Shown: piece by piece, positions 1 through 64,000 of the stretch
How the letters are laid out: every line of letters starts with the position of its first letter
Numbering within the stretch: position 1 is the stretch's first letter
Assembly: GCA_002791545.1 (NCBI GenBank)
Contig: PFXG01000079.1
Location: forward strand, 1-64,000
Direction: 5' to 3'
DNA from: Zetaproteobacteria bacterium CG_4_9_14_3_um_filter_49_83
GTDB taxonomy: Bacteria; Pseudomonadota; Zetaproteobacteria; Mariprofundales; Mariprofundaceae
Length of the DNA stretch: 64,000 nt
Program-made: the position numbers and the translations under genes
The notes under the pieces: model-generated
Seen by the model: only the letters and a program-made list of their open reading frames with translations
What the model was told of the DNA's origin: nothing
Databases searched by the model: none

Positions 1-52
1 AATATCAATAATCAACATGAGAAACTGTTGCGGTTAATGGGAAATTGCTATC

Positions 53-361
53 TCAGGTTTTATTCCTGAAATTAAAAGTTATGGGTGCGGAATGTCGGGA
101 AGAAAAGAACATGGCCGTATTTGCACCATCACCGATTTCACCGGGCGTGGTTCCGGTGTAGCCATAATTTTGATTGTCACCATATAAGGTTTCTTCTGTT
201 AAGCCGAGAGTCTGCCGGTCAGAAAGCGCTGCGGCATTTAAAGCCTTGACGCGATAGACTGCAAATTCAGGTATAGCGACGACTGCCAAGATGCCGATAA
301 TAGCAACCACAATCATCAATTCGATGAGCGTGAAGCCGAGTTGATGATCTGTTTGAGTCAT
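53..361 (-). CDS. type IV pilin-like protein (short)
   Basis: Prepilin with the class III signal GFTLIELMIVVAIIGILAVV: a short basic leader, Gly before the cleavage site, Phe+1, Glu+5 and a hydrophobic helix. It would be processed by PilD and assembled into pili or a pseudopilus. I start at 361 rather than the upstream ATG at 373 because GGAGG at 367-371 sits 5 nt before 361. The product is about 102 residues, shorter than usual major pilins (about 140-160), and the C-terminal D-loop cysteines are absent, so the tail may be truncated or frameshifted near the window edge. No pilus assembly genes adjoin. Pilin identity is secure; whether it is functional is not. Confidence 0.8.
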   Translation of the reverse strand: MTQTDHQLGFTLIELMIVVAIIGILAVVAIPEFAVYRVKALNAAALSDRQTLGLTEETLYGDNQNYGYTGTTPGEIGDGANTAMFFSSRHSAPITFNFRNKT

Positions 362-554
362 GTTCGCCTCCATGCATGGCCTTGAGGCAGTGGCGAGTGT
401 ACATGTCTGTGCCCAACGTACATTGCTGCAAATGCTCTTACAATTACGCCTTTTCCAAGGCAGATAAGAGTACCAGTATATTGGTTGATTTTATAAATGG
501 AATGTTTGCAATAAAGCGTAAAGCAAACCACTCTATTTGCGTGAACTGCACCAC

Positions 555-585
555 AAAAAAAGGCGGCTCTTATGGGCCGCCTTTT
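555..585 (-). terminator. bidirectional intrinsic terminator
   Basis: A perfect 10-bp stem (AAAAGGCGGC with its complement) and an 8-nt loop, with an A-run on one side and T-run on the other. It lies just downstream of the small minus-strand gene at 603-818 and should end its transcript. Confidence 0.8.
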
Positions 586-602
586 GAGGGGTTGTATTGC
601 GT

Positions 603-818
603 CTAATTGAAATTCATGCGGTAGTGTATATCCAGCCAGCATTTCGGAAGCGCTTCACCTGATGGAAATATTAAGTCGCCTTTATTTACATCTTCGGAGT
701 CACCAACCTCTTCACCGGCCTGGAAGCGCACAGAGATAGATCCAATGGATGGGTCGAACAACTGGGACACATCCATCACTTCAACCAGATCAGCACTTTT
801 TATTTCTTTCAAGAACAA
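603..818 (-). CDS. small acidic hypothetical protein
   Basis: A 71-residue protein with no recognised domain, rich in Asp/Glu, with no signal peptide or membrane segment. It begins with TTG at 818: AGGAGG at 825-830 is spaced 6 nt from it, and no in-frame ATG is better placed. The strong ribosome site plus the terminator at 555-585 make it a convincing single-gene unit. It contains one Cys and a motif-like stretch LPKCWLDIHYR near the C-terminus. Function unknown. Confidence 0.65.
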   Translation of the reverse strand: MFLKEIKSADLVEVMDVSQLFDPSIGSISVRFQAGEEVGDSEDVNKGDLIFPSGEALPKCWLDIHYRMNFN

Positions 819-971
819 ATGATACCTCCTTGTATGATTTAAAGTAGTTTAGCATAGAAAGGTTTTTTTTGGCTATGGTTAATGTCATCTGACACTGAAA
901 TTTATCTATTGACCTTGGTCCTCATCGAATCAATCAGGCTGCTGGCATCAGTCGCTGCAAAGAGTTTAAGT

Positions 972-1415
972 TCAGGTGTGAGGACATTTCCAGTCTTTCA
1001 GGCCATAGGCTGAACAGTCACATTCAAAGGCACAGTCGGTATCAGGCAAGGTTCCTTGTTGTTCACAAGATTTCAATTTAAGGATGATTTTTTCGATGTC
1101 TCGTGGGTAATACGGTTTCTTCAGATAAAAACAGGCACGGTTTTTGAAGGGATGATCAATATCCGGACGGCCGGAAATGACGACGAACCTTTGATCAGGA
1201 TATGACTCGAGAATTGCCTCAATCATTTCATAGCCACCCAGCTTGAACATCATGAGATCAGTAAAAATTGCTGTTGGTCTTTCGTAGTCGGAGCTTGTTA
1301 AATATTCAATATAGTCCATGGCAGATGAAAAGTGCCTCGACTTTTCATTGAAAAGGTTAATGATTTTAGCGGTGTTTTTTCCGCTGATCAGATTGTCATC
1401 TACAACATGAAACAT
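972..1415 (-). CDS. orphan response-regulator receiver protein with Cys-rich tail
   Basis: A single receiver domain: an acidic pair (VVDD) at the N-terminus, the phospho-acceptor Asp in FTDLMM, and the conserved Lys in LKKPYYP. After about residue 120 there is no DNA-binding output domain, only a short tail with five Cys (SCEQQG, then CAFECDC and WKCPH), reminiscent of a small metal-binding knuckle. No histidine kinase is adjacent; the nearest is at 14880. Start chosen at ATG 1415; a GTG at 1421 is also possible and neither has a strong ribosome site. Likely a stand-alone receiver acting by protein contact (inference). Confidence 0.75.
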   Translation of the reverse strand: MFHVVDDNLISGKNTAKIINLFNEKSRHFSSAMDYIEYLTSSDYERPTAIFTDLMMFKLGGYEMIEAILESYPDQRFVVISGRPDIDHPFKNRACFYLKKPYYPRDIEKIILKLKSCEQQGTLPDTDCAFECDCSAYGLKDWKCPHT

Positions 1416-1547
1416 GACCACACAGAGTAGTTTTTAGTCAGGGCGAGTCAACATTAACATTTTTTAACAGCCTGCGCGGTCGCTATCTTGGCAAAAGAGT
1501 TTGGCTAATGAACCGGTCATGTCCGATAAGCTCTCGGAGGTGAATGC

Positions 1548-2315
1548 TTAGTTCTGCCCATGAGCAATTTCGCGAAGTGTCGGGACATCAAGTCCAGCGG
1601 CATCGGCCTGGGTTATAGCTCGCGTCAGCCTTGCCGGGGCACTACGGCCCATGCAGCTATGCTCTGGATCACCATCAAAGGCTTCCAGTATTCCAGTGAT
1701 GAGACACTCACGTGGAAGTTCTACGCCCGCCAGAACCTGCTGAATATCCATCACATCTGACACTACTGAACGAGCAAAGTTTTCATGCCTGGACCAGAGT
1801 TCAAAAACGGTGCCGCCGGTTTTTAGACCGGCAATATTAGTGGCGATGATGTAGACATTCTTGCGTAGCAGTTCATAAGTCATTTCATCGAGCGTCTTCA
1901 CTTCGTGCGCAGGAATCGCCAGCGAAGCCAGTGCACCGATCAGCAGTGAAGCCTTCGGCCCCCAAGCTGGAGAGGAAATCAGCGGTTTGGAATCCATACC
2001 CTTTTTCTTTTCGAACCAGATGGAAATAATGGTCGGATAGGAAAACGGGTGTTGCTGCCAGTCGGCAGGCAGCAGTTCGTTCTGCAGCAGGGCGACGCGG
2101 TCATGCCAGCGCTGCGGCACTGATTTGAGCACCGATTGAAGTGTTATTTCACCTACAGCGATCAGCACGAGTTCCGGGTCGGGGGTGGTTTGTGCAACTT
2201 CATCAGGGTTTGCTGAGCTTGTGATAGGAACCACGGTATAGCCTAATCGAAGAAACCCGCGAGCAAACACGCTGCCCATTTCACCCAAGCCCCAAATTAC
2301 CACTGTTTTTGCCAT
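1548..2315 (-). CDS. NAD(P)-binding dehydrogenase-like protein
   Basis: The N-terminus has a Rossmann dinucleotide-binding motif (VVIWGLGEMGSVFARG, a GxGxxG variant), followed by an all-helical second half with KNVYIIATNIAG, reminiscent of the ketopantoate reductase or 6-phosphogluconate dehydrogenase superfamily. About 255 residues. I prefer ATG 2315 because GGGAG abuts the upstream ATG at 2321 but is 6 nt from 2315. The substrate cannot be named from sequence. It is followed by trxC on the same strand with a gap of about 100 nt upstream. Superfamily is fairly secure, reaction unknown. Confidence 0.65.
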   Translation of the reverse strand: MAKTVVIWGLGEMGSVFARGFLRLGYTVVPITSSANPDEVAQTTPDPELVLIAVGEITLQSVLKSVPQRWHDRVALLQNELLPADWQQHPFSYPTIISIWFEKKKGMDSKPLISSPAWGPKASLLIGALASLAIPAHEVKTLDEMTYELLRKNVYIIATNIAGLKTGGTVFELWSRHENFARSVVSDVMDIQQVLAGVELPRECLITGILEAFDGDPEHSCMGRSAPARLTRAITQADAAGLDVPTLREIAHGQN

Positions 2316-2420
2316 CGCCATCTCCCTGGATATTTATCTGTTTGCCTATGCTCTGAAGTCTCAACGGCTGAAAAACCTAACGGGCTTAGAGGTAATAAAA
2401 ACCCGACCAATGCACTGGTT

Positions 2421-2852
2421 TTAAGCGGATGTCACCCAGCGTTTGAGTGAAGCGGCATCAAGTGAACCGGATTGGCGGCTGACTTCCCGACCCTGCCGGA
2501 ACACGGCCAGTGTCGGGATGCTGCGAATAGCAAAGCGTGCAGCCAACGCTTGTTGTTGTTCTGTGTTCACCTTGGCAAATCTGAAACTACTTTTCAGTTC
2601 CCTTGCCACTTTTTCGAATGTGGGAGCCATCATTTTACATGGGCCACACCACGGAGCCCAGAAGTCCACCACGACGGGCAAATCATTGTTGGTGATGAAT
2701 TTGTCGAACCCTTGCTGCTCGAGCGATGTGACGCGCCCATCCAGAAGCGCTTGTTTGCACTTGCCGCAATTTGCGGTCATTGCAAGCTTATCAGCAGCGA
2801 GGCGATTAACTGCGCTGCATTGCGCGCAAACGATATGAATATTCTCGGCCAT
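2421..2852 (-). CDS. trxC: thioredoxin 2
   Basis: A cytoplasmic protein-disulfide reductase of the TrxC type. The N-terminal zinc ribbon is visible as CAQC and CGKC (residues 9-35), followed by a thioredoxin fold with the active site WCGPC and the cis-Pro motif SIPTLAVF. At 143 residues it matches TrxC and is longer than TrxA. AAGGAG lies 7 nt before the ATG. In other proteobacteria trxC is linked to oxidative stress. It is transcribed alone on the minus strand downstream of the radical SAM gene. Identification is firm. Confidence 0.92.
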   Translation of the reverse strand: MAENIHIVCAQCSAVNRLAADKLAMTANCGKCKQALLDGRVTSLEQQGFDKFITNNDLPVVVDFWAPWCGPCKMMAPTFEKVARELKSSFRFAKVNTEQQQALAARFAIRSIPTLAVFRQGREVSRQSGSLDAASLKRWVTSA

Positions 2853-2926
2853 GGGAGATCTCCTTTAAAGCGACACTTTTCAGTTTATAGAGGTTGTCAG
2901 TTGATTATTAAAGGTGGTTGGGTTGT

Positions 2927-4456
2927 TTATGTATGTCGAATCTGTCTCTTATTGAAGACTGATGCACGTTGGGTGGATAGGTCAGGCTTGGCATGGGCAT
3001 AGGGTTTGAGAAAGTTCGGGATTTTCCGGCCCTCCAGTTTCAATAAATCTGCCAGCAAGGTAGCTGCCAGTGGCGCGGCTTCATGTTCTTGTTTGAGCAG
3101 GTATTGAAAAAGAAGTTCAGCCAGACGCTCCAGTGAAATTTTCCAGGTGCTTTGAGTTTGAGCGTAAATCCAGACGGAAAAGGCATGAAAGGCCTGAAAG
3201 ACATCGCCATCCGGCCAGAGCAGGGGCAGGCTTTGTTTGAAATTACCACTGTTGTAGAATAAATCCCAGAAACGGGCAAAACGTTTCATGCGCTGAATGT
3301 CATCAAAACTGAGCAGATCATTTTTCAGGATGTCGTATGGCGGCTTATCGCTATAAACCATGCCAAATGCCGCATCGTGGCGTACCAGCGAAGTGCCGGA
3401 AAGTTTTTTCAGGATGCCAATCTGAATTTCAGAATTCGTCATGGCACACAGACGATTCAGGTTTTCACCGAAACTGGCAAGTGACTCCCCCGGCAATCCG
3501 ACAATCAGATCAAGGTGCATATGTGCCGCTGTTTCATGGGCCAAAAAACTGATGTTTTGTTTTATCTTTGCAAGTTTCAGGTTGCGGTGGATGTTGCTGG
3601 CAACTTCGGGGTTAAGTGTCTGGATGCCGACCTCCAATTGCAGCGAGGCTGACGGAAATTGTGCGATGCGCGCTTTCAACGCCTCCGGAAAATGATCGGG
3701 GATCACCTCGAAATGTACAAAGCATGGACCATCGGGACTGGCGCATTTTTGCAGAAAGAAATCGAGCAGGCGACTGGCGACTTTGATGTTGAGGTTAAAT
3801 GTTCGGTCGATAAATTTGAAGCTGCGTACACCGCGTTGCCAAAGCGTTTCCAATGCATGCAAAATAATTTCAATATCGAAATGACGCACTTTTTCATCGA
3901 TAGATGACAAGCAAAATTCACACTGGAATGGGCAGCCACGTGATGCCTCAATATAAATATACCGATGGGCAACATCGTCATCCGAGTAATAGGTGTAAGG
4001 TAATTTGATGGCGAGCAAATCTGCCGGGGAAGCCTGAATGATGCGCGTGTTTGGCCGGAGCCCGCCCAGCAAAGCCTTACAAAGATCATGGAAGGCGGTA
4101 TCACCTTCCCCCTGAATAATGAAATCAGCAGCTTCAAAGTTGACTCGCATCGGTGAATAGCTGACCTCAGGTCCCCCCAGAATAACCATCGTCTCCGGTG
4201 ACACCTTTTTGATGGTGGCAAGAAGTTCGGCACACTCCAGCGCATTCCAGATGTACACGCCAAGGCCGATGATGGCCGGACGGCATGCCAGCAGTTTTTC
4301 GGCGACATCCTGAATGTTGTCGTTAATGGTAAATTCCCGGATGCAAGTCCGGCTTTCAAGTTCCTCCATATTGGCCAGAAGATATCGCAGACCGATGGCA
4401 CTGTGGGTGTAGCGCGCATTGAGAGTGCTCAGAATGATGTTGGCGGATGTGTTCAA
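2927..4456 (-). CDS. B12-binding-domain radical SAM protein (DUF4080 type)
   Basis: A 509-residue radical SAM enzyme. Residues about 1-130 look like the cobalamin-binding Rossmann domain (STLNARYTHSAIGLRYLLAN, GLGVYIWNALE, ILGGPEVSY). The radical SAM Fe-S motif CPFQCEFC (CxxxCxxC) follows near residue 175, and DUF4080-like sequence fills the C-terminus. Substrate unknown for this group. The start is TTG at 4456; no in-frame ATG precedes the conserved beginning, and the AAGGAA upstream is farther than usual. It sits 18 nt downstream of the ABC permease on the same strand and may be read through from the export operon, though a functional link is not implied. Confidence 0.85.
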   Translation of the reverse strand: MNTSANIILSTLNARYTHSAIGLRYLLANMEELESRTCIREFTINDNIQDVAEKLLACRPAIIGLGVYIWNALECAELLATIKKVSPETMVILGGPEVSYSPMRVNFEAADFIIQGEGDTAFHDLCKALLGGLRPNTRIIQASPADLLAIKLPYTYYSDDDVAHRYIYIEASRGCPFQCEFCLSSIDEKVRHFDIEIILHALETLWQRGVRSFKFIDRTFNLNIKVASRLLDFFLQKCASPDGPCFVHFEVIPDHFPEALKARIAQFPSASLQLEVGIQTLNPEVASNIHRNLKLAKIKQNISFLAHETAAHMHLDLIVGLPGESLASFGENLNRLCAMTNSEIQIGILKKLSGTSLVRHDAAFGMVYSDKPPYDILKNDLLSFDDIQRMKRFARFWDLFYNSGNFKQSLPLLWPDGDVFQAFHAFSVWIYAQTQSTWKISLERLAELLFQYLLKQEHEAAPLAATLLADLLKLEGRKIPNFLKPYAHAKPDLSTQRASVFNKRQIRHT

Positions 4457-4474
4457 TTGTGTTTCAAAGATTCC

Positions 4475-5596
4475 TTAATCCAGTGTGCGACGGTAACGCA
4501 TTGCACCGATTGTAATGGCTGCAACAAAGAACAGTAGAATCGGCCACAGTTCGGGCAATACATCGAGCCATCCGGATTCTTTGAGCAGAATGCCGCGAAC
4601 CATACGCAGAAAATGGGTCAGAGGTAAGACTTCGCCAATCCATTGCGCCCATTCCGGCATGCCGCGAAAGGGAAACATGAAGCCTGAAAGCAGGATAGAT
4701 GGTAAAAAGAAAAAGAAACTCATTTGCATGGCCTGCATCTGATTTTTGGACAGCGTTGAGAAGGTGATGCCCATACTGAGATTGGCAGCGATAAATGGCA
4801 GCATCAGCGTCAGCACCAGCCATATGCTTCCTCGGATAGGTACATGAAACAGATACACCGCCGCCAGCAAAATCAGGAACACCTGTACATAGCCGACGAG
4901 AATATACGGAATAAGTTTCCCGGCCATCACTTCCAGCGGTTGAACAGGTGTAACCAGCAAATATTCCATGGTACCTTTTTCATGTTCGCGGGTAATCGCC
5001 ACGGCTGTCACCAGTACCATCGTCATGGTCAGAATCACGCCCATCAGGCCGGGCACGATATTGTACTGGCTGATGCCTTCGGGATTGTAGCGACGATGAA
5101 TGGTGATGCCGAACGGTGGCCCGGTGGAAGGGTTCGCCTGTTGCAACTCGGGTAGATTGATGACGGGAAACTGGGCGATAGCCGACAATGCATTTCCGGC
5201 AGCCACCGGGTCTGTGGCATCGGCTTCAATGAGGATGGAGGGATGTTCTCCGCGCATGATTTTTTCACTGAAGCGGGGCGGGAAGGCTACAATAAACTGT
5301 ACCTTGCCTGTTTGCAGCAAATGATCCGCTTCACTGTGCGATACCTGACCAGGTAAAAAACGAAAATATCCGCTATGCTCGATGGCTTGCAGAATGCTCC
5401 GGCTGGCCGCTGATGATTCATGCACCACCACTGCGGTGGGCAGGTTTTTGGGGTCGGTATTAATGGCGTAGCCGAATAAAGTCAGCTGGATAACCGGTAT
5501 ACCAATCATGATGGCAAAGGTCATACGATCACGACGCATCTGAATGAATTCCTTGGAGACCATGGCCAGCGTTCGGCGTAAAGACCAGCGGTTCAT
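4475..5596 (-). CDS. ABC-2 type transporter permease
   Basis: The membrane subunit of an ABC-2 exporter resembling YhhJ/YbhR. It has one N-terminal transmembrane segment (about 25-45), a large periplasmic region (about 45-175), then five hydrophobic helices in the C-terminal half, including MGVILTMTMVLVTAVAITREHEKGT, whose RE-EKGT signature is typical of these permeases. At 373 residues it is normal size. Its start overlaps the ATPase gene by 4 bp, and with the HlyD-like lipoprotein upstream it forms a three-gene exporter. The substrate is unknown; related systems export drugs or lipophilic compounds. Confidence 0.9.
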   Translation of the reverse strand: MNRWSLRRTLAMVSKEFIQMRRDRMTFAIMIGIPVIQLTLFGYAINTDPKNLPTAVVVHESSAASRSILQAIEHSGYFRFLPGQVSHSEADHLLQTGKVQFIVAFPPRFSEKIMRGEHPSILIEADATDPVAAGNALSAIAQFPVINLPELQQANPSTGPPFGITIHRRYNPEGISQYNIVPGLMGVILTMTMVLVTAVAITREHEKGTMEYLLVTPVQPLEVMAGKLIPYILVGYVQVFLILLAAVYLFHVPIRGSIWLVLTLMLPFIAANLSMGITFSTLSKNQMQAMQMSFFFFLPSILLSGFMFPFRGMPEWAQWIGEVLPLTHFLRMVRGILLKESGWLDVLPELWPILLFFVAAITIGAMRYRRTLD

Positions 5597-6492
5597 GTGA
5601 CGCTCCGTGATAAATGCAGAAACACTTCCTCAAGTCTTGGTGCGATGGCTTCGACGGCTGCATCGGGCGCAATGATTGAAGCGGCGTCATACAGGGCTTT
5701 TTGATGTGGGCCGGTGAGATAAACACCGGAAGTTGTTTGCGCCGCGTACTGAACACCGGCATGAAATTTAGCCTGTTGAAGTACATCGTGTCCCGCTTTG
5801 GCGATGCGCAGGGCGCTCAGGCCGGAGTCGGCAATCACTTCGGCGGGTGTGCCCGAAGTCAACAATTTGCCTTTCAGAATATAGGCCATACGGTGACAAT
5901 ATTGTTCTACTTCATCGAGGTAATGGGTGCTGATCATGGCTGTCATGCCACGGGCAGTTTCGGCTTGCATGACTTCCCAGAAAAAACTGCGTGCTTCCGG
6001 ATCGACACCGCTGGTGGGTTCATCCAGCAGCAGCAGGCTGGGCTCGTGCAGCAGGCCGCAGGCCAGCGACAGGCGCTGTTTCCAGCCGCCGGAAAGTTGC
6101 CCGGCAAGCCGGTCGATATATGGCGCAAGATCAAAGCGTTCGATAATGTCCTGTTTGCGTCTTTTTGCGTTGGCGACGTCATAGACACGAAGCACGAAGT
6201 TGAGGTTTTCCGACACATTTAAATCATCGTAGAGGCTGAAATGCTGCGACATGTAACCAATGCGCGGACGAATGGCCGATTGCTCGTTGCGCACATCAAA
6301 ATTCAGACAGCGACCTTCACCCGTGTCCGGTGTCAGCAGGCCGCAGAGCATGCGCATGGTGGTTGTTTTGCCGCTGCCGTTGGGTCCCAGAAAAGCAAAA
6401 ATTTCACCTTCCCGTATTTCAAGGTCGAGATGCTGAACGGCTGGCTTACCGGCGAAGGACTTGCCCAGACCACGCACCTCAATGGCGTTCAT
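5593..6492 (-). CDS. ABC transporter ATP-binding protein
   Basis: The nucleotide-binding subunit of the adjacent ABC-2 exporter. Visible motifs: Walker A GPNGSGKTTT (about residue 36), signature LSGGWKQRL, Walker B LLLLDEPTSG and the switch His in STHYLDEVE. At 299 residues it includes the short C-terminal extension of DrrA/CcmA-like ATPases. It overlaps both neighbours by 4 bp, indicating translational coupling with the permease and the adaptor. Confidence 0.93.
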   Translation of the reverse strand: MNAIEVRGLGKSFAGKPAVQHLDLEIREGEIFAFLGPNGSGKTTTMRMLCGLLTPDTGEGRCLNFDVRNEQSAIRPRIGYMSQHFSLYDDLNVSENLNFVLRVYDVANAKRRKQDIIERFDLAPYIDRLAGQLSGGWKQRLSLACGLLHEPSLLLLDEPTSGVDPEARSFFWEVMQAETARGMTAMISTHYLDEVEQYCHRMAYILKGKLLTSGTPAEVIADSGLSALRIAKAGHDVLQQAKFHAGVQYAAQTTSGVYLTGPHQKALYDAASIIAPDAAVEAIAPRLEEVFLHLSRSVT

Positions 6493-7316
6493 GGCAAAAG
6501 CACATCCACAGGCTGTCCGGGATGCAGGCCATTGTGATGGTTTCCCAGCAAGCGGGCTTCAACGCGATATACCAGTTTGCTGCGCACATCTTCGGAATAA
6601 ATGATCGGTGGTGCGAATTCTGCTTCGTCCGCAATAAAGCTGACTTTGGCTTCGATTTGTTCGGTGATGCCATCAATCAGGCATTGAACCGTTTGCCCGA
6701 TGATAAGGCTGCTACGTTCATTCTCGGGCACATAAAAGCGTAGCTTCAGCCCGTCATCCGGCAACAGACGAAGCACTGGTTTTCCGGCCGGCACCCATTC
6801 ACCGGCTTCAAAGAAGACATCCTCGATGCTTGCCGCAACCGGTGCTTGCAGCCGCTTTTGTTGTAATGCCCAATCCACTTGCGCCATGCGGGCATCGATG
6901 GCGCGGCTATTGGCTTGTAATGCGTGGAGTGCTGCTTCGGCTTTCTCGACGGCGAGGCGCGCCTGATCCCGTTGATTGGTGCTGGCAAATTGTTTGTCGT
7001 TCATTTTTTGCAGACGGTAGAGCTCCAGCTGACTCAGTTTCAAGCTGGCCGAGGCCGCTTGCTGGTTGGCCAGGTTGGCTTCACTCTCAGCTTGCAGTTG
7101 CGGGATTTGCAAGGCTTCGGGTTGCTCATCCAGCATAAAAAGCTCTGCATCAGGGTCTGCATGTGAACCACGTGTTGCAATGCTGAGCAGTCGACCTGAA
7201 ACCTGTGTGGCGATATCAATGTAATCCGCTTCAAGATAACCATGTAGCTTTGGCTCAGGTGTAGCCTGACAAGCGGCAAGCAGAGCAAGCAGCAGAAGCA
7301 ATCGTATGACATTCAT
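6489..7316 (-). CDS. HlyD-family membrane fusion lipoprotein
   Basis: A periplasmic adaptor for the ABC exporter encoded downstream. Starting at ATG 7316 gives a lipoprotein signal ending in LLAAC, so I reject the upstream in-frame start at 7346, which would add a charged leader before the signal. It has biotinyl-lipoyl halves (YIDIATQVSGRLL and LQAPVAASIEDVFFEAGEWVPAGKPVL) flanking an alpha-helical hairpin of about residues 60-140. It follows the TolC-like gene after about 50 nt, which suggests it can use that outer membrane channel. Confidence 0.87.
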   Translation of the reverse strand: MNVIRLLLLLALLAACQATPEPKLHGYLEADYIDIATQVSGRLLSIATRGSHADPDAELFMLDEQPEALQIPQLQAESEANLANQQAASASLKLSQLELYRLQKMNDKQFASTNQRDQARLAVEKAEAALHALQANSRAIDARMAQVDWALQQKRLQAPVAASIEDVFFEAGEWVPAGKPVLRLLPDDGLKLRFYVPENERSSLIIGQTVQCLIDGITEQIEAKVSFIADEAEFAPPIIYSEDVRSKLVYRVEARLLGNHHNGLHPGQPVDVLLP

Positions 7317-7368
7317 GCCTTTAGTGTGGCTTATTCGGGTGCGCATCGCCAGTTCAAATCCTCTTTGT

Positions 7369-8715
7369 CTATTGCAAGGGTAAATGTATGGCTTCCAGTT
7401 TTCCTATGCTGGCAGCCAGTTGTAAACGAGCCAGCATGGTTGCGCTGTTGGCCAGTGCCAGATCACGTTTGGCACCAGCCAGCCTGCTTTCGGCATCGAG
7501 TACCTGCACGATGGTTGAAAGACCGACTTCAAAACTGGACTGGGCGGCACGGCTCGATTTTTGCGCGGCCTTAACAGCAGCCGATAGTGCCTCTACCCGT
7601 GCCTGAGCCGTATTCAGGCTGAGTGAAGCTTCGCGAGCGCTAAGTTCAGCTTCGCGACGGGCTTCATCCAGACGATACGCGGATTCGGTTTTTAGCTGTT
7701 CGGATTTGCGCCGCTGCGCCCATGTGCCGCCACCGGCATAAACCGGAATATCGACCTGAATACCGATCATCTCATCACGACGAACTGAACCGGCCCCGAA
7801 GAGTCCGTTGCTGCTGTCATCATGCGTCATACCGGCCACAAAATCGACAGATGGCAGGGCCGTTCCAAGTGAGCGGGAAACTTCGTGGTCAGCAATGCGG
7901 TAAAGAAGCTGCGCCAGCTTTACGCCCGGCGCATCGGCCATGGCTTGCTCCCTATAGTTTTCCTCCCAATCGCTTGGCGCAGGCATCACCGGCGAAGGCA
8001 GGGTTTCCGGTAGTGGCGGATGCTCGGCACCGATCAGCGAATCCAGACGCGCTTCGCAGAGGGAAAGATTGTTTTGTTCGTTGAGCAGTTCTGCTCTGGC
8101 CAGTTCCGCCCGGCTCTCTGCTTCCAGTTTATCTGTTACGGTGCCAAGTCCGGCATCGAGTCGGGCGGCACTCATCTCAGCCATGCGTTTCAGTGCATCG
8201 TATTGAGCCTGAGTCGCCTGAAAGGTGATATGTGCCGCGACCGCATTGGCAAAGCGGTTGGCAACTTCCAGCATCAGAGCTTGCCGGGCCAGTTGCAACG
8301 CGACCTCAGCCGCTTCATCGGCCAGTTTTCCCTGCTCCCAGCCGTGCCAGCGGTCCAGCCTGAACAGGGGTTGAACCAGCTGAATGGCGAAATTCGTATC
8401 GTTGTAACTCAGGCGGTTGGGTAGCGGGATTTTAAGCGGCCTGTCATAAGTGTATCGCTGCATGATATGGCTATATGAAGCGCTGGCTTTGATGTAGGGA
8501 AGTAACCAGGCACGCGCCATCAGCACATCTTCACGTGATGCTTCACGTTTGGATTCCTCAGCCAGATAGGCAGGGGCATGGGCAAAGGCACGCGTTAGTG
8601 CCTGCTCCAGAGAAAGTGTTTCAGCCGATGTCGTGGCCGCTGATGCCGTAGTGACTGTGCTCAGGGCCATCAGCAGGCCGAGAGTTTGCATAAAAAAAAG
8701 TCGGATGATGTTCAT
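7369..8715 (-). CDS. TolC-family outer membrane efflux protein
   Basis: An outer membrane factor of 448 residues with a signal peptide (cleavage near TTASAAT) and two long repeated helical regions typical of the OEP family. Ala/Glu/Leu-rich coiled-coil stretches lie at about 60-210 and 280-430. It forms the trimeric exit duct for tripartite pumps. It overlaps the RND gene by 4 bp upstream and is followed by the HlyD/ABC exporter, so a single channel could serve both an RND and an ABC pump (inference). Confidence 0.9.
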   Translation of the reverse strand: MNIIRLFFMQTLGLLMALSTVTTASAATTSAETLSLEQALTRAFAHAPAYLAEESKREASREDVLMARAWLLPYIKASASYSHIMQRYTYDRPLKIPLPNRLSYNDTNFAIQLVQPLFRLDRWHGWEQGKLADEAAEVALQLARQALMLEVANRFANAVAAHITFQATQAQYDALKRMAEMSAARLDAGLGTVTDKLEAESRAELARAELLNEQNNLSLCEARLDSLIGAEHPPLPETLPSPVMPAPSDWEENYREQAMADAPGVKLAQLLYRIADHEVSRSLGTALPSVDFVAGMTHDDSSNGLFGAGSVRRDEMIGIQVDIPVYAGGGTWAQRRKSEQLKTESAYRLDEARREAELSAREASLSLNTAQARVEALSAAVKAAQKSSRAAQSSFEVGLSTIVQVLDAESRLAGAKRDLALANSATMLARLQLAASIGKLEAIHLPLQ

Positions 8716-11700
8716 AGGCGGGAGCTCCTGTTTTGCCAGCGCTCAAGCTTATGCTCAAGCAGTGAGTAAGCCGCAGGCACAACGGCCAGCGTTAATAGTG
8801 TGGAAGAAATCATGCCGCCAATGACGGCTACAGACATCGGAACAGTCATTTCACTGCCAGAGCCGAGGCCCAGCGCTGTCGGCAGCATGGCGAAAATAAT
8901 AGTCAGTGATGTCATCAGCACCGGACGCATACGCGTCGGGCAGGCTTTTTTCAGCGCTTCATCAATGCCCATGCCTTCGGTGCGGTACTGATTGGTCAGA
9001 TCAACCAGCAGGATCGAGTTTTTCGCCACCAATCCAACCAGCAGCACCAGGCCGATCATGGAGAAGATATTCAGCGTCTGATTCGTGATAACGAGCATGC
9101 CAATGGCCCCGGCAATGGCCATCGGTTGCGCCAGAATCAGCACCCACGGTTGGGCAAAGGAGTTGAACTGGCTGGCCTGAACCATGAAAACCAGCAGTAG
9201 CGCCACGGCAAAGGCGAACAGCATGTTGCGGGCTGTTTTGGCAAATTCAGCCGCCTGTCCGGTGTAAATAATCCGGTAACCGGGAGGCAGAATATCATTG
9301 CCAATAGCATTGACGGATTCGATAGCTGCACCAAGTGGAATCGATGGCGCAGAGAAAAAGAGTCCGGCATAACGTAGATCCATTTTAGCAATGGTGGCGG
9401 GGCCCAGCTTTTGCTGCCAGCTGGCGATGGTATCCAGCCGCACCTTTTCTCCGGCAGCGGTCATCAGATAAATCCGGCTCAGATCCTGCGCATGTTTGAG
9501 CATGCCCTGCTCGGCCTGCATGCGGATATCGTAGCGGCGACCATCACCGGGTTGGTCATTGAATTTGGCGACATTCATACCGCTCACCAGCACGCCGGCA
9601 CTTTGCGCCACATCGATGGCTGACAGGCCAAGCTGACTGGCCCGGTCACGGTCCACCTGCAAAGCCAGTTGCGGCAGATCCAGTTGCAAATCGAGATCCA
9701 GCGAACCGATGCCGGGCAGATCCAGAAGTCTGTCGCGCATGATGTTCGAAACTCTGGCAACTTCGTGCAGATCGGGGCCGGTGATGGAGAATTGCAAAGG
9801 CTCCCCACGCTGGCCGCCGACAATTGGAATTTTGACAGCAAAGGCCTGAATGCCGGGAATCTGATCCAGTTTCTTCTGGATGCTCGGGAGAATCTCCCAT
9901 TGCCTGCGCACACGCTCGGTTTTCGGGGTTAACCGTACATAGCTGATCCCCTGATTGACCTGCCCCAGCGCTCCCAGTCCGACCGTTGTGAAATTGCTGG
10001 TGATATCCGGGTCACTGGTCAGCACCTTTTCGATGTCGCTGACTTTGGCTTGTGTCTCCTCAATCGATGCGCCCAGCGGTAATTTGAAAATGATCATGAA
10101 GCGGCCTTCGTCCTCTTCCGGCACGAAGCCTTTGCCGATGACGCCGAATAACATTGTGCTGGCAAGGAAAATGCCGATGGCAATGGCCAGTACAAGCCAA
10201 CGGAAACGTAACACACCATTGAGAAAATGCCGATACGCTCGATCAAGCGCGTCAAACAGGCGACCAAAGAAACGGTATAATGCGCCATGCTTTGGTTCTT
10301 CCTGCATATAGCGGGAAGCAAGCATGGGTACCAGCGTCAGCGATACCAGCAGCGAGGCCATGACGCCAAAAGTCACCGTCACCGCAAAAGCGTTGAAGAA
10401 ACGGCCGATCATGCCGTCCATAAAGATCACCGGCGCAAAAATGGAGATCAGCGTCAAACTGGCGGCAATCACGGCAAAGGTAACTTGCCGGCTGCCATTG
10501 AGAGCGGCGGTGCGCGCATCTGCTGCCAGGCCTTCCTCGCGATGACGGAAGATATTTTCAAGAACTACAATGGCATCGTCGACAACCACGCCGATCAGCA
10601 GCAATAAGGCCAGTAAACTCATCAGGTTCAGTGTGAAACCGAAGAAGTAGGCCACCGCAATCGAGGCCAGCATGGAGACAGGAATCGCTGTCGACACAAT
10701 CAGGGTGGCGCGCAGATTGCGTAAAAATGCCAGCACAATCAGTGTCGCCAGTAACACCGACTCAATTAAGTGGTCTTTAAGTCCATCTACAATGCCTTGC
10801 ACAATATCGGCATCATTGGTGGCGATATGAATTTGCATGCCGGGGGGTAATTGGGGGATGATTTCCTCATTCAGGCGCCGTTTGGCTTCCGTGGCAATGG
10901 CAACGACATTGGCGCCGGTGACTTTGATGATGCCGAGTCCAACTGTCGGCTGGCCGTTAAAACGGGCGAACTGACGGAAATCTGCCAAACCGTCTTCGAT
11001 ACGGGCGATGTCCTTTAAATGTATTGTTGCACCTTGCTGACTGCGCACGGCCAGATTGGCCAGTTCATCCACGTTGTGAAATTCCATGTCGAGTTTCATC
11101 ATGTATTCGCGCTGTGAGTCGCTTAAAAAACCACCGGGAAACTGAACGTGCTCGCGCTGCATCGCAGCCATGATATGTGGAATACCAATGCCGAAACCTT
11201 GCATGCGATCCAGATCGAGCCAGATACGGATGGTGCGCTGGCGCTCACCGCCAATCTGCACTTCACCGACGCCACTGATGTTTTCCAGCCGCTTTTTGAT
11301 GACGTTGCGGGCATACTGGTTGAGCTGTTGCAGTGTGCGCTCACCGGTCAGCGTCAGCCACATGATCGGGGCCGCGCCAATTTCTACTTTGCCGACAATC
11401 GGCGGATCCACATTGTCCGGCAGGTCGCGCAGAACCTGATTCACCTTGGCCTGTACTTCGTTGAAGGCGACATTAACATCTTTAGCCAGCTCAAACTGCA
11501 CTGTCACCACCGACACGCCGGGCGATGAGTAGGAAATCACATGTTCAATGCCCGGAACGCTGTTGACCTTTTCCTCAATGATGGAAGTGATCGAAGCATC
11601 GACGATTTCAGGGTCGGCACCGGGCAGAATCGTGGTGACCGAAATCATCGGAAAATCCACCGTTGGAAAACGATCCACGCCAATGCGCTGGTAGCTGATC

Positions 11701-11777
11701 AGGCCGAACAGCACCAGCAGTCCGGACAGCATCCACGCCAGCACGTGGCGGTTGATGGATAATTCGGGCAGTGACAT
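8712..11777 (-). CDS. RND-family multidrug efflux permease
   Basis: An inner membrane proton-driven pump of the hydrophobe/amphiphile exporter branch (AcrB/MexB-like), 1021 residues. Twelve transmembrane segments and two large periplasmic loops are visible. TM4 contains GVVVDDAIVVLENIFR, with the two Asp of the proton relay. FMDGMIGRFFNAFAVTV and a C-terminal SMAVIGGMISST-like repeat also fit. It starts at an ATG overlapping the adaptor stop by one base (TGATG). The near-Walker sequences seen in ABC proteins are absent, as expected. Confidence 0.95.
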   Translation of the reverse strand: MSLPELSINRHVLAWMLSGLLVLFGLISYQRIGVDRFPTVDFPMISVTTILPGADPEIVDASITSIIEEKVNSVPGIEHVISYSSPGVSVVTVQFELAKDVNVAFNEVQAKVNQVLRDLPDNVDPPIVGKVEIGAAPIMWLTLTGERTLQQLNQYARNVIKKRLENISGVGEVQIGGERQRTIRIWLDLDRMQGFGIGIPHIMAAMQREHVQFPGGFLSDSQREYMMKLDMEFHNVDELANLAVRSQQGATIHLKDIARIEDGLADFRQFARFNGQPTVGLGIIKVTGANVVAIATEAKRRLNEEIIPQLPPGMQIHIATNDADIVQGIVDGLKDHLIESVLLATLIVLAFLRNLRATLIVSTAIPVSMLASIAVAYFFGFTLNLMSLLALLLLIGVVVDDAIVVLENIFRHREEGLAADARTAALNGSRQVTFAVIAASLTLISIFAPVIFMDGMIGRFFNAFAVTVTFGVMASLLVSLTLVPMLASRYMQEEPKHGALYRFFGRLFDALDRAYRHFLNGVLRFRWLVLAIAIGIFLASTMLFGVIGKGFVPEEDEGRFMIIFKLPLGASIEETQAKVSDIEKVLTSDPDITSNFTTVGLGALGQVNQGISYVRLTPKTERVRRQWEILPSIQKKLDQIPGIQAFAVKIPIVGGQRGEPLQFSITGPDLHEVARVSNIMRDRLLDLPGIGSLDLDLQLDLPQLALQVDRDRASQLGLSAIDVAQSAGVLVSGMNVAKFNDQPGDGRRYDIRMQAEQGMLKHAQDLSRIYLMTAAGEKVRLDTIASWQQKLGPATIAKMDLRYAGLFFSAPSIPLGAAIESVNAIGNDILPPGYRIIYTGQAAEFAKTARNMLFAFAVALLLVFMVQASQFNSFAQPWVLILAQPMAIAGAIGMLVITNQTLNIFSMIGLVLLVGLVAKNSILLVDLTNQYRTEGMGIDEALKKACPTRMRPVLMTSLTIIFAMLPTALGLGSGSEMTVPMSVAVIGGMISSTLLTLAVVPAAYSLLEHKLERWQNRSSRL

Positions 11778-12883
11778 CAGTTTTGATCCAGCGGCCTGGC
11801 TTGCGGCGAAACGATTTCAACCACTGCGCCGTCACTTAAATAAGCCGCACCATCGAGCGCCAGAGTTTCGTCACCGCGCAGACCTGCCGTGATTTCGATC
11901 CGCGCATTCAGGTGGCTGCCGGTGGTAACGGTGATTTCACGCGCTTTTCCCAGTTCAATGGCATAAACAACGTGACCGGCTGGACGCAAAACAACGGCCG
12001 AAGTGGGCACAAGCAGCGCCTGTGCATGGGTTTCAACTTCAACACGGGCGCGCACGCTGCTTCCGGCATGCAGGCGGGTGGAAATCTTGGCCGGTAAATC
12101 TGCACGGGCGAGAAAGGCTCCGGATTGACTGGAAACAGCGGGCAGTACTTCGCTGATGCGGGTGACAATCGGCTGCGCCAGTCCGGGTATGGTTAAGGTG
12201 ACTTTCTGTTGTGGTCGGATCATGCCCAGCAGAGTTTCAGGAAAGGGCAGGCTGGCTTGCATCTGTCCGCTTATGGCAATGCTGAGCAGTGGTTTGCCAA
12301 CACCGATGAAGTCACCGGCAGCAACAAAGCGCTGCTGAACTCTGCCATCCAGCGGCGCACTGATGCGTGAACGGGACAGGTTGGTGTTGGCCAGCTCCAC
12401 CGTTGATTGCGCAGATTCTATGGATTTACTCAGAACTGCGAGTTCGGCGATGGCGGCATCGAGCTGTGTTTGCGATATAAATTGCTGCGGCCGCAATTCG
12501 CGGTAGCGGCTGACCAGCTTTTTCTGCGCGGCATACATCGCCTGTAAACGGCCGATATTGGAAGTGGCAGATACGAGTGCATTCTGAGTGTCGGTATCAT
12601 CCAGTTGCACCAGTAACTGGTCTTTGGAGACGATATCACCGACATCGACATTGACGCTTACGATGCGCCCGGGAATCTCTGCCGAGAGGGTCGTAAATTG
12701 GGGGTTTTCCAATTTTCCGAGGGTGCTTTGATAGATGTGCACATCCGCTCGGGATGGCATCGTGGTAGTGATGCGGATTTTGCGTACGGTCACTTCTGCA
12801 TTGTTGGTGCTGTTATCTGAACAGGCAGAAAGCATTGCGATAGCAGCGATCAGGACAAGTCGGGTGAATGTGTTCGGCTTCAT
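11777..12883 (-). CDS. RND efflux adaptor (membrane fusion) lipoprotein
   Basis: A periplasmic adaptor joining the RND permease to TolC. A lipoprotein signal ends in AMLSAC. Lipoyl half-motifs are SAEIPGRIVSVNVDVGDIVSKDQLLVQ-like (about residues 64-95) and RISAPLDGRVQQRFVAAGDFIG (about 175-195), with an alpha hairpin between. 368 residues, normal for the AcrA/MexA family. The 4-bp overlap with the TetR gene upstream and one-base overlap with the pump downstream show a polycistron. Identification is firm; substrate range is unknown. Confidence 0.93.
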   Translation of the reverse strand: MKPNTFTRLVLIAAIAMLSACSDNSTNNAEVTVRKIRITTTMPSRADVHIYQSTLGKLENPQFTTLSAEIPGRIVSVNVDVGDIVSKDQLLVQLDDTDTQNALVSATSNIGRLQAMYAAQKKLVSRYRELRPQQFISQTQLDAAIAELAVLSKSIESAQSTVELANTNLSRSRISAPLDGRVQQRFVAAGDFIGVGKPLLSIAISGQMQASLPFPETLLGMIRPQQKVTLTIPGLAQPIVTRISEVLPAVSSQSGAFLARADLPAKISTRLHAGSSVRARVEVETHAQALLVPTSAVVLRPAGHVVYAIELGKAREITVTTGSHLNARIEITAGLRGDETLALDGAAYLSDGAVVEIVSPQARPLDQN

Positions 12884-13533
12884 GCGATTGTTTTCTCCGA
12901 TGGTGCTGGGGTTTGAATACCTTCGAGCAACATGCGGAAGGTTTGTCGGGATGCGTGTTCGATGTCAGAAAATGGGGTGTCCGGTAAGTGATGGAGAACC
13001 GGCCAGAGTAAAAACAGCATGATGTTGATGCTGACGATGGCATGTGCCTGAATGCCTGCATCCATGTCCGGGCGAATTTGCCCATGCGACTGAGCACGCG
13101 TGATAAGGTTTTTCAGGCGCAAAAAATGTTCGCCGAACACGTCATCCACCAATTGCTTGGCCTGAGATTCGTTGCCCATCGTCAGTTCGCGAAGAATAAG
13201 CCGTACAACGGATGCATGCGCCTGAATCTCCGATAAATCCCGCTGCCGATAATCGCCAAGCTGTTTCAGCGCATCGCCCTGTGCATCGGAGGAGAGTGAT
13301 TGCAAGAGTCGCATCGTGCCCTCGCAAGCACGGCGCACAACACTGATGTAAAGCTCCTGCTTGTTGGCGAAATGATGAAAAACCGTGGCTTTGGAGATGC
13401 CGGACTTATTGGCGACTTGCTGAATGGAGACACCATTAAAACCATGTTCGGCAAACAGGCTTTCCGCCGCATCAAGAATCCGTTCGCTACCCGGATTAAT
13501 CTCCGACGATGGTGGAGAGGTTGTCTGATTCAT
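12880..13533 (-). CDS. TetR-family transcriptional regulator
   Basis: A likely repressor of its own efflux operon. The N-terminal helix-turn-helix runs from SERILDAAESLFAEHGFNG through the recognition helix KSGISKATVFHHFANKQELY (about residues 17-62). The C-terminal ligand domain is all-helical. I start at ATG 13533, with AGGAG 6 nt upstream, rather than the in-frame ATG at 13548. It is the first gene of the run through the RND pump, and the candidate operator lies about 28 nt upstream of its start. Confidence 0.93.
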   Translation of the reverse strand: MNQTTSPPSSEINPGSERILDAAESLFAEHGFNGVSIQQVANKSGISKATVFHHFANKQELYISVVRRACEGTMRLLQSLSSDAQGDALKQLGDYRQRDLSEIQAHASVVRLILRELTMGNESQAKQLVDDVFGEHFLRLKNLITRAQSHGQIRPDMDAGIQAHAIVSINIMLFLLWPVLHHLPDTPFSDIEHASRQTFRMLLEGIQTPAPSEKTIA

Positions 13534-13560
13534 AAGACGCTCCTGCATGAGAATAGATGG

Positions 13561-13576
13561 CCGACCGATCGGTTGG
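13561..13576. promoter_or_regulatory. candidate TetR operator
   Basis: A palindrome CCGACCGATCGGTTGG with a perfect 10-bp core (ACCGATCGGT), one mismatch pair in the outer arms. It is located just upstream of the TetR-family gene. Paired ACC and GGT steps are common in TetR-type operators. The regulatory assignment is inference from position and symmetry. Confidence 0.55.
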
Positions 13577-14103
13577 TAGGGTCTGCGTACAAGGCGATGT
13601 TGTCAATGCTGATGTTTCAATGCGGTGAATTCAGCCTTATCCTGAAGGTGGTTGATATTATGGCCTTCCCCTGAATCGGAAATGCAGCATGAAAGACTCG
13701 GCCAGGTTTGTCGGTTTGGATGTTCATCATCAGTAAATTGCTGTTGCGGATGAATGCAGGGCATAAATCGGCGGCAGGGGCTGGATCGCCGTATCTTCAT
13801 CTGCATACATTGCAAACCGGCCAAACGGGAGCACAGCGATGAATGAGCACTTTTCTGCTTTGTCCGGCTGAGTTTTACCCCCTTTTGGTTGTGTGAAATC
13901 CATACAATCAATAAGATATGGGATTGCGGTTAAGGGAGTACACTTGAATGATGCGACCTGCACGCCATGCGGCCGGGCTGGAAAGTGAGAAGGGTGGCCG
14001 CAACGGCTTATTAATTCTTTTAAAGTTGGTAGACTTCTGAAACATGCGCCGATGTTTTCTTTGGAAGGCCGACATCGTAAGCAAGTTGTATTCAGGGGGC
14101 GCT
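13577..14103. other. intergenic region without a supported gene
   Basis: About 530 nt between the divergent TetR operon and the di-iron protein gene. I see only short open frames without ribosome sites, for example a 30-codon frame beginning at 13948. It presumably holds both promoters, but I could not assign -35/-10 boxes with confidence. Confidence 0.5.
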
Positions 14104-14877
14104 ATGCAAAGCAAAATAATGCTGGATGAAATTCAGGCGGATATGCAGACGCCAACACTTCTGCATGAGAAGGATGGGCATGCGATTTACTGGTTGGGTA
14201 TTACTGAAGAATCAGTTTTTCGCTGCAATGTATATCTGATTGTTGATGGTGATGAAGCCATTCTTGTCGATCCGGGTTCGCGTAATCACTTTGAACAGGT
14301 CAGAGCGCGTGTTTCTCAGATTATTTGCCCTGAGAAAATTACAGGCATGATCCTTTGTCATCAGGATCCCGACGTGGCTGCGTCCATGGTTGACTGGTTG
14401 CAGCTTTGTCCGGCCAGCACTGTATTTACCTCGCCGCGTGCCCAGGTGCTGTTGCCTTATTTCGGCGTGAAGGATTATGCCTGGCATGATATTGAGGACG
14501 AGCCTGTTTATTGTTTTGCTTCGGGTCGGAAAATACGTTTCGTAACTGCGCCTTTTTTGCATTCACCTGCTGCCTTTACCACCTACGATGAAAGCTCAAG
14601 CTTTCTTTTTTCCGGCGATATTTGGGCGGCTCTGATGACTTCATGGCAATTAACGGTCAGTGAATTTTCTGGTCATTGTGCGCAGATGGATATCTTTCAT
14701 ATGGATTATATGGCCTCCAATATTGCAGCTCGGGGGTTTGTTGCCAAGCTCGATGCTCTGGTTATTGATGCGATTCTGCCTCAGCACGGTTCAATTATTC
14801 CTGCACAATTTGTTTCACCGGCTCTGGAATATCTTCGTGCGCTGCAATGTGGTACCGACATTGCTTACCCTGCTTGA
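14104..14877 (+). CDS. MBL-fold oxygen-binding di-iron (ODP-type) protein
   Basis: A metallo-beta-lactamase-fold protein of about 257 residues resembling the non-redox di-iron ODP family. Instead of the hydrolase HxHxDH it has CHQDPDVAAS (about residue 83), with downstream ligand candidates in the PFLHSPAAFTTYD and FLFSGDIWAAL segments and a later ILPQHGSII. Known ODPs bind O2 at a di-iron centre and act as sensors next to signalling proteins. The start is ATG 14104, with AGGGGG 4 nt upstream; the longer frame from 14044 is not supported. The kinase gene begins 2 nt after the stop, so the two are probably one signalling module. Confidence 0.83.
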   Translation: MQSKIMLDEIQADMQTPTLLHEKDGHAIYWLGITEESVFRCNVYLIVDGDEAILVDPGSRNHFEQVRARVSQIICPEKITGMILCHQDPDVAASMVDWLQLCPASTVFTSPRAQVLLPYFGVKDYAWHDIEDEPVYCFASGRKIRFVTAPFLHSPAAFTTYDESSSFLFSGDIWAALMTSWQLTVSEFSGHCAQMDIFHMDYMASNIAARGFVAKLDALVIDAILPQHGSIIPAQFVSPALEYLRALQCGTDIAYPA

Positions 14878-14879
14878 GT

Positions 14880-16955
14880 ATGATGAATTCCGGCCGGAAC
14901 GAAGAACAGAATCGTCGGATTCAGGCGCTTGAACAGCAAGTTCGCTTGCTTGAAGAAGCGCTCAAGCAGTCTTCCCGTATTCGCGATCAGTGGCATGAAG
15001 CCAATCGTCAGCTGACGGCATCAAGGCAGGCGCTGAAAAACAGTGAAACCCTGCACCGGCAGGTCACAAACAGTTCTTTTGATGCCATTCTTATAGTTGA
15101 TGATGATGACGGTACTATTTGTACGGCTAATCCTGCTGCAGTACGCATCTTCGGATATCCTGCACAGGCGTGGGAGGGGATGAATATCGCTATCCTGATT
15201 CCGCAAGGCTTAGAGTTGAAACGTAGTCACCTGTATCAAAATGCCTCGCCCAGAGAAGATTTAGGTACTATTTTTCAGCAGGTTGAAACCGAAGCCTTGC
15301 ATAACGACGGTCACGCATTTCCAATCGAGTTGACGCTTTCAGTGCTGGATACGAGTCCGCCAAGGCTGATGGCGACAGTTCGTGACATCAGTGAACGAAA
15401 ACGATTTGTTGATGAGTTGGAAAATCGTGTGCAGGAGCGTACCTCAAGTCTGAAGAAGCTGAGCGAAGCCGTGGAGCAGGCTCCCGAAGCTATTCTCATC
15501 ACCGATTGTTTTGGTACGATCGAGTATGTAAATAAGACGTTCACAAAATTCACCGGTTATGAAGCAAATGAAGTCATTGGCAGGAATCCCCGGATACTTA
15601 AAAGTGGCCAGCAGGATGTGCAATTTTATGCCAGAATGTGGGAAACCATCACCAGTGGACAGCATTGGCAATCGCGGGTGGTTGAGCGGCGAAAAAACGG
15701 AACATTTTATCCGGCGTTGTTGTCTATCTCACCGATCATGGATAACGAAAAAAATATCACCCATTTTGTCGGATATCATCAGGATATGACCGATCTGCAG
15801 ATTCTGGAAGAGCAATTCCATCAGGCTCAGAAAATGGAAGCTGTTGGGGCTATGGTAGGCGGCATTGCGCATGAGTTTAACAATATGCTGGCTGGCATTA
15901 CCGGTAATCTCTATCTGGCAAAATTTCAGGACGATCTAAGTCAGGAAACGACTGATTTTATGAATAATATCGAGAGCCTTTCCTTTAATGCGGCTGAGAT
16001 GATTCAGCAATTGTTGGCCTTTTCGCGTAAAGGTTCGGTTGCGCGGAGAACGATTCCTCTTGCGGTATTCTGTAAGGAAACATTGAAACTTCAGGCTATC
16101 AGTTTGCCCGAAAGTATCACGCTGCGTAGCGCCATTGCGCACGATGAGATGGCGGTGAAAGGTGACCCCATACTTCTTCAGCAGGCATTGATTAACCTGA
16201 TCAATAATGCTCGCGACGCCGTGAGCGGGGTTGATGATCCGGAAATATTTGTCGAGATCACGCCTTATACGGCCGAAAAATCTTTTTTTGAAAGGCACTC
16301 GGAATTGTCGGTCAGACATTTTGCCAGAATTTCTATCACGGATAACGGTTGCGGTGTTACGCCGGAGCAGCTTGAACACATTTTTGAGCCATTTTATACC
16401 ACCAAAGAAGTCGGCAAAGGTACCGGTTTGGGTTTATCCATGGTGTATGGTGCTGTCAGGAGTCACGGGGGGGCGATTGAAGTTGCGCCGGTTGAACCGC
16501 ATGGGGCTTGTTTCCATCTGTATCTGCCACTGATGGAAGAGGGTGATCACGACGTTTTGCCGGTTAAAGCGGATAAAATTATGCGAGGATGCGGAGAAAC
16601 CATCATGCTGGTGGATGATGATGAATCTGTATTAAGTACTGTGCAGAGTATTCTTGAAACGCTGGGCTATATCGTTATCACGGCATGCGATGGGCAGGAG
16701 GCTGTGGATTTCTTTGAGCAGCATGATGATGAAGTGCATTTGGTGTTACTTGATTTGATGATGCCCCGCCTTGGGGGTGTCGATGCTGCCCAGCTAATCA
16801 AACAACGCCGGCCGAATATCCGCATTTTGTTTGCCACGGGTTATGATTTGAACAAAACCCTGAATATGGACATTGAGGAATCCGGAGCGCTGGTTTTGAA
16901 TAAGCCGTTCAAGATTACAACGTTAAGCCAGTTTATTCGCAGAAGTCTGGCATAG
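14880..16955 (+). CDS. PAS-PAS hybrid sensor histidine kinase/receiver
   Basis: A soluble hybrid kinase of 691 residues with no transmembrane segments. Order: N-terminal coiled coil (about 10-55), PAS 1 (about 58-175), a linker coil, PAS 2 (about 190-310), HisKA with the phospho-acceptor in GGIAHEFNN (His331), HATPase with INLINNARDAV and FEPFYTTKEVGKGTGLGL (about 435-550), and a C-terminal receiver with DDDES and acceptor Asp625 in LLDLMMPRLGG. I use ATG 14880 because the earlier frame would run deep into the upstream gene. Coupled by position to the ODP protein, which may supply the O2 signal. No output regulator is encoded nearby. Confidence 0.92.
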   Translation: MMNSGRNEEQNRRIQALEQQVRLLEEALKQSSRIRDQWHEANRQLTASRQALKNSETLHRQVTNSSFDAILIVDDDDGTICTANPAAVRIFGYPAQAWEGMNIAILIPQGLELKRSHLYQNASPREDLGTIFQQVETEALHNDGHAFPIELTLSVLDTSPPRLMATVRDISERKRFVDELENRVQERTSSLKKLSEAVEQAPEAILITDCFGTIEYVNKTFTKFTGYEANEVIGRNPRILKSGQQDVQFYARMWETITSGQHWQSRVVERRKNGTFYPALLSISPIMDNEKNITHFVGYHQDMTDLQILEEQFHQAQKMEAVGAMVGGIAHEFNNMLAGITGNLYLAKFQDDLSQETTDFMNNIESLSFNAAEMIQQLLAFSRKGSVARRTIPLAVFCKETLKLQAISLPESITLRSAIAHDEMAVKGDPILLQQALINLINNARDAVSGVDDPEIFVEITPYTAEKSFFERHSELSVRHFARISITDNGCGVTPEQLEHIFEPFYTTKEVGKGTGLGLSMVYGAVRSHGGAIEVAPVEPHGACFHLYLPLMEEGDHDVLPVKADKIMRGCGETIMLVDDDESVLSTVQSILETLGYIVITACDGQEAVDFFEQHDDEVHLVLLDLMMPRLGGVDAAQLIKQRRPNIRILFATGYDLNKTLNMDIEESGALVLNKPFKITTLSQFIRRSLA

Positions 16956-17067
16956 CCGGATGATTGTTAACGACGGATGTTTATCCGGCGTCATGGCTAA
17001 AAATGCTTTCAGGGCATCATGCCTGCCGGAGCGCTGGATAGCTGGGACGAATCAAGGGGAGAGTGAG

Positions 17068-17352
17068 ATGGGAGAAGTTAAAGTTGTGCGTCAGGCTACA
17101 CGCCAGTGGTTGGATGAAACGGGCGTGTGGGACTGGTCAGTGCAGGAAAAGGATATTTCTGCCTTACCCTGTTTTTTCGATGTTGATGCATCCTTTTATC
17201 TTTTAGGTGGCGAGCTTTTGATCACGGCCAGTGGTGAAGATGAGGTGCATCTGCATGCCGGAGATTTTATCACCCTGCCGCAAGGGGTAGCCTGTTACTG
17301 TGAGGTTCTGGCGCCACTTCGAGTGCACCATTCAGGCGCAGCTCTGGCGTAA
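17068..17352 (+). CDS. cupin-domain protein
   Basis: A 94-residue single-domain cupin: WDWSVQEKDISALPCFFDVD, a beta-barrel with GGELLITASGEDEVHLHAGDFITLPQG (the second cupin motif) and a short C-terminal strand. It resembles the DUF861-type small cupins. GGGGAG lies upstream of ATG 17068, which I prefer over the longer frame from 16960. Metal ligands of classical cupins are only partly present (HLH), so catalysis is doubtful. It follows the kinase after about 110 nt. Role unknown. Confidence 0.78.
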   Translation: MGEVKVVRQATRQWLDETGVWDWSVQEKDISALPCFFDVDASFYLLGGELLITASGEDEVHLHAGDFITLPQGVACYCEVLAPLRVHHSGAALA

Positions 17353-17600
17353 GTTGTTGCCTGTGCCATGACAGGCTGCTGAGTATTGCCCGGCAGATCG
17401 CACGTGTGTGATCTGTTTATTCATGGGATTAACCCAAAAAAATCAAAAAAAGTGAATTTTTTTTTGCGCCTATCATCAATATGAATGATGACAGGACATT
17501 TGCTCGCGTCATTCTGTAGCGCAGGGAGGAATATTTGTTCCGACCCGAAAGGCGACAGGGATTACAACTCCTGCGTCAACATAAATGATGGAGGTGTTAT

Positions 17601-18438
17601 ATGCGTTATTTTTTTACTTCTTCCGGCGTTGCTGCTCATGCTGCTTCCTGCCCAAACAATCCAGGCGGAAATATCTAATGCCAAAGGTATCTCGTTCAGA
17701 GGTAATGCCAGTATTCTGGCAAAGCCGGATATTGCCTACTTCTTTTTGAAAGTGGATGCGAGCGGTGTTGATTATCAGTCATCCAATGACAATGCGAAGA
17801 CGCGCCTTGATGATTTGCGCGATGTGGTCACAACTGTACTGGGGAAAACCCCGGAATTTACAGTCTATAAGGTGTCAAGCAGCCCAAAGGCTCCCTCATA
17901 TGATGAGGAATATGATCAGAAGGAGTATCTCGTAGGTCTGGCTAAGGCGATTAAGGGTGAAGAAATCGCGCCTAAGGAAGATGCCAAAGAAAGCAAACCT
18001 AAAGAAATTGAAACCTCTACCTATATATTCTTTTCTCTGGATACATTTACAAAAGAGATTGTTTTGACATTGCGAAGTAAGCTGGCAGAGAAAAAGTTGG
18101 CTTTTGACGATAGTGATCCATTGGCCATGTTTGATTTTGGTTATGTTCGACCTGGCCAGAGCGTCATTCTCTTCGGTCTGGCAGACCCAAGTATCCATCT
18201 GAAAGCCCTGGCCAAACAAGCGCATGATAAAGCGCGTGCCAATGCCGAAGTCATCGCTTTAGCCTCGAATACCAAAATCGGCAAGTTGATTGGCATTGCC
18301 GGGTGCGGTGGCGGTATGGAGGGTTCAGTAGAAGCGCCGGATCAGGAATTGATCGGCAGAGAGTTGGGCCCTTTAACCAATGATCCGGAGCGGCTTTCAA
18401 TTAGCTTCTCCAAAACTTTTGAGTTCCAGATTAAGTAG
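17601..18438 (+). CDS. SIMPL-domain (DUF541) periplasmic protein, frameshift in signal peptide
   Basis: The mature part is a SIMPL/DUF541 protein: GNASILAKPDIAYFFLKVDA, central charged linker, and a C-terminal half ending FSKTFEFQIK. The best start is ATG 17601, with GGAGG at 17590-17594 six nt upstream. It opens MRYF and then runs out of frame: removing one T from the T7 tract at 17609-17615 joins it to LLLPALLLMLLPAQTIQA, a textbook signal peptide, and then to the long frame. As written, the long frame has no conventional start near the signal peptide. Either a single-base sequencing error, a real mutation, or slippage at the tract. Domain call is good; status of expression unresolved. Confidence 0.75.
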
Positions 18439-18452
18439 ACATTTGTGGAGGC

Positions 18453-18522
18453 GGGTCAACCTTTGCATTTGTATATTCTCAAAACCATAAACTTTTGAAT
18501 GTGTAAATGTGAAGGTAGACCC
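18453..18522. repeat. REP-like imperfect inverted repeat
   Basis: Two 26-nt arms (18453-18478 and 18497-18522) in inverted orientation match at about 20 of 26 positions around an 18-nt loop, ending in GGGTC/GACCC. The right arm reappears at 42584-42609 with 22 of 26 matches. This looks like a dispersed palindromic repeat of the kind mobilised by REP-associated transposases. Confidence 0.6.
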
Positions 18523-18718
18523 TAACCCCTTATTGCGCACAGTTTTTTTGCGCAGGAAGTAAGTCTTAAGCAGGGACCGAGGCATCAAGCCAAAGAAACG
18601 TGGGCCAAAAGGGAAGTTAGCAATGGGAATTGAGTGTATTTAGTGAGCAGTCGCCGAAATCGATTCCTGAAGCGCCCAAATGAAAGTGACGATGAGAGAA
18701 TTTAGCATGTGGAGATCC

Positions 18719-19175
18719 ATGGCTGGTGGCCTGTCGGGTAAACAACGAATGCTTTTACGCTACTGCATGAGTACCTCTTTTGTGGGGGCGCTATGTACGT
18801 TTGCAAGCCTTGAGTTTTTATGGAAGGGCTGTTCACAGGGGTAACCAAGGTGCCGATCGAAGGTATTCCGATGCAGGCGCTGACTGTGGCATTCATCGCA
18901 GGACTTCTCTCATTACGCTTTGATCCTGATCATTTTGGCCCGCTTCAGGGTGCCATGCTTGCAGTGGCAACGTTTATGCTGATATGTCTGATTCTTAGTG
19001 CGGTTTATTTCATCGGCACAATGAAAGTAGGGCCAAGCTTATTAGATATCTGCAATCTTACTTGATGACACTCTTTGGGTACCTTTTTTTCGGCGGTCTG
19101 TTAGCTGGCTGGAGTACATTGCTTTTTGGGGCGATATTGGGTTTTATATTTAGAAGAAGACGGAACCTTAGATAA
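18719..19175 (+). pseudogene. frameshifted small membrane protein
   Basis: Three consecutive short frames encode hydrophobic segments that read like one four-helix membrane protein. Frame a ends near STSFVGALCTFASLEFLWKG. Frame b runs from 18820 with LTVAFIAGLLSLRF and TFMLICLILSAVYFIG. Frame c, from a TGATG junction at 19065, gives MTLFGYLFFGGLLAGW and ends in RRRRNLR. Adding one base to the T5 tract at 18815-18819, and one near 19040, would join them. ATG 18719 has GGAG 4 nt upstream. Either a decaying gene, sequencing indels, or overlapping micro-cistrons; no family recognised. Confidence 0.5.
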
Positions 19176-19249
19176 TGCTGACGCACTGGATGTTTAATTA
19201 TGACAAACAACTAAATGGAAAAAAATGGAACGCGTAAGTCGCAAAACGT

Positions 19250-19280
19250 AGGCCGGAAAAGCGAAGCGTCATCCGGCAAA
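19250..19280. repeat. REP-like palindrome resembling enterobacterial type
   Basis: GCCGGA (19252-19257) and TCCGGC (19272-19277) flank AAAGCGAAGCGTCA, preceded by GTAG. On the minus strand it reads like the Y-type REP of enterics (GCCGGATG...TCCGGCCTAC). It lies directly after the stop of the HipA-like gene. Similar GTAGG...GCGAAGC elements are widespread in proteobacteria, so this does not prove an enteric origin. Confidence 0.6.
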
Positions 19281-19286
19281 ATCTAA

Positions 19287-20606
19287 TTATGAATCATCTC
19301 GATTGATGGGATTTCCATGGCTCAAGAATTCCTTAAATTCATCGGAGATTCGGACATCACTGGCGACCCTGTTCCAAAAGTCTTGAGCCGTTCTTTTTGC
19401 ATATTCGATGATTGCGGTTTCAATGTTTAAGCCTTTTAAATCAGGTGGTGTGAAAGCATAAGGAAGGACTTCACCGCCTCTGGGTGAGAAGCCCATTGAG
19501 CACATGTCGTACACGGGAAGTAATCTGAAAACGCTGCCCTCAATCCCCAGACTCAAGTTGCCTAAATGCATGTCTGTATTGTTAATGAATTTACCAAACG
19601 CCCATAGCAATGCGACATCAACGACGTGAGCCCAACTCACCAGTTGTTCTTGATGAAGGGCTGTCATGACTTTTGGCCAGTCACTGCCTAAACCTGTAAA
19701 TTCTGCATCAACGGATTGAAGCGAGAGCATGGGCAGCCTTCCGAATTCTCCTGTCCTGTCAAAACGCTGCGACTCCAGAAAAAGCCTGCCATCCATTTCA
19801 ATGAGCCTTGTTTCAGCGGCAGGGTGATTTGTGTGGTGAATAGCTTCTGTTGCATGAAATTCGGTGATCAGAATATCACGCCATCTTCTGGCAACTTCGT
19901 TGTCGCCTAAAGGCGAGAATTTGACAATGACATGGGCTGAACGCTCTGCGCAATAAGCCGTAAACTTTGGCTGTTCACCTCCGGCAGAAGAGCCGGGAAT
20001 ACCGCCGCTCATGACGCGTTTGGCCAGTTCGGGGTAGTCTTCCGGGCTTGTGGATTCCGGTTTGCGACGAACACGCAGGTGCGCCTGCTGACCAAATTTA
20101 AAATTTCCGGGTAGATCATCGCCATTAGAAACCAGATATCGACCGACATGATTGGCATTCCAATTTGACGGGTCAGATGGGAAGTCATCGGATTGGCTTG
20201 CCATTTCTTCAGCGATTTGCCGGCCAAGAAACCCTTGAGGCCTTAAATCGTCGAGAAAATAAGGCAGGTCATCATATAAGCCATTCTTCCCGGCGCCCGA
20301 TAATACAGAGGGCATACCTGTGAGTGCTTCGATAAAAAAGCCGCCATGCGCCAGGGGTCGAATATTTGCAACGGGTGCGTTGTTGCCATGGGCGTCGACC
20401 ATGAATAAAGGGAGCTTATCATCGCCGCCAAAAGCATTGCGAGTTATGACATATCTGGGCGAGCGACCGCTGGGCAGTACAACGATGCTATTTTCCATCC
20501 CTCTTAACTGACGGGATACGGCAGCCTGGCTAAGTCCGGTTGCAGCCTGAATTTCTTTTGAAGTGGCAGGCCCGCGACTTAGATAGTCTCTGATAGATAA
20601 TCCCAT
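19287..20606 (-). CDS. yjjJ: stand-alone HipA-family kinase (YjjJ type)
   Basis: 439 residues, close to E. coli YjjJ in length and architecture: an N-terminal winged helix-turn-helix (ATSKEIQAATGLSQAAVSRQ, residues 14-33) followed by a HipA-like Ser/Thr kinase. Kinase features: GGEQPKF near the ATP loop, the catalytic NNTDMHLGNLS (HipA pattern NxDxHxxN), and LPVYDMCSM. No HipB gene lies on either side, so the fused HTH may supply DNA binding and self-control. GGAG lies 7 nt before the ATG. A perfect 9-bp inverted repeat upstream could be its operator. Neighbouring repeats and a broken gene suggest an accessory locus. Confidence 0.87.
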   Translation of the reverse strand: MGLSIRDYLSRGPATSKEIQAATGLSQAAVSRQLRGMENSIVVLPSGRSPRYVITRNAFGGDDKLPLFMVDAHGNNAPVANIRPLAHGGFFIEALTGMPSVLSGAGKNGLYDDLPYFLDDLRPQGFLGRQIAEEMASQSDDFPSDPSNWNANHVGRYLVSNGDDLPGNFKFGQQAHLRVRRKPESTSPEDYPELAKRVMSGGIPGSSAGGEQPKFTAYCAERSAHVIVKFSPLGDNEVARRWRDILITEFHATEAIHHTNHPAAETRLIEMDGRLFLESQRFDRTGEFGRLPMLSLQSVDAEFTGLGSDWPKVMTALHQEQLVSWAHVVDVALLWAFGKFINNTDMHLGNLSLGIEGSVFRLLPVYDMCSMGFSPRGGEVLPYAFTPPDLKGLNIETAIIEYAKRTAQDFWNRVASDVRISDEFKEFLSHGNPINRDDS

Positions 20607-20633
20607 GTATGCGCTCCATGAACAGGTGAAGGC

Positions 20634-20656
20634 TTATATTGTGACTAACAATATAA
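20634..20656. promoter_or_regulatory. candidate operator upstream of the HipA-like gene
   Basis: A perfect inverted repeat, TTATATTGT-(5 nt)-ACAATATAA, in the AT-rich leader about 28 nt upstream of the yjjJ-like start. HipB-type and MarR-type HTH proteins bind such palindromes; here the HTH is part of the kinase. Assignment is inference. Confidence 0.55.
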
Positions 20657-20756
20657 TGAACAGTAGCACTTATAATAGATATAAATCAATCATTTATATC
20701 ATTGGCATGGGTGTATGTGACTTGTGTTTTGGCTAGGTTTGTGCAAGAGATGCAAT

Positions 20757-20800
20757 AAAAAACAACACAGGAAGAGCATATCATTTGCTCTTCCTGTGTT
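20757..20800 (-). terminator. intrinsic terminator of ppk2
   Basis: A perfect 15-bp stem (20764-20778 with 20786-20800), 7-nt loop, followed on the minus strand by G and six T. It lies 8 nt beyond the ppk2 stop. Confidence 0.92.
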
Positions 20801-20808
20801 GAGATGAA

Positions 20809-21648
20809 TCAAAAAGCTTTAGGGACAAAATTTTGTTCGTTGATGTCCGGGCGGCTGTAATCTTCCTGATGTTTGCGTTCGCTCAGTTGGATGGTTTTCG
20901 GCATGATATCCTGATAACCGATGGTTTTCATGATATGGGAAATGCAGTTCAGGCGCGCACCTTTCTTGTCGTCGGCATCAACGACATACCACGGTGCTTC
21001 CGGGATATCGGTGTAGAAAAACATTTCATCTTTGGCTTTGGAGTATTCGATCCAGCGGTCGCGGGATTCCAGATCCATGGGGCTGAGTTTCCAGCGTTTG
21101 GCCGGATCGGAGGCGCGTTTTTGGAAACGGCGTTCCTGCTCATCGTCGCTGACGGAGAACCAGTATTTCAGCAGAATAATGCCTGAGCGCACAATCATGC
21201 GTTCGAATTCCGGACATGAACGCAGGAACTCGCGGTACTGATTGTTGTCACAAAAGCCCATGACGCGTTCCACGCCAGCACGGTTGTACCAACTACGGTC
21301 ATAAATGGCGATTTCACCGGCGGCTGGAAAATGCTGCACATAGCGCTGAAAATACCACTGGTTTTTTTCGCGGTCGGAGGGGGCGGGAAGTGCTACCACG
21401 CTACAGCCACGCGGGTTGAGTGGTTCGGTCAGACGTTTGATGGTGCCGCCCTTGCCAGCGGCATCGCGCCCTTCGAAGACAATGATGACCCGAAGCCCTT
21501 TGTGTTTGATCCAGTATTGCAGTTTTACAAGCTCGACGCTCAGATCTGCAATGGCTTTATTGTAGAGCTTTTTCGAGATGCCTGACTTTTTCTCCTCTTT
21601 TTCTTGTTTGGCAGTTTTTTCGGCGATTTTAGCATTGTCAGTTGTCAT
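20809..21648 (-). CDS. ppk2: polyphosphate kinase 2
   Basis: A PPK2-family enzyme using polyphosphate to phosphorylate nucleotides, cytoplasmic. 279 residues, single domain. Seen: Walker A in FEGRDAAGKGGTIKR (about residues 59-73), the lid-related IYDRSWYNRAGVERV, and the WYVVDADDKKGARLNCI motif. The N-terminal 30 residues are Lys/Glu-rich. Single-domain size and these motifs fit class I PPK2 (preference for ADP/GDP to NTP, family knowledge; not resolvable here). It is monocistronic, with its own strong terminator. Confidence 0.93.
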   Translation of the reverse strand: MTTDNAKIAEKTAKQEKEEKKSGISKKLYNKAIADLSVELVKLQYWIKHKGLRVIIVFEGRDAAGKGGTIKRLTEPLNPRGCSVVALPAPSDREKNQWYFQRYVQHFPAAGEIAIYDRSWYNRAGVERVMGFCDNNQYREFLRSCPEFERMIVRSGIILLKYWFSVSDDEQERRFQKRASDPAKRWKLSPMDLESRDRWIEYSKAKDEMFFYTDIPEAPWYVVDADDKKGARLNCISHIMKTIGYQDIMPKTIQLSERKHQEDYSRPDINEQNFVPKAF

Positions 21649-21844
21649 CTCTCACTCCTTTTTCCGGGCCTGTAAGCAGCTATTTGATGTTGGCGTTGGT
21701 CACACAATCGCGCCAACATCGAACATAACGATCAAGTACGCACATCATACACGGGCTTGCAGATAGAGGAAATAAGCTATCCGGAGAAGTTGTTCCGCGA
21801 ATGTGGTTCAAAGCTTCCTTAATCCGGATTTCTGAAGCAGCGAA

Positions 21845-22885
21845 TTAACAGTGGTTTTTTACTGTTGGCGGCACGACATCGCCGGAGGCTTGCATGGCAA
21901 TGGCTTCAGGGTGCGTTTTATAGTGCTGGCGAATGACGGCTGCCAGCTTTGTTTTCACCGCTTCATCAACAAGGCAGACAGAAGATTCCGGCAGGGCGGC
22001 AATCAGACCTTCCAGCAGTTCGTTCTGCGGTGCTGGCAGGCGGGCAACCCACGATTGCAGCAGCAGCTTATCCACTTTGGCCGGAAGTGAACCCATGATG
22101 CCAACATCGTTCTGGTCGTGAATCAGCAGGCCGCTGGTTGTGCCCCGATCCAGCGTCAGCACCTGAAAGAAATACAGGGTGTGATAATCCAGTTGCGTGC
22201 GTTGTTGAAGGTTGGTTGCATCGGCTGCAAGGCTTAGCGTGTCATGCAGGATGGACAGATAAGTATCAATGGCAGCTTTGCCGAGCTTTTTCGCCAGTCT
22301 GGCATCTGCTTTGGCATCATCAGTGCGGTAGCTTTCAAGATAAAAGTGCGCCACGCCACGATGCCGTTCAAGCGCCGGAATATAAAAATAACGTTCACCC
22401 TGCGCTTTTCCTATGGTGTATTTTTCAGGGGCGGCTTCTTCCAGTGCAGTCAGAAATCGACCTGTTGCAGCAGGATTTTCAATCGATGGATTCAGGTCGG
22501 CCATCATGCGCCAGTAACCATTACCATCTTTCATTTCAGTCCAGCTGATGTGGATGTGCACCGATGGTGCGAGCGGGTGCGAGGGGTGAATGATGGTCGA
22601 AATGGCGCTGGCCGAGCCCAGTTTTTTGCTTGCGTCATCATCGTAATGAACCTGTGAAACATTCACCGAGCCGCGACCGAACAGCGCACCATCAGCAGTT
22701 TCAAAACGAATGCCGCCCCCGTGGCGACCTTCATCGCGAAGCCATTCGACAGCCTGAAATGGCTGCGGCGTATTCAGGGATTCAGCCAGGGATTCAAGTC
22801 CGTTGACAAAGCGCCTCTGAAGGGCGCTAACCAGTTCATAGGCTTTGCTTGCGGTGGTGGATTGGGTGAAGGTGCGAGCGGACAT
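21845..22885 (-). CDS. hemF: coproporphyrinogen III oxidase, aerobic type (divergent)
   Basis: Would oxidatively decarboxylate coproporphyrinogen III to protoporphyrinogen IX using O2 in heme synthesis. 346 residues. Recognisable HemF elements: RHGGGIRFETADGALFGRGSVN, the PLAPSVHIHISWTEM strand, WRMMADLNPSI, and LTLDRGTTSGLL. Several positions differ from classical HemF, for example HIHIS instead of HANVR and RMMADL instead of FGGGADL. It therefore belongs to a divergent branch, and activity is less certain than family membership. Divergent to ubiG. Confidence 0.78.
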   Translation of the reverse strand: MSARTFTQSTTASKAYELVSALQRRFVNGLESLAESLNTPQPFQAVEWLRDEGRHGGGIRFETADGALFGRGSVNVSQVHYDDDASKKLGSASAISTIIHPSHPLAPSVHIHISWTEMKDGNGYWRMMADLNPSIENPAATGRFLTALEEAAPEKYTIGKAQGERYFYIPALERHRGVAHFYLESYRTDDAKADARLAKKLGKAAIDTYLSILHDTLSLAADATNLQQRTQLDYHTLYFFQVLTLDRGTTSGLLIHDQNDVGIMGSLPAKVDKLLLQSWVARLPAPQNELLEGLIAALPESSVCLVDEAVKTKLAAVIRQHYKTHPEAIAMQASGDVVPPTVKNHC

Positions 22886-23022
22886 GGGGTTCTCCAGCGA
22901 AATTTATTTTGTGCATTATGGGCCAGAGGCAAGAGCTTTCAACCTCGGGCTTAGCAAAATGGCAAAGCAGGAAGCGTCAGCAGACTTTGACAGTAAACCC
23001 GCCTCAACGCAGCTTACGCTTT

Positions 23023-23745
23023 ATGACGACAAGCCAGACTACCCCACACATCCATTATGACACCGAAGAAATCCGCAAGTTTGAAGCTATGGCGGCGGAA
23101 TGGTGGGACAAACACGGCAAGTTTAAACCGTTGCACCAGATCAATCCGCAGCGTCTTGACTATATCGATGCTAAAATCGGACTGGCTGGCAAGCAGGTGC
23201 TGGATGTCGGTTGTGGTGGCGGTTTACTGGCCGAACATATGGCGCTGCGTGGAGCCAGTGTGACGGGTATCGACCGCTCGCCCAAGGCGTTGGGCGTGGC
23301 TCAGGCCCATGCGAAGCAAAGTGGTGTTGAAGTGAATTACGTTGAAAATGATGCTGAAACATGGAGCCAGCAATATGCACAGGCCTATGATGCGGTGACA
23401 TGTCTTGAAGTGCTGGAGCACGTTCCTGATGTGCCGCGCACGGTGAAAGCCTGTGCGGATATGATCAGGCCTGGTGGTATGTTCTTTTTTGCTACTCTGA
23501 ATCGCACGCCTGCCTCGTATATTAAAGCGATTATTGGTGCGGAGTATGTGATGCGCTGGTTGCCAAAGGGTACGCATGAATATGGCAAGTTTATCCGGCC
23601 ATCGGAGATGTACAGTGCCCTGCGCGCTGCCGGTTTTGAAGTCAAAGAAATCAAGGGTATGTCTTATTCCATGGCGACCGGTCAGTTCAGTTTGTCGGAT
23701 GATTTGTCGGTGAACTATCTCGGGTGTGCTGTTAAGCCCGCCTGA
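23023..23745 (+). CDS. ubiG: 3-demethylubiquinol 3-O-methyltransferase
   Basis: A SAM-dependent O-methyltransferase of the ubiquinone pathway. 240 residues from ATG 23023; the longer frame from 22909 is a GC-poor, non-conserved extension. The N-terminal signature EIRKFEAMAAEWWDKHGKFKPLHQINP is typical of UbiG, followed by motif I VLDVGCGGGLLAEHMA and LEHVPDVP. The window's quinone chemistry is therefore ubiquinone-based. It reads directly towards lptD (20-nt gap), possibly as one transcript. Confidence 0.93.
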   Translation: MTTSQTTPHIHYDTEEIRKFEAMAAEWWDKHGKFKPLHQINPQRLDYIDAKIGLAGKQVLDVGCGGGLLAEHMALRGASVTGIDRSPKALGVAQAHAKQSGVEVNYVENDAETWSQQYAQAYDAVTCLEVLEHVPDVPRTVKACADMIRPGGMFFFATLNRTPASYIKAIIGAEYVMRWLPKGTHEYGKFIRPSEMYSALRAAGFEVKEIKGMSYSMATGQFSLSDDLSVNYLGCAVKPA

Positions 23746-23765
23746 ATAGCGGCTTGATGGCATAA

Positions 23766-26183
23766 ATGACTCACATGATGCGTTTTTTTTCGATTGCAGC
23801 CGTATTTCTGGCGATGGGCAGCTTTGCCAACAATGTGCTGGCTGCTCAAAGTAATATTGAAGCCGATTCGCTGACCCGCGATGCCTATGGCGTCGTCACG
23901 GCGCAAGGTAATGTTGAACTGACCCGTCAAGGGCAGACATTACAGGCACCGGTGGTTGTTTATGATGTGCCAAACAATCATTTGCGGGCGCAAGGCGGCG
24001 TTCACCTCTCCGATGTCGATAAAACGATGACATCTGACACGTTGCAGCGTGATGCCAGTGGCACCACAACGGCAAGCGGTGATGTACAACTTCAACAGAA
24101 AGAGCAAACGCTGACCGCCGATCAGGTGGTTTATCATGAAAACAGCGGCCGGGTCGAAGCCACGGGCCATGTACTCATTGATAATGGAGAGGCGACGTTG
24201 TCGGCAAAGCAGGCAGAGCAGGATGCCAGTGGCGTCATTCGCACCAAAGGAAATGTTTTGGTGAAGCGTCAACAGGAAACCCTGCAATCTGATTCGGTGA
24301 GTTATGATCGCTACAGTAAAGTGATGGAAGCGCAGGGACATGTGCATCTTGAATCAGCGCAGGCTTCGATTGATGCGGATAGTATGAAGTTGCATACAGT
24401 CAATCCGACGGGCGAGTTGAATCAGGTGCAGATGCGTTTGCCCGGTGGTGAGAGGGTGCAAGCCGAACATATCCATCGATTAAATACACGCTTATTTGAT
24501 GCCCGGCAGGTCAGTTTGACGACATGTCCGGTGGATGAGCAGGCATGGCGTCTTTATGCCGATCAGGCCACCATAGATCAGCAGGAAGGGTCGATTACGG
24601 CCAAAGGTGTCCGCTTCGAGATGGGGGGGCTGCCGTTGTTGTATACCCCGTACGGAAAATATCCGTTGCGGCGAAGTTCCGGCTTGCTGATTCCGTTTGC
24701 CGGTAGCAGCAAATCCCGTGGCACTGAATTTGCACTGCCAGTCTATCTGGCTCCGGCCAGTAACTGGGACGCAACCCTGACGCCGCGCTGGATGACTGCG
24801 CGTGGTTTTTTGAGTCAGCTTGAGTTACGACATGCCAGCGCAATCGGCAGGGAGATGATCGACGGGTCATACATCAACGATAAAAACACCGGCACAACCC
24901 GTTATCACCTCAATGGAAATATGGCCTATCAACTACCCTCCAACTGGACTTTTCTGGCCAGCGGTAATCATGTCAGCGATCATCAGTATGTGGCTGATCT
25001 GGCACCAAATCGGGAAAATGCAAAAGTCGCATACCTGCAAAGTGACGGGCGACTTCAATGGCAGGACGGGCTGAATTTTGCTTCGTTATCGGTGCAGCAT
25101 AATCAGGATTTACGTTTGATAAACGATAAAACCACCTTGCAGATTCTGCCCAGGCTGGAAAGCGGCGTGGTGCTACCGCTGAATTTTGCCAATTTACATC
25201 TGGATCAACAGAGCTCCGGCTTTGACCGGAAAGTTGGCACCGACGGCTGGCGCTTTGCTTTACATCCATGGCTTGAAAGGGATGTCGAGTGGTTCGATGG
25301 TTCGGTCAGAGCGAATGTGCGCGGCGGCATGCATCATTTGCGCTATCAGCAGCTGAACACAGCGCAGCGTCAGATGCATATGAATGTGTTTGATGGCAGT
25401 GTTGAGATGCGTGTTGAGATGGAAAAGGTGAATGAGCATGCCACGTTGCGACATGCCCTGACGCCAGTATTGCGCTACGACAGAGCCTCTGCGCCCGATC
25501 AGCGTCTGTTGCCTAATTTTGATTCGAGTTTCGGACAATTGTCGATGCAGAATCTGATGTCCGGCAACCGTTTCAATGGCTATGATCGTTTTGAGCGTAT
25601 GAATCGCCTTAGCTTTTTGCTGGAGAATAGTTTGCAGTACAAGGGTGATGATGAGCAGGCTCACACATGGTTGAGTTCGCGTGTTGGCGTGGCTTATGAC
25701 ATGTTACGCGAAAGCATCGACCCTACCCTAAGCACCACCGTAACGAGGCCGTTTTCCAATCTGCTGGGTGACATTACTGTTACGCCGCTGCGTGGCATTC
25801 GACTGACAGCAGCCGGACTTTATGATCCGGTGGATCATTATTGGCCAACGGCCTCATCAGCTATGGCTTTGCAGCATGATGATGGCCATGCGCTTAACCT
25901 TAGCTGGCAACGCACGGACAAGCGCTATGCCGCAAAAACCGAGACAGTGAATTCTCAGGCGAGCGTGCAGTTGAGCTCCCGATGGCAAATGCTGGGAGCG
26001 GTGCAATATGATGCCGTTGAAAAATTAACACAGCAGGCCAGTGCCGGGATTCACTATCAGCATGCCTGCTGGGATTTCCTGTTGACCGGATATCGGACCC
26101 ATTTAAGTGGCACTGCCGGAAAAAGCGATGTCGGCTTCAGTTTCTTGCTCGGTTTCAAGGGGCTGGGTAGCGTTGGAAATTAA
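23766..26183 (+). CDS. lptD: LPS-assembly protein LptD
   Basis: An outer membrane barrel that inserts LPS, working with LptE. 805 residues: signal peptide to about residue 27 (NNVLA), a periplasmic beta-jellyroll built from repeated units of the type RDASGTTTASGDVQL (about 30-245), then an LptD barrel with GLPLLYTPYGKYPL and DGWRFALHPWLERDV. Only two cysteines are seen, Cys254 at the jellyroll-barrel junction and Cys768 near the end, versus four in E. coli. Thus a single inter-domain disulfide is possible. Followed by surA, whose product helps fold LptD. Confidence 0.93.
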   Translation: MTHMMRFFSIAAVFLAMGSFANNVLAAQSNIEADSLTRDAYGVVTAQGNVELTRQGQTLQAPVVVYDVPNNHLRAQGGVHLSDVDKTMTSDTLQRDASGTTTASGDVQLQQKEQTLTADQVVYHENSGRVEATGHVLIDNGEATLSAKQAEQDASGVIRTKGNVLVKRQQETLQSDSVSYDRYSKVMEAQGHVHLESAQASIDADSMKLHTVNPTGELNQVQMRLPGGERVQAEHIHRLNTRLFDARQVSLTTCPVDEQAWRLYADQATIDQQEGSITAKGVRFEMGGLPLLYTPYGKYPLRRSSGLLIPFAGSSKSRGTEFALPVYLAPASNWDATLTPRWMTARGFLSQLELRHASAIGREMIDGSYINDKNTGTTRYHLNGNMAYQLPSNWTFLASGNHVSDHQYVADLAPNRENAKVAYLQSDGRLQWQDGLNFASLSVQHNQDLRLINDKTTLQILPRLESGVVLPLNFANLHLDQQSSGFDRKVGTDGWRFALHPWLERDVEWFDGSVRANVRGGMHHLRYQQLNTAQRQMHMNVFDGSVEMRVEMEKVNEHATLRHALTPVLRYDRASAPDQRLLPNFDSSFGQLSMQNLMSGNRFNGYDRFERMNRLSFLLENSLQYKGDDEQAHTWLSSRVGVAYDMLRESIDPTLSTTVTRPFSNLLGDITVTPLRGIRLTAAGLYDPVDHYWPTASSAMALQHDDGHALNLSWQRTDKRYAAKTETVNSQASVQLSSRWQMLGAVQYDAVEKLTQQASAGIHYQHACWDFLLTGYRTHLSGTAGKSDVGFSFLLGFKGLGSVGN

Positions 26184-26259
26184 ACAGGCTGTGCAAGGTT
26201 GTTGCTGGCTAGCAGCGTTTTGAGCTTTCCCTGAATTAAAAGTATGTAGTGGAGATGCA

Positions 26260-28014
26260 ATGAAAATAAACATGACATCATGGATTCGTCTGACCGGTTT
26301 TAGTGTCGCTTTGCTGGCGATGACTTCGGCATCAATCACCAGAGCGGAATCACTGGACTCTTTAGCGGCGATAGTGAATAACGAGGCTATTACCTGCTAT
26401 GAGGTAACGAACAAGGCGATTACGCTGGCCAGTCAACTGCAGCAGAGCGGTGATACGCAGATGCCCGAGTCGAAAGTGGTATTTCAGCGTGCGCTGGATT
26501 CATCGATAGATATGCTGTTACAAAAGCAGGAAGCGAAGAAGATGGAGATCGGTGTGTCGGATGAGGAAGTTGATCAGGCCATCGAATCTGTCGAAAAAGC
26601 CAATAATCTGGAGTCAGGGCAGTTGAAGATGGTGTTACAGCGGCAGGGGGTGGATTATCGTGAATATCGTGAAACCATCCGGGATCGCCAGCTCACCACC
26701 AAGCTGATTGAAATCGCTGTGCAGGGAAAAGTATCGGTCAGTGAAGAGTCCATGCGCGAATATTATCGCAAGTATTTGAAAGATCCGAAACCAATCCGGG
26801 AAGTTCGACTGTCACAAATTTATCTGGGTATCGCTAATTCCGCATCTGATGCACAGCTGAAAGAGGTGTCGGATAAAGCGGATATGATTTATCAGCGCCT
26901 GCAAAAAGGCGAAGATTTTGTCAGTCTGTCGGCACTTTTCTCTGAAGCACCGGACGCTGTCAGCGGCGGTGATATGGGTTGGGTATCACCCGGTGGAATT
27001 GCGCCTTCATTCAATCGTATTTTTGAACTTCCGATTGGTTCTTTTCTGGAGCCGATTCGTTCACCTACAGGAATGCATTTGGTTTTGATCAGCGATGAAC
27101 GATTCATCGAGCCGGAGGTGGGTGAAAGTTACGACGAGGCTCATGCCAGACATATTTTACTGAAAATACCGGACAGCGCAGATGATGCGGCGAAAGCCAA
27201 GATTTTCCATCAGGCTAAAGTTATCGCTGATGAAATGAAGAAAGCATCCGATGACGAATTTGCAGTTCGTGCCAAGGAAGTATCGCAGGGTCCAAGCGCC
27301 GTTCAGGGTGGTGATCTGGGTTGGTTTAAACGTGGCCAGATGTTACCGGCTTTTGAAAACGCAGCGTTTTCGCTCAATGCCGGTCAGACCAGCGGCGTGG
27401 TGGAGTCGAAGTTCGGGCTGCACATTATCCGGATGGTGGAGCGTCGCCATATTGATCAGAACAGTTACGAGGCCAAACGGGATTACATCAAGGGAATTCT
27501 GATTAATGCTGAATTGCAATTGCAGGTACCGCGCTGGTTGTCCGGGCTGAAAGAAAATGCACATATCGAGACGTATAGCTGCAAAATGCCGGAGAGCATG
27601 AGCAGTATTTTGCCGATATTGAATGTGGCAACGGCGGATTCAGCTAAAGCCGCAGCACAACAGGATGAAGAATTGATCTCACCACTGACAACGCTGGAGA
27701 AATGGCGTTCTGCGTGGAGTGCACAAAATCTGGATGCTTATTTCGCGACTTATGCAGAGCATTTTGATCCCGGTGAAAAGTTCCATTCGCTGGATGAGTG
27801 GAAAGCCTATAAGCGTCGTGTGATTATGAATAAACGCTTTATTGAAGTGACGCTGCGGGAAATTGAAGCAACACCTGTGGATGAGGTGACGGCGCGTCTG
27901 GTGTTTAATCAGCGCTATGTCTCTGACACATTCAAGAGTGAATCCTATAAATTGTTGATCATGGAGTTTGTGGCGGGCGACTGGAAAATCGTACGCGAAG
28001 TCGAACTCGTATAA
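26260..28014 (+). CDS. surA: SurA-like peptidyl-prolyl isomerase with extra C-terminal domain
   Basis: A periplasmic chaperone for outer membrane proteins. Signal peptide to about residue 29, SurA N-domain about 30-170, two parvulin domains (about 182-280 with GGDMGWVSPGGIAPSF, and about 294-395 with GGDLGWFKRGQMLPAFE). After a linker comes a third part, about 475-584, with TTLEKWRSAWSAQNLDAYFA and GDWKIVREVEL, resembling an NTF2/SnoaL-like fold. E. coli SurA is about 430 residues and lacks this. GGAG precedes the ATG. Placed between lptD and pdxA as in gammaproteobacteria. Confidence 0.9.
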   Translation: MKINMTSWIRLTGFSVALLAMTSASITRAESLDSLAAIVNNEAITCYEVTNKAITLASQLQQSGDTQMPESKVVFQRALDSSIDMLLQKQEAKKMEIGVSDEEVDQAIESVEKANNLESGQLKMVLQRQGVDYREYRETIRDRQLTTKLIEIAVQGKVSVSEESMREYYRKYLKDPKPIREVRLSQIYLGIANSASDAQLKEVSDKADMIYQRLQKGEDFVSLSALFSEAPDAVSGGDMGWVSPGGIAPSFNRIFELPIGSFLEPIRSPTGMHLVLISDERFIEPEVGESYDEAHARHILLKIPDSADDAAKAKIFHQAKVIADEMKKASDDEFAVRAKEVSQGPSAVQGGDLGWFKRGQMLPAFENAAFSLNAGQTSGVVESKFGLHIIRMVERRHIDQNSYEAKRDYIKGILINAELQLQVPRWLSGLKENAHIETYSCKMPESMSSILPILNVATADSAKAAAQQDEELISPLTTLEKWRSAWSAQNLDAYFATYAEHFDPGEKFHSLDEWKAYKRRVIMNKRFIEVTLREIEATPVDEVTARLVFNQRYVSDTFKSESYKLLIMEFVAGDWKIVREVELV

Positions 28015-28031
28015 TCAGAGCTGATTTTTTT

Positions 28032-29054
28032 ATGAAACCATTGTTACTGACGCTGGGTGAACCTGGCGGTATCGGTCCTGATTGCGTCATTCGGGCCTGG
28101 CATGCAGATGCCGCGTTGTTCGAAAATGTACTGGTGGTGGCACCGATGTCATGGTTGCTGCAACGGGCTGAGCAGATTGATATGCGGATACCATTGCAGT
28201 GCGTCGCAACGTTGCAGGATGAGCGACATGCCGGGGTATTACATCTCTGGAATCCATTATCGCCGGAAGTGGTGGTCGGACCTGTATTGACCGGTCAAAC
28301 CTCGGAGGACACGGCGCAGGCGGTGATTGGCTGCATTGAAGCTGCGGCAGAGGCATGCTTACGACAAGAAGCGTCAGGCATGGTGACGGCACCGATCGAA
28401 AAGGCAGTGCTGCGGCGGGCTGGATTTGATTTTCCCGGCCACACTGAATTTCTGGCGCATGTATCCGCCCGGCATGGAAAAAACTGCGATATCGTGATGA
28501 TGCTGGCTTCGACAGTCCTGCGTGTGGCTTTGTTGACAACGCATCTGCCGTTACGTGCTGTGCCGGATGCTTTGAGTGTTGATGCCACGCTAGAGTGCAT
28601 ACGTATTACGCATCAGGATTTACAACAGCGTTTCGGCATCGGGCAACCGCGTCTGGGTTTATGCGGCTTGAATCCGCATGCCGGAGAGCAAGGGCATTTT
28701 GGCACTGAGGAAATCGACATTCTGGCACCGGCAGCACAGCAGGCACGTCGCCTGGGTATCGATATCAGTGATCCGCTACCGGCTGATACGCTGTTTGCAG
28801 CGCCAAATCGCCAACATCTGGATGCCATTGTTTGCTGTTATCATGATCAGGCCTTGATTCCCCTGAAGGCCTTGAGTTTTGGTGATGCGGTCAATGTGAC
28901 ACTGGGATTGCCATTTATTCGAACCAGTGTTGATCATGGCACTGCATTGGATCGTGCGGCAACTGATAAAGTGTCCTACAATAGTCTCATGCAAGCGATA
29001 AGGATGGCAGGATATATGTGGCAGACATCTTTGACAGTGAGAATGACCCCATGA
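28032..29054 (+). CDS. pdxA: 4-hydroxythreonine-4-phosphate dehydrogenase
   Basis: Vitamin B6 synthesis enzyme; oxidises 4-hydroxythreonine 4-phosphate with NAD, which then decarboxylates. 340 residues. PdxA signatures: LTLGEPGGIGPD at the start, TAPIEKAVLRRAGFDFPGHTEFLA, and metal ligands in the HYHDQ-like CYHDQALIPLKAL near residue 275, with RTSVDHGTALD near the C-terminus. The stop overlaps the start of the YqgE-like gene by 4 bp, so the two are co-translated. Confidence 0.94.
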   Translation: MKPLLLTLGEPGGIGPDCVIRAWHADAALFENVLVVAPMSWLLQRAEQIDMRIPLQCVATLQDERHAGVLHLWNPLSPEVVVGPVLTGQTSEDTAQAVIGCIEAAAEACLRQEASGMVTAPIEKAVLRRAGFDFPGHTEFLAHVSARHGKNCDIVMMLASTVLRVALLTTHLPLRAVPDALSVDATLECIRITHQDLQQRFGIGQPRLGLCGLNPHAGEQGHFGTEEIDILAPAAQQARRLGIDISDPLPADTLFAAPNRQHLDAIVCCYHDQALIPLKALSFGDAVNVTLGLPFIRTSVDHGTALDRAATDKVSYNSLMQAIRMAGYMWQTSLTVRMTP

Positions 29055-29626
29055 AAATAATCAGCTTAAGCGGGCAAATGTTACTGGCGACACCGAATAT
29101 GCTGGATCTGCATTTTAAGGACAGCGTGGTGTTACTTTGTCATCATGATGAGGAGGGTAGCATGGGCCTGATCATCAATCGGCCACAGCGGATTTCAATT
29201 CATGACGTGTTGGCCGATGTCGGTATTGCGGTTAATCCCGATGCCTTCAAGGGCTTGCCCGAATATCGGATTTGCAGCTATGAAGGTGGCCCGATGGACG
29301 CGTTTCGTGGCTTTGTGCTACATGACAGCTGGTACGTTTACGATTCAACTATGCAGGTGTCCGATGATATCCACCTGAGTACCTCACGCGATGTGCTGGA
29401 GCACATCGCCGAAGGAACCGGGCCGGAACATTTTATGTTAGTGCTGGGTTATGCTGGCTGGGGAGCCGGACAACTGGAGCAGGAGTTGCTCGAAAATTCA
29501 TGGATCGTCTGCGGTGTAAACCAGCAATTATTGTTTCATACTGAGCCGGAATCGCGCTGGGCACAGGCGGCGCGTAGTATGGGTATTGATAAAGCACATC
29601 TTTCGACGCAAGCTGGCCACGCCTGA
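29051..29626 (+). CDS. YqgE/AlgH family protein (UPF0301)
   Basis: Small conserved protein of about 191 residues from ATG 29051. Family pattern: MLLATPNMLDLHFKDSVVLLCHH near the N-terminus, GLIINRP, and PEHFMLVLGYAGWGAGQLEQEL near the C-terminus. Widely conserved in proteobacteria; biochemical function unsettled. ATGA overlap with pdxA supports this start rather than 29018. Confidence 0.93.
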   Translation: MKIISLSGQMLLATPNMLDLHFKDSVVLLCHHDEEGSMGLIINRPQRISIHDVLADVGIAVNPDAFKGLPEYRICSYEGGPMDAFRGFVLHDSWYVYDSTMQVSDDIHLSTSRDVLEHIAEGTGPEHFMLVLGYAGWGAGQLEQELLENSWIVCGVNQQLLFHTEPESRWAQAARSMGIDKAHLSTQAGHA

Positions 29627-29676
29627 TTGTTCAGAGTTTTTTTCTGTTCAGAGTCCCTGTCTGAGGAGCGAGACCC

Positions 29677-30222
29677 ATGCAAGTTCTGATTAGCTACCAT
29701 TCCGATTATGGCAACACGGAAAAAATGGCGCAGTCCATTGCTGCCGGTATTCGTGCCGGATGCAGCAGTGCCAACGTGATGCTGAAAAACGTCGAGCAGA
29801 CGAGCCTGAACGATTTGCAGGATGCGGATGTGATTTGTCTTGGTGCGCCGGTGCATATGGGCGACGTCTCATGGCAGATGAAAAAGTTCATTGATGAAGC
29901 CGGAAAACTCTGGATGGAAGGCGCGCTGGAAGGAAAGGTGGGCGCGGCCTTTGTCAGCGGCGGCGGTTTCGGTAATGCCGGAGGCGGCGCCGAGCATGCG
30001 CTGATCACCCTTCATTCCAATATGCTCGAACATGGCATGCTGGTCATTGGCTTCCCCAAGAGCCTGCTCGGCTATGGCGAAGGCGGCCTGCAATGGGGCC
30101 CATATGGCCGTTCAGGCAATGCCGAAGGCATGCCATCCGTCGTCAGCGAAGGTGCACTGGCTGCCTGCCGCAGCTTCGGTGCCCATCTGGCAGAAATGGC
30201 CGGAAAAATCTTACAGTTTTGA
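29677..30222 (+). CDS. flavodoxin-fold / WrbA-like protein
   Basis: A flavodoxin-fold protein of 181 residues binding FMN in the WrbA/NAD(P)H:quinone oxidoreductase group: SYHSDYGNTEKMAQSIAAGI (phosphate loop), GAPVHMGDVSWQMKKFID, and the glycine-rich GGGFGNAGGGAEHALI. Strong GAGGAG ribosome site before ATG 29677. Gene stands alone after yqgE; a role as quinone reductase is inferred from family only. Confidence 0.85.
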   Translation: MQVLISYHSDYGNTEKMAQSIAAGIRAGCSSANVMLKNVEQTSLNDLQDADVICLGAPVHMGDVSWQMKKFIDEAGKLWMEGALEGKVGAAFVSGGGFGNAGGGAEHALITLHSNMLEHGMLVIGFPKSLLGYGEGGLQWGPYGRSGNAEGMPSVVSEGALAACRSFGAHLAEMAGKILQF

Positions 30223-30527
30223 TTTTCCATGTGTCGATGTTAGTACCGATTCAATGTGGATATTGTGTCAATTTATTGAGAGTAAACCTTCAATAATTAT
30301 GCGTCACATTTAGACAATAATTATTAAGGTTTTCATTGAATCCGATAGCATAGACAAAGTCACTTTTAATCCCGCTGAAAGCTTTATGAAATAAAATAAT
30401 GGAAAGGTCGTTTATGCAAGCGGTTTTATTTGTTCTTAAACAATACATTCACACTCTGCTTGTTTGTCCGATGAACAACTTATAACTAAAGCTCAGGAAG
30501 TAAGTGGATACAGGGTAGGAGGTAGCT
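30223..30527. other. AT-rich intergenic region before HigB-HigA
   Basis: About 300 nt, AT-rich, with two direct copies of CAATAATTAT near 30291 and 30314. No supported gene. Probably contains the promoter of the toxin-antitoxin unit; AGGAGG at its right end serves the start at 30528. Confidence 0.5.
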
Positions 30528-31226
30528 ATGGCAATCGAGTCCGTAACCAAAAACAAAACGATCCTCCACTTTCAAGGTTGCAAAATCGGGCCGTATCTGC
30601 ACATCGTGTTCGCTCTGTTTGTCGAGCAACGCGTAAGTCGGAATCAAAATGTACAACAAAAAAGGCCAAATTTTGTTTGTCGATTTGATGTGCGTGAGTT
30701 CAAGGCGTTCGAACGTCAGGCTCGCCGTCGTCTGCTGTATTTGAATCAGGCGATTTCACTGGATGATCTACGTATACCACCCTCCAATCATTTGGAGGCG
30801 CTGGTTGGTGATAGAAAAGGCCTGTTTAGCATCAGGATCAATGCTCAGTGGCGAATCTGCTTTCGATGGAAGGGGGGTGCCGCTTTCGATGTAGAGATCG
30901 TAGACTATCACCAGGAGGCAGAGATGAATAACGACATGCTCGCACCAATTCTCCCCGGAGAAATTCTGATGGAGGATTTTATGGCACCGTCCGGTATCAG
31001 TTGCCACAAACTGGCACGCGACATAGATGTGCCTGCCAACCGCGTCAGTGAGATCGTGGCGGGTCGCCGCGCTATCACTGCTGACACTGGACTCAGGCTT
31101 GCTAAATATTTTGGCACTTCCGCTGAGGTGTGGATTGGCTTGCAAAAGGATTACGAATTGCGCGTTGCCCGCCAGACAAGCTGGCCGCAGGTCGAGGCGA
31201 ATATCCATCCTCTGAAGGTCGCCTGA
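30528..31226 (+). CDS. higBA: in-frame HigB-HigA toxin-antitoxin fusion
   Basis: One 232-codon frame carries both halves of a HigBA module. Residues about 55-130 are HigB-like (FKAFERQARRRLLYLNQA, DDLRIPPSNHLEAL, GDRKGLFSIRINAQWRICFR, ending VEIVDYH). After two codons without a stop come HigA residues starting MNNDMLAPILPGEILMEDF, with an HTH (LARDIDVPANRVSEIVAGR). HigB normally ends near DYH with a stop; here it is absent. AGGAGG precedes ATG 30528, and a second AGGAGG lies 5 nt before the internal ATG at 30924, so HigA alone can also be made. The usual HigB N-terminus (MIxSF...) is replaced by about 54 unrelated residues. Fusion, or decayed toxin. Confidence 0.8.
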   Translation: MAIESVTKNKTILHFQGCKIGPYLHIVFALFVEQRVSRNQNVQQKRPNFVCRFDVREFKAFERQARRRLLYLNQAISLDDLRIPPSNHLEALVGDRKGLFSIRINAQWRICFRWKGGAAFDVEIVDYHQEAEMNNDMLAPILPGEILMEDFMAPSGISCHKLARDIDVPANRVSEIVAGRRAITADTGLRLAKYFGTSAEVWIGLQKDYELRVARQTSWPQVEANIHPLKVA

Positions 31227-31272
31227 ATCGTTCGGATCAAAGTAGCATCATGAATAATCGGGATAAGGATAT

Positions 31273-31854
31273 TTACGATTTCCCCTGAAAAATCACTTCG
31301 CTTTTTCCTTGCTGAACCTGCACACGGCTCCAGCTGGCGTAGGGCATGTTCAGTGTGCGGCTGGCTTTGACGGGCAGGCCCATGATGTGGGTCAACAGCA
31401 TGCGCAGACTGCCGGAATGGCCGACGACGAGGATGTGGGCGGCTGGTTTGTTTGTTAGTAAATCATCCCAGAAATGGATGATTCGCTGTTGCAGAGCATC
31501 CATGCTTTCACCGTTCGGGGGGGTCATGCCGGTGGGGTCGGTGCGCCACGCAGCCAGGATGCCGGGATAAGCAGCTTCGATTTCGCCATGTGTCAGACCT
31601 TCCCATGCACCGTAGTTCAGTTCAGCAATGCGGGGCTCAATGCGGTATTCGATGTTACGTTGCGTTGCCCATGTTTGGGCAATGTCGGCGCAGCGTGATA
31701 GCGGCGAGGTGATGATGAGCTCTGCTTCATGCTGAATGTTGGCCCAGACGGCTTGCATCTGGCTGCGTCCGTGTTCGGTGAGCGGATCATTCTGCGTGCC
31801 ACGGTAACGGACACCGCCTTGCAGTTCGCCGTGTCTGAGTATATCTACAATCAT
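31273..31854 (-). CDS. histidine phosphatase superfamily protein
   Basis: A branch 1 (phosphoglycerate-mutase-like/CobC) phosphatase of about 193 residues from ATG 31854, where AGGAG lies 8 nt upstream. Seen: catalytic LRHGE at the start (His phospho-acceptor), SPLSRCADIAQ with the conserved Arg, and the GHSGSLRMLL motif containing the second His. The upstream codons to 31902 lack a ribosome site. The substrate is not predictable, though CobC-like alpha-ribazole phosphatases belong here. Confidence 0.88.
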   Translation of the reverse strand: MIVDILRHGELQGGVRYRGTQNDPLTEHGRSQMQAVWANIQHEAELIITSPLSRCADIAQTWATQRNIEYRIEPRIAELNYGAWEGLTHGEIEAAYPGILAAWRTDPTGMTPPNGESMDALQQRIIHFWDDLLTNKPAAHILVVGHSGSLRMLLTHIMGLPVKASRTLNMPYASWSRVQVQQGKSEVIFQGKS

Positions 31855-31964
31855 GCATTTCTCTCCTGTTTGCTGGATGCTAAAGGTACCATCCGCATGC
31901 AAAAGTCGTTATCTTCGCGTTTCTTTATGGGATATGTAAAACACAAATGTGCAGGTGACGCGAT

Positions 31965-32567
31965 ATGGTAGAAAATTTTGATATTGAAGACCCGAAAAAT
32001 AAAGAAGCAATGAAACATGTGCGGGCGTTGCTCGGTTACCTTGGCGATGATCCGGAACGCGAAGGTTTGCAGGAGACACCGGCACGGGTGCTGTCGGCGA
32101 TGCAGGAGCATTTTGCCGGTTACAACGAGGATCCGGAAGATCATTTAATCAAAACATTTGAAGAAGTCTGCGGCTATGATGAAGTGGTGCTGGTTTCGGA
32201 TATCGATGTGCACAGCCACTGCGAACATCATATGGTGCCGTTCGTTGGCAAAGCGCATGTGGCGTATATTCCCGATGGCCGCGTGGTCGGACTGTCCAAG
32301 CTGGCACGGGTGGTGGAAGGTTACAGCAAGCGTTTGCAGGTGCAGGAAAAGCTGACCATGCAGATTGCCAATGCCATTGAGAAGGTGCTGGAGCCTGCGG
32401 GTGTGGCGGTGATTATCCAGTGTCAGCATTTTTGCATGTGTCACCGGGGTATCCAGAAAGCCAACAGCTGGACAACCACATCGAAATTGACCGGGGCCTT
32501 TATGAATAACCCTTCGTCGCGGCTGGAGTTGTTTCAGCTGATCGGGATGAGGAAGGGTGGAGCTTAA
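31965..32567 (+). CDS. folE: GTP cyclohydrolase I (FolE1)
   Basis: First enzyme of folate synthesis, making 7,8-dihydroneopterin triphosphate from GTP in a decameric complex. 200 residues. Zinc ligands and active site are visible in [12 protein letters not shown], in [20 protein letters not shown], and in QHFCMCHRG. Divergent to the phosphatase upstream and 3 nt before purN, so folE and purN probably share a transcript. Confidence 0.95.
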
Positions 32568-32570
32568 GCG

Positions 32571-33209
32571 ATGCATTCAACATTTGTTCGGCCATTGAAT
32601 GCCATTGCCGTGATGGCTTCGGGAAAAGGCAGTAATTTACGGGTGATTCTTGATGCCGTGCAGGCCGGGACTTGCCCTGTTGATGTGCGGCTGGTGATTT
32701 CAGATAAAGAACATGCGCAGGCCTTGCAGATTGCGCGTGCTGCCGGTGTTGCGCAAGTCGAATTTATTAACCCGAAAGATTATGCCAGTCGCGAAGCTTT
32801 TGATGCGGCATGCTGCGAGCGGATCGAAACCGTCGGCTGTCAGTGGGTAGTGCTGGCCGGGTATATGCGGATTTTATCCGATGTGTTTGTACAGTACTTT
32901 TCCGGTCGCGTCATCAATGTGCATCCGGCCTTGCTGCCATCATTTGTCGGTGCCGATGGTGTGGGTGATGCGCTGAAATATGGCGTGAAAATCAGCGGTT
33001 GTACGGTACATCTGGTGGATGAAGTGCTTGATGGCGGGCCAATTCTGGCACAGATGGCGGTGCCGGTGCTGGAAGATGACACGCGTGAAACGCTGCATGC
33101 CCGTATTCAACAGGCAGAACATCAGCTTTATCCGGAGACGCTCAGGCGTCTGGTGACGCAAGCGTTTGAGATTTCAGGCCGCCGGGTGATCTGGCAGTCG
33201 CAGGCTTAA
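32571..33209 (+). CDS. purN: phosphoribosylglycinamide formyltransferase
   Basis: Purine synthesis step 3, using 10-formyltetrahydrofolate. 212 residues. Motifs: IAVMASGKGSNLRVIL (phosphate binding), VLAGYMRILS, the catalytic INVHPALLPSF, and GCTVHLVDEVLDGGPILAQ. The folE neighbour upstream supplies folate, so they share the one-carbon theme. Converges on argF with 27 nt between. Confidence 0.95.
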   Translation: MHSTFVRPLNAIAVMASGKGSNLRVILDAVQAGTCPVDVRLVISDKEHAQALQIARAAGVAQVEFINPKDYASREAFDAACCERIETVGCQWVVLAGYMRILSDVFVQYFSGRVINVHPALLPSFVGADGVGDALKYGVKISGCTVHLVDEVLDGGPILAQMAVPVLEDDTRETLHARIQQAEHQLYPETLRRLVTQAFEISGRRVIWQSQA

Positions 33210-33236
33210 GCCATGCAGGCCCGAGTGATGCAAGTT

Positions 33237-34148
33237 TCAGTCAGCCAGTAAAAACTCCAGCAGCGCCTTTTGTGCGTGCAGGCGATTTTCTGCTTCGTCC
33301 CATACGACAGACTGTGGGCCGTCGATAACTTCAGCAGCCACTTCTTCACCGCGATGGGCAGGAAGGCAATGCAAAAATAAAGCATCTGAATGTGCCTGGG
33401 CCATGACTTCCGGCGATACCTGAAACGTAGCAAAGGCTTTCTCACGCTGCTTTTGTTCGTGCTCCTGTCCCATCGAGGCCCAGACATCGGTTGAGATCAG
33501 ATCGGCCCCGCGTGCGGCGACCAGTGGATCGTTACTCAGTTCAATTTCAGCGCCAAGCTTGCGGGCTGAATCGAGCAGTTGCGGGTTGGGTTCATAACCT
33601 TCGGGGCAGGCGATTTGCAGGCGATAGCCAAAGGTGACTGCGCCGTTAATCCATGAATGTGTCATGTTGTTACCATCGCCGATCCATGCCGCTGTGCGTC
33701 CCTCAATCGAGCCGCGAAATTCTTCGTAAGTCATGATGTCAGCCAGTAGCTGGCACGGGTGAGTCAGGTCAGTCAGAGCATTAATCACTGGCACACGCGA
33801 ATGCTCGGCGAATGTTTGTACGATGGCATGATCAAACGTGCGGATCATGATGCCATCAACCATGCGGGAAAGAACGCGAGCAGCATCTTCAATCGGTTCG
33901 CCGCGTCCGAGCTGGGTCGCATCGGAATGTAGAAATAAGGCGTGCCCACCCAGCTGAAACATGCCTGCTTCAAATGAAACGCGGGTGCGTGTGGAAGCTT
34001 TTTCAAAAATCATTCCCAGCGTTTTACCTGCCAGGACACGGTGAGGCGTACCCTGTTGCTGCATGGCTTTTAATTCGCCAGCGCGCTTGAGTATGTGGCG
34101 TGCTTCATCAGTGCTCAGATCGAGTAAGGTCAGGAAATGTCGGGTCAT
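33237..34148 (-). CDS. argF: ornithine carbamoyltransferase
   Basis: Makes citrulline from ornithine and carbamoyl phosphate. 303 residues. Carbamoyl-phosphate loop [36 protein letters not shown], and the ornithine site motif [11 protein letters not shown] are all present. Its start overlaps the argD stop by 4 bp, so argD-argF are cotranscribed on the minus strand. Confidence 0.96.
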
Positions 34149-35308
34149 GAGAATGAATCCTCTATGGCTTGCTGCAGAATATCCAGACCTTCATCGATCA
34201 GCTGCTGAGATATATTCAATGCGGGCAACATGCGCACCACCTGAGGTCCGGCTGAAAGTACAAGCAGCCCTAATTCCCGGCAACGGGTGATGACGGGAGC
34301 AACATCGACGTTAAAGGCCAGTCCAAGCAGGAATCCCTGGCCACGCACTTGTTGAACCATGTCAAATTGTTCAATGAACGATTGCAGCCGCAGCTGCATA
34401 TGCTGACTTTGACTTTGCACATGTAATAGCAGGCTCTCTGTTTCGATGGTTTCCAGTACCGTCAGTGCAGCACGGCAGGAAAGCGGGTTGCCGCCAAAGG
34501 TTGAGCCATGCGTGCCGGGCGAAAATGCAGGGCTGACTCTCTCGGTAGCCAGCATCGAGCCAATCGGAACACCACCGCCAAGACCTTTAGCCAGCGTCAG
34601 AATGTCGGGGCGAACGCCGCTGTGCTCACTGGCAAACATGCTGCCGGTTCTGCCGATGCCGCTTTGCACTTCGTCGAGGATGAGAAGCAGGCCATGCTGG
34701 TCGCAGATGGTGCGAACTTGTCGCAAATACTCTGCGTTGGCAAGGTTGACGCCACCTTCGCCTTGTAACGGCTCCAGCATAATGGCGGCTGTGCGATCCG
34801 TAATGGCTGCGTTCAGAGCATCCAGATCGTTATAAGGCACATGTGAAAAGCCGGCCGGTAGCGGGCTAAAGCCGATTTTTACTTTTTCCTGACCGGTTGC
34901 AGCCAGAGTATGCATGGTTCGGCCATGGAAGGATTGTATTGCCGTGATGATCTCAAAACGGTTTTCTTTTTTGTCATAAAAGAATTTGCGCGCCAGTTTG
35001 ATGGCCGCTTCATTCGCTTCGGCACCTGAATTGCAGAAAAAAGCAGCCCCCATGCCTGACAGGGCACACAGTTTGTTGGCCAGCTGAATCTGCAGTGGAA
35101 TGTGATACAGGTTCGAGCAATGCAGCATGGTTCCGGCCTGATCGGCAATGGCTTTGACCAGAGCCGGATGGGCGTGACCGAGTGTGTTAACGGCAATGCC
35201 GCCGACAAAATCGATATATACCTTACCATCGCTATCAAAAACGCGGCTGCCTGCACCGCGGGTAAGGGTTAGTGGATAACTGGCGTATGTGTTCATGACA
35301 TGATTCAT
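34145..35308 (-). CDS. argD: acetylornithine aminotransferase
   Basis: PLP-dependent class III aminotransferase of arginine synthesis, possibly also acting in lysine synthesis. About 387 residues. Seen: [29 protein letters not shown], and the PLP lysine in [17 protein letters not shown] start at ATG 35308 (MNHVMNTY...), which matches many ArgD N-termini; a TTG at 35314 or ATG 35296 is possible and no ribosome site decides. It reads divergently from trpF. Confidence 0.94.
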
Positions 35309-35386
35309 GCGCAAAATCTAGCGCAGAATTTTAATAACACCAAATAGTTGCCTGTTTTTATCCGTTTAAGATCATGATAATGTTGC

Positions 35387-36037
35387 GTGATGTTTAAGAC
35401 GATGCGAACACGGATCAAGATTTGCGGCATTACCCGCCTTGAGGATGCCATGGCTGCATCGCATGCCGGCGTTGATGCGGTCGGGTTTGTCTTTTATGAA
35501 AAATCGCCACGTTTTATTGAACCGATGAAAGCGGCGAGTATTATCCGTGAGTTGCCGCCATTTGTGTCTGCTGTCGGGCTGTTTGTGAATCCGGATCAGG
35601 CCTGTATTGATGCGGTGCTGCGTTATTGCCCTCTGGGTGTGGTGCAATTGCATGGTGATGAATCCCCCGGTTTTTGCCAGGCCCAGTCCAGACGGGTGAT
35701 TAAAGCGCTGCCCGTTTCCTGCCGTGAGGATTTGCAGCGCGTGCATCAGTATGATTGCTCTGTGTTGCTCGATGCCAAAGCACCAAAGGGCGTATATGGC
35801 GGCACCGGCGAGTGCTTTGACTGGCAGTTGCTGGATGGTTTTACGCATCCACATCCGTTGATACTGGCTGGTGGTCTGAATGAAGAGAATGTGACACAGG
35901 CACTTCAGCGCAGGAGCTGGTTTGCGCTTGATGTGTCGACCGGGGTTGAGAAAGCTCCCGGTGTAAAGAGCGAAGATAAAATCAGGTCGTTTGTGCAAGC
36001 GGTGAATAACGTTTCCCTGACCTCGGCCGAAGCTTGA
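35387..36037 (+). CDS. trpF: phosphoribosylanthranilate isomerase
   Basis: Tryptophan synthesis, a TIM barrel of 216 residues. [33 protein letters not shown] is the classic start, followed by [15 protein letters not shown] and [11 protein letters not shown]. The ATG at 35402 is an alternative start. First gene of a five-gene run trpF-trpB-trpA-phosphodiesterase-accD. Confidence 0.95.
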
Positions 36038-36041
36038 TCAA

Positions 36042-37301
36042 GTGAGTAACTATATGGATTCCATAGCAACGATGTATGATCTCAAGATTACACATGCGCC
36101 CGATGCAGGCGGTCACTTCGGCATGTACGGAGGCCGTTTTGCGGCTGAAACCCTGATGCAGCCTTTAAAAGAAATCGAAGAAGCATTTTTTGAAGCTTGG
36201 GCTGACCCTGAATTTCATGCTGAACGTATGCATTTGCTAAAGCATTATGTCGGGCGCGCTACGCCTTTGTACCATGCTAAACATCTGACGGCTAAAGTCG
36301 GTGGGGCACAGATTTATCTGAAGCGCGAAGACTTGAATCATACCGGCGCGCATAAGATCAATAACACCATTGGGCAGGCTTTACTGGCTCGTCGCATGGG
36401 TAAAAAGAAAGTTATTGCGGAAACAGGTGCAGGTCAGCATGGCGTGGCGACTGCTACGGTGGCGGCTATGTTTAATATGCAATGTGATATCTATATGGGA
36501 CGGGAAGATATTCGGCGGCAGGAACCGAATGTGTTCCGTATGAAATTGCTTGGGGCCAATGTGGTACCGGTTGATTCCGGAACAGCTACGCTGAAAGATG
36601 CTGTTAATGAGGCGCTGCGTGTGTGGGTGGCTACGTGTGAAGATACCTATTACATTTTTGGTACGGCAGCGGGTCCACACCCTTTTCCGTTGATGGTGCG
36701 GCAATTTCATACGGTGATCGGTCAGGAAGCCAGGGCCCAGTGTCTGGATCAGGCCGGTAAATTACCGGATGTAGCAGTGGCATGTGTGGGCGGCGGCTCC
36801 AATGCAATGGGCTTATTACATCCGTTTCGTGATGATAATGTGCGTTTGGTGGCGGTAGAGGCTGCAGGGCACGGGCTGGAATCCGGCGAGCATGCGGCAG
36901 CTCTGGCCAAGGGAAGAGCCGGTATTATTCACGGTTCTTTGAGTTATCTGCTGGATGATGATGAAGGCCAGGTGCAGGGGACGCATAGTATTTCAGCCGG
37001 ACTGGATTACCCGGGGGTCGGGCCTGAATTGGCGGCTATGATGTCTTCCGGTCGCCTTGAGCTGGATAGTGCAACTGATGACGATGCATTGGAGGCTTTC
37101 AAAACACTGACTCGCAGCGAAGGGATTATTCCCGCGCTTGAATCGAGTCACGCTTTGGCGGCAGGTATTCGTCTGGCGGCATCGATGCAGCCAGATCAGG
37201 TGTTGTTGATTAACTTATCAGGACGCGGTGATAAAGACCTTGGAACGGTGATGGAAAAATTTTCGCATCTGATGTCTGGTGAAGAGGGTTCAGCAGCATG
37301 A
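36042..37301 (+). CDS. trpB: tryptophan synthase beta subunit
   Basis: Condenses indole with serine, PLP-dependent. 419 residues. The PLP lysine lies in HTGAHKINN, with [11 protein letters not shown] and [13 protein letters not shown] (phosphate loop). Starts at GTG 36042, 4 nt after trpF; ATG 36054 is a possible alternative. The stop overlaps trpA by 4 bp, as expected for a complex made in equal amounts. Confidence 0.97.
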
Positions 37302-38125
37302 CTAATATGCAAGGTGAAGATCGATTAAAAGCGTTGTTCCAGCGCTGCAAGGCTGAGCAGCGTGCTGCGCTGGTTGGATATTTAACGGCCGGAGATCCGA
37401 ACATCCAGTTGTCTGAGCAGCTCGTGCTTAAGCTGGCTGAGCAGGTGGATATTTTGGAAATCGGCATGCCATTTTCCGACCCGATGGCGGATGGACCGGT
37501 GATTCAGGCAGCCAGTGAACGTGCGCTGGCAGCTGGTACGGTCATGAAGGATGTGTTTGCCATAGCAAAGAAAGTTCGTGAAGCGCACCCTGATATCGGC
37601 ATTGTCCTGATGGGGTATGCCAACACGCCCTATACCATCGGCTTTGAGGTGTTTGCCCGTCAGGCGGTTTCGGCGGGTGTGGACGGCGTGCTGCTGGTCG
37701 ATATTCCACCCGAGGAAGGGTATATCTGCGATGGTATTTTTAAACAATATGGTTTGAAACGGATACTACTTTTGTCGCCGACCTCAACAGATGAACGAAT
37801 TCAACTGGCAGCCGAAGCTGGCAGTGGCTTTTTGTATTATGTTTCGCTCAATGGTATTACCGGGGCGGAGATGGGGGATATTCAGAAAGTTCAGCAGCAA
37901 GTTGAGAATATTAGAAAATTCACTGATTTACCTGTCTGTGTAGGTTTTGGAATTAAAACCCCGGCGCAGGCAAAAGCTGTAGCAGTTTTTTCCGATGGTG
38001 TGGTCGTTGGCAGTCACTTTGTGATGCAGATCACATCCAATCTTGAACAAATCTTTTTAATGGCGGATGCTTTGGAATCGGTTGCGCAACCCATGCGACA
38101 GGCAATGGGACGGGGGAAGGTTTGA
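37298..38125 (+). CDS. trpA: tryptophan synthase alpha subunit
   Basis: Cleaves indole-3-glycerol phosphate and channels indole to TrpB. 275 residues, TIM barrel. Catalytic Glu in [15 protein letters not shown] and Asp in [10 protein letters not shown]; phosphate site near [10 protein letters not shown] and [11 protein letters not shown]. Coupled to trpB (4-bp overlap) and to the next gene (TTGA overlap). Confidence 0.97.
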
Positions 38126-38913
38126 GAATTAAAGTATTAGGCTGTTATGGTGGCCAGCTTCGCGGTTATGCGTTGTCTTCATTTTTAGTCAATGAATCGA
38201 TTCTGCTTGATGCAGGTTGTCCGACAAGAGCATTAACGCTGGAAGAACAGCGTCATATTCACCACCTGTTTGTTTCACACGTTCATCTTGACCATATACA
38301 GGATATTGCTTTTCTGGCCGATAATCGAGCTTTGAAGCGCATGGGAGAAGATGTGAAGCGAACGATTTCCATCCATACCCTGCAAGAAAATATCGATATT
38401 ATAAAAGAACATTTTCTGAATGATTTGATCTGGCCTGATTTTACGGTGATTCCTACGGTTGATGATCCTATTTTGATTATGCAACCTGTTACTCCTTATG
38501 AAAGTATTGTGGTTGATGGCATCAAAGTGACCTCGATTCCAGTTGCTCATCCGGTGCCATGCACGGCTTTTATGCTGGAAGATAACGGATGCCAGTTTAT
38601 TTACTCGGCTGATACAGGTGTCACCGATGAACTGTGGCGCGTTGCCAATGAGCAGGCTAATCTGAAAGGGATTATTATCGATTGTTCATTCCCCAACGCC
38701 TATGAGAAGCTGGCGCATATCAGCGGACACCTCACCCCACATCTGATGGCGCAGGAAGTTAAAAAGCTCAATGCCTATGGCGAAGTGCCCATTTACCTCT
38801 ATCATATGAAGCCTGAAACGATGGAACTGATGATTCAGCAAATCGAAGCAGAACGAATTCCAAACTTGCATTTACTTGACCAAACTGTCGAAATTTTAGT
38901 CGGAGAAGCGTAA
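38122..38913 (+). CDS. class II 3',5'-cyclic nucleotide phosphodiesterase (MBL fold)
   Basis: Metallo-beta-lactamase-fold cAMP phosphodiesterase of the CpdP/class II type, 263 residues. Metal-binding SHVHLDHIQDI (HxHxDH) near residue 52, later ligands in IPVAHPVPCTAFM and YSADTG, and HISGHLTPHL. TTG start overlapping the trpA stop (TTGA), so it is translationally coupled within the trp-acc run. Family identification good; the in vivo substrate (cAMP or cGMP) is unknown. Confidence 0.85.
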   Translation: MRIKVLGCYGGQLRGYALSSFLVNESILLDAGCPTRALTLEEQRHIHHLFVSHVHLDHIQDIAFLADNRALKRMGEDVKRTISIHTLQENIDIIKEHFLNDLIWPDFTVIPTVDDPILIMQPVTPYESIVVDGIKVTSIPVAHPVPCTAFMLEDNGCQFIYSADTGVTDELWRVANEQANLKGIIIDCSFPNAYEKLAHISGHLTPHLMAQEVKKLNAYGEVPIYLYHMKPETMELMIQQIEAERIPNLHLLDQTVEILVGEA

Positions 38914-38914
38914 T

Positions 38915-39787
38915 ATGAACTGGCTGACGCGCTTGATTGAGAGCCCTAAAACTATCCTGTCCAGTAAAGCTGAAAGCGGAGCGCCTGAAGGTCTCTGGTT
39001 GAAGTGTCCCGGTTGCGGGGAAACACTGCATAATAAAGAGTTAATGCGATCCCTGATGGTATGTGCCCGTTGTCAGCATCATTTGCGTATTTCAGCCGAG
39101 GAGCGCGCTAAGTTTTTGTTTGATGAAGATACGTTTGAAGAATTCGATGCTAACCTGACATCTATCGATCCTCTCGAATTTAAAGATTTAAAACGTTATA
39201 AAGATCGAATCAAAGAAGCCAACAAGAAAGTCGGTGATCATGACGCCATGCGCAATTATCTCGGCGATATTTGTGGTAAAACGGTGTCGACATCTATTTT
39301 CGAGTTTAAATATATGGGCGGCAGCATGGGCTCTGTGGTTGGTGAGAAAATTGTCAGAGGTATGGAGCTGGCAGTAGAACGCGGTTGTCCGTATTTGCTG
39401 ATTACAGCTTCTGGCGGCGCGCGCATGCAGGAAAGTCTTTTTTCTCTGATGCAGATGGCAAAAACCTCTTCCGCCGCCAATCGGCTGCGCGATACCAGGT
39501 TACCTTTTGTCTGTTTGTTGACTGACCCGACCATGGGGGGCGTTTCTGCTTCTGTGGCATGGTTAGGCGATGTTATCGTGGCTGAGCCGGGGGCTTTGAT
39601 CGGCTTTGCCGGTCCGCGAGTGATTCAGGAAACGGTGGGCGAAAAGCTTCCCGAAGGTTTCCAGCGACCTGAATTTTTGCGCGATCACGGCCTGATTGAC
39701 GACATCATTCATCGCAAGGATCAGCGGCAGTATTTTAAAACGCTGTTTGATCATTTGCAGCAGCGTGCTTACCGTCAGGTTGCCTAG
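38915..39787 (+). CDS. accD: acetyl-CoA carboxylase carboxyltransferase beta
   Basis: Carboxyltransferase half that, with AccA, makes malonyl-CoA. 290 residues. N-terminal zinc finger LKCPGCGETL and VCARCQHHLRIS (residues about 29-55), then the crotonase-like core LITASGGARMQESLFSLMQM and LTDPTMGGVSASVAWLGDV. Begins one base after the phosphodiesterase stop. In many proteobacteria accD lies between trpA and folC, as here. Confidence 0.96.
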   Translation: MNWLTRLIESPKTILSSKAESGAPEGLWLKCPGCGETLHNKELMRSLMVCARCQHHLRISAEERAKFLFDEDTFEEFDANLTSIDPLEFKDLKRYKDRIKEANKKVGDHDAMRNYLGDICGKTVSTSIFEFKYMGGSMGSVVGEKIVRGMELAVERGCPYLLITASGGARMQESLFSLMQMAKTSSAANRLRDTRLPFVCLLTDPTMGGVSASVAWLGDVIVAEPGALIGFAGPRVIQETVGEKLPEGFQRPEFLRDHGLIDDIIHRKDQRQYFKTLFDHLQQRAYRQVA

Positions 39788-39791
39788 GAGC

Positions 39792-39943
39792 CTGTCCGAG
39801 AATAGAAGAACCTACTGCGGCAAAGCGGATATTGGCCATTTTCCCCGTTCATTGTCGTTAAATGCAAGCAGCATTCGCCTCACATGAACGGAAAAAGTGA
39901 CTCAATCCCGCTTTCCCTCGCGACGGTTCCTATTCTCGGACAG
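39792..39943. mobile_element. MITE-like element with terminal inverted repeats
   Basis: 152-bp non-coding element. Ends are inverted: CTGTCCGAGAATAG at 39792-39805 with its complement at 39930-39943, continuing as AAGAACC (left) versus GGTTCC (right), about 18-19 matching positions in all. Nothing inside encodes a protein. It sits between accD and folC. A small palindromic insertion or a decayed IS end pair; the transposase family is not identifiable from sequence alone. Confidence 0.6.
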
Positions 39944-39966
39944 CCTTCTGGCAGGTTGCCTGATTG

Positions 39967-41151
39967 ATGGCAGGCAACCAACAATCACTTTTAATAACAT
40001 GTCCAAAACCTGATTCGGTAGCAGGTTGGCTGGCTATGCTGGATCAGCCGCAGGCTGATCGGGATTATCAGCCCGGCCATGAGCGTATGCATCGTTTGCT
40101 GAGCAGGCTGGAGCTGAAAAAACCGGCTTACCGCATTCGCATTGCCGGAACCAATGGCAAAGGATCGACCGCTCACATGACAGCGAATGCTTTGCAGGCT
40201 GCCGGTTTGAAGGTTGGGCTGTTTACCTCACCACATATTCTGCATTTTAATGAGCGTATCCGTATTCATGGGTTGGATATTACCGATGAACAGTTGGCGC
40301 ATTTGCTGGAGCTGTTGGTACCGACCGCGCTGGAGATGGGCGCTTCCTATTTTGAAACAGCAACGGCTATTGCATTGCAGGCATTCAGTGATGCATGTGT
40401 CGATGTTGAAATCCTGGAGGCTGGAGTCGGAGCGCGTTTTGATTCTACAACATCGGTGCCTGCCGATATGGCTCTTCTTACACCAGTCGGTCTTGATCAT
40501 CAGAACTGGCTGGGAGACACATTAATTCGTATTGCCGATGAAAAGTCATGGATCTTTTCCGGCTGTAAGTCTTGTTATTCCGCACCTCAGAATGCCGATG
40601 TCATGCGTCTGCTGAAAGAGAAACGTGCTGATTTGCAAGTTGTGCTTGCTCTGGCTGAACAACCACTGCGCATGTTGGGGCAGCATCAAAAGGGAAATGC
40701 GGCGCTGGCGCTCGCAGCGGCTGAGCATGTGTGTGGCGAGTTGCTTGTGCATTGCGATGATGAGTGTCTGAGTGATGCAGTTGCGTATACTCTGGTTCCC
40801 GGGCGCTTGCATAAGGTGAATTATCAACATGCAAGCATTTGGCTTGATGCGGGTCACAATATGCATGCCATCGAGGCGCTGATGCCAGCTATAGCAAGGC
40901 TGGCTGATCCGCTGGATGCAATTCTTGTTTTCACCCGCGAGGACAGATCTCTGGATGATGCGTTGCCGATGCTTAAGGCAGCGGCCCTGCGTATTGTGGT
41001 TTCCCGGCGTTCTGATCCGGTTCATGGCTATGCAGATGTGATCGATGGGCTGGAATCTGTACTGATGGGCAAGAAAGACGCCAAAATTCTTGTGCTGGGT
41101 TCATTTACGACAGTTGCCCGGGTGCTGAACTGGCTGAAGGAGCGCAGTTAG
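39967..41151 (+). CDS. folC: folylpolyglutamate/dihydrofolate synthase (resident copy)
   Basis: Adds glutamates to folate and activates dihydropteroate. 395 residues, ATG at 39967. Seen: RIAGTNGKGSTAHM P-loop (about residue 57), GLFTSPHILHFNERIRI, GASYFETATAIALQAF, LTPVGLDHQNWLGDTL, and WLDAGHNMHA. Complete and in place behind accD. A second, shorter and more G+C-rich folC lies at 49840, making this the functional copy. Confidence 0.94.
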   Translation: MAGNQQSLLITCPKPDSVAGWLAMLDQPQADRDYQPGHERMHRLLSRLELKKPAYRIRIAGTNGKGSTAHMTANALQAAGLKVGLFTSPHILHFNERIRIHGLDITDEQLAHLLELLVPTALEMGASYFETATAIALQAFSDACVDVEILEAGVGARFDSTTSVPADMALLTPVGLDHQNWLGDTLIRIADEKSWIFSGCKSCYSAPQNADVMRLLKEKRADLQVVLALAEQPLRMLGQHQKGNAALALAAAEHVCGELLVHCDDECLSDAVAYTLVPGRLHKVNYQHASIWLDAGHNMHAIEALMPAIARLADPLDAILVFTREDRSLDDALPMLKAAALRIVVSRRSDPVHGYADVIDGLESVLMGKKDAKILVLGSFTTVARVLNWLKERS

Positions 41152-41184
41152 CCACCGTATTTGCTCTGTGCTATATTTTCAAGC

Positions 41185-42387
41185 ATGGGCCACGATCCGA
41201 TATTATTTACCATGTTTCTCATCTTCTTCGGCGCTTCAATATTGGCGACGCTGGCTTTGTTTGTGCGCCAGTCATTGCTGGTTGTGTATGTGGCGCTGGG
41301 AATATTGTGTGGTCCGGCAGTGCTGGGTTGGGTTGCAGATGCATCGCTGATCGCGGAGTTGTCGCATATTGGTATCGTGTTTCTGCTGTTCCTCTTAGGC
41401 ATGAATCTTCCACCGCAAAAATTACTGCGTATGTTTTCAGAAACGATGAAGGTGACGTTGCTCAGTTCATGTGCCTTTACCTCTACCGGCTTTACCATCG
41501 CCTGGCTTTTTGGTTTTTCTTTAGCAGAAGCACTGGTCATTGGTGTCGCCTTTTTGTTTTCCAGCACCATCATTGCATTAAAGCTGTTGCCCACGACAGT
41601 GTTGCATCACCAGCGAGCGGGCGGCACCGTGATCAGTATTTTATTATTTCAGGATGTAATCGCGGTACTTGCATTGTTGTTGCTGCAGGGTGGTAACGAT
41701 CACGGAACCGGACAGGGGCTGCTGTCTTTTGCCGGTGACAATGTGTTTCTCGCCATTATCACAAGTCTGCTCAGCTTGCCGGTGATGGGTGTAATTGTGT
41801 ATGTGGTCAACAGGTTTGTGCTTCTTCGATTGTTTCAACGCTATGATGTGTTACAGGAATATCTTTTTTTGCTGGCGATTGGAAGTTGTCTGGGCGCCGC
41901 TCAACTGGCTTCATTTTTGGGTCTTTCCTATGAGATTGGTGCATTTATGGCCGGAGTAGCTTTGGCCAGTAGCCCGATCTCTTTACATATTTCCGAGCGT
42001 CTGAAACCGCTACGAGATTTTTTCCTGATTATTTTCTTCTTTTCAATTGGCGCAGGCTTTAATCCGTTGGATCTGGCGCAAGTTCTCTTGCCGGCAATTA
42101 TATTGGCTGTGGCAGCGGTTTGGCTGAAGCCCTTGTTGTTTGCATTGTTACTGAAGGGGTCGGGTGAAACTTCGGCAATGTCCGACGAGATTGGAGCCAG
42201 ACTTGGCCAAATGAGTGAGTTCTCACTGTTGATTTCGGCGCTGGCCGTTCAGTTGCAGGTGATTGGTTCGCAAGCCTCCGATTTGATTGAACTGGCAACG
42301 CTGCTGAGTTTTGTGGTGTCTTCATGGTGGGTAGTTCGACGTTATCCAACCCCGATGGGGGCAGCCAGCCACTTGTTTCGCGATTAG
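41185..42387 (+). CDS. Kef-type monovalent cation:proton antiporter (CPA2)
   Basis: Membrane antiporter of about 400 residues with roughly 12 hydrophobic helices and no RCK/NAD domain at the end. Helix signatures LALFVRQSLLVVYVALGILCGPAVLG and HIGIVFLLFLLGMNLP are typical of KefB/CPA2 proteins. Start taken at ATG 41185; TTG 41161 in the same frame is also possible. Possibly K+/H+ or Na+/H+ exchange; not resolvable here. The last ordinary chromosomal gene before the island. Confidence 0.87.
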   Translation: MGHDPILFTMFLIFFGASILATLALFVRQSLLVVYVALGILCGPAVLGWVADASLIAELSHIGIVFLLFLLGMNLPPQKLLRMFSETMKVTLLSSCAFTSTGFTIAWLFGFSLAEALVIGVAFLFSSTIIALKLLPTTVLHHQRAGGTVISILLFQDVIAVLALLLLQGGNDHGTGQGLLSFAGDNVFLAIITSLLSLPVMGVIVYVVNRFVLLRLFQRYDVLQEYLFLLAIGSCLGAAQLASFLGLSYEIGAFMAGVALASSPISLHISERLKPLRDFFLIIFFFSIGAGFNPLDLAQVLLPAIILAVAAVWLKPLLFALLLKGSGETSAMSDEIGARLGQMSEFSLLISALAVQLQVIGSQASDLIELATLLSFVVSSWWVVRRYPTPMGAASHLFRD

Positions 42388-42502
42388 GAGAGGGGGTTGT
42401 CGGCTGTTGTGATGAGGGCTGTTTAGCACAATGATATGTCGCCATGTTGCTCAAGGCTTGATTTCAATCGTCTTAACGGATTTCATTGGTAAGATGGGTC
42501 AA

Positions 42503-42553
42503 GTCTATCATCGTATCATTATTTGGTGAATTCAAGTTGGTATAATGATAGAC
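42503..42553. repeat. inverted repeat near island edge
   Basis: GTCTATCAT (42503-42511) and ATGATAGAC (42545-42553), a perfect 9-bp inverted repeat with a 33-nt spacer; outer sequence again ends in GGGTC and GACCC-type steps. Part of a non-coding stretch (42388-42670) in which I see no supported gene. Confidence 0.4.
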
Positions 42554-42583
42554 CCCGATGGTGCGTTTTTAGAAATAGACAAC

Positions 42584-42609
42584 GAATGTGTAAATGTCAA
42601 GGCTGCCCC
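42584..42609. repeat. dispersed REP-like arm, second copy
   Basis: A 26-nt sequence matching 22 of 26 positions with the right arm at 18497-18522. Marks a shared short repeat family present at both accessory regions. Confidence 0.5.
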
Positions 42610-42670
42610 GGTTTTTTTTGCCCGTTTTTTGCTCTTTTTCCTCTAATTTTTCAGATGGAATCGGAACCGG

Positions 42671-42877
42671 GTCACCCATTATGCCGTTGTCACCCATTAT
42701 GCCGAAGTGATGCCAACTAAGGAGATTGTGTGAGAAAGATCAAGAAAGTGTTGCAACTGAAATGTGCCAGCAAGCGCCAAATTGCCCGCGCCACGGTGGC
42801 GGAGTGCGACCTGCGCAAGATCGCCAATGCCGGTTTGAGCTGGTCTCTGGCGACAGGCTGCTAGAGGCGTTGCTCTG
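42671..42877 (+). mobile_element. truncated IS21-family left end with istA remnant
   Basis: Two direct copies of GTCACCCATTATGCCG (42671-42686 and 42689-42704), period 18 bp, like the multiple terminal repeats of IS21 elements. AAGGAG then precedes a GTG at 42730, whose product begins VRKIKKVLQLKCASKRQIAR and includes AGLSWSL, matching the N-terminus of an IstA transposase (HTH). The frame stops at 42864; the +1 frame continues DRLLEALL, typical IstA sequence, before TGA at 42877. The rest of istA and istB are absent. Confidence 0.7.
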
Positions 42878-42878
42878 A

Positions 42879-42964
42879 AATGAACGCAGATAATCTCACC
42901 CCGACCTCGCCCCCACCACCAAACCCACCGCCCCCGAAAGCTGGCTAGCCTCGACCATCAAACC
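42879..42964 (+). pseudogene. folC: 5' scrap of a second folC with internal deletion
   Basis: 42879-42946 repeats the first 69 bp of the truncated folC at 49839 almost exactly (two mismatches and one indel). It then jumps, at 42948-42964, to a copy of the internal GLDHQ-coding segment found at 50366-50382 (16 of 17 match). So it is a donor-type folC with about 420 bp deleted, carrying a TAG after 22 codons. Not the resident folC at 39967. Confidence 0.75.
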
Positions 42965-43036
42965 AATAGTACCTACAATCTGGGCTGAGATTGAATGCTG
43001 GCGGGAGTAATCTGGCCTGACTGAAAGGGGGAGTCC

Positions 43037-46000
43037 ATGCACAACTTGTTGCTCGTTATCAGCAGGGAACTGCAAATAATTTTGCAAACCAATCTGTTGT
43101 TATTGGCGGATGATTGGTGGGAACGTCATGTTCTTGCTGTTTTGACTTATCAGCAACAGGAGAGGGTCAAACAATCCCGCATCAATGATTTTTCCTGCCT
43201 TGATCTGGCCGCCCTACTGCGCGTTCTCGATCAGAACTGGTATGAATTATCACAACAAAATCACTGGCCAAAAGAGGGGCGCAACTGGCTGAAAGAGGCG
43301 CAGACCATCCGAAACCGCTGGGCACACGCCACAATTACGGCGGTAGAGCCGCAGGATGTTTACCGTGATTGCGATACCCTTGAACGTCTCTCCGCCATGC
43401 TTGGAGCCAGCCACTCAACCTTGGCCAATATTGCTGAATACAAACAGCAGCAGTTGATTTTGCTTGCGCAGCCTCTCGCCCCATCTGTTGCCACTACCCC
43501 AACGATGCCCCCGCCCGTGAATGTTCCGGCTGGCCATCGCTTTGTAGTCGGCCAATTGTTATGCCTGAAAAGCAACCGCACCTGCCAATTCCCCGTGATG
43601 CAGGTGCTGGAGTCGCCAAACTCCGAACGTCGCTATCAGGTTTTTGAGAACAATAAAATTTCCCGTTACTACGAAAGCCAGTTGGAAGCTGTGGAGCACT
43701 CCCCGGATGAACGCTCCGTATTGCCGTTGGCTGATTTTCATGCCCGTCTGTCCGCGCTTCTGCTCACCTCTCCCGGCAGTGGCAACCTCTATTCGCTGCA
43801 TGCCGGACGGGTGCGCCATGTTCCCTACCAGTACCGCCCAGTCATCAAACTGCTTCATGCAGACCGTCCGCGCCTGCTGATTGCCGATGATGTAGGAGTT
43901 GGTAAAACAATTGAAGCAGGGCTGATTATCAAAGAGTTACAAGCTCGTTCCGAACTGGCTGCGGTACTGATTATCTGCCCCAAAGCCTTGGTTGCCGAAC
44001 AAAAATGGCAGAACGAGATGAGACGTTTCGGCGAATCGTTTGCACACCTTGATAGTGGAACATTGCGTTATTGTCTTGATGAAACCGATAAAGACGGCTC
44101 TTGGCCGAGTCGGTACGCCCGCTCCATCGTGCCGTTCTCTCTGCTCAACAGTGAGTTACTTGATGGCCAGAGCACAGGCCGAAAACGCAAAAAAGGGTTG
44201 CGCGACCTTGATCCACCACCGCACTTTGATCTGGTCATTGTTGACGAAGCACACCACATCCGAAATGCCGACACATGGACACATCGCTCTGTGCGCTTTT
44301 TCTGTGACCACGCCGAAGCGGTGATTTTTCTGACTGCCACGCCGATTCAGTTGGGCAATCAAGACCTGTTTACCCTGCTTTCGGTGCTACGCCCCGATCT
44401 GGTCATTGACCAAGCAAGTTTTGCTCAAATGTCCGAGCCGAATCAGTTCATCCATAACGCAGCGAACGCGATTCGTCGTCAATCTGCCGATTGGCAGCGG
44501 CAGGCCAAAAGTGCATTGCTTGAGGTCAGAACAACGGTTTGGGGAGACTTCTTTATTGCAGGCTCCCCCGAATTTCAACAGATATTGGACACGCTGGGCG
44601 ATAAGGCATGTTCAACCGGTGAACGTATTGCTCTGTTGCACAAGATAGAATCGCTCTCAACATTCAATGCGCTGATTAACCGCACGCGCAGGCGAGACAT
44701 CGGCGACTTCACCACCCGCAAGCCAGAGACGGTATCCGTTCTTTTCAGCAATTCTCAACAACAACTCCACGATCAACTGCTGAGGGTGGCTGGGAACATT
44801 TATTCCGTCACACACGGGCAGCAGATGATCCGTTTCATGTTGAGCACACTGCGCCGTCAAGCGGCCAGTTGCCTCCACGCCCTGCGCCCGATGCTTGAAC
44901 AGTGGTTGGCCAATAAATTCGATGAACTGGAACTGGCCGAAGAGGATGATTCTGACAGTGGCCCACCTTTGCAGTTGCCCTCGGTCAACGGGTTGCAACA
45001 GCAGATTCTTGAACTCATTGATGCTGCCAATGCGCTGGAAGAAGCCGACCCCAAACTGGACGCCTTCATCAACATCGTTCGCAACAAGCAGGCGCTGCCT
45101 AACAATAAGCTACTGGTTTTCACCAGTTTTCGGCATACGTTGTTCTACTTGGCCGAGCATCTGAAAGCTGCCGGGGTGCGTGTCGGACTGATGCACGGCG
45201 GAGTTGCCGACGATGAGCGGCGGGAGGTGCGCCAACGGTTTGCGTTGCCCAGAGATGAAGAGCATGCCTTGGATATTCTGCTTTCGACCGAAGTAGGCAG
45301 TGAAGGTCTCGACTTTCAGTTTTGCGATGCCATCGTCAACTACGACCTGCCGTGGAACCCGATGCGCATCGAGCAACGGATTGGCCGTATTGATCGTTAT
45401 GGTCAACAGAGCGAAACCGTGGCTATCTACAATTTGGTTACACCCGGAACCATAGATGCCGAAATCTACGAGCGGTGTTTATGGCGTATCGGCGTATTTC
45501 AGGCGGCACTGGGTGCCAGCGAAGAGATTCTTGGTCAAATTACCAAGGAACTTCATGATATATCAGAAAATCTCTCTCTGACTCCAGCCGAGAGGGAATC
45601 CCGCCTGCAACAACTGACCGACAACGAACTGCGTGCCATTCACGAACAAGAGACATTGGAGAAGCAGCAGGCCGAACTGTTCGGTTTGAGCGTGCCGAAC
45701 ATCAACGGAGAGATGGCAACTTCCGCTACCGGAGACTGGTTGTTACCCAACTCATTGCATCGGCTGGTTGCCCACTACCTGAACCACCGCTGCGGCAAGC
45801 CAGATGCGATTCTGGGAGAAAAGCCGCTCAAAACCCTCCGCCTCGATAAAGAGGCGCGCATGACGCTGCTTGATGAGTTCCGGCAACAAAAAGCAGAAGG
45901 GGCAGTTGCCCTGGAATGGGAGCGCTGGCTCAAAGGAACCGATCAACATTTGTCGGTCACGTTTGAACAGGATTGTGCTTGTGACCATGCCAGCGCCGCA

Positions 46001-46585
46001 CTGCTGCACGCTGGCCATCCCCTTGTGCAGGCGGCGGCCAGACATCAACCAGACAGCAACCCAATTTATGGCCTGTTCCGAGTCCCCGCTTTGGCAGATG
46101 TTGCGGCAGGTTGCTATCCGTTTGCCCTCTACCACTGGCACAAGCGTGGGGCACGAAACGACAATGAGATGGTAGCCGTGGTTGCTGATGCCCATATCGA
46201 AGAACATCTTTTCGATCTATTGGCCAAGGCAGATGAAGCCCGCGACGCGCAATTGCCCGACCAAGAGGCATTCGATGCGCTGGAAGCAAATCATCATCAG
46301 CGTTGGCGTGATGCGCTGGCCAACCATCAGGAGCAGAACCAGCAACGGGTAGCGCACCAGTTGCAAAGCCTTGAAGCGAGCCACAAGGCACGCTTGGCTC
46401 TGATTGCCGACAAGCTGCAAGGCGTCACGGATGAAAAGATCATTCGGATGCGCGAAGGCGAGCGCACCAACATAGAAGCCGATTATCGGAAGCGAAAATC
46501 ACAACTCGAAATTGCCGCGAAGAGTGCCGATATTCGTGCTGAGGCGGTGGCGTTTGGGGTGCTGGTTGTGGAGGAAGAGAGATGA
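43037..46585 (+). CDS. HEPN(Swt1-like)-SNF2 helicase
   Basis: 1182 residues. N-terminal about 10-120 resembles a Swt1-type HEPN domain, with the RX4H pair Arg92-Asn93...His97 in IRNRWAHA. After a Pro/Val linker, a SNF2/RapA-type helicase: Walker A GVGKT (287-291), DEAH (403-406), LTATP (432-436), and motif VI QRIGRIDRYGQ (780-790). The C-terminal 100 residues are charged coiled coil. Good ribosome site (AAGGGGGAG, 3 nt from ATG). It overlaps the GHKL gene by 4 bp. Likely nucleic-acid translocation coupled to a potential HEPN RNase; consistent with a defence role (inference). Confidence 0.88.
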   Translation: MHNLLLVISRELQIILQTNLLLLADDWWERHVLAVLTYQQQERVKQSRINDFSCLDLAALLRVLDQNWYELSQQNHWPKEGRNWLKEAQTIRNRWAHATITAVEPQDVYRDCDTLERLSAMLGASHSTLANIAEYKQQQLILLAQPLAPSVATTPTMPPPVNVPAGHRFVVGQLLCLKSNRTCQFPVMQVLESPNSERRYQVFENNKISRYYESQLEAVEHSPDERSVLPLADFHARLSALLLTSPGSGNLYSLHAGRVRHVPYQYRPVIKLLHADRPRLLIADDVGVGKTIEAGLIIKELQARSELAAVLIICPKALVAEQKWQNEMRRFGESFAHLDSGTLRYCLDETDKDGSWPSRYARSIVPFSLLNSELLDGQSTGRKRKKGLRDLDPPPHFDLVIVDEAHHIRNADTWTHRSVRFFCDHAEAVIFLTATPIQLGNQDLFTLLSVLRPDLVIDQASFAQMSEPNQFIHNAANAIRRQSADWQRQAKSALLEVRTTVWGDFFIAGSPEFQQILDTLGDKACSTGERIALLHKIESLSTFNALINRTRRRDIGDFTTRKPETVSVLFSNSQQQLHDQLLRVAGNIYSVTHGQQMIRFMLSTLRRQAASCLHALRPMLEQWLANKFDELELAEEDDSDSGPPLQLPSVNGLQQQILELIDAANALEEADPKLDAFINIVRNKQALPNNKLLVFTSFRHTLFYLAEHLKAAGVRVGLMHGGVADDERREVRQRFALPRDEEHALDILLSTEVGSEGLDFQFCDAIVNYDLPWNPMRIEQRIGRIDRYGQQSETVAIYNLVTPGTIDAEIYERCLWRIGVFQAALGASEEILGQITKELHDISENLSLTPAERESRLQQLTDNELRAIHEQETLEKQQAELFGLSVPNINGEMATSATGDWLLPNSLHRLVAHYLNHRCGKPDAILGEKPLKTLRLDKEARMTLLDEFRQQKAEGAVALEWERWLKGTDQHLSVTFEQDCACDHASAALLHAGHPLVQAAARHQPDSNPIYGLFRVPALADVAAGCYPFALYHWHKRGARNDNEMVAVVADAHIEEHLFDLLAKADEARDAQLPDQEAFDALEANHHQRWRDALANHQEQNQQRVAHQLQSLEASHKARLALIADKLQGVTDEKIIRMREGERTNIEADYRKRKSQLEIAAKSADIRAEAVAFGVLVVEEER

Positions 46586-49500
46586 CCATGGACTACGAGG
46601 CGATACGCCAGAAAAATATCAAAGAGTACGGCGAAGGAACGCGCCACCTCTCTTACTTCGCCGACATCTATTCGACCCGCACTCACTTTCTCTACGAGGT
46701 GCTGCAAAACGCCGAAGATGCACTGGCACGCCGACCAAACAACAGGCCGACTGGCTATGTGCACTTCCATTTGCATGATGATCGTCTTGAGATACGCCAT
46801 AACGGCGCGCCATTCACTGAACGCGATGTCAGCGGGATTTGTGGCATCGGCGAAGGAACCAAGGCAGGTGACTTTACCCAGATCGGCAAGTTCGGCATCG
46901 GTTTCAAATCGGTCTATGCCTACACCTTTTATCCACAGATTCACTCCGGTGGCGATCATTTCAGAATTTGCCGCTTCGTTGAACCACATGCGGTTGCCTC
47001 CATTTCAGAGGCAGAGACGCTTATTGTCTTGCCGTTCGATCAACCAGACAAACGACCAGCTTGGGCATTTCGTGCGGATGTACCCGCCAAAAGTGCGGTA
47101 CAAGAGATTGGCAACGCCATCAAAAAACTCGGCATTCGCACCATGCTGTTCCTGCGCCATATCGGAGAAATCAAATGGACTCTTCCAGACGGAAAGAGTG
47201 GCCACTTCATCAGAAGCGTGGAAACACTTCCGGGGCATGAAGACGCAAGAAAAGTCGAAGTGCTGGATCATGTTGGAAGCACCGAAGAGTGGCAGATATT
47301 CCAGCAATGTTGCGCAGTTCAGGATGCGGGTAAGGCACATGACGTAACTGTTGAGGCAGCTTATCTGGTCAAGGCAGGAGACGTAACCAGAGCCAGTGAT
47401 ACCGAGTTGGTTGTCTATTTTCCAACGGAAAAGAAAACCGAACTAGGCTTTTTGATTCAGGCTCCGTTCAAAACCACCAAAGCAAGAGACAACATCAAAA
47501 GCGATGACCCAGCCAATCGCCAGATGATTGAGGCGCTGGCTAAATTGACCGCATCCAGTCTAGAAAAGTTGCGCGACCTTGGCCTGCTGAGTGTGGCGAG
47601 CTACAACGCCTTGCCGTTGCGCGGACAGGATTTCCCAGTAGGCAGTCTGTTCCGCCCGATTTACGACAAGGTGCGCGAAGCGTTTCAAACCCAGCGTTTG
47701 CTGCCTGCGCACGGCGGTGGATTTGTCTGTGCCAGCAAAGCAAAGCTGGCTCGTGGTAAGGAGTTGGTTGAACTGTTTTCGCCGGAGCAGCTTGGCACGC
47801 TGTTTGGTAAGGAAAAACTGGCATGGCTCGATTCGTCCATTACAGAAAGCGGGTCTGCTGCGAATTTGCACACCTACCTGATAGGCAAGAAAATTTCCTC
47901 ATGGTCAAACGAATGGGAGTTGGAACCGCTGAAAGAAGGCATTGAAGTTACCCCTCAGGATATTGCCTCGAAATTGATGCCATATTTTTTTGGGCAACAA
48001 TCCATTGAATGGCTGATCCGATTTGTAATATATGCAAGTAATGGTTCTCAAGAAATTAAACGCACGCCATTGGTCAGATTGATTGATGGTAAGCATGTTG
48101 CTGTGCCATCCGATACGAGCGCAAAACGCCCTGCGTGGTTTGTCCCAAAAAAGGCTGACTATTTTGACCTGTCGGAATTCCCGCTGATACATCCCAATCT
48201 GGCTGACAATGAGGGAGTGAGAAAATTCTTGGAGAAGGAAGGTATCCGGGAGATTGATGCAGCAGCTATTGTGGAGCGTGCCATTCTTCCACAATACAAA
48301 GGCCGAAATACTGTATTTGACGAGACCAATTACCGCGAACATCTACGCCAGATTCGCAAGGCTTATGCAGAGAGTAACGACAGCACGAAACAACAGCTTA
48401 AAACCAGCTTGAATAATGCCGCATGGGTTGCATGCGTTCATGCTAGTGGCAACGATCCTGATAAGATTGTTTGGAGGCGTGCGGATGCAACCGACGTATT
48501 TGCGAGGACTGCCGATCACGAAAGTTGGTTTCTTGGGTTGGACAGTGTGGGGGCATATTTTCTTCACCCGTCGGTAAATGATGAACTCAATAGTTTTGCC
48601 TCTAGCTTGGTCAAACCCGCTACTGTGCTGACTCAGAATCTGCATCCATCGGAATACACAGCACAACTATCTTCCTGCTATGGCAAACACAAGCAAGGGC
48701 TAAACGGATTCAAGCCCGACGCGACGGTTATTGGTTTGCAAGCAGCACTTGATAGTTGGAACACAGAAAGAGCCAGCATCCTCTGGAACATTATGTTATC
48801 CGCTCCTCGCATCATCAGTGGCGAAACGCAAAGCGAATCAAATCGCCAACGATTGGATGCTGCCCCAAAGAATCTCGAATACACCGAAGTTGGCAATCTA
48901 TGCCGTGACCGGGCTTGGCTACCCGACAGGAATGGAGAGTGGCGCAAGCCCAGTGAGCTTTTTCTTTCCGACCTGCCGGATGGATTTGATACGACTTCTA
49001 TTCGCGCCAAGGAGGTGGCTGATAAGCTGGGGATGAAGCGTCCTGTATCCAGCGAAACCATTGATGCCTTGGGATTCAAGGACGAAGAAGAATTGCGTAG
49101 GGCGCAAGCAATAGTTCAATCACCAGATGAGTTTCGGGAATTTGAAGAGTTCAAACGACGCAGGCAAGAAGAGGGTAATTCCAAACCAGCTTTGCCAGAC
49201 AAAACCTCTCCCGCCCCCCAAAGGCGTGAGGTGAAAATAGCCGAAGAGGCTCGCAACACACCAGAGAAAACGCAAGAGACCAGAGAGCGAACCGTTGATC
49301 CAGACTATAGCGGAGCGCAAGGTGACGCGAGAACCTACCTTAAACATCAGTACACGAATAAAGAAGGAGCAATGTTCTGCCAGCTCTGCCAAGCCCCGCA
49401 GCCTGTGATGTTGAATAGCGAGCCTCATTTTGAAGCGGTGGATTGCGTGGACGGCATCAACGCCCACCACAAACAGAACAAGTTGGCACTCTGCCCCAAT

Positions 49501-49701
49501 CATGCCGCGATGTATAAAAACGGTGGTTTGACTCCCGATACCGTTCAGATCGCTATATGGGAATGTGATGGTCAGAGAATTCCGTTAAATCTAGCAGGTA
49601 ACCAGGTTGAGCTATATTTCACGCAGCAGCATCTTGGCGATTTGCGCGCAGCACTGACATCCAAACATCAGCAACCGGCTGAAATCGCACCGTTGGAGTG
49701 A
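46582..49701 (+). CDS. Hsp90/sacsin-like GHKL ATPase with C-terminal zinc/HNH-like domain
   Basis: 1039 residues. GHKL fold: N-box ELxxNAEDA with Glu39, Asn43 and Asp46, G1 box HNGAPF (73-78), G2 GKFGIGFKSVY (102-112). This pattern (YEVLQNAEDA) is that of sacsin-type N-terminal ATPases found in anti-phage proteins. The middle has no recognised domain. After an Arg/Glu-rich linker, the C-terminus has Cys933, Cys936, His949, Cys955, His962/His963, Cys971 and His974: a treble-clef zinc domain resembling HNH nucleases, though the catalytic His position is altered. ATGA overlap with the helicase gene shows equal production. Not matched to a named system here. Confidence 0.85.
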   Translation: MTMDYEAIRQKNIKEYGEGTRHLSYFADIYSTRTHFLYEVLQNAEDALARRPNNRPTGYVHFHLHDDRLEIRHNGAPFTERDVSGICGIGEGTKAGDFTQIGKFGIGFKSVYAYTFYPQIHSGGDHFRICRFVEPHAVASISEAETLIVLPFDQPDKRPAWAFRADVPAKSAVQEIGNAIKKLGIRTMLFLRHIGEIKWTLPDGKSGHFIRSVETLPGHEDARKVEVLDHVGSTEEWQIFQQCCAVQDAGKAHDVTVEAAYLVKAGDVTRASDTELVVYFPTEKKTELGFLIQAPFKTTKARDNIKSDDPANRQMIEALAKLTASSLEKLRDLGLLSVASYNALPLRGQDFPVGSLFRPIYDKVREAFQTQRLLPAHGGGFVCASKAKLARGKELVELFSPEQLGTLFGKEKLAWLDSSITESGSAANLHTYLIGKKISSWSNEWELEPLKEGIEVTPQDIASKLMPYFFGQQSIEWLIRFVIYASNGSQEIKRTPLVRLIDGKHVAVPSDTSAKRPAWFVPKKADYFDLSEFPLIHPNLADNEGVRKFLEKEGIREIDAAAIVERAILPQYKGRNTVFDETNYREHLRQIRKAYAESNDSTKQQLKTSLNNAAWVACVHASGNDPDKIVWRRADATDVFARTADHESWFLGLDSVGAYFLHPSVNDELNSFASSLVKPATVLTQNLHPSEYTAQLSSCYGKHKQGLNGFKPDATVIGLQAALDSWNTERASILWNIMLSAPRIISGETQSESNRQRLDAAPKNLEYTEVGNLCRDRAWLPDRNGEWRKPSELFLSDLPDGFDTTSIRAKEVADKLGMKRPVSSETIDALGFKDEEELRRAQAIVQSPDEFREFEEFKRRRQEEGNSKPALPDKTSPAPQRREVKIAEEARNTPEKTQETRERTVDPDYSGAQGDARTYLKHQYTNKEGAMFCQLCQAPQPVMLNSEPHFEAVDCVDGINAHHKQNKLALCPNHAAMYKNGGLTPDTVQIAIWECDGQRIPLNLAGNQVELYFTQQHLGDLRAALTSKHQQPAEIAPLE

Positions 49702-49702
49702 G

Positions 49703-49843
49703 ATGGTCATGAAATTGGATGTTATCGAGGCCGTTGTTTTGGAAACCGGCAGGTTCCGCCTTACTTGGCCGGGGGAACTCGATGTATGCCCGAATGCGAT
49801 GCGCCAACACATTGCGGCATCCGGTGAGTGGGTTATGGAATGA
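49703..49843 (+). CDS. 46-residue coupled small protein
   Basis: An ATG one base after the GHKL stop encodes MVMKLDVIEAVVLETGRF...WVME, ending TGA at 49843, overlapping the truncated folC start (ATGA). GGAG lies 4 nt upstream. One Cys, mostly beta-like hydrophobic/charged alternation, no signal peptide. Could be a third component of the unit or a chance frame; the tight coupling on both sides is the main evidence. Confidence 0.45.
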   Translation: MVMKLDVIEAVVLETGRFRLTWPGELDVCPNAMRQHIAASGEWVME

Positions 49844-50523
49844 ACGCAGATAAACTCACCCCGACCTTGCCCCCCACCACCAAACCCACCGCCCCCGAAA
49901 GCTGGCTCGAAGCACTGGGCCAGCCCGCTGCCGACCGCGACTATCGCCCCGGCCATGAGCGGATGTTGGCGTTACTGCACCACTTTCCGGCGGGGCAACC
50001 CAAGCTGCGCATCCGGGTGGCGGGCACCAACGGCAAAGGGTCAACGAGCAACTTTGTGGCGGCGGCTTTGCAGGCGCTGGGCTACAGGGTGGGACTTTTT
50101 ACTTCGCCGCATATTTCGCAGTTCAACGAGCGTATTCGCATCAACGGAGAGCCGGTGGCCGATGAGCTGCTGGCAGAGAAGTTGAGCCAGATGGTGCCGA
50201 CAGCTTTGGAGATTGGTGCCTCCTATTTTGAGGTGGCGACGGCGTTGGCGCTGCGCTGTTTTGCCGAAGCTGCGATTGAGGTGGAGGTGTTCGAAGCCGG
50301 AGTCGGTGCCCGGCTCGATGCCACCACCGCACTGCCCTCCGATCTGGCTCTGCTGACCCCCATCGGCCTCGACCATCAAGCCTGGCTTGGCGACACCTTG
50401 ATCTGGCAGGCAACCAGGTTAAGCTATATATTTCAAGCCGCAGCATCTCAGAGACTTACGTGCGGTATTGCAATCAATGACATCAACATTGGAGATTTGA
50501 ATGGACATCGAACGATTCAATGA
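49840..50523 (+). pseudogene. folC: truncated second folC (donor type)
   Basis: Encodes the first two thirds of a FolC: ESWLEALGQPAADRDYRPGH, RVAGTNGKGSTSNF, GLFTSPHISQFNERIRING and GLDHQAWLGDTLIWQA, clearly homologous to the resident FolC. Homology stops near 50411; the frame then drifts to unrelated sequence and ends at 50523. The C-terminal Mur-ligase domain is missing, so it cannot be functional. Third positions are visibly richer in G/C than the resident gene, indicating a different donor. Its first 69 bp recur at 42879. Confidence 0.85.
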
Positions 50524-50899
50524 GCGCAAACAAGAGTTGTCGACCGCCGTTCAGCGGTTGGGCGAGGCTTGTGCTCAGCCTTTCTCCAGTTTCATCCGCG
50601 ATTCGGTGATTCAGCGTTTCGAATTTTGCTGGGAGCTTGCATGGAAAACCTTGCGCTTGAAGCTGGAGGCAGAGGGGGTGTTGGTCAACACGCCGCGCGA
50701 AACCTGGCAGCAGGCTTTGCAAGCTGGACTGATCCAGGACGGCAACGCATGGACGGAAGCGCAGAAGAAACGCAACCTGACCAGCCACACTTATGACGAG
50801 AAGCTGGCCGACGATGTTTACAACTATGTGCTGCAACAGGGATTGCCGCTGTTCCGCAAACTGGCCGCCGAGGCCGCAAAATGGCAAGCAACCAACTGA
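50501..50899 (+). CDS. nucleotidyltransferase substrate-binding protein (HI0074 family, HEPN-like)
   Basis: 132-residue all-helical protein of the HI0074 type, with FSSFIRDSVIQRFEFCWELAWKTL and DGNAWTEAQKKRNLTSHTYDEKLA, in which RNxxxH resembles the HEPN motif (R-N-L-T-S-H). Partner of the overlapping MNT gene (19-bp overlap); the two form a HEPN/MNT toxin-antitoxin unit. GGAG lies upstream of the ATG. Starts inside the truncated folC frame. Confidence 0.85.
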   Translation: MDIERFNERKQELSTAVQRLGEACAQPFSSFIRDSVIQRFEFCWELAWKTLRLKLEAEGVLVNTPRETWQQALQAGLIQDGNAWTEAQKKRNLTSHTYDEKLADDVYNYVLQQGLPLFRKLAAEAAKWQATN

Positions 50900-51216
50900 C
50901 CTTCGGTTTGTCCGATAGCATCCTCGGCGACCTGCGCCGGGTGTTTTCGGCTTATCCGGAAATCGAACAGGTGTTGATTTTCGGCTCACGCGCAAAAGGG
51001 GCGTTCAAAGATGGTTCGGACATTGACCTAGCTGTGATTGCGTCGGCCATGAGTGACCAACGCTTTACCCAGTTGTGGAATGAACTGGATGGCCTGCCGC
51101 TGGTGTTCAAGATGGACGTGCTGCACTGGGACAGGCTGGGCAATGAGCGCCTGAAGAACAAGATCCCCGGCGAAGGCAAGGTGCTTTATCCTTCGCCCAC
51201 GGCGAATTTGTTCTAA
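50881..51216 (+). CDS. MNT-type minimal nucleotidyltransferase
   Basis: 111-residue nucleotidyltransferase (HI0073 type). Catalytic motif GSRAKGAFKDGSDIDLAVI (GSxAxG...SDIDL) about residues 36-55. In HEPN/MNT modules the MNT protein AMPylates the HEPN toxin to neutralise it (family knowledge). Overlaps its partner by 19 bp. A weak terminator follows. Confidence 0.9.
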   Translation: MASNQLTFGLSDSILGDLRRVFSAYPEIEQVLIFGSRAKGAFKDGSDIDLAVIASAMSDQRFTQLWNELDGLPLVFKMDVLHWDRLGNERLKNKIPGEGKVLYPSPTANLF

Positions 51217-51237
51217 GCCATTCTCTGGCTGTTTTTT
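51216..51237 (+). terminator. weak intrinsic terminator after HEPN/MNT
   Basis: AGCCA-TTCTC-TGGCT, a 5-bp stem with 5-nt loop, followed by G and T6. Short stem, so moderate support. Confidence 0.45.
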
Positions 51238-51333
51238 GTCATTATTAGGATGTCGAGCAGTTGTCTGGTGTTTAGGAGTAATTGCCGTGTCTCGCGATAC
51301 CTTGTATCCCGACGAGATTTGAAAGGAGCTTTT

Positions 51334-51402
51334 ATGCCCACGATCAGCATGTTTTATGGAATGGCAAACATGAACATCATTTCCCCTTCCATTTTACCTT
51401 GA
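51334..51402 (+). pseudogene. DUF4160 gene remnant
   Basis: AAGGAG 5 nt upstream of ATG 51334, then MPTISMFYG, the hallmark N-terminus of DUF4160 proteins. The frame stops at 51402 after 22 codons; another frame continues with NGKHEHHFPFHF, like the conserved HxxPHxH segment of the family. So a frameshifted and truncated DUF4160 gene. Confidence 0.6.
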
Positions 51403-51407
51403 CTCAT

Positions 51408-51785
51408 ATGTATTCATCCTCACTACATCCATGGCCGGTACTCAGAGGCCTTCTTCTTGAGCTATCCAGCTACGATGTCCCCATGGTTGTAGACCGTGCC
51501 GGGCTTATGGTTGATTGGACACTTTCATCGCAACAGGACTTTTCCAACAAAATGCGCATCGCTGCATATAGACCACGGATCGATGCGGCATATGAGTCCG
51601 GGTCAGCTTTGACATTTACACATTTGTTGGATCAAATTCGGGATGTCTGCGGTTTTACTTATCAATTTGATTATCATGTATCAGCAAAGAGTAAGAGGGG
51701 CCTTTTTTCGCGGATTTATTGTCTGTCAGTTATTGTGTATCTGGATAAATACAAACATCTTACACCTGTTTCTCTGTTTGGATAA
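51408..51785 (+). CDS. hypothetical protein (possibly truncated)
   Basis: A 125-codon frame from ATG 51408, WPVLRGLLLELSSYDVPMVVDRAG and RIAAYRPRIDAAYESGS being the most protein-like part; after about residue 80 the sequence turns low-complexity and may be out of its original frame. No ribosome site. Looks like the 5' part of a larger gene that has been cut. Family not recognised. Confidence 0.35.
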   Translation: MYSSSLHPWPVLRGLLLELSSYDVPMVVDRAGLMVDWTLSSQQDFSNKMRIAAYRPRIDAAYESGSALTFTHLLDQIRDVCGFTYQFDYHVSAKSKRGLFSRIYCLSVIVYLDKYKHLTPVSLFG

Positions 51786-51831
51786 CGGGGCTTTCATGAC
51801 TTGATATTTAAGAAGCAGATAAGTTATCCCT

Positions 51832-51885
51832 ATGGCACGACAACCAAGAATTTACATTGTGTTTCGATGGGGTGTTGAAATTTAA
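51832..51885 (+). pseudogene. possible RAYT (REP-associated transposase) N-terminal remnant
   Basis: ATG 51832 opens MARQPRIY, a common N-terminus of Y1/RAYT transposases, but stops after 17 codons with no further similarity. Its presence fits the REP-like repeats at 18453 and 42584. Short, so low confidence. Confidence 0.35.
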
Positions 51886-52001
51886 TGGTGATAGAGCAGG
51901 AATAATTGTCAGCGTGCCGGGGACATGATTGTTTGACCGTCCGGATTTTGCCAAGCTCAGCTGTTTGTTGTGTCGCTTTAGCAAGCGGGTTTCATGACCA
52001 T

Positions 52002-52472
52002 CTACAGATGCAATAAAAATTGATCAGCATCGTGCCATTGATGTTCGCTGAATACGCGAACGCCATGCCGGGTCAGCAGCTGTGTCGTGATTCCCTGACC
52101 CTGAATTTTGACGCCTTTGAATTCTCCATTGTTGATACGGGTGACGCCGCATGAAGGACTTCCTTCCTTGAGTACGGCAAGTTTTATGTTGTGTTTTTGG
52201 CACATGGCCAGTGCCAAATCGGCACCGGTGAAGAAGGCATCAGTCACATCATGCCCTTGAATGTTGATTACCCGATTCTGTTGGATTTCTGCCGGTGCTC
52301 TTGGAATGCTCAGACCTCCGGCGACTTCAGGGCATATGGCGATCACCCGGTTTTCTGAAAGCCAGCGAAGTAATGTCGGATGATTCTGTTTGCAGTGTAA
52401 GCCATCGTATCGCACATGTTCGCCAAGCAGGCAGGCGCTGACTAGAACAAGTATTTTGTGGCTACTGATCAT
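52002..52472 (-). CDS. DUF523 domain protein
   Basis: 156-residue protein of the DUF523 (YbbK) family: VSACLLGEHVRYDG at the N-terminus, AICPEVAGGLSIPRAPAEI, and LKEGSPSCGVTRINNG. Conserved cysteines suggest metal or Fe-S binding; function not established. Its start overlaps the stop of the sugar kinase gene by 4 bp, so they are one operon. Confidence 0.9.
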   Translation of the reverse strand: MISSHKILVLVSACLLGEHVRYDGLHCKQNHPTLLRWLSENRVIAICPEVAGGLSIPRAPAEIQQNRVINIQGHDVTDAFFTGADLALAMCQKHNIKLAVLKEGSPSCGVTRINNGEFKGVKIQGQGITTQLLTRHGVRVFSEHQWHDADQFLLHL

Positions 52473-53398
52473 TGCTCAGATGTTGCCAAAAAAGATTGAA
52501 GTGCCTGCAAGTCGGGCATGGCTGGCCTGGCACCAAGTTTGGTGCACGCCAGTGCTCCGGCGGCAGAGGCAAAGCGAAGCAGTTTTTCCCATGGAAGCTT
52601 CAGGGTGATGCCGTAAGCAAAAGCGGCGTGAAAAGCATCCCCGGCACCGGTACTGTCGATGGTTTGTACAGGAAATGCAGGCATGACACCCTGTTGATTG
52701 TTGTGCTGCCAGATAAGACCGTTCTCGCCCGTGGTGATGATGACACTTGGGCAGCACGCCGACAAAATTTTAAGGCTCAAAGACAGGCTGTAATCGACTT
52801 GTATATCATTTTCCTGTCCTGCAAGTTGATTGAAATATTGGCGGGTATATTGATGGGAAAAGGTTTCGGAAGCGACCAGATAATCGACATATTGAAGCAG
52901 CTCTACGGAACCTGAACGAAGCGATCCGGCATCGTAGATCACCGGAATCTGAAGGTGTTTAGCTCGCTGTGCGATGGCTAAGGACAGAAGTGGTTCGTGC
53001 CCATCGATGAGTATGGCGCCGAAGTCAGATGGCGTAGGGGCGGGCGTTTCGGCAGGAAGGAAATCATGTTCACGATAATTGACGACGCTGCGTGAGCCAT
53101 CAGGCTTGGCCAGGATCTGCGACACGTTGGATGCGGCCGTACCTCTGGTAATCCAACGGACTTCGACATTTTCACGGATGAATTCTTGCAGGTGTATTTC
53201 ACCGAAGGTGTCATGCCCGAGGTAGCCGCAGAATGCAGCTCGTCCTCCAAGTCTGCTGATGCACACGGCGGCATTGGCCGCAGGCCCGCCACCAGATACT
53301 TGTATGGCGCTGGCTGTACATTTCTCATTGCTGGCCGGATGCGCAGAAACTTGCATGCTCAAATCATAGGAAGCATGACCCACACATAGCACATGCAT
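52469..53398 (-). CDS. PfkB-family carbohydrate kinase
   Basis: Ribokinase-like kinase of about 309 residues. GGPAANAAVCISRLGGRAAFCG (sugar-binding Gly-rich motif) near residue 39, and the catalytic TIDSTGAGDAFHAAFAYG with Asp in GAGD near residue 250. The sugar substrate is unknown. Start taken at ATG 53398; a TTG at 53407 is in frame. Read away from mraZ. Confidence 0.92.
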   Translation of the reverse strand: MHVLCVGHASYDLSMQVSAHPASNEKCTASAIQVSGGGPAANAAVCISRLGGRAAFCGYLGHDTFGEIHLQEFIRENVEVRWITRGTAASNVSQILAKPDGSRSVVNYREHDFLPAETPAPTPSDFGAILIDGHEPLLSLAIAQRAKHLQIPVIYDAGSLRSGSVELLQYVDYLVASETFSHQYTRQYFNQLAGQENDIQVDYSLSLSLKILSACCPSVIITTGENGLIWQHNNQQGVMPAFPVQTIDSTGAGDAFHAAFAYGITLKLPWEKLLRFASAAGALACTKLGARPAMPDLQALQSFLATSEQ

Positions 53399-53586
53399 TA
53401 TCGACAAGGGTGAATAAGCCCTGCGCTGGCTGGGTGTGCTCTGGAAATAAACGTGAAGGCATTTTGCATGTAATACTCATTTAAAATCAACGTGTTGTTG
53501 TTAGTTGGTGGGGAGTTGAAAATTCAATCATGATGCTCGTGGTTGATGCTGGCAAGTCTGGGGTGTGGATGGCTGTAGGCTTTTAT

Positions 53587-53601
53587 ACCCACCATTACCC
53601 A
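53587..53601 (-). promoter_or_regulatory. two TGGGT boxes, minus strand
   Basis: ACCCA at 53587-53591 and 53597-53601, exactly 10 bp apart, i.e. two TGGGT repeats on the minus strand. Matches the spacing of MraZ operator repeats, but opposite in direction to mraZ. Confidence 0.4.
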
Positions 53602-53768
53602 CCGCAATGATATTTTTCACATTAAAGTCGTTTATTTGAGTTGATTTATAACGCCATGATAAATAAGTGTAAAATTTATTACATAATGTCTTAGCTGTTG
53701 GTAATTATAGATATTGATATGTTGATGGCGTTGACAATGGTTGAAAAATGCCACATATTTCCAACTTG

Positions 53769-53791
53769 TGGGTAAAAGTGGGTAATTGGGT
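53769..53791 (+). promoter_or_regulatory. MraZ-type operator boxes upstream of mraZ
   Basis: TGGGT at 53769, 53779 and 53787, ending 15 nt before the mraZ ATG. E. coli MraZ binds TGGGN direct repeats (10-bp spacing) upstream of its own gene; here the spacing is 10 and then 8. Candidate autoregulatory site. Confidence 0.65.
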
Positions 53792-53806
53792 AGAGGTTAA
53801 GGGCAA

Positions 53807-54250
53807 ATGTTTTCTGGTGGGCATACCAACAACATGGATATCAAGGGGCGGGTGAACGTTCCTGCACCGTTCCGTGATGTACTTCGTCATCAGTATGGCG
53901 ATGCCCGAATGATGATTACACTTGATATTTTTGACAATTGCCTGCGTGCTTATCCCCTTCAGGAATGGGAAGCGTTCCTCGAAAAATTACGTCAGCAACC
54001 TTCCACCAATCGTACTGTGCGGCGTATTACGCGACGGGTCGTGGGCTCGGCGTTTGAATGCGAACCGGATAAGCAGGGGCGAGTGTTGTTAGCTCCGACA
54101 CTTCGTGATCATGCATCGCTTCAAAAAACAGTACATTTCTCGGGACATAACAATACATTTGAAATCTGGAGTCATGAATTGTGGCAGAAGGAGACAGGGC
54201 AATTCGATGAACCTTTTGACGAAGGGTTGCTCGCAGAGCTAGGTATCTGA
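53807..54250 (+). CDS. mraZ: transcriptional regulator MraZ
   Basis: 147-residue double SpoVT/AbrB-like DNA-binding protein opening the division cluster. MFSGGHTNNMDIKGRVNVPAPFRD and the second half RRVVGSAFECEPDKQGRVLLAP show the two repeats. Represses the downstream operon in E. coli. AAGGG upstream of ATG. Only one base separates it from rsmH. Confidence 0.96.
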   Translation: MFSGGHTNNMDIKGRVNVPAPFRDVLRHQYGDARMMITLDIFDNCLRAYPLQEWEAFLEKLRQQPSTNRTVRRITRRVVGSAFECEPDKQGRVLLAPTLRDHASLQKTVHFSGHNNTFEIWSHELWQKETGQFDEPFDEGLLAELGI

Positions 54251-54251
54251 A

Positions 54252-55223
54252 GTGCTGGAGGATGCCGATGCCATCCCGAGCCAAAACACACACATACCAG
54301 TCTTGCCATCTGAGTTTGTATGTTCTTTTGTCGATAATCCTGATGGTCAGTATGTGGACGCTACGTTTGGTCGTGGCGGTCACGCCAGGCTTGCGCTTGA
54401 AAAGCTGTCACCTGCCGGGCGTCTGCTGGCGCTGGATCGAGATCCGGACGCAGTGGCAAAAGGCCGTGAGCTTGAAATGCAGGATTCGCGTTTCCGCATT
54501 CTCCACTTACCTTTTTCCAGTCTGGGTGAAGCCTTGATCAATGCGGGCTGGCAGAGCGTCGATGGCATTGGCTTTGATCTGGGAGTTTCGTCTCCGCAGC
54601 TGGATCAGGCTCAGCGTGGTTTTTCTTTTCAGCAGGCTGGCCCGCTTGATATGCGGATGAACCCTGAAGCAGGCAAGCCACTGAGCGAATTGTTGAAGCA
54701 TGTTGGCGAACGCGAACTGGCAAATGTAATTAAAAGTTACGGGGATGAGCGTTATTCCAATCGGCTAGCCCGGGCGATTCTGAGCGCCGAGGCAAAGGGG
54801 GAGTTAACGGATACCAGAGCTCTGGAAAACATCATTTTTCATGCGATGCCTAAACAAGCCCGTTATGGCGGGGCGCATCCGGCTACACGGACATTTCAGG
54901 CGCTTAGAATTTGGGTGAATGCAGAGTACGACGAACTTAAACAGGCATTGGCGCAAGCTGCCGATGCATTAAAGCCGGGTGGAAAACTGGCGGTGATTTC
55001 TTTTCACTCTGGTGAAGATCGCCGTGTGCGTGATCAGATAGAAGCGATGGTGCATCCATGCACCTGCCCGCCACAGTTTCCAATCTGTGTGTGTGGCAAA
55101 AAACCATCTATGCGCTGGTTGCATAAAAAACCGATTCGGGCATCTGATGATGAGCTCACGGTGAATCCGCGCAGCCGTTCCGCATTGCTGCGTGTGGCTG
55201 AGAAGCTTGAGGTGGCACAGTGA
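54252..55223 (+). CDS. rsmH: 16S rRNA (cytosine1402-N4)-methyltransferase
   Basis: SAM-dependent methyltransferase of 16S rRNA C1402. 323 residues from GTG 54252. HIPVLPSEFV, VDATFGRGGHARLALEKL, GIGFDLGVSSPQLD, and GGKLAVISFHSGEDRRVRD are all present. Overlaps ftsL by 4 bp. Confidence 0.96.
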   Translation: MLEDADAIPSQNTHIPVLPSEFVCSFVDNPDGQYVDATFGRGGHARLALEKLSPAGRLLALDRDPDAVAKGRELEMQDSRFRILHLPFSSLGEALINAGWQSVDGIGFDLGVSSPQLDQAQRGFSFQQAGPLDMRMNPEAGKPLSELLKHVGERELANVIKSYGDERYSNRLARAILSAEAKGELTDTRALENIIFHAMPKQARYGGAHPATRTFQALRIWVNAEYDELKQALAQAADALKPGGKLAVISFHSGEDRRVRDQIEAMVHPCTCPPQFPICVCGKKPSMRWLHKKPIRASDDELTVNPRSRSALLRVAEKLEVAQ

Positions 55224-55510
55224 CTGACGTGCAAGTAAAAGCGATGGGAGCTCAGCGATATGGGCCTGTGCTGCTGCTGATTGCACTGACTGCAATTCTG
55301 GGTGGCGGACAGGTTTGGCTGGCACATGTGCGTATTGAAAATAACCGAACCATTCAGTCGGTGCGTGCTGATATTGAGTCGGCGCGCCAGAATATTCAAA
55401 AGCTGCGCCTTGAACTTTCCAGTATGACACGTCCTGAGAATCTTAAATCGGTTGCGCGCAAGAAACTCGGCATGCAAGCACCCTTGCCGATGCAGGTCGT
55501 CAGACCATGA
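55220..55510 (+). CDS. ftsL: cell division protein FtsL
   Basis: Small divisome protein: short cytoplasmic N-terminus, one transmembrane helix (YGPVLLLIALTAILGGGQV, about 14-32) and a coiled coil to about 80. 96 residues, normal. GTG start. Called mainly from position between rsmH and ftsI plus topology. Interacts with FtsB/FtsQ and FtsWI. Confidence 0.88.
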   Translation: MTDVQVKAMGAQRYGPVLLLIALTAILGGGQVWLAHVRIENNRTIQSVRADIESARQNIQKLRLELSSMTRPENLKSVARKKLGMQAPLPMQVVRP

Positions 55511-57387
55511 AACAACAAAAATTTTTACAGGAAACATTCATGCGCCGGCGGCTGGAAACAGTGGCTGCATTCATGGTGCTGGGGCTGGCGCTGTTGATGA
55601 TCCGTGCTGTTGATTTGCACTGGTTACAGGGCGATGCTTTAAAGGCCAGGGCCGATAGGCAGCAATTCCGTCAATACAGTGTGAATGCACCCAGAGGGCC
55701 GATTGTGGATCGGAACCATCGGGTGTTATCAGAGAGTATCGAGGTGCCGTCTGTAGGCGCCCTGGCTGAAGAGTTTCCGGCTGAATTATTGCCAAAGGTT
55801 GCTGAAGTGTTGCAGCAGACGCCCTCCGGTCTGGCTGACAAGTTGAAGCAACGTCAGGGCTTTGTATGGCTGGCACGACAAATGACGCCAACGCAGGCAG
55901 AAACGATTGAGCAAATGAATATTCCGGGTGTGCGCATTGAGCATGAGTGGAAGCGTTTTCATCCGCTGGGCCCTGAAACGGGACATATTCTTGGTTTTGT
56001 CGGTCTGGACAATCACGGGCTGGAGGGTGTTGAGCGTAGCTTTGATGCTTTTCTGCAAGGCGTTGAAGGTCTGCGTGTTGTGCAGCGAGATGCCAGAGGG
56101 CTTGCCTTGCCGGGTAGTAAATGGTTGCAACAGCCAAAAATGGGGCAGGAACTGGCGCTGACGATTGATGCCAATATCCAGAGCATTGCTTATACAGCGC
56201 TTGCCAATGGGGTGCATAAGAGCGAAGCCAAAGGCGGCTCGGTGATTGTGATGAACCCCTATAACGGCGAAGTGCTGGCGATGGCCAGTTGGCCGGGTTA
56301 CAACCCGAATAATTTTCGTCACCACAAACCCGGCCAATGGCGTAATCGGGCAATTACAGATGTCTTTGAGCCGGGTTCTGCCATGAAACCATTTACGATT
56401 GCGGCAGCGCTGGAGTCGGGTAAATGGCATGCAAACAGTCGGATCGATTGCGAAAACGGTGAATTTCGGGTGGCGGATTATGTGATTCACGATGATCATC
56501 CTGAGGGCTGGTTGACATTGACCGGTATTTTGCAGCGATCAAGCAATATTGGTGCCGCTAAACTGGCGCTGGGGCTGGGTGCAGAGCAGTTGCATCAATT
56601 TCTCGGCACATTGGGCTTTGGCAAACAGTCCGGAATTTCTATCGGTGGAGAGTCATCGGGTATTCTGCTTTCGGATAAGCGATGGGGGTCGGTAGAGACG
56701 GCCAATATTGCTTTTGGTCAGGGTATCGCAGTGACTACACTACAAATGGCAAGCGCCTTCAGTGTGCTGGCTAATGGCGGCATGAGCGTTCAGCCGCATA
56801 TTGTGGCGCAGCAAAACAGCGATGAACAACAACTGCGCGTGATAAAAGAATCGACATCCCGCAAGGTGATTTCAATGCTGGAAGCAGCGACTTCCGATGA
56901 GGGTACCGGACATCGCGCCGTACCGGATGGTTATCGCATTGCCGGTAAGACAGGAACCGCTCAAAAAGCCCATTCTGGCGGCTATTCAAAAGATAGCTTT
57001 ACGGCCGTTTTTGCGGGTATGGCGCCGGTGGAACATCCGGAAGTTGTGATTGTGGTGGTGGTCGATGAACCGAAGACATCGATATATGGCGGCGCAGTTG
57101 CGGCCCCGGTATTTAGGGAAATTGCCGCATCAACTTTACCTTACCTTGGTATACCTCCACAGCGTCATATGCCATCGGAATGGAACGTTTATCAGGTTGC
57201 CGGAGGCGATGCGCTGTATGATGAATCAAGCTTCAATGGACTTTCATTGCGTGAAGCCTATCAACTTGCCGAGCAACGCGGTCTGGCATTAAAGGCCTAT
57301 GGTCATGGCTGGGTAACCAGACAGTCACCTAAAGATATCACAGAGTTGTCAGCCGGATCAGTCGTGGAGGTGTGGCTCAATGAATAA
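55507..57387 (+). CDS. ftsI: peptidoglycan transpeptidase FtsI (PBP3)
   Basis: Septal transpeptidase of 626 residues. TM helix about 15-35; penicillin-binding dimerisation domain; transpeptidase motifs SAMK (Ser291, Lys294), SSN (345-347) and KTG (481-483). A C-terminal PASTA domain (about 565-626: NGLSLREAYQLAEQRGLALKAY...SVVEVWLNE) is present, as in FtsI of many proteobacteria outside the enterics and in Gram-positive PBP2x. Overlaps ftsL (4 bp) and murE (8 bp). Confidence 0.95.
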   Translation: MKQQKFLQETFMRRRLETVAAFMVLGLALLMIRAVDLHWLQGDALKARADRQQFRQYSVNAPRGPIVDRNHRVLSESIEVPSVGALAEEFPAELLPKVAEVLQQTPSGLADKLKQRQGFVWLARQMTPTQAETIEQMNIPGVRIEHEWKRFHPLGPETGHILGFVGLDNHGLEGVERSFDAFLQGVEGLRVVQRDARGLALPGSKWLQQPKMGQELALTIDANIQSIAYTALANGVHKSEAKGGSVIVMNPYNGEVLAMASWPGYNPNNFRHHKPGQWRNRAITDVFEPGSAMKPFTIAAALESGKWHANSRIDCENGEFRVADYVIHDDHPEGWLTLTGILQRSSNIGAAKLALGLGAEQLHQFLGTLGFGKQSGISIGGESSGILLSDKRWGSVETANIAFGQGIAVTTLQMASAFSVLANGGMSVQPHIVAQQNSDEQQLRVIKESTSRKVISMLEAATSDEGTGHRAVPDGYRIAGKTGTAQKAHSGGYSKDSFTAVFAGMAPVEHPEVVIVVVVDEPKTSIYGGAVAAPVFREIAASTLPYLGIPPQRHMPSEWNVYQVAGGDALYDESSFNGLSLREAYQLAEQRGLALKAYGHGWVTRQSPKDITELSAGSVVEVWLNE

Positions 57388-58891
57388 TGCCGAAACCCCA
57401 CCCGTTCAGCAGCCGTTGCAGAAGCTGGGATTTAACACGTCGGATGCTTTGCTGCATGGGCGCAATTTGCGTGATAATTCTCGTAACGTTGAAGCTGGGG
57501 ATGTATTTGTCTGTCTACCCAGGGCGGCGAGTCAGGCGCGTGCTTATTGTCAGAAGGCGATTGAAGCAGGTGCCGTGGCACTGGTCGGAACCAAAGATGC
57601 ACTTGTCGATACGACATCGTTCAGTGTTCCGTCGCTGGTGTTTGAAAATGTGAATGAACTGGCTGCGTGGTTGCGCCAATGGCATCAAAGCAGCCAAAGT
57701 AAAGTGCAATGCATCGGTATCACCGGCACAGATGGTAAAACCAGCGTGACCTGGATGTTAAGAGAGGCTTTGCAGCGTTTTGCCGGGCAAAGCAATACGC
57801 CGGGTGCATGGTCAGTGGGCACATTAGGGCTGATACGTTCAACGGATGAATGTGAGGAACTGGCTAATACGACGCCATCGTTATTAACGAATCACGATAT
57901 TCTGGCAGCAGCAATGCAGAGCCATGTTTCGACCGTGGTCTGGGAAGTGTCGTCGCACGGTATCGCGCAACAACGCATTGCAGGCATACCCTTTAGTCTG
58001 GCGCTTTGGACAACGCTGGGTCACGATCATATTGAGGATCATGGCAGCTTTGAACAATACGCCGCCAGCAAAGCATTGTTCATGCAAAAAACCATGCTCG
58101 GTGGCGGGCTGTTAATCGCTAACGGTGACCAGCCACAGCTGATGGATTACCTCAGAGATATGCCGGAAGTTCACTGTTATCAGCAGTGGCCTGCCGATAC
58201 CGGGGCAATGAAGGAAGATACGTTGTATTGGCAGCAGCAGGGAAATGAAGCGCTGCTTCTGCAACGCGGTTCCAATAAAGTGTTGATCCAACATGTGCCA
58301 CGCGGCCAGTTTCATGCGCAGAATCTGGCGGCAGTAGCAACTGTTTTGCATCTGCACTGGAAGATGCCTTTGGCTGAATTGCCACAACTGTTGAATCATA
58401 TGACAGCGCCACCGGGACGTATGCAGGCTGTTTCGGAGCATGTGTATGTCGACTTTGCGCATACGCCTGAAGCTTTGCAGGGCTGTTTGCAACAGGCCCG
58501 GGCATGGACGCAAGGACAGTTGAAGCTGGTGTTTGGTTGTGGCGGTAACCGTGATAAAGCCAAGCGTCCACAGATGGGTGCTGCGGCAGCCAACTGGGCC
58601 GATGAGATATGGCTGACGTCGGACAATCCGCGTGATGAAGCGGCTGAAACAATTATGCATGATATCTATGCCGGGATGACGATGGGATCTTCGGTATGTC
58701 ATATGCAGGCAGACCGTAAACAGGCTATTTATGCAGCGATAGCCAGCCTGCAAGATCAAGATGTGTTGGTGATTGCCGGTAAAGGTCATGAAAACTATAT
58801 GGAAACAGCGGGAAAGCGTGTGCCATGGTCGGATGCGGCAATTGCACGCGAAGCAGTTTTGAAATATGCCGGAGCGGCCTTATGCAACTGA
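57380..58891 (+). CDS. murE: UDP-MurNAc-tripeptide synthetase (meso-DAP adding)
   Basis: Adds the third amino acid of the stem peptide. 503 residues. GITGTDGKTSVTWML (ATP loop), TTPSLLTNHDILAAAM, and the DNPRDE motif (SDNPRDEAAETI) that indicates meso-diaminopimelate specificity. HTPEALQGCL is also typical. Eight-base overlap with ftsI, ten-base overlap with murF. Confidence 0.96.
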   Translation: MNNAETPPVQQPLQKLGFNTSDALLHGRNLRDNSRNVEAGDVFVCLPRAASQARAYCQKAIEAGAVALVGTKDALVDTTSFSVPSLVFENVNELAAWLRQWHQSSQSKVQCIGITGTDGKTSVTWMLREALQRFAGQSNTPGAWSVGTLGLIRSTDECEELANTTPSLLTNHDILAAAMQSHVSTVVWEVSSHGIAQQRIAGIPFSLALWTTLGHDHIEDHGSFEQYAASKALFMQKTMLGGGLLIANGDQPQLMDYLRDMPEVHCYQQWPADTGAMKEDTLYWQQQGNEALLLQRGSNKVLIQHVPRGQFHAQNLAAVATVLHLHWKMPLAELPQLLNHMTAPPGRMQAVSEHVYVDFAHTPEALQGCLQQARAWTQGQLKLVFGCGGNRDKAKRPQMGAAAANWADEIWLTSDNPRDEAAETIMHDIYAGMTMGSSVCHMQADRKQAIYAAIASLQDQDVLVIAGKGHENYMETAGKRVPWSDAAIAREAVLKYAGAALCN

Positions 58892-60279
58892 CGGGGCAGC
58901 AAATGCAGCAGGCGACGGGTGGAAGCTGGCGTTACGGTGTGCCGGCGGTGGTCTCATCCATTTCCACCGATACACGATCATTTACAGAGGGCGAATGCTT
59001 CCTGGCTTTGCGCGGACCGAAATTTGACGGTCATGTTCATGCTGAACCCGTTGCAGGCCGGGCGCAGGCACTGATTGGCGATGCTCAGGGAGCAGCGTTG
59101 TGGACGCCATTCGATGTGCCGCAGTTGATTGTTGAGGATACGCTTGTGGCACTGGGTCAACTTGCTCATGCCTGGCGTAAAGACCTTCCCGCTACACTTG
59201 TGATCGCCATTACCGGTTCATACGGGAAAACCACTGTGCGAGATATGTTACGCCATGTGCTCAGCCGGGCCGGCCTGAAGGTGCATGCCACACAGGCCAA
59301 TCTGAACAATCTGGTGGGCGTTCCCAAAACATTGATGGCCGTATCAGCGGATGCTGACGTGGCATTGATTGAGTGCGGTATCAGCGAATGTGGCGAGATG
59401 GAGAAGCTGGCGGCGATTGTTGAACCGGATGTGGCTGTGATGACGGGACTGACGTCTGCGCACGCGCAGGGATTGGGTGGCTTGCGGGGCGTAGCACAGG
59501 AAAAAATGAAATTATTCGACACGCTGACGCCACACGGATGGGTTGCGCTGGGTCAGGGTGTGACCGGGCAGTTGGCGGCAATCGGCATCAAAGCGGCAAA
59601 ACTTGATGAAACAGCGACGGTAGATATGGCAGATGCACCGATTAAAGGTGTTTTGCACGGTTGCACATTGAAGCTCGATGATGGTTTAGACGAAGCTACT
59701 GTAGCGTTGGCTCTGCCTGCGCCGCACTGGGCCAGCAATATGGCTTTTGTCATGGCCATCGCAAATAAAGTTCTGATGCAGCATTTTCCGCAAAATAAAA
59801 ATACAAGTATCACGCAAATGGCTCAATGGCTGGCTGACTGGCAACCGGTAAAAGGACGCATGCAAAGCAAAAAGTACGATCATTTGACTGTGCTGGATGA
59901 CAGTTACAATGCCAATCCGGTGTCTATGCAAGCTGCGCTGGATACGCTGAATGCGTTGGATGGTTATCGCATCGCTGTGATTGGCGATATGGCTGAATTA
60001 GGCGACGATGCGATAGATGCTCATATCAATCTCAACGTGGGAAGTGTCGAGCAAGTGATTCTGGTGGGTTCAAATATGCGCCATTTGCATCAGAAATTGA
60101 CGGTGCAGAAGCAGCCATGCTGCTGGTACGCCAATACCGAAACCTTACTGGCTGATATGACACGGTTACAAACGAGCTGGCCCGAAGCAGCAACGGTTTT
60201 GCTCAAAGCATCGCGCAGCATGCATCTGGATTTGCTGCTGGAATCTCTGCGCGAACAGGAGACATGCGATGCTGTATAA
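58882..60279 (+). CDS. murF: UDP-MurNAc-tripeptide--D-Ala-D-Ala ligase
   Basis: Adds D-Ala-D-Ala. 465 residues from ATG 58882. Substrate-binding [18 protein letters not shown], then [15 protein letters not shown] (ATP loop), and [16 protein letters not shown], a MurF hallmark. Overlaps murE by 10 bp and mraY by 11 bp. Confidence 0.96.
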
Positions 60280-61339
60280 TTTCCTTTATCCGCTGGCGGA
60301 TCAGTATTCGATATTCAATCTGTTCCAATATATTACATTCCGCACCGTTTATGCTCTGATCACAGCGTTGGTGATTTGCTGGGTATTCGGGCCGATGTTT
60401 ATCCGCATGCTGAAGAGCCAGCAGGGTAAAGGGCAACCGATTCGGCGTGATGGCCCCGAGTCACACTTTTCAAAACAGGGAACGCCTACAATGGGCGGAC
60501 TGCTGATTTTGCTGAGTGTTACAGTGTCGACATTGTTATGGGCTAATCTGACGAATCTGTTTATCTGGTTGGCCTTGCTGGTAACACTGGGCTACGGGTT
60601 GATCGGCTGGCTGGATGATCATTTGAAATTAAGCCGCAATAATTCTGACGGGCTGGCTGGCCGCTGGAAGCTGATGCTGCAATTTGTCTTTGGTGGTATG
60701 GCGGCAGTCGGACTGTATATATTAACCGATCCGATAGTGGATGTGCCGTTTTTTAATGTGCAATGGCATTTCGGATACTGGTATATCCCGTTTGTGGTGT
60801 TTGTATTAATCGGCTCATCCAATGCGGTGAATTTGACAGACGGACTCGATGGTCTGGCTGTAGCGCCGACGTTTATGGTGGCAACAGCACTGGCCGTGGT
60901 GGTGTATCTGACCGGACACTCCCATTTTTCAGATTACCTGATGATTCCCTATGTGCCCGGTGCCGGTGAGCTGGCAATTTTCTGTGGTGCCATGGTCGGG
61001 GCATGTCTGGGATTTTTATGGTTTAACACTTACCCGGCGCAGGTGTTTATGGGTGATGTGGGGGCATTGGCTCTGGGCGGTGCTCTGGGCTTTGTTGCAT
61101 GTGCGGTGCATCAGCAGTTTTTGCTGGCCATTGCCGGTGGCTTGTTTGTGTTGGAAGCGGTTTCGGTGATGGTGCAGGTGGCAAGCTTCAAGCTGACCGG
61201 CAAGCGCGTGTTTCGTATGGCTCCTATCCACCATCACTATGAACTCAAGGGTTGGCCTGAACCGAAAGTGATCGTGAGGTTCTGGATTATATCATTAATT
61301 CTGGCGCTGGTGGCGTTGTCCACGCTGAAGATAAGGTGA
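60269..61339 (+). CDS. mraY: phospho-N-acetylmuramoyl-pentapeptide transferase
   Basis: Integral membrane enzyme making lipid I. 356 residues, about 10 transmembrane helices. Conserved [26 protein letters not shown] region, Asp motif [18 protein letters not shown], and the C-terminal [12 protein letters not shown] (HHH motif). Overlaps murF and murD. Confidence 0.97.
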
Positions 61340-62712
61340 TGAAAATGAATCAGAGAAACAACAGTATTGCCATTGTTGGCATGGGTAAAACGGGCATCTC
61401 GGTGGCATCGTTCTACAAAGAATATGGCTTACGCTGTGAAGCTTTTGATGAACGACAGGCGACACTGCCTGAGGGTATGGATATCCCATTACACATCGGC
61501 CCGTTGAATGCTGACGAACTGGCACAATTTAAACGGATCGTGGTGAGTCCCGGTGTGCCATGGCAGCACCCTGAGCTGCTTGCATTGCGCCAGCGTGGTG
61601 CGGATGTCATTGGTGATCTGGATGTGTTTGTCGAACATAGCCAGGCTTCGCTGATTGCGGTGACCGGTACCAACGGCAAAACAACCACGACTGAAATGAT
61701 AGGCTTACTGCTGGAAACTTTGCCTGGAGGTTGCCTGACCGGTGGTAATATTGGCCGGCCGATGCTGGATTTATTGAATGAAAAAACACCGCCGCAACGC
61801 ATGGCGCTTGAGCTGTCCAGTTTTCAGCTGGAAAGAAGCCATGGGCTGCGGGCAGCAACGTCGATATTTCTGAATATTCAGGCCGATCATGTGGATGCGC
61901 ATCTGTCAGATGAAGAATACCTGAATGCTAAACTGAAGTTGTTTGAGCATCAGCAGGCAGGCAGCACCGCATATCTGCCTGCTGAATCGCGTTGGGATAA
62001 TCTGGCTGAGAAACTGTTGAGCCGGGATATCAGAGTGCATCGATTCGGCTTTGTTAAGCAGGGCTCAGTGGAAGAGGAGTCAGTGTCTGCCGGTGTTTAC
62101 AGAGGCCCGGACGGCTGCGGATTATTCTGGCACCACGAGGGACATCGGGTCGATATCAGTTGCTCGAATATTCCGGCGCGCGGTAGCCATCAGCATTTAA
62201 ACGTCGCCATAGCAGCGCAGGTTGCTTCAGATGAAGGGGTTCATCTGGATGTCATTTGTGAAGCGATCACTTCATTTAGAGGGCTGCCGCACCGCTTACG
62301 GAATCTCGGTAAAGTCAGGGGATACGAGTGGTTCGATGATTCCAAAGCAACCAATCCGGCGGCAGCTATCGCCGCGCTGGATTCATTTGATCGGGTGTTG
62401 TGGATTTGTGGCGGTTTGCGTAAAGGCATCGATCTTGCCGTATTAAAGCATGCGGTCAGTCAACATGTGGAAAAAGCATTTGTGATCGGCAGTGATCCGC
62501 AGAGTTTTGCGGCTTTACTAGAATCTGCGAATGTACCATATGAGGTGGTCGGAACCATGCAGGCCGCAGTCACGGCAGCATCGAAACATGGCAGCAAAAT
62601 ACCGGTATTATTATCTCCCGCAGCAGCCAGCATGGATCAGTTTGAAAACTATGCCCATCGGGGCCGGGTGTTCCTGCAATCAATTCAGGCGTTGAAAGGA
62701 GCTTCGGCATGA
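61336..62712 (+). CDS. murD: UDP-MurNAc-L-alanine--D-glutamate ligase
   Basis: Second amino acid of the stem peptide. 458 residues. Rossmann start [20 protein letters not shown] loop [26 protein letters not shown], and [17 protein letters not shown]. Coupled to mraY and ftsW by 4-bp overlaps. Confidence 0.96.
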
Positions 62713-63839
62713 AAGCGTGCGCCAAACCCGATAGCATTTTGCTGAGCTGTGTGCTCGCATTGCTATTGCTGAGCGTGCTTATGGTCAGTAGTGCCAGTCT
62801 GAGTGTGGCTGAGATTCGCTATGGTGACCCATTTCAGATTATTCAGCACTGGTTGGTGTATATTCCGATTGGACTGGTGTTGTTATGGATAACATCACGG
62901 GTTGATCCGGTCTGGTGGAAATCGGCGGCCTTGCCTTTGGTTGTTGTGGCTTTTCTGGTCATGCTGGGCGTGTTGTTATTGGGTCAGCGCATCAATGGCG
63001 CTACGCGCTGGTTTTCGTTGTTTGGCATGAGTTTCCAGCCGGTAGAAATATTGAAGCCGATGGTGGTTGTGTATATGGCCTATTACCTGTCGAGTTTCAC
63101 AGAACGGCTGAATCATTTTGCCACTGGTCTGGCGCCGATGCTGATTATTCTGATGGTGTCTGTGATGCTGTTGATGCTACAGCCGGACTTTGGCAATGCG
63201 GTGTTGTTGACGCTGACCTGTATCGGTTTGTGGTTTCTTGGCGGCGTGCCTTTCAGGCATTTGGGCGGTATGGCGCTGATGGCTTTGCCTTTGGCTCTGG
63301 TAGCCATTATTGCCGAACCTTATCGCGCCAAGCGATTTTTCAGTTTTACTGACCCATGGGCTGATCCGCTCGGTAGTGGTTATCAACTGGCGCAGTCGAT
63401 GATTGCATTTGGCTCGGGTGGATTAACAGGAACGGGATTGGGACAGGGTGTGCAGAAGCTGTTTTATTTGCCGGAAGGTTTCACCGATTTCATCGCAGCG
63501 GTGATGGGCGAAGAATTGGGCTTACCAGGCACAGCCGCGCTGATTGCAATATTTGCAGTGATGATCGGGCGCAGCTTTTATCTGGTATATCACCACGAAG
63601 ATGCCTTTCAGCGATTGCTGGTTTGCGGCTGTATCATGCTGATTGGTTTTAGCTTCATGATTAATATGGGCGCTGTGATGGGTATGATTCCGACCAAAGG
63701 TATGCCCATACCATTTCTTTCATATGGCGGTAGTGCACTGTTTGGTAACTGCATATTGATGGGCGTGATTCTGTCGGTACAGCGCCATGCAAAAAGCACG
63801 GTGAGTAACAGTTATAGCTCGCCAAGGCTGGTCACATGA
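62709..63839 (+). CDS. ftsW: septal peptidoglycan polymerase FtsW
   Basis: SEDS-family glycosyltransferase partnering FtsI. 376 residues, about 10 transmembrane helices. INGATRWFSLFGMSFQPVEILK and SYGGSALFGN are typical; a conserved Asp lies in the extracellular loop region around FFSFTDPWADPLGSGYQ. Overlaps murD by 4 bp and murG by 4 bp. Confidence 0.96.
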   Translation: MKACAKPDSILLSCVLALLLLSVLMVSSASLSVAEIRYGDPFQIIQHWLVYIPIGLVLLWITSRVDPVWWKSAALPLVVVAFLVMLGVLLLGQRINGATRWFSLFGMSFQPVEILKPMVVVYMAYYLSSFTERLNHFATGLAPMLIILMVSVMLLMLQPDFGNAVLLTLTCIGLWFLGGVPFRHLGGMALMALPLALVAIIAEPYRAKRFFSFTDPWADPLGSGYQLAQSMIAFGSGGLTGTGLGQGVQKLFYLPEGFTDFIAAVMGEELGLPGTAALIAIFAVMIGRSFYLVYHHEDAFQRLLVCGCIMLIGFSFMINMGAVMGMIPTKGMPIPFLSYGGSALFGNCILMGVILSVQRHAKSTVSNSYSSPRLVT

Positions 63840-64000
63840 TGCCAAGGAAGCCTTTATTATGCATTGCCGGAGGCGGCACGGGTGGCCATGTGATGCCTGC
63901 AATTTCATTGGCAGATGCAGCACGCAAGAGCTGGCCGGACTTGCGGGTTCGTTTCATAGGTGCCAGACGCGGACTGGAAGCACAGTTATTACCGAAGCGC
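63836..64000 (+). CDS. murG: undecaprenyl-PP-MurNAc-pentapeptide GlcNAc transferase, 5' part
   Basis: Begins ATG 63836 overlapping the ftsW stop (ATGA), and runs off the window after 55 codons. LLCIAGGGTGGHVMPAISLA is the MurG glycosyltransferase start. Makes lipid II at the inner membrane. Confidence 0.95.
   Translation, partial: MMPRKPLLCIAGGGTGGHVMPAISLADAARKSWPDLRVRFIGARRGLEAQLLPKR

Follow-up and report, generated by a model that had tools for sequence, protein, structure and literature searches.

Two very large genes in a stretch of zetaproteobacterial DNA raise the question whether a helicase fused to a HEPN domain and a GHKL ATPase together form a defence system and, if so, which of their domains would act on the invader. 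The original prediction saw in them a compact, little-described defence pair in which the helicase senses or moves on foreign nucleic acid, while either the HEPN domain or a C-terminal HNH-like domain cuts. We analysed the locus and its relatives computationally; "the window" denotes the whole stretch of 64,000 nucleotides.

The gene pair and its HEPN-SNF2 protein

Both large reading frames, their coordinates and the ATGA overlap joining them were recovered as first described: the HEPN_Swt1 and SNF2 helicase gene occupies positions 43037-46585 of the plus strand (1182 amino acids) and the sacsin/Hsp90-like GHKL ATPase gene positions 46582-49701 of the same strand (1039 amino acids). Chance as an origin of these features is ruled out by the profile matches and by the strict conservation seen in relatives, which confirms that the HEPN-SNF2/GHKL observation itself is real. 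Rfam and tRNA searches of the window gave no matches.

The HEPN domain (43106-43393, plus strand) corresponds to residues 24-119 of the first protein, which match the Pfam family HEPN_Swt1 (PF18731, E 8e-13). Its active-site motif RNRWAH (43310-43327) conforms to the Rx4-6H pattern of HEPN RNases, and all 12 HEPN sequences compared share RNRW[AV]H, with R92, N93 and H97 unchanged throughout. Searching solved structures with the HEPN profile returned no significant relative, and in other families HEPN_Swt1 domains can be non-catalytic (PMC3710099). Judged by its sequence, the HEPN RNase is the likeliest candidate effector of the window copy. The SNF2 ATPase core (43868-45403, plus strand) extends from SNF2-rel_dom to Helicase_C (Pfam, E 2.5e-20 for SNF2 and 1.3e-21 for Helicase_C), and its motifs are invariant in 20 relatives. 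All motifs ascribed to this protein beforehand were found, i.e. R92-x4-H97, DVGVGKT (residues 284-291), DEAH (403-406) and QRIGRIDRYGQ (780-790). Profile searches revealed homology to DrmD (E 2e-121), BrxH (6.6e-61), HmaA (8e-46) and DpdE as well as BrxHII, identifying the helicase as RapA-/DrmD-type. Its predicted structure (pLDDT 75, pTM 0.61, with unreliable interdomain placement) was matched over its length by RapA, the best solved fold.

The GHKL ATPase and its C-terminal domain

The second protein matches the Pfam family SACS (E 1.2e-18) and the NCBIfam sacsin-type ATPase model (84 bits, cut-off 50). Its GHKL nucleotide-binding domain (46660-46971, plus strand; SACS/P_loop_sacsin) contains the conserved Bergerat residues, E39, N43, D46, G75, G102, G105 and G107 being invariant in 22 relatives; the motifs LQNAEDA and GKFGIGFK, on which the GHKL assignment had been founded, are invariant or nearly so in the same set. 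Over the N-terminal and middle domains the predicted structure (pLDDT 80, pTM 0.56, interdomain placement again unreliable) matched Hsp90-type folds, and among solved structures sacsin and Hsp90 come closest to the ATPase.

The Cys/His cluster noticed at the C-terminus is present and related to HNH domains (ScoMcrA, E 1.7e-7), defining a degenerate HNH-fold zinc-binding domain at 49357-49506 of the plus strand. V953/D954 and A975 occupy the His positions of ScoMcrA, D954 standing at the position of the general base and A975 at that of the last His; the Asn is kept. Nearly all SNF2-linked relatives have lost the general-base His; among those aligned, L038 alone keeps it. A GHKL protein without SNF2 partner (L042) retains the H-N-H pattern. 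As both catalytic His residues are replaced, cutting by the HNH-like domain is unlikely in the window copy, and we rejected this part of the original prediction.

Distribution of the pair

The neighbourhood search that had been proposed as a check was based on 86 GHKL loci with room upstream, comprising the best 80 loci of a scan in which one genome represented each species, plasmid matches and one further genome. Of these 86, 32 are preceded immediately by an SNF2 gene in the same orientation, showing that the pair is conserved in other genomes in the same gene order. In raw counts, which ignore relatedness, the upstream SNF2 gene accompanies 21 of the 25 GHKL proteins with a CxxC...LC tail versus 11 of the 61 others. 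The genome loci cover 14 named bacterial phyla, and plasmid copies occur in Ensifer, Rhizobium and the archaeon Methanomethylovorans. Two IMG/VR contigs carry a HEPN-SNF2 gene followed by a GHKL gene; phage records gave one partial match, in an unannotated fecal contig. At a Thioalkalivibrio locus (L031:2441-13126) one HEPN-SNF2 gene is accompanied by two successive, diverged GHKL genes.

Within the phylum the distribution is patchy, any GHKL relative being found in 8 of 299 genomes, and two genomes (G004 and G024) lack the cassette though they belong to the same genus as the cassette-bearing G016. A separate search detected a HEPN-SNF2 relative at E ≤ 1e-100 in 4 of the 299 genomes, and the same four contain the GHKL gene or its C-terminal part. 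In one of them (G170) just this part is present, joined in frame with the HEPN domain and the first lobe of the helicase in a fusion that looks like the product of decay. At a locus in a genome of the same family (L019:570-2495) the HEPN domain, the first helicase lobe and the GHKL C-terminal domain are fused in frame into 641 amino acids, probably a deletion remnant; this decayed copy also has an MNT/HEPN pair (3048-3804, identified by eye).

The position upstream of the helicase

Fewer than half of the cassettes have a HEPN domain fused to the helicase in the sequence examined, so the core must act with other effectors or with none. Where HEPN is missing, the gene next to the helicase is PIN-like (L030, just under the Pfam cut-off), GIY-YIG (L038), a BrnT RNase toxin (L032), NERD-UvrD (L090), RecD-like (L043) or DruE-like (L039), and the remaining cassettes have a regulator-like gene or nothing clear before the helicase. 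Not all of these genes encode nucleases, some being helicases or a regulator. Their variety suggests, in a small sample, that the slot before the helicase may be an exchangeable effector position. The HEPN label requires at least 5-6 changes on the SNF2 tree and 5-7 on the GHKL tree. On two Rhizobiaceae plasmids a small gene (L002:7280-7834 and L003:9285-9815), sigma-factor-like by eye, overlaps the start of the helicase gene; we rejected it as a separated HEPN, given this likeness and the lack of a Pfam match.

The island in the window

The flanks described in the original prediction, mobile-element scraps and a HEPN/MNT pair, were likewise recovered. Two IS-end-like inverted repeats of 43 nt (42580-42622 and 51587-51629, 81% complementary) bracket an island of roughly 9 kb and match about 20 other sites of the genome, some of them close to contig ends. 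Within the island, all on the plus strand, a putative transposase scrap resembling the N-terminus of IS21 IstA (42730-42865, frame read directly) and a scrap of a second folC, folC' (42876-42965), precede the pair. The latter matches 49836-49902 and 50366-50383 (score 122, shuffle maximum 26) and gave no match to the intact resident folC. Behind the pair lie a 5' fragment of folC' (49828-50430, 201 amino acids) and a remnant of the 3' end of a second GHKL copy (50401-50489), which aligns to 49589-49674 (score 64, shuffle maximum 26). With 61% identity to the genome's own folC and up to 66% to folC of relatives, the fragment is, to judge by these values, not a recent copy of the resident gene. 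Foreign folC fragments thus stand on both sides of the cassette, 6960 bases apart, and the simplest history would be a tandem duplication of folC' and cassette followed by decay of the second copy.

A separate, toxin-antitoxin-like pair consists of a HI0074-type HEPN/NTase-binding protein (50501-50899; PF08780, 4.4e-30; TIGR01987 above cut-off) and its MNT nucleotidyltransferase partner (50881-51216; PF18765, 7.9e-16; MntA model below cut-off). The genes flanking the pair are trp/accD/folC/Na-H antiporter and HEPN/MNT/DUF523/PfkB/mraZ. We rejected the cassette as part of the folC locus, as relatives have trp-accD-folC without it and the copy in a second Zetaproteobacteria genome (G016) is not beside folC.

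Defence genes around related cassettes

The 124 ORFs sampled around cassettes matched 222 PADLOC models at 1e-20, compared with 7 models for 97 housekeeping ORFs from one bacterial family, that of the window, which include the window's other genes; since the models overlap, e.g. among helicases, this comparison is a contrast between neighbours and housekeeping ORFs rather than a test. As such it agrees with the defence-island surroundings that the original prediction had set as a check. A sister clade of GHKL-DUF3883 proteins is found in conserved operons with an adenine methylase, a BPTD_3080-like restriction helicase and a UvrD-Cas4 protein (L060, L070 and 20-odd related loci). On a conjugative plasmid of Ensifer the cassette is followed directly by a RecB-like nuclease with a MkoA/MkoC-like helicase part (L002:14147-17536), and on a Sulfuricurvum plasmid (L005:9231-12937) a NERD-domain gene and a GHKL-DUF3883 gene are followed by a complete Qat anti-phage system.

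Proposed function and alternatives

The module is real, mobile and widely conserved, and is most likely defensive. We give a probability of about 0.5 to the more specific reading, drawn from sequence, that the pair is a mobile two-protein module against phages or other invading DNA that acts by HEPN-driven RNA cleavage and abortive infection. The two proteins would form a complex. Its SNF2 motor, of the RapA/DrmD type, is probably the part that engages nucleic acid, be it foreign or stalled; the GHKL ATPase, Hsp90-like, is probably an ATP-driven clamp or switch, and the catalytically dead HNH-fold zinc domain probably an adaptor binding nucleic acid or a partner. Recognition would release the N-terminal HEPN domain, which would cut RNA and halt translation. 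What stands of the proposed compact defence pair is thus a conserved, mobile helicase/GHKL unit in defence-rich surroundings; HNH cutting falls away, and "little-described" has to be qualified by work from 2008 and 2013. A broader idea is tentative, and we would sooner bet against it than on it: the SNF2 motor and the Hsp90-like ATPase might form a defence core that is widespread, has no name and acts as a general sensor to which different effectors can be attached (HEPN, by fusion, in the window copy; PIN, BrnT, GIY-YIG or NERD elsewhere), with the Hsp90-type ATPase gating the effector and the HNH domain of the GHKL protein decayed into an adaptor.

The same domains could serve a restriction-like system, in which SNF2 motor and GHKL clamp loop and translocate DNA. 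The cut would come from the C-terminal HNH domain or from a nuclease whose gene lies elsewhere, with HEPN as a mere backup. Operons of GHKL ATPase, SF2 helicase and nuclease have been proposed to be restriction-modification systems (PMC2292703), the sister GHKL clade is accompanied by methylase and restriction helicase, and the H-N-H pattern persists in L042. The substituted His residues in the window and in nearly all SNF2-linked relatives, together with the lack of a neighbouring methylase that would protect the cell's own DNA, make this reading unlikely. It is rather improbable, too, that the pair is a fragment or reduced form of DISARM, of a BREX-related (BR/Hma) system or of Tiamat, although DrmD and TmtA are the top profile matches and BR helicases share the RapA-like architecture, with Type-1 BR systems using HEPN fusions (PMC12839542). 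The pair recurs by itself as a two-gene unit, and no DrmA/B/C, DUF499 ATPase or methylase lies beside it; the helicase scores 362.5 bits against a cut-off of 610 for the DrmD equivalog NF038317 and 157.6 against 950 for NF038318, and the TmtA match covers no more than 572 of the 1302 positions of the profile.

Outside immunity, the kinship of the ATPase with sacsin and Hsp90 and of the helicase with RapA would fit a stress or proteostasis module, in which a chaperone works with a remodeller of RNA polymerase and HEPN limits translation in stress, a role that has been proposed for the HEPN domain of sacsin itself (PMC3710099). Patchy occurrence, mobile context, defence neighbours and wide transfer across phyla speak against such a function, to which we assign a small probability. 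Even less probably, the pair is an addiction or toxin-antitoxin module, in which the GHKL protein would keep a HEPN toxin in check and so stabilise the element that carries both. The toxin domain, the ATGA coupling, the mobile context and the toxin-like genes in the same slot of some relatives would suit it, but very large, energy-dependent partners are unusual for such modules and many cassettes keep helicase and GHKL without a recognisable toxin.

Comparison with known systems

Membership of the pair in DISARM or Tiamat was rejected, the homology being partial only. The pair shares with DISARM the RapA-like SNF2 helicase (DrmD, E 2e-121) but differs by its fused HEPN, its score below the equivalog cut-off and the absence of DrmA, DrmB and DrmC beside it; no Drm model was matched at 1e-20 among 97 ORFs that include the window's other genes. 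Tiamat is a validated single-gene anti-phage system, whereas in our pair a conserved helicase gene immediately precedes the GHKL gene. In its N-terminal and middle parts the ATPase is homologous to TmtA (E 7.5e-63; 211 bits over residues 27-606), but of the TmtA profiles, which are 1063-1782 positions long, the N-terminal part alone matches (positions 35-606 of 1302 in the best model). The ZorD model gave 35.7 bits against a cut-off of 1500, and no ZorA or ZorB genes lie beside the pair, so that the partner genes of both DISARM and Zorya are absent here, as originally noted.

With BR/Hma and the BREX type 3 helicase BrxHII the pair has in common a Swi2/Snf2 helicase of RapA-like layout and an N-terminal HEPN effector in the system. 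In the BREX-related systems described in 2026, however, HEPN is fused to the DUF499 ATPase (Type-1 BR; PMC12839542), whereas here it is on the helicase and a GHKL protein takes the place of DUF499; neither protein of the pair is a DUF499 ATPase or an N6-methyltransferase, and no such gene adjoins the pair in the window. A term search of that paper for Hsp90, GHKL, HATPase, sacsin and DrmD gave no hits (PMC12839542).

Closer precedents are the widely transferred operons of Iyer et al. (2008), in which a GHKL (MORC/paraMORC) ATPase gene stands beside an SF2, sometimes SWI2/SNF2, helicase and nucleases, and for which a restriction-modification-like function with DNA looping was proposed (PMC2292703). 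By their description, our pair is set apart by its sacsin/Hsp90-like GHKL domain, its degenerate HNH tail, the lack of a methylase and the HEPN domain on the helicase. Anantharaman et al. (2013) described HEPN domains of the Abi2/Swt1 group and HEPN-SWI2/SNF2 fusions in restriction-modification-like contexts, and the accessible part of their paper describes no pairing with a sacsin-like GHKL gene (PMC3710099). We found no paper naming the HEPN-SNF2/GHKL pair in the open-access literature searched. GHKL-helicase-nuclease operons and HEPN-SNF2 fusions are thus already known, and the pair with a sacsin-like GHKL is unnamed. In it a GHKL ATPase resembling that of Tiamat and an SNF2 helicase resembling DrmD and RapA, both mechanistically obscure, are tied to a defined candidate effector whose active site comprises two residues, which makes the role of Hsp90-like ATPases in bacterial immunity directly testable. 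Sacsin of animals is known to combine HEPN with an ATPase of this type, and the pair supplies a bacterial example in which HEPN is coupled to a sacsin-like ATPase.
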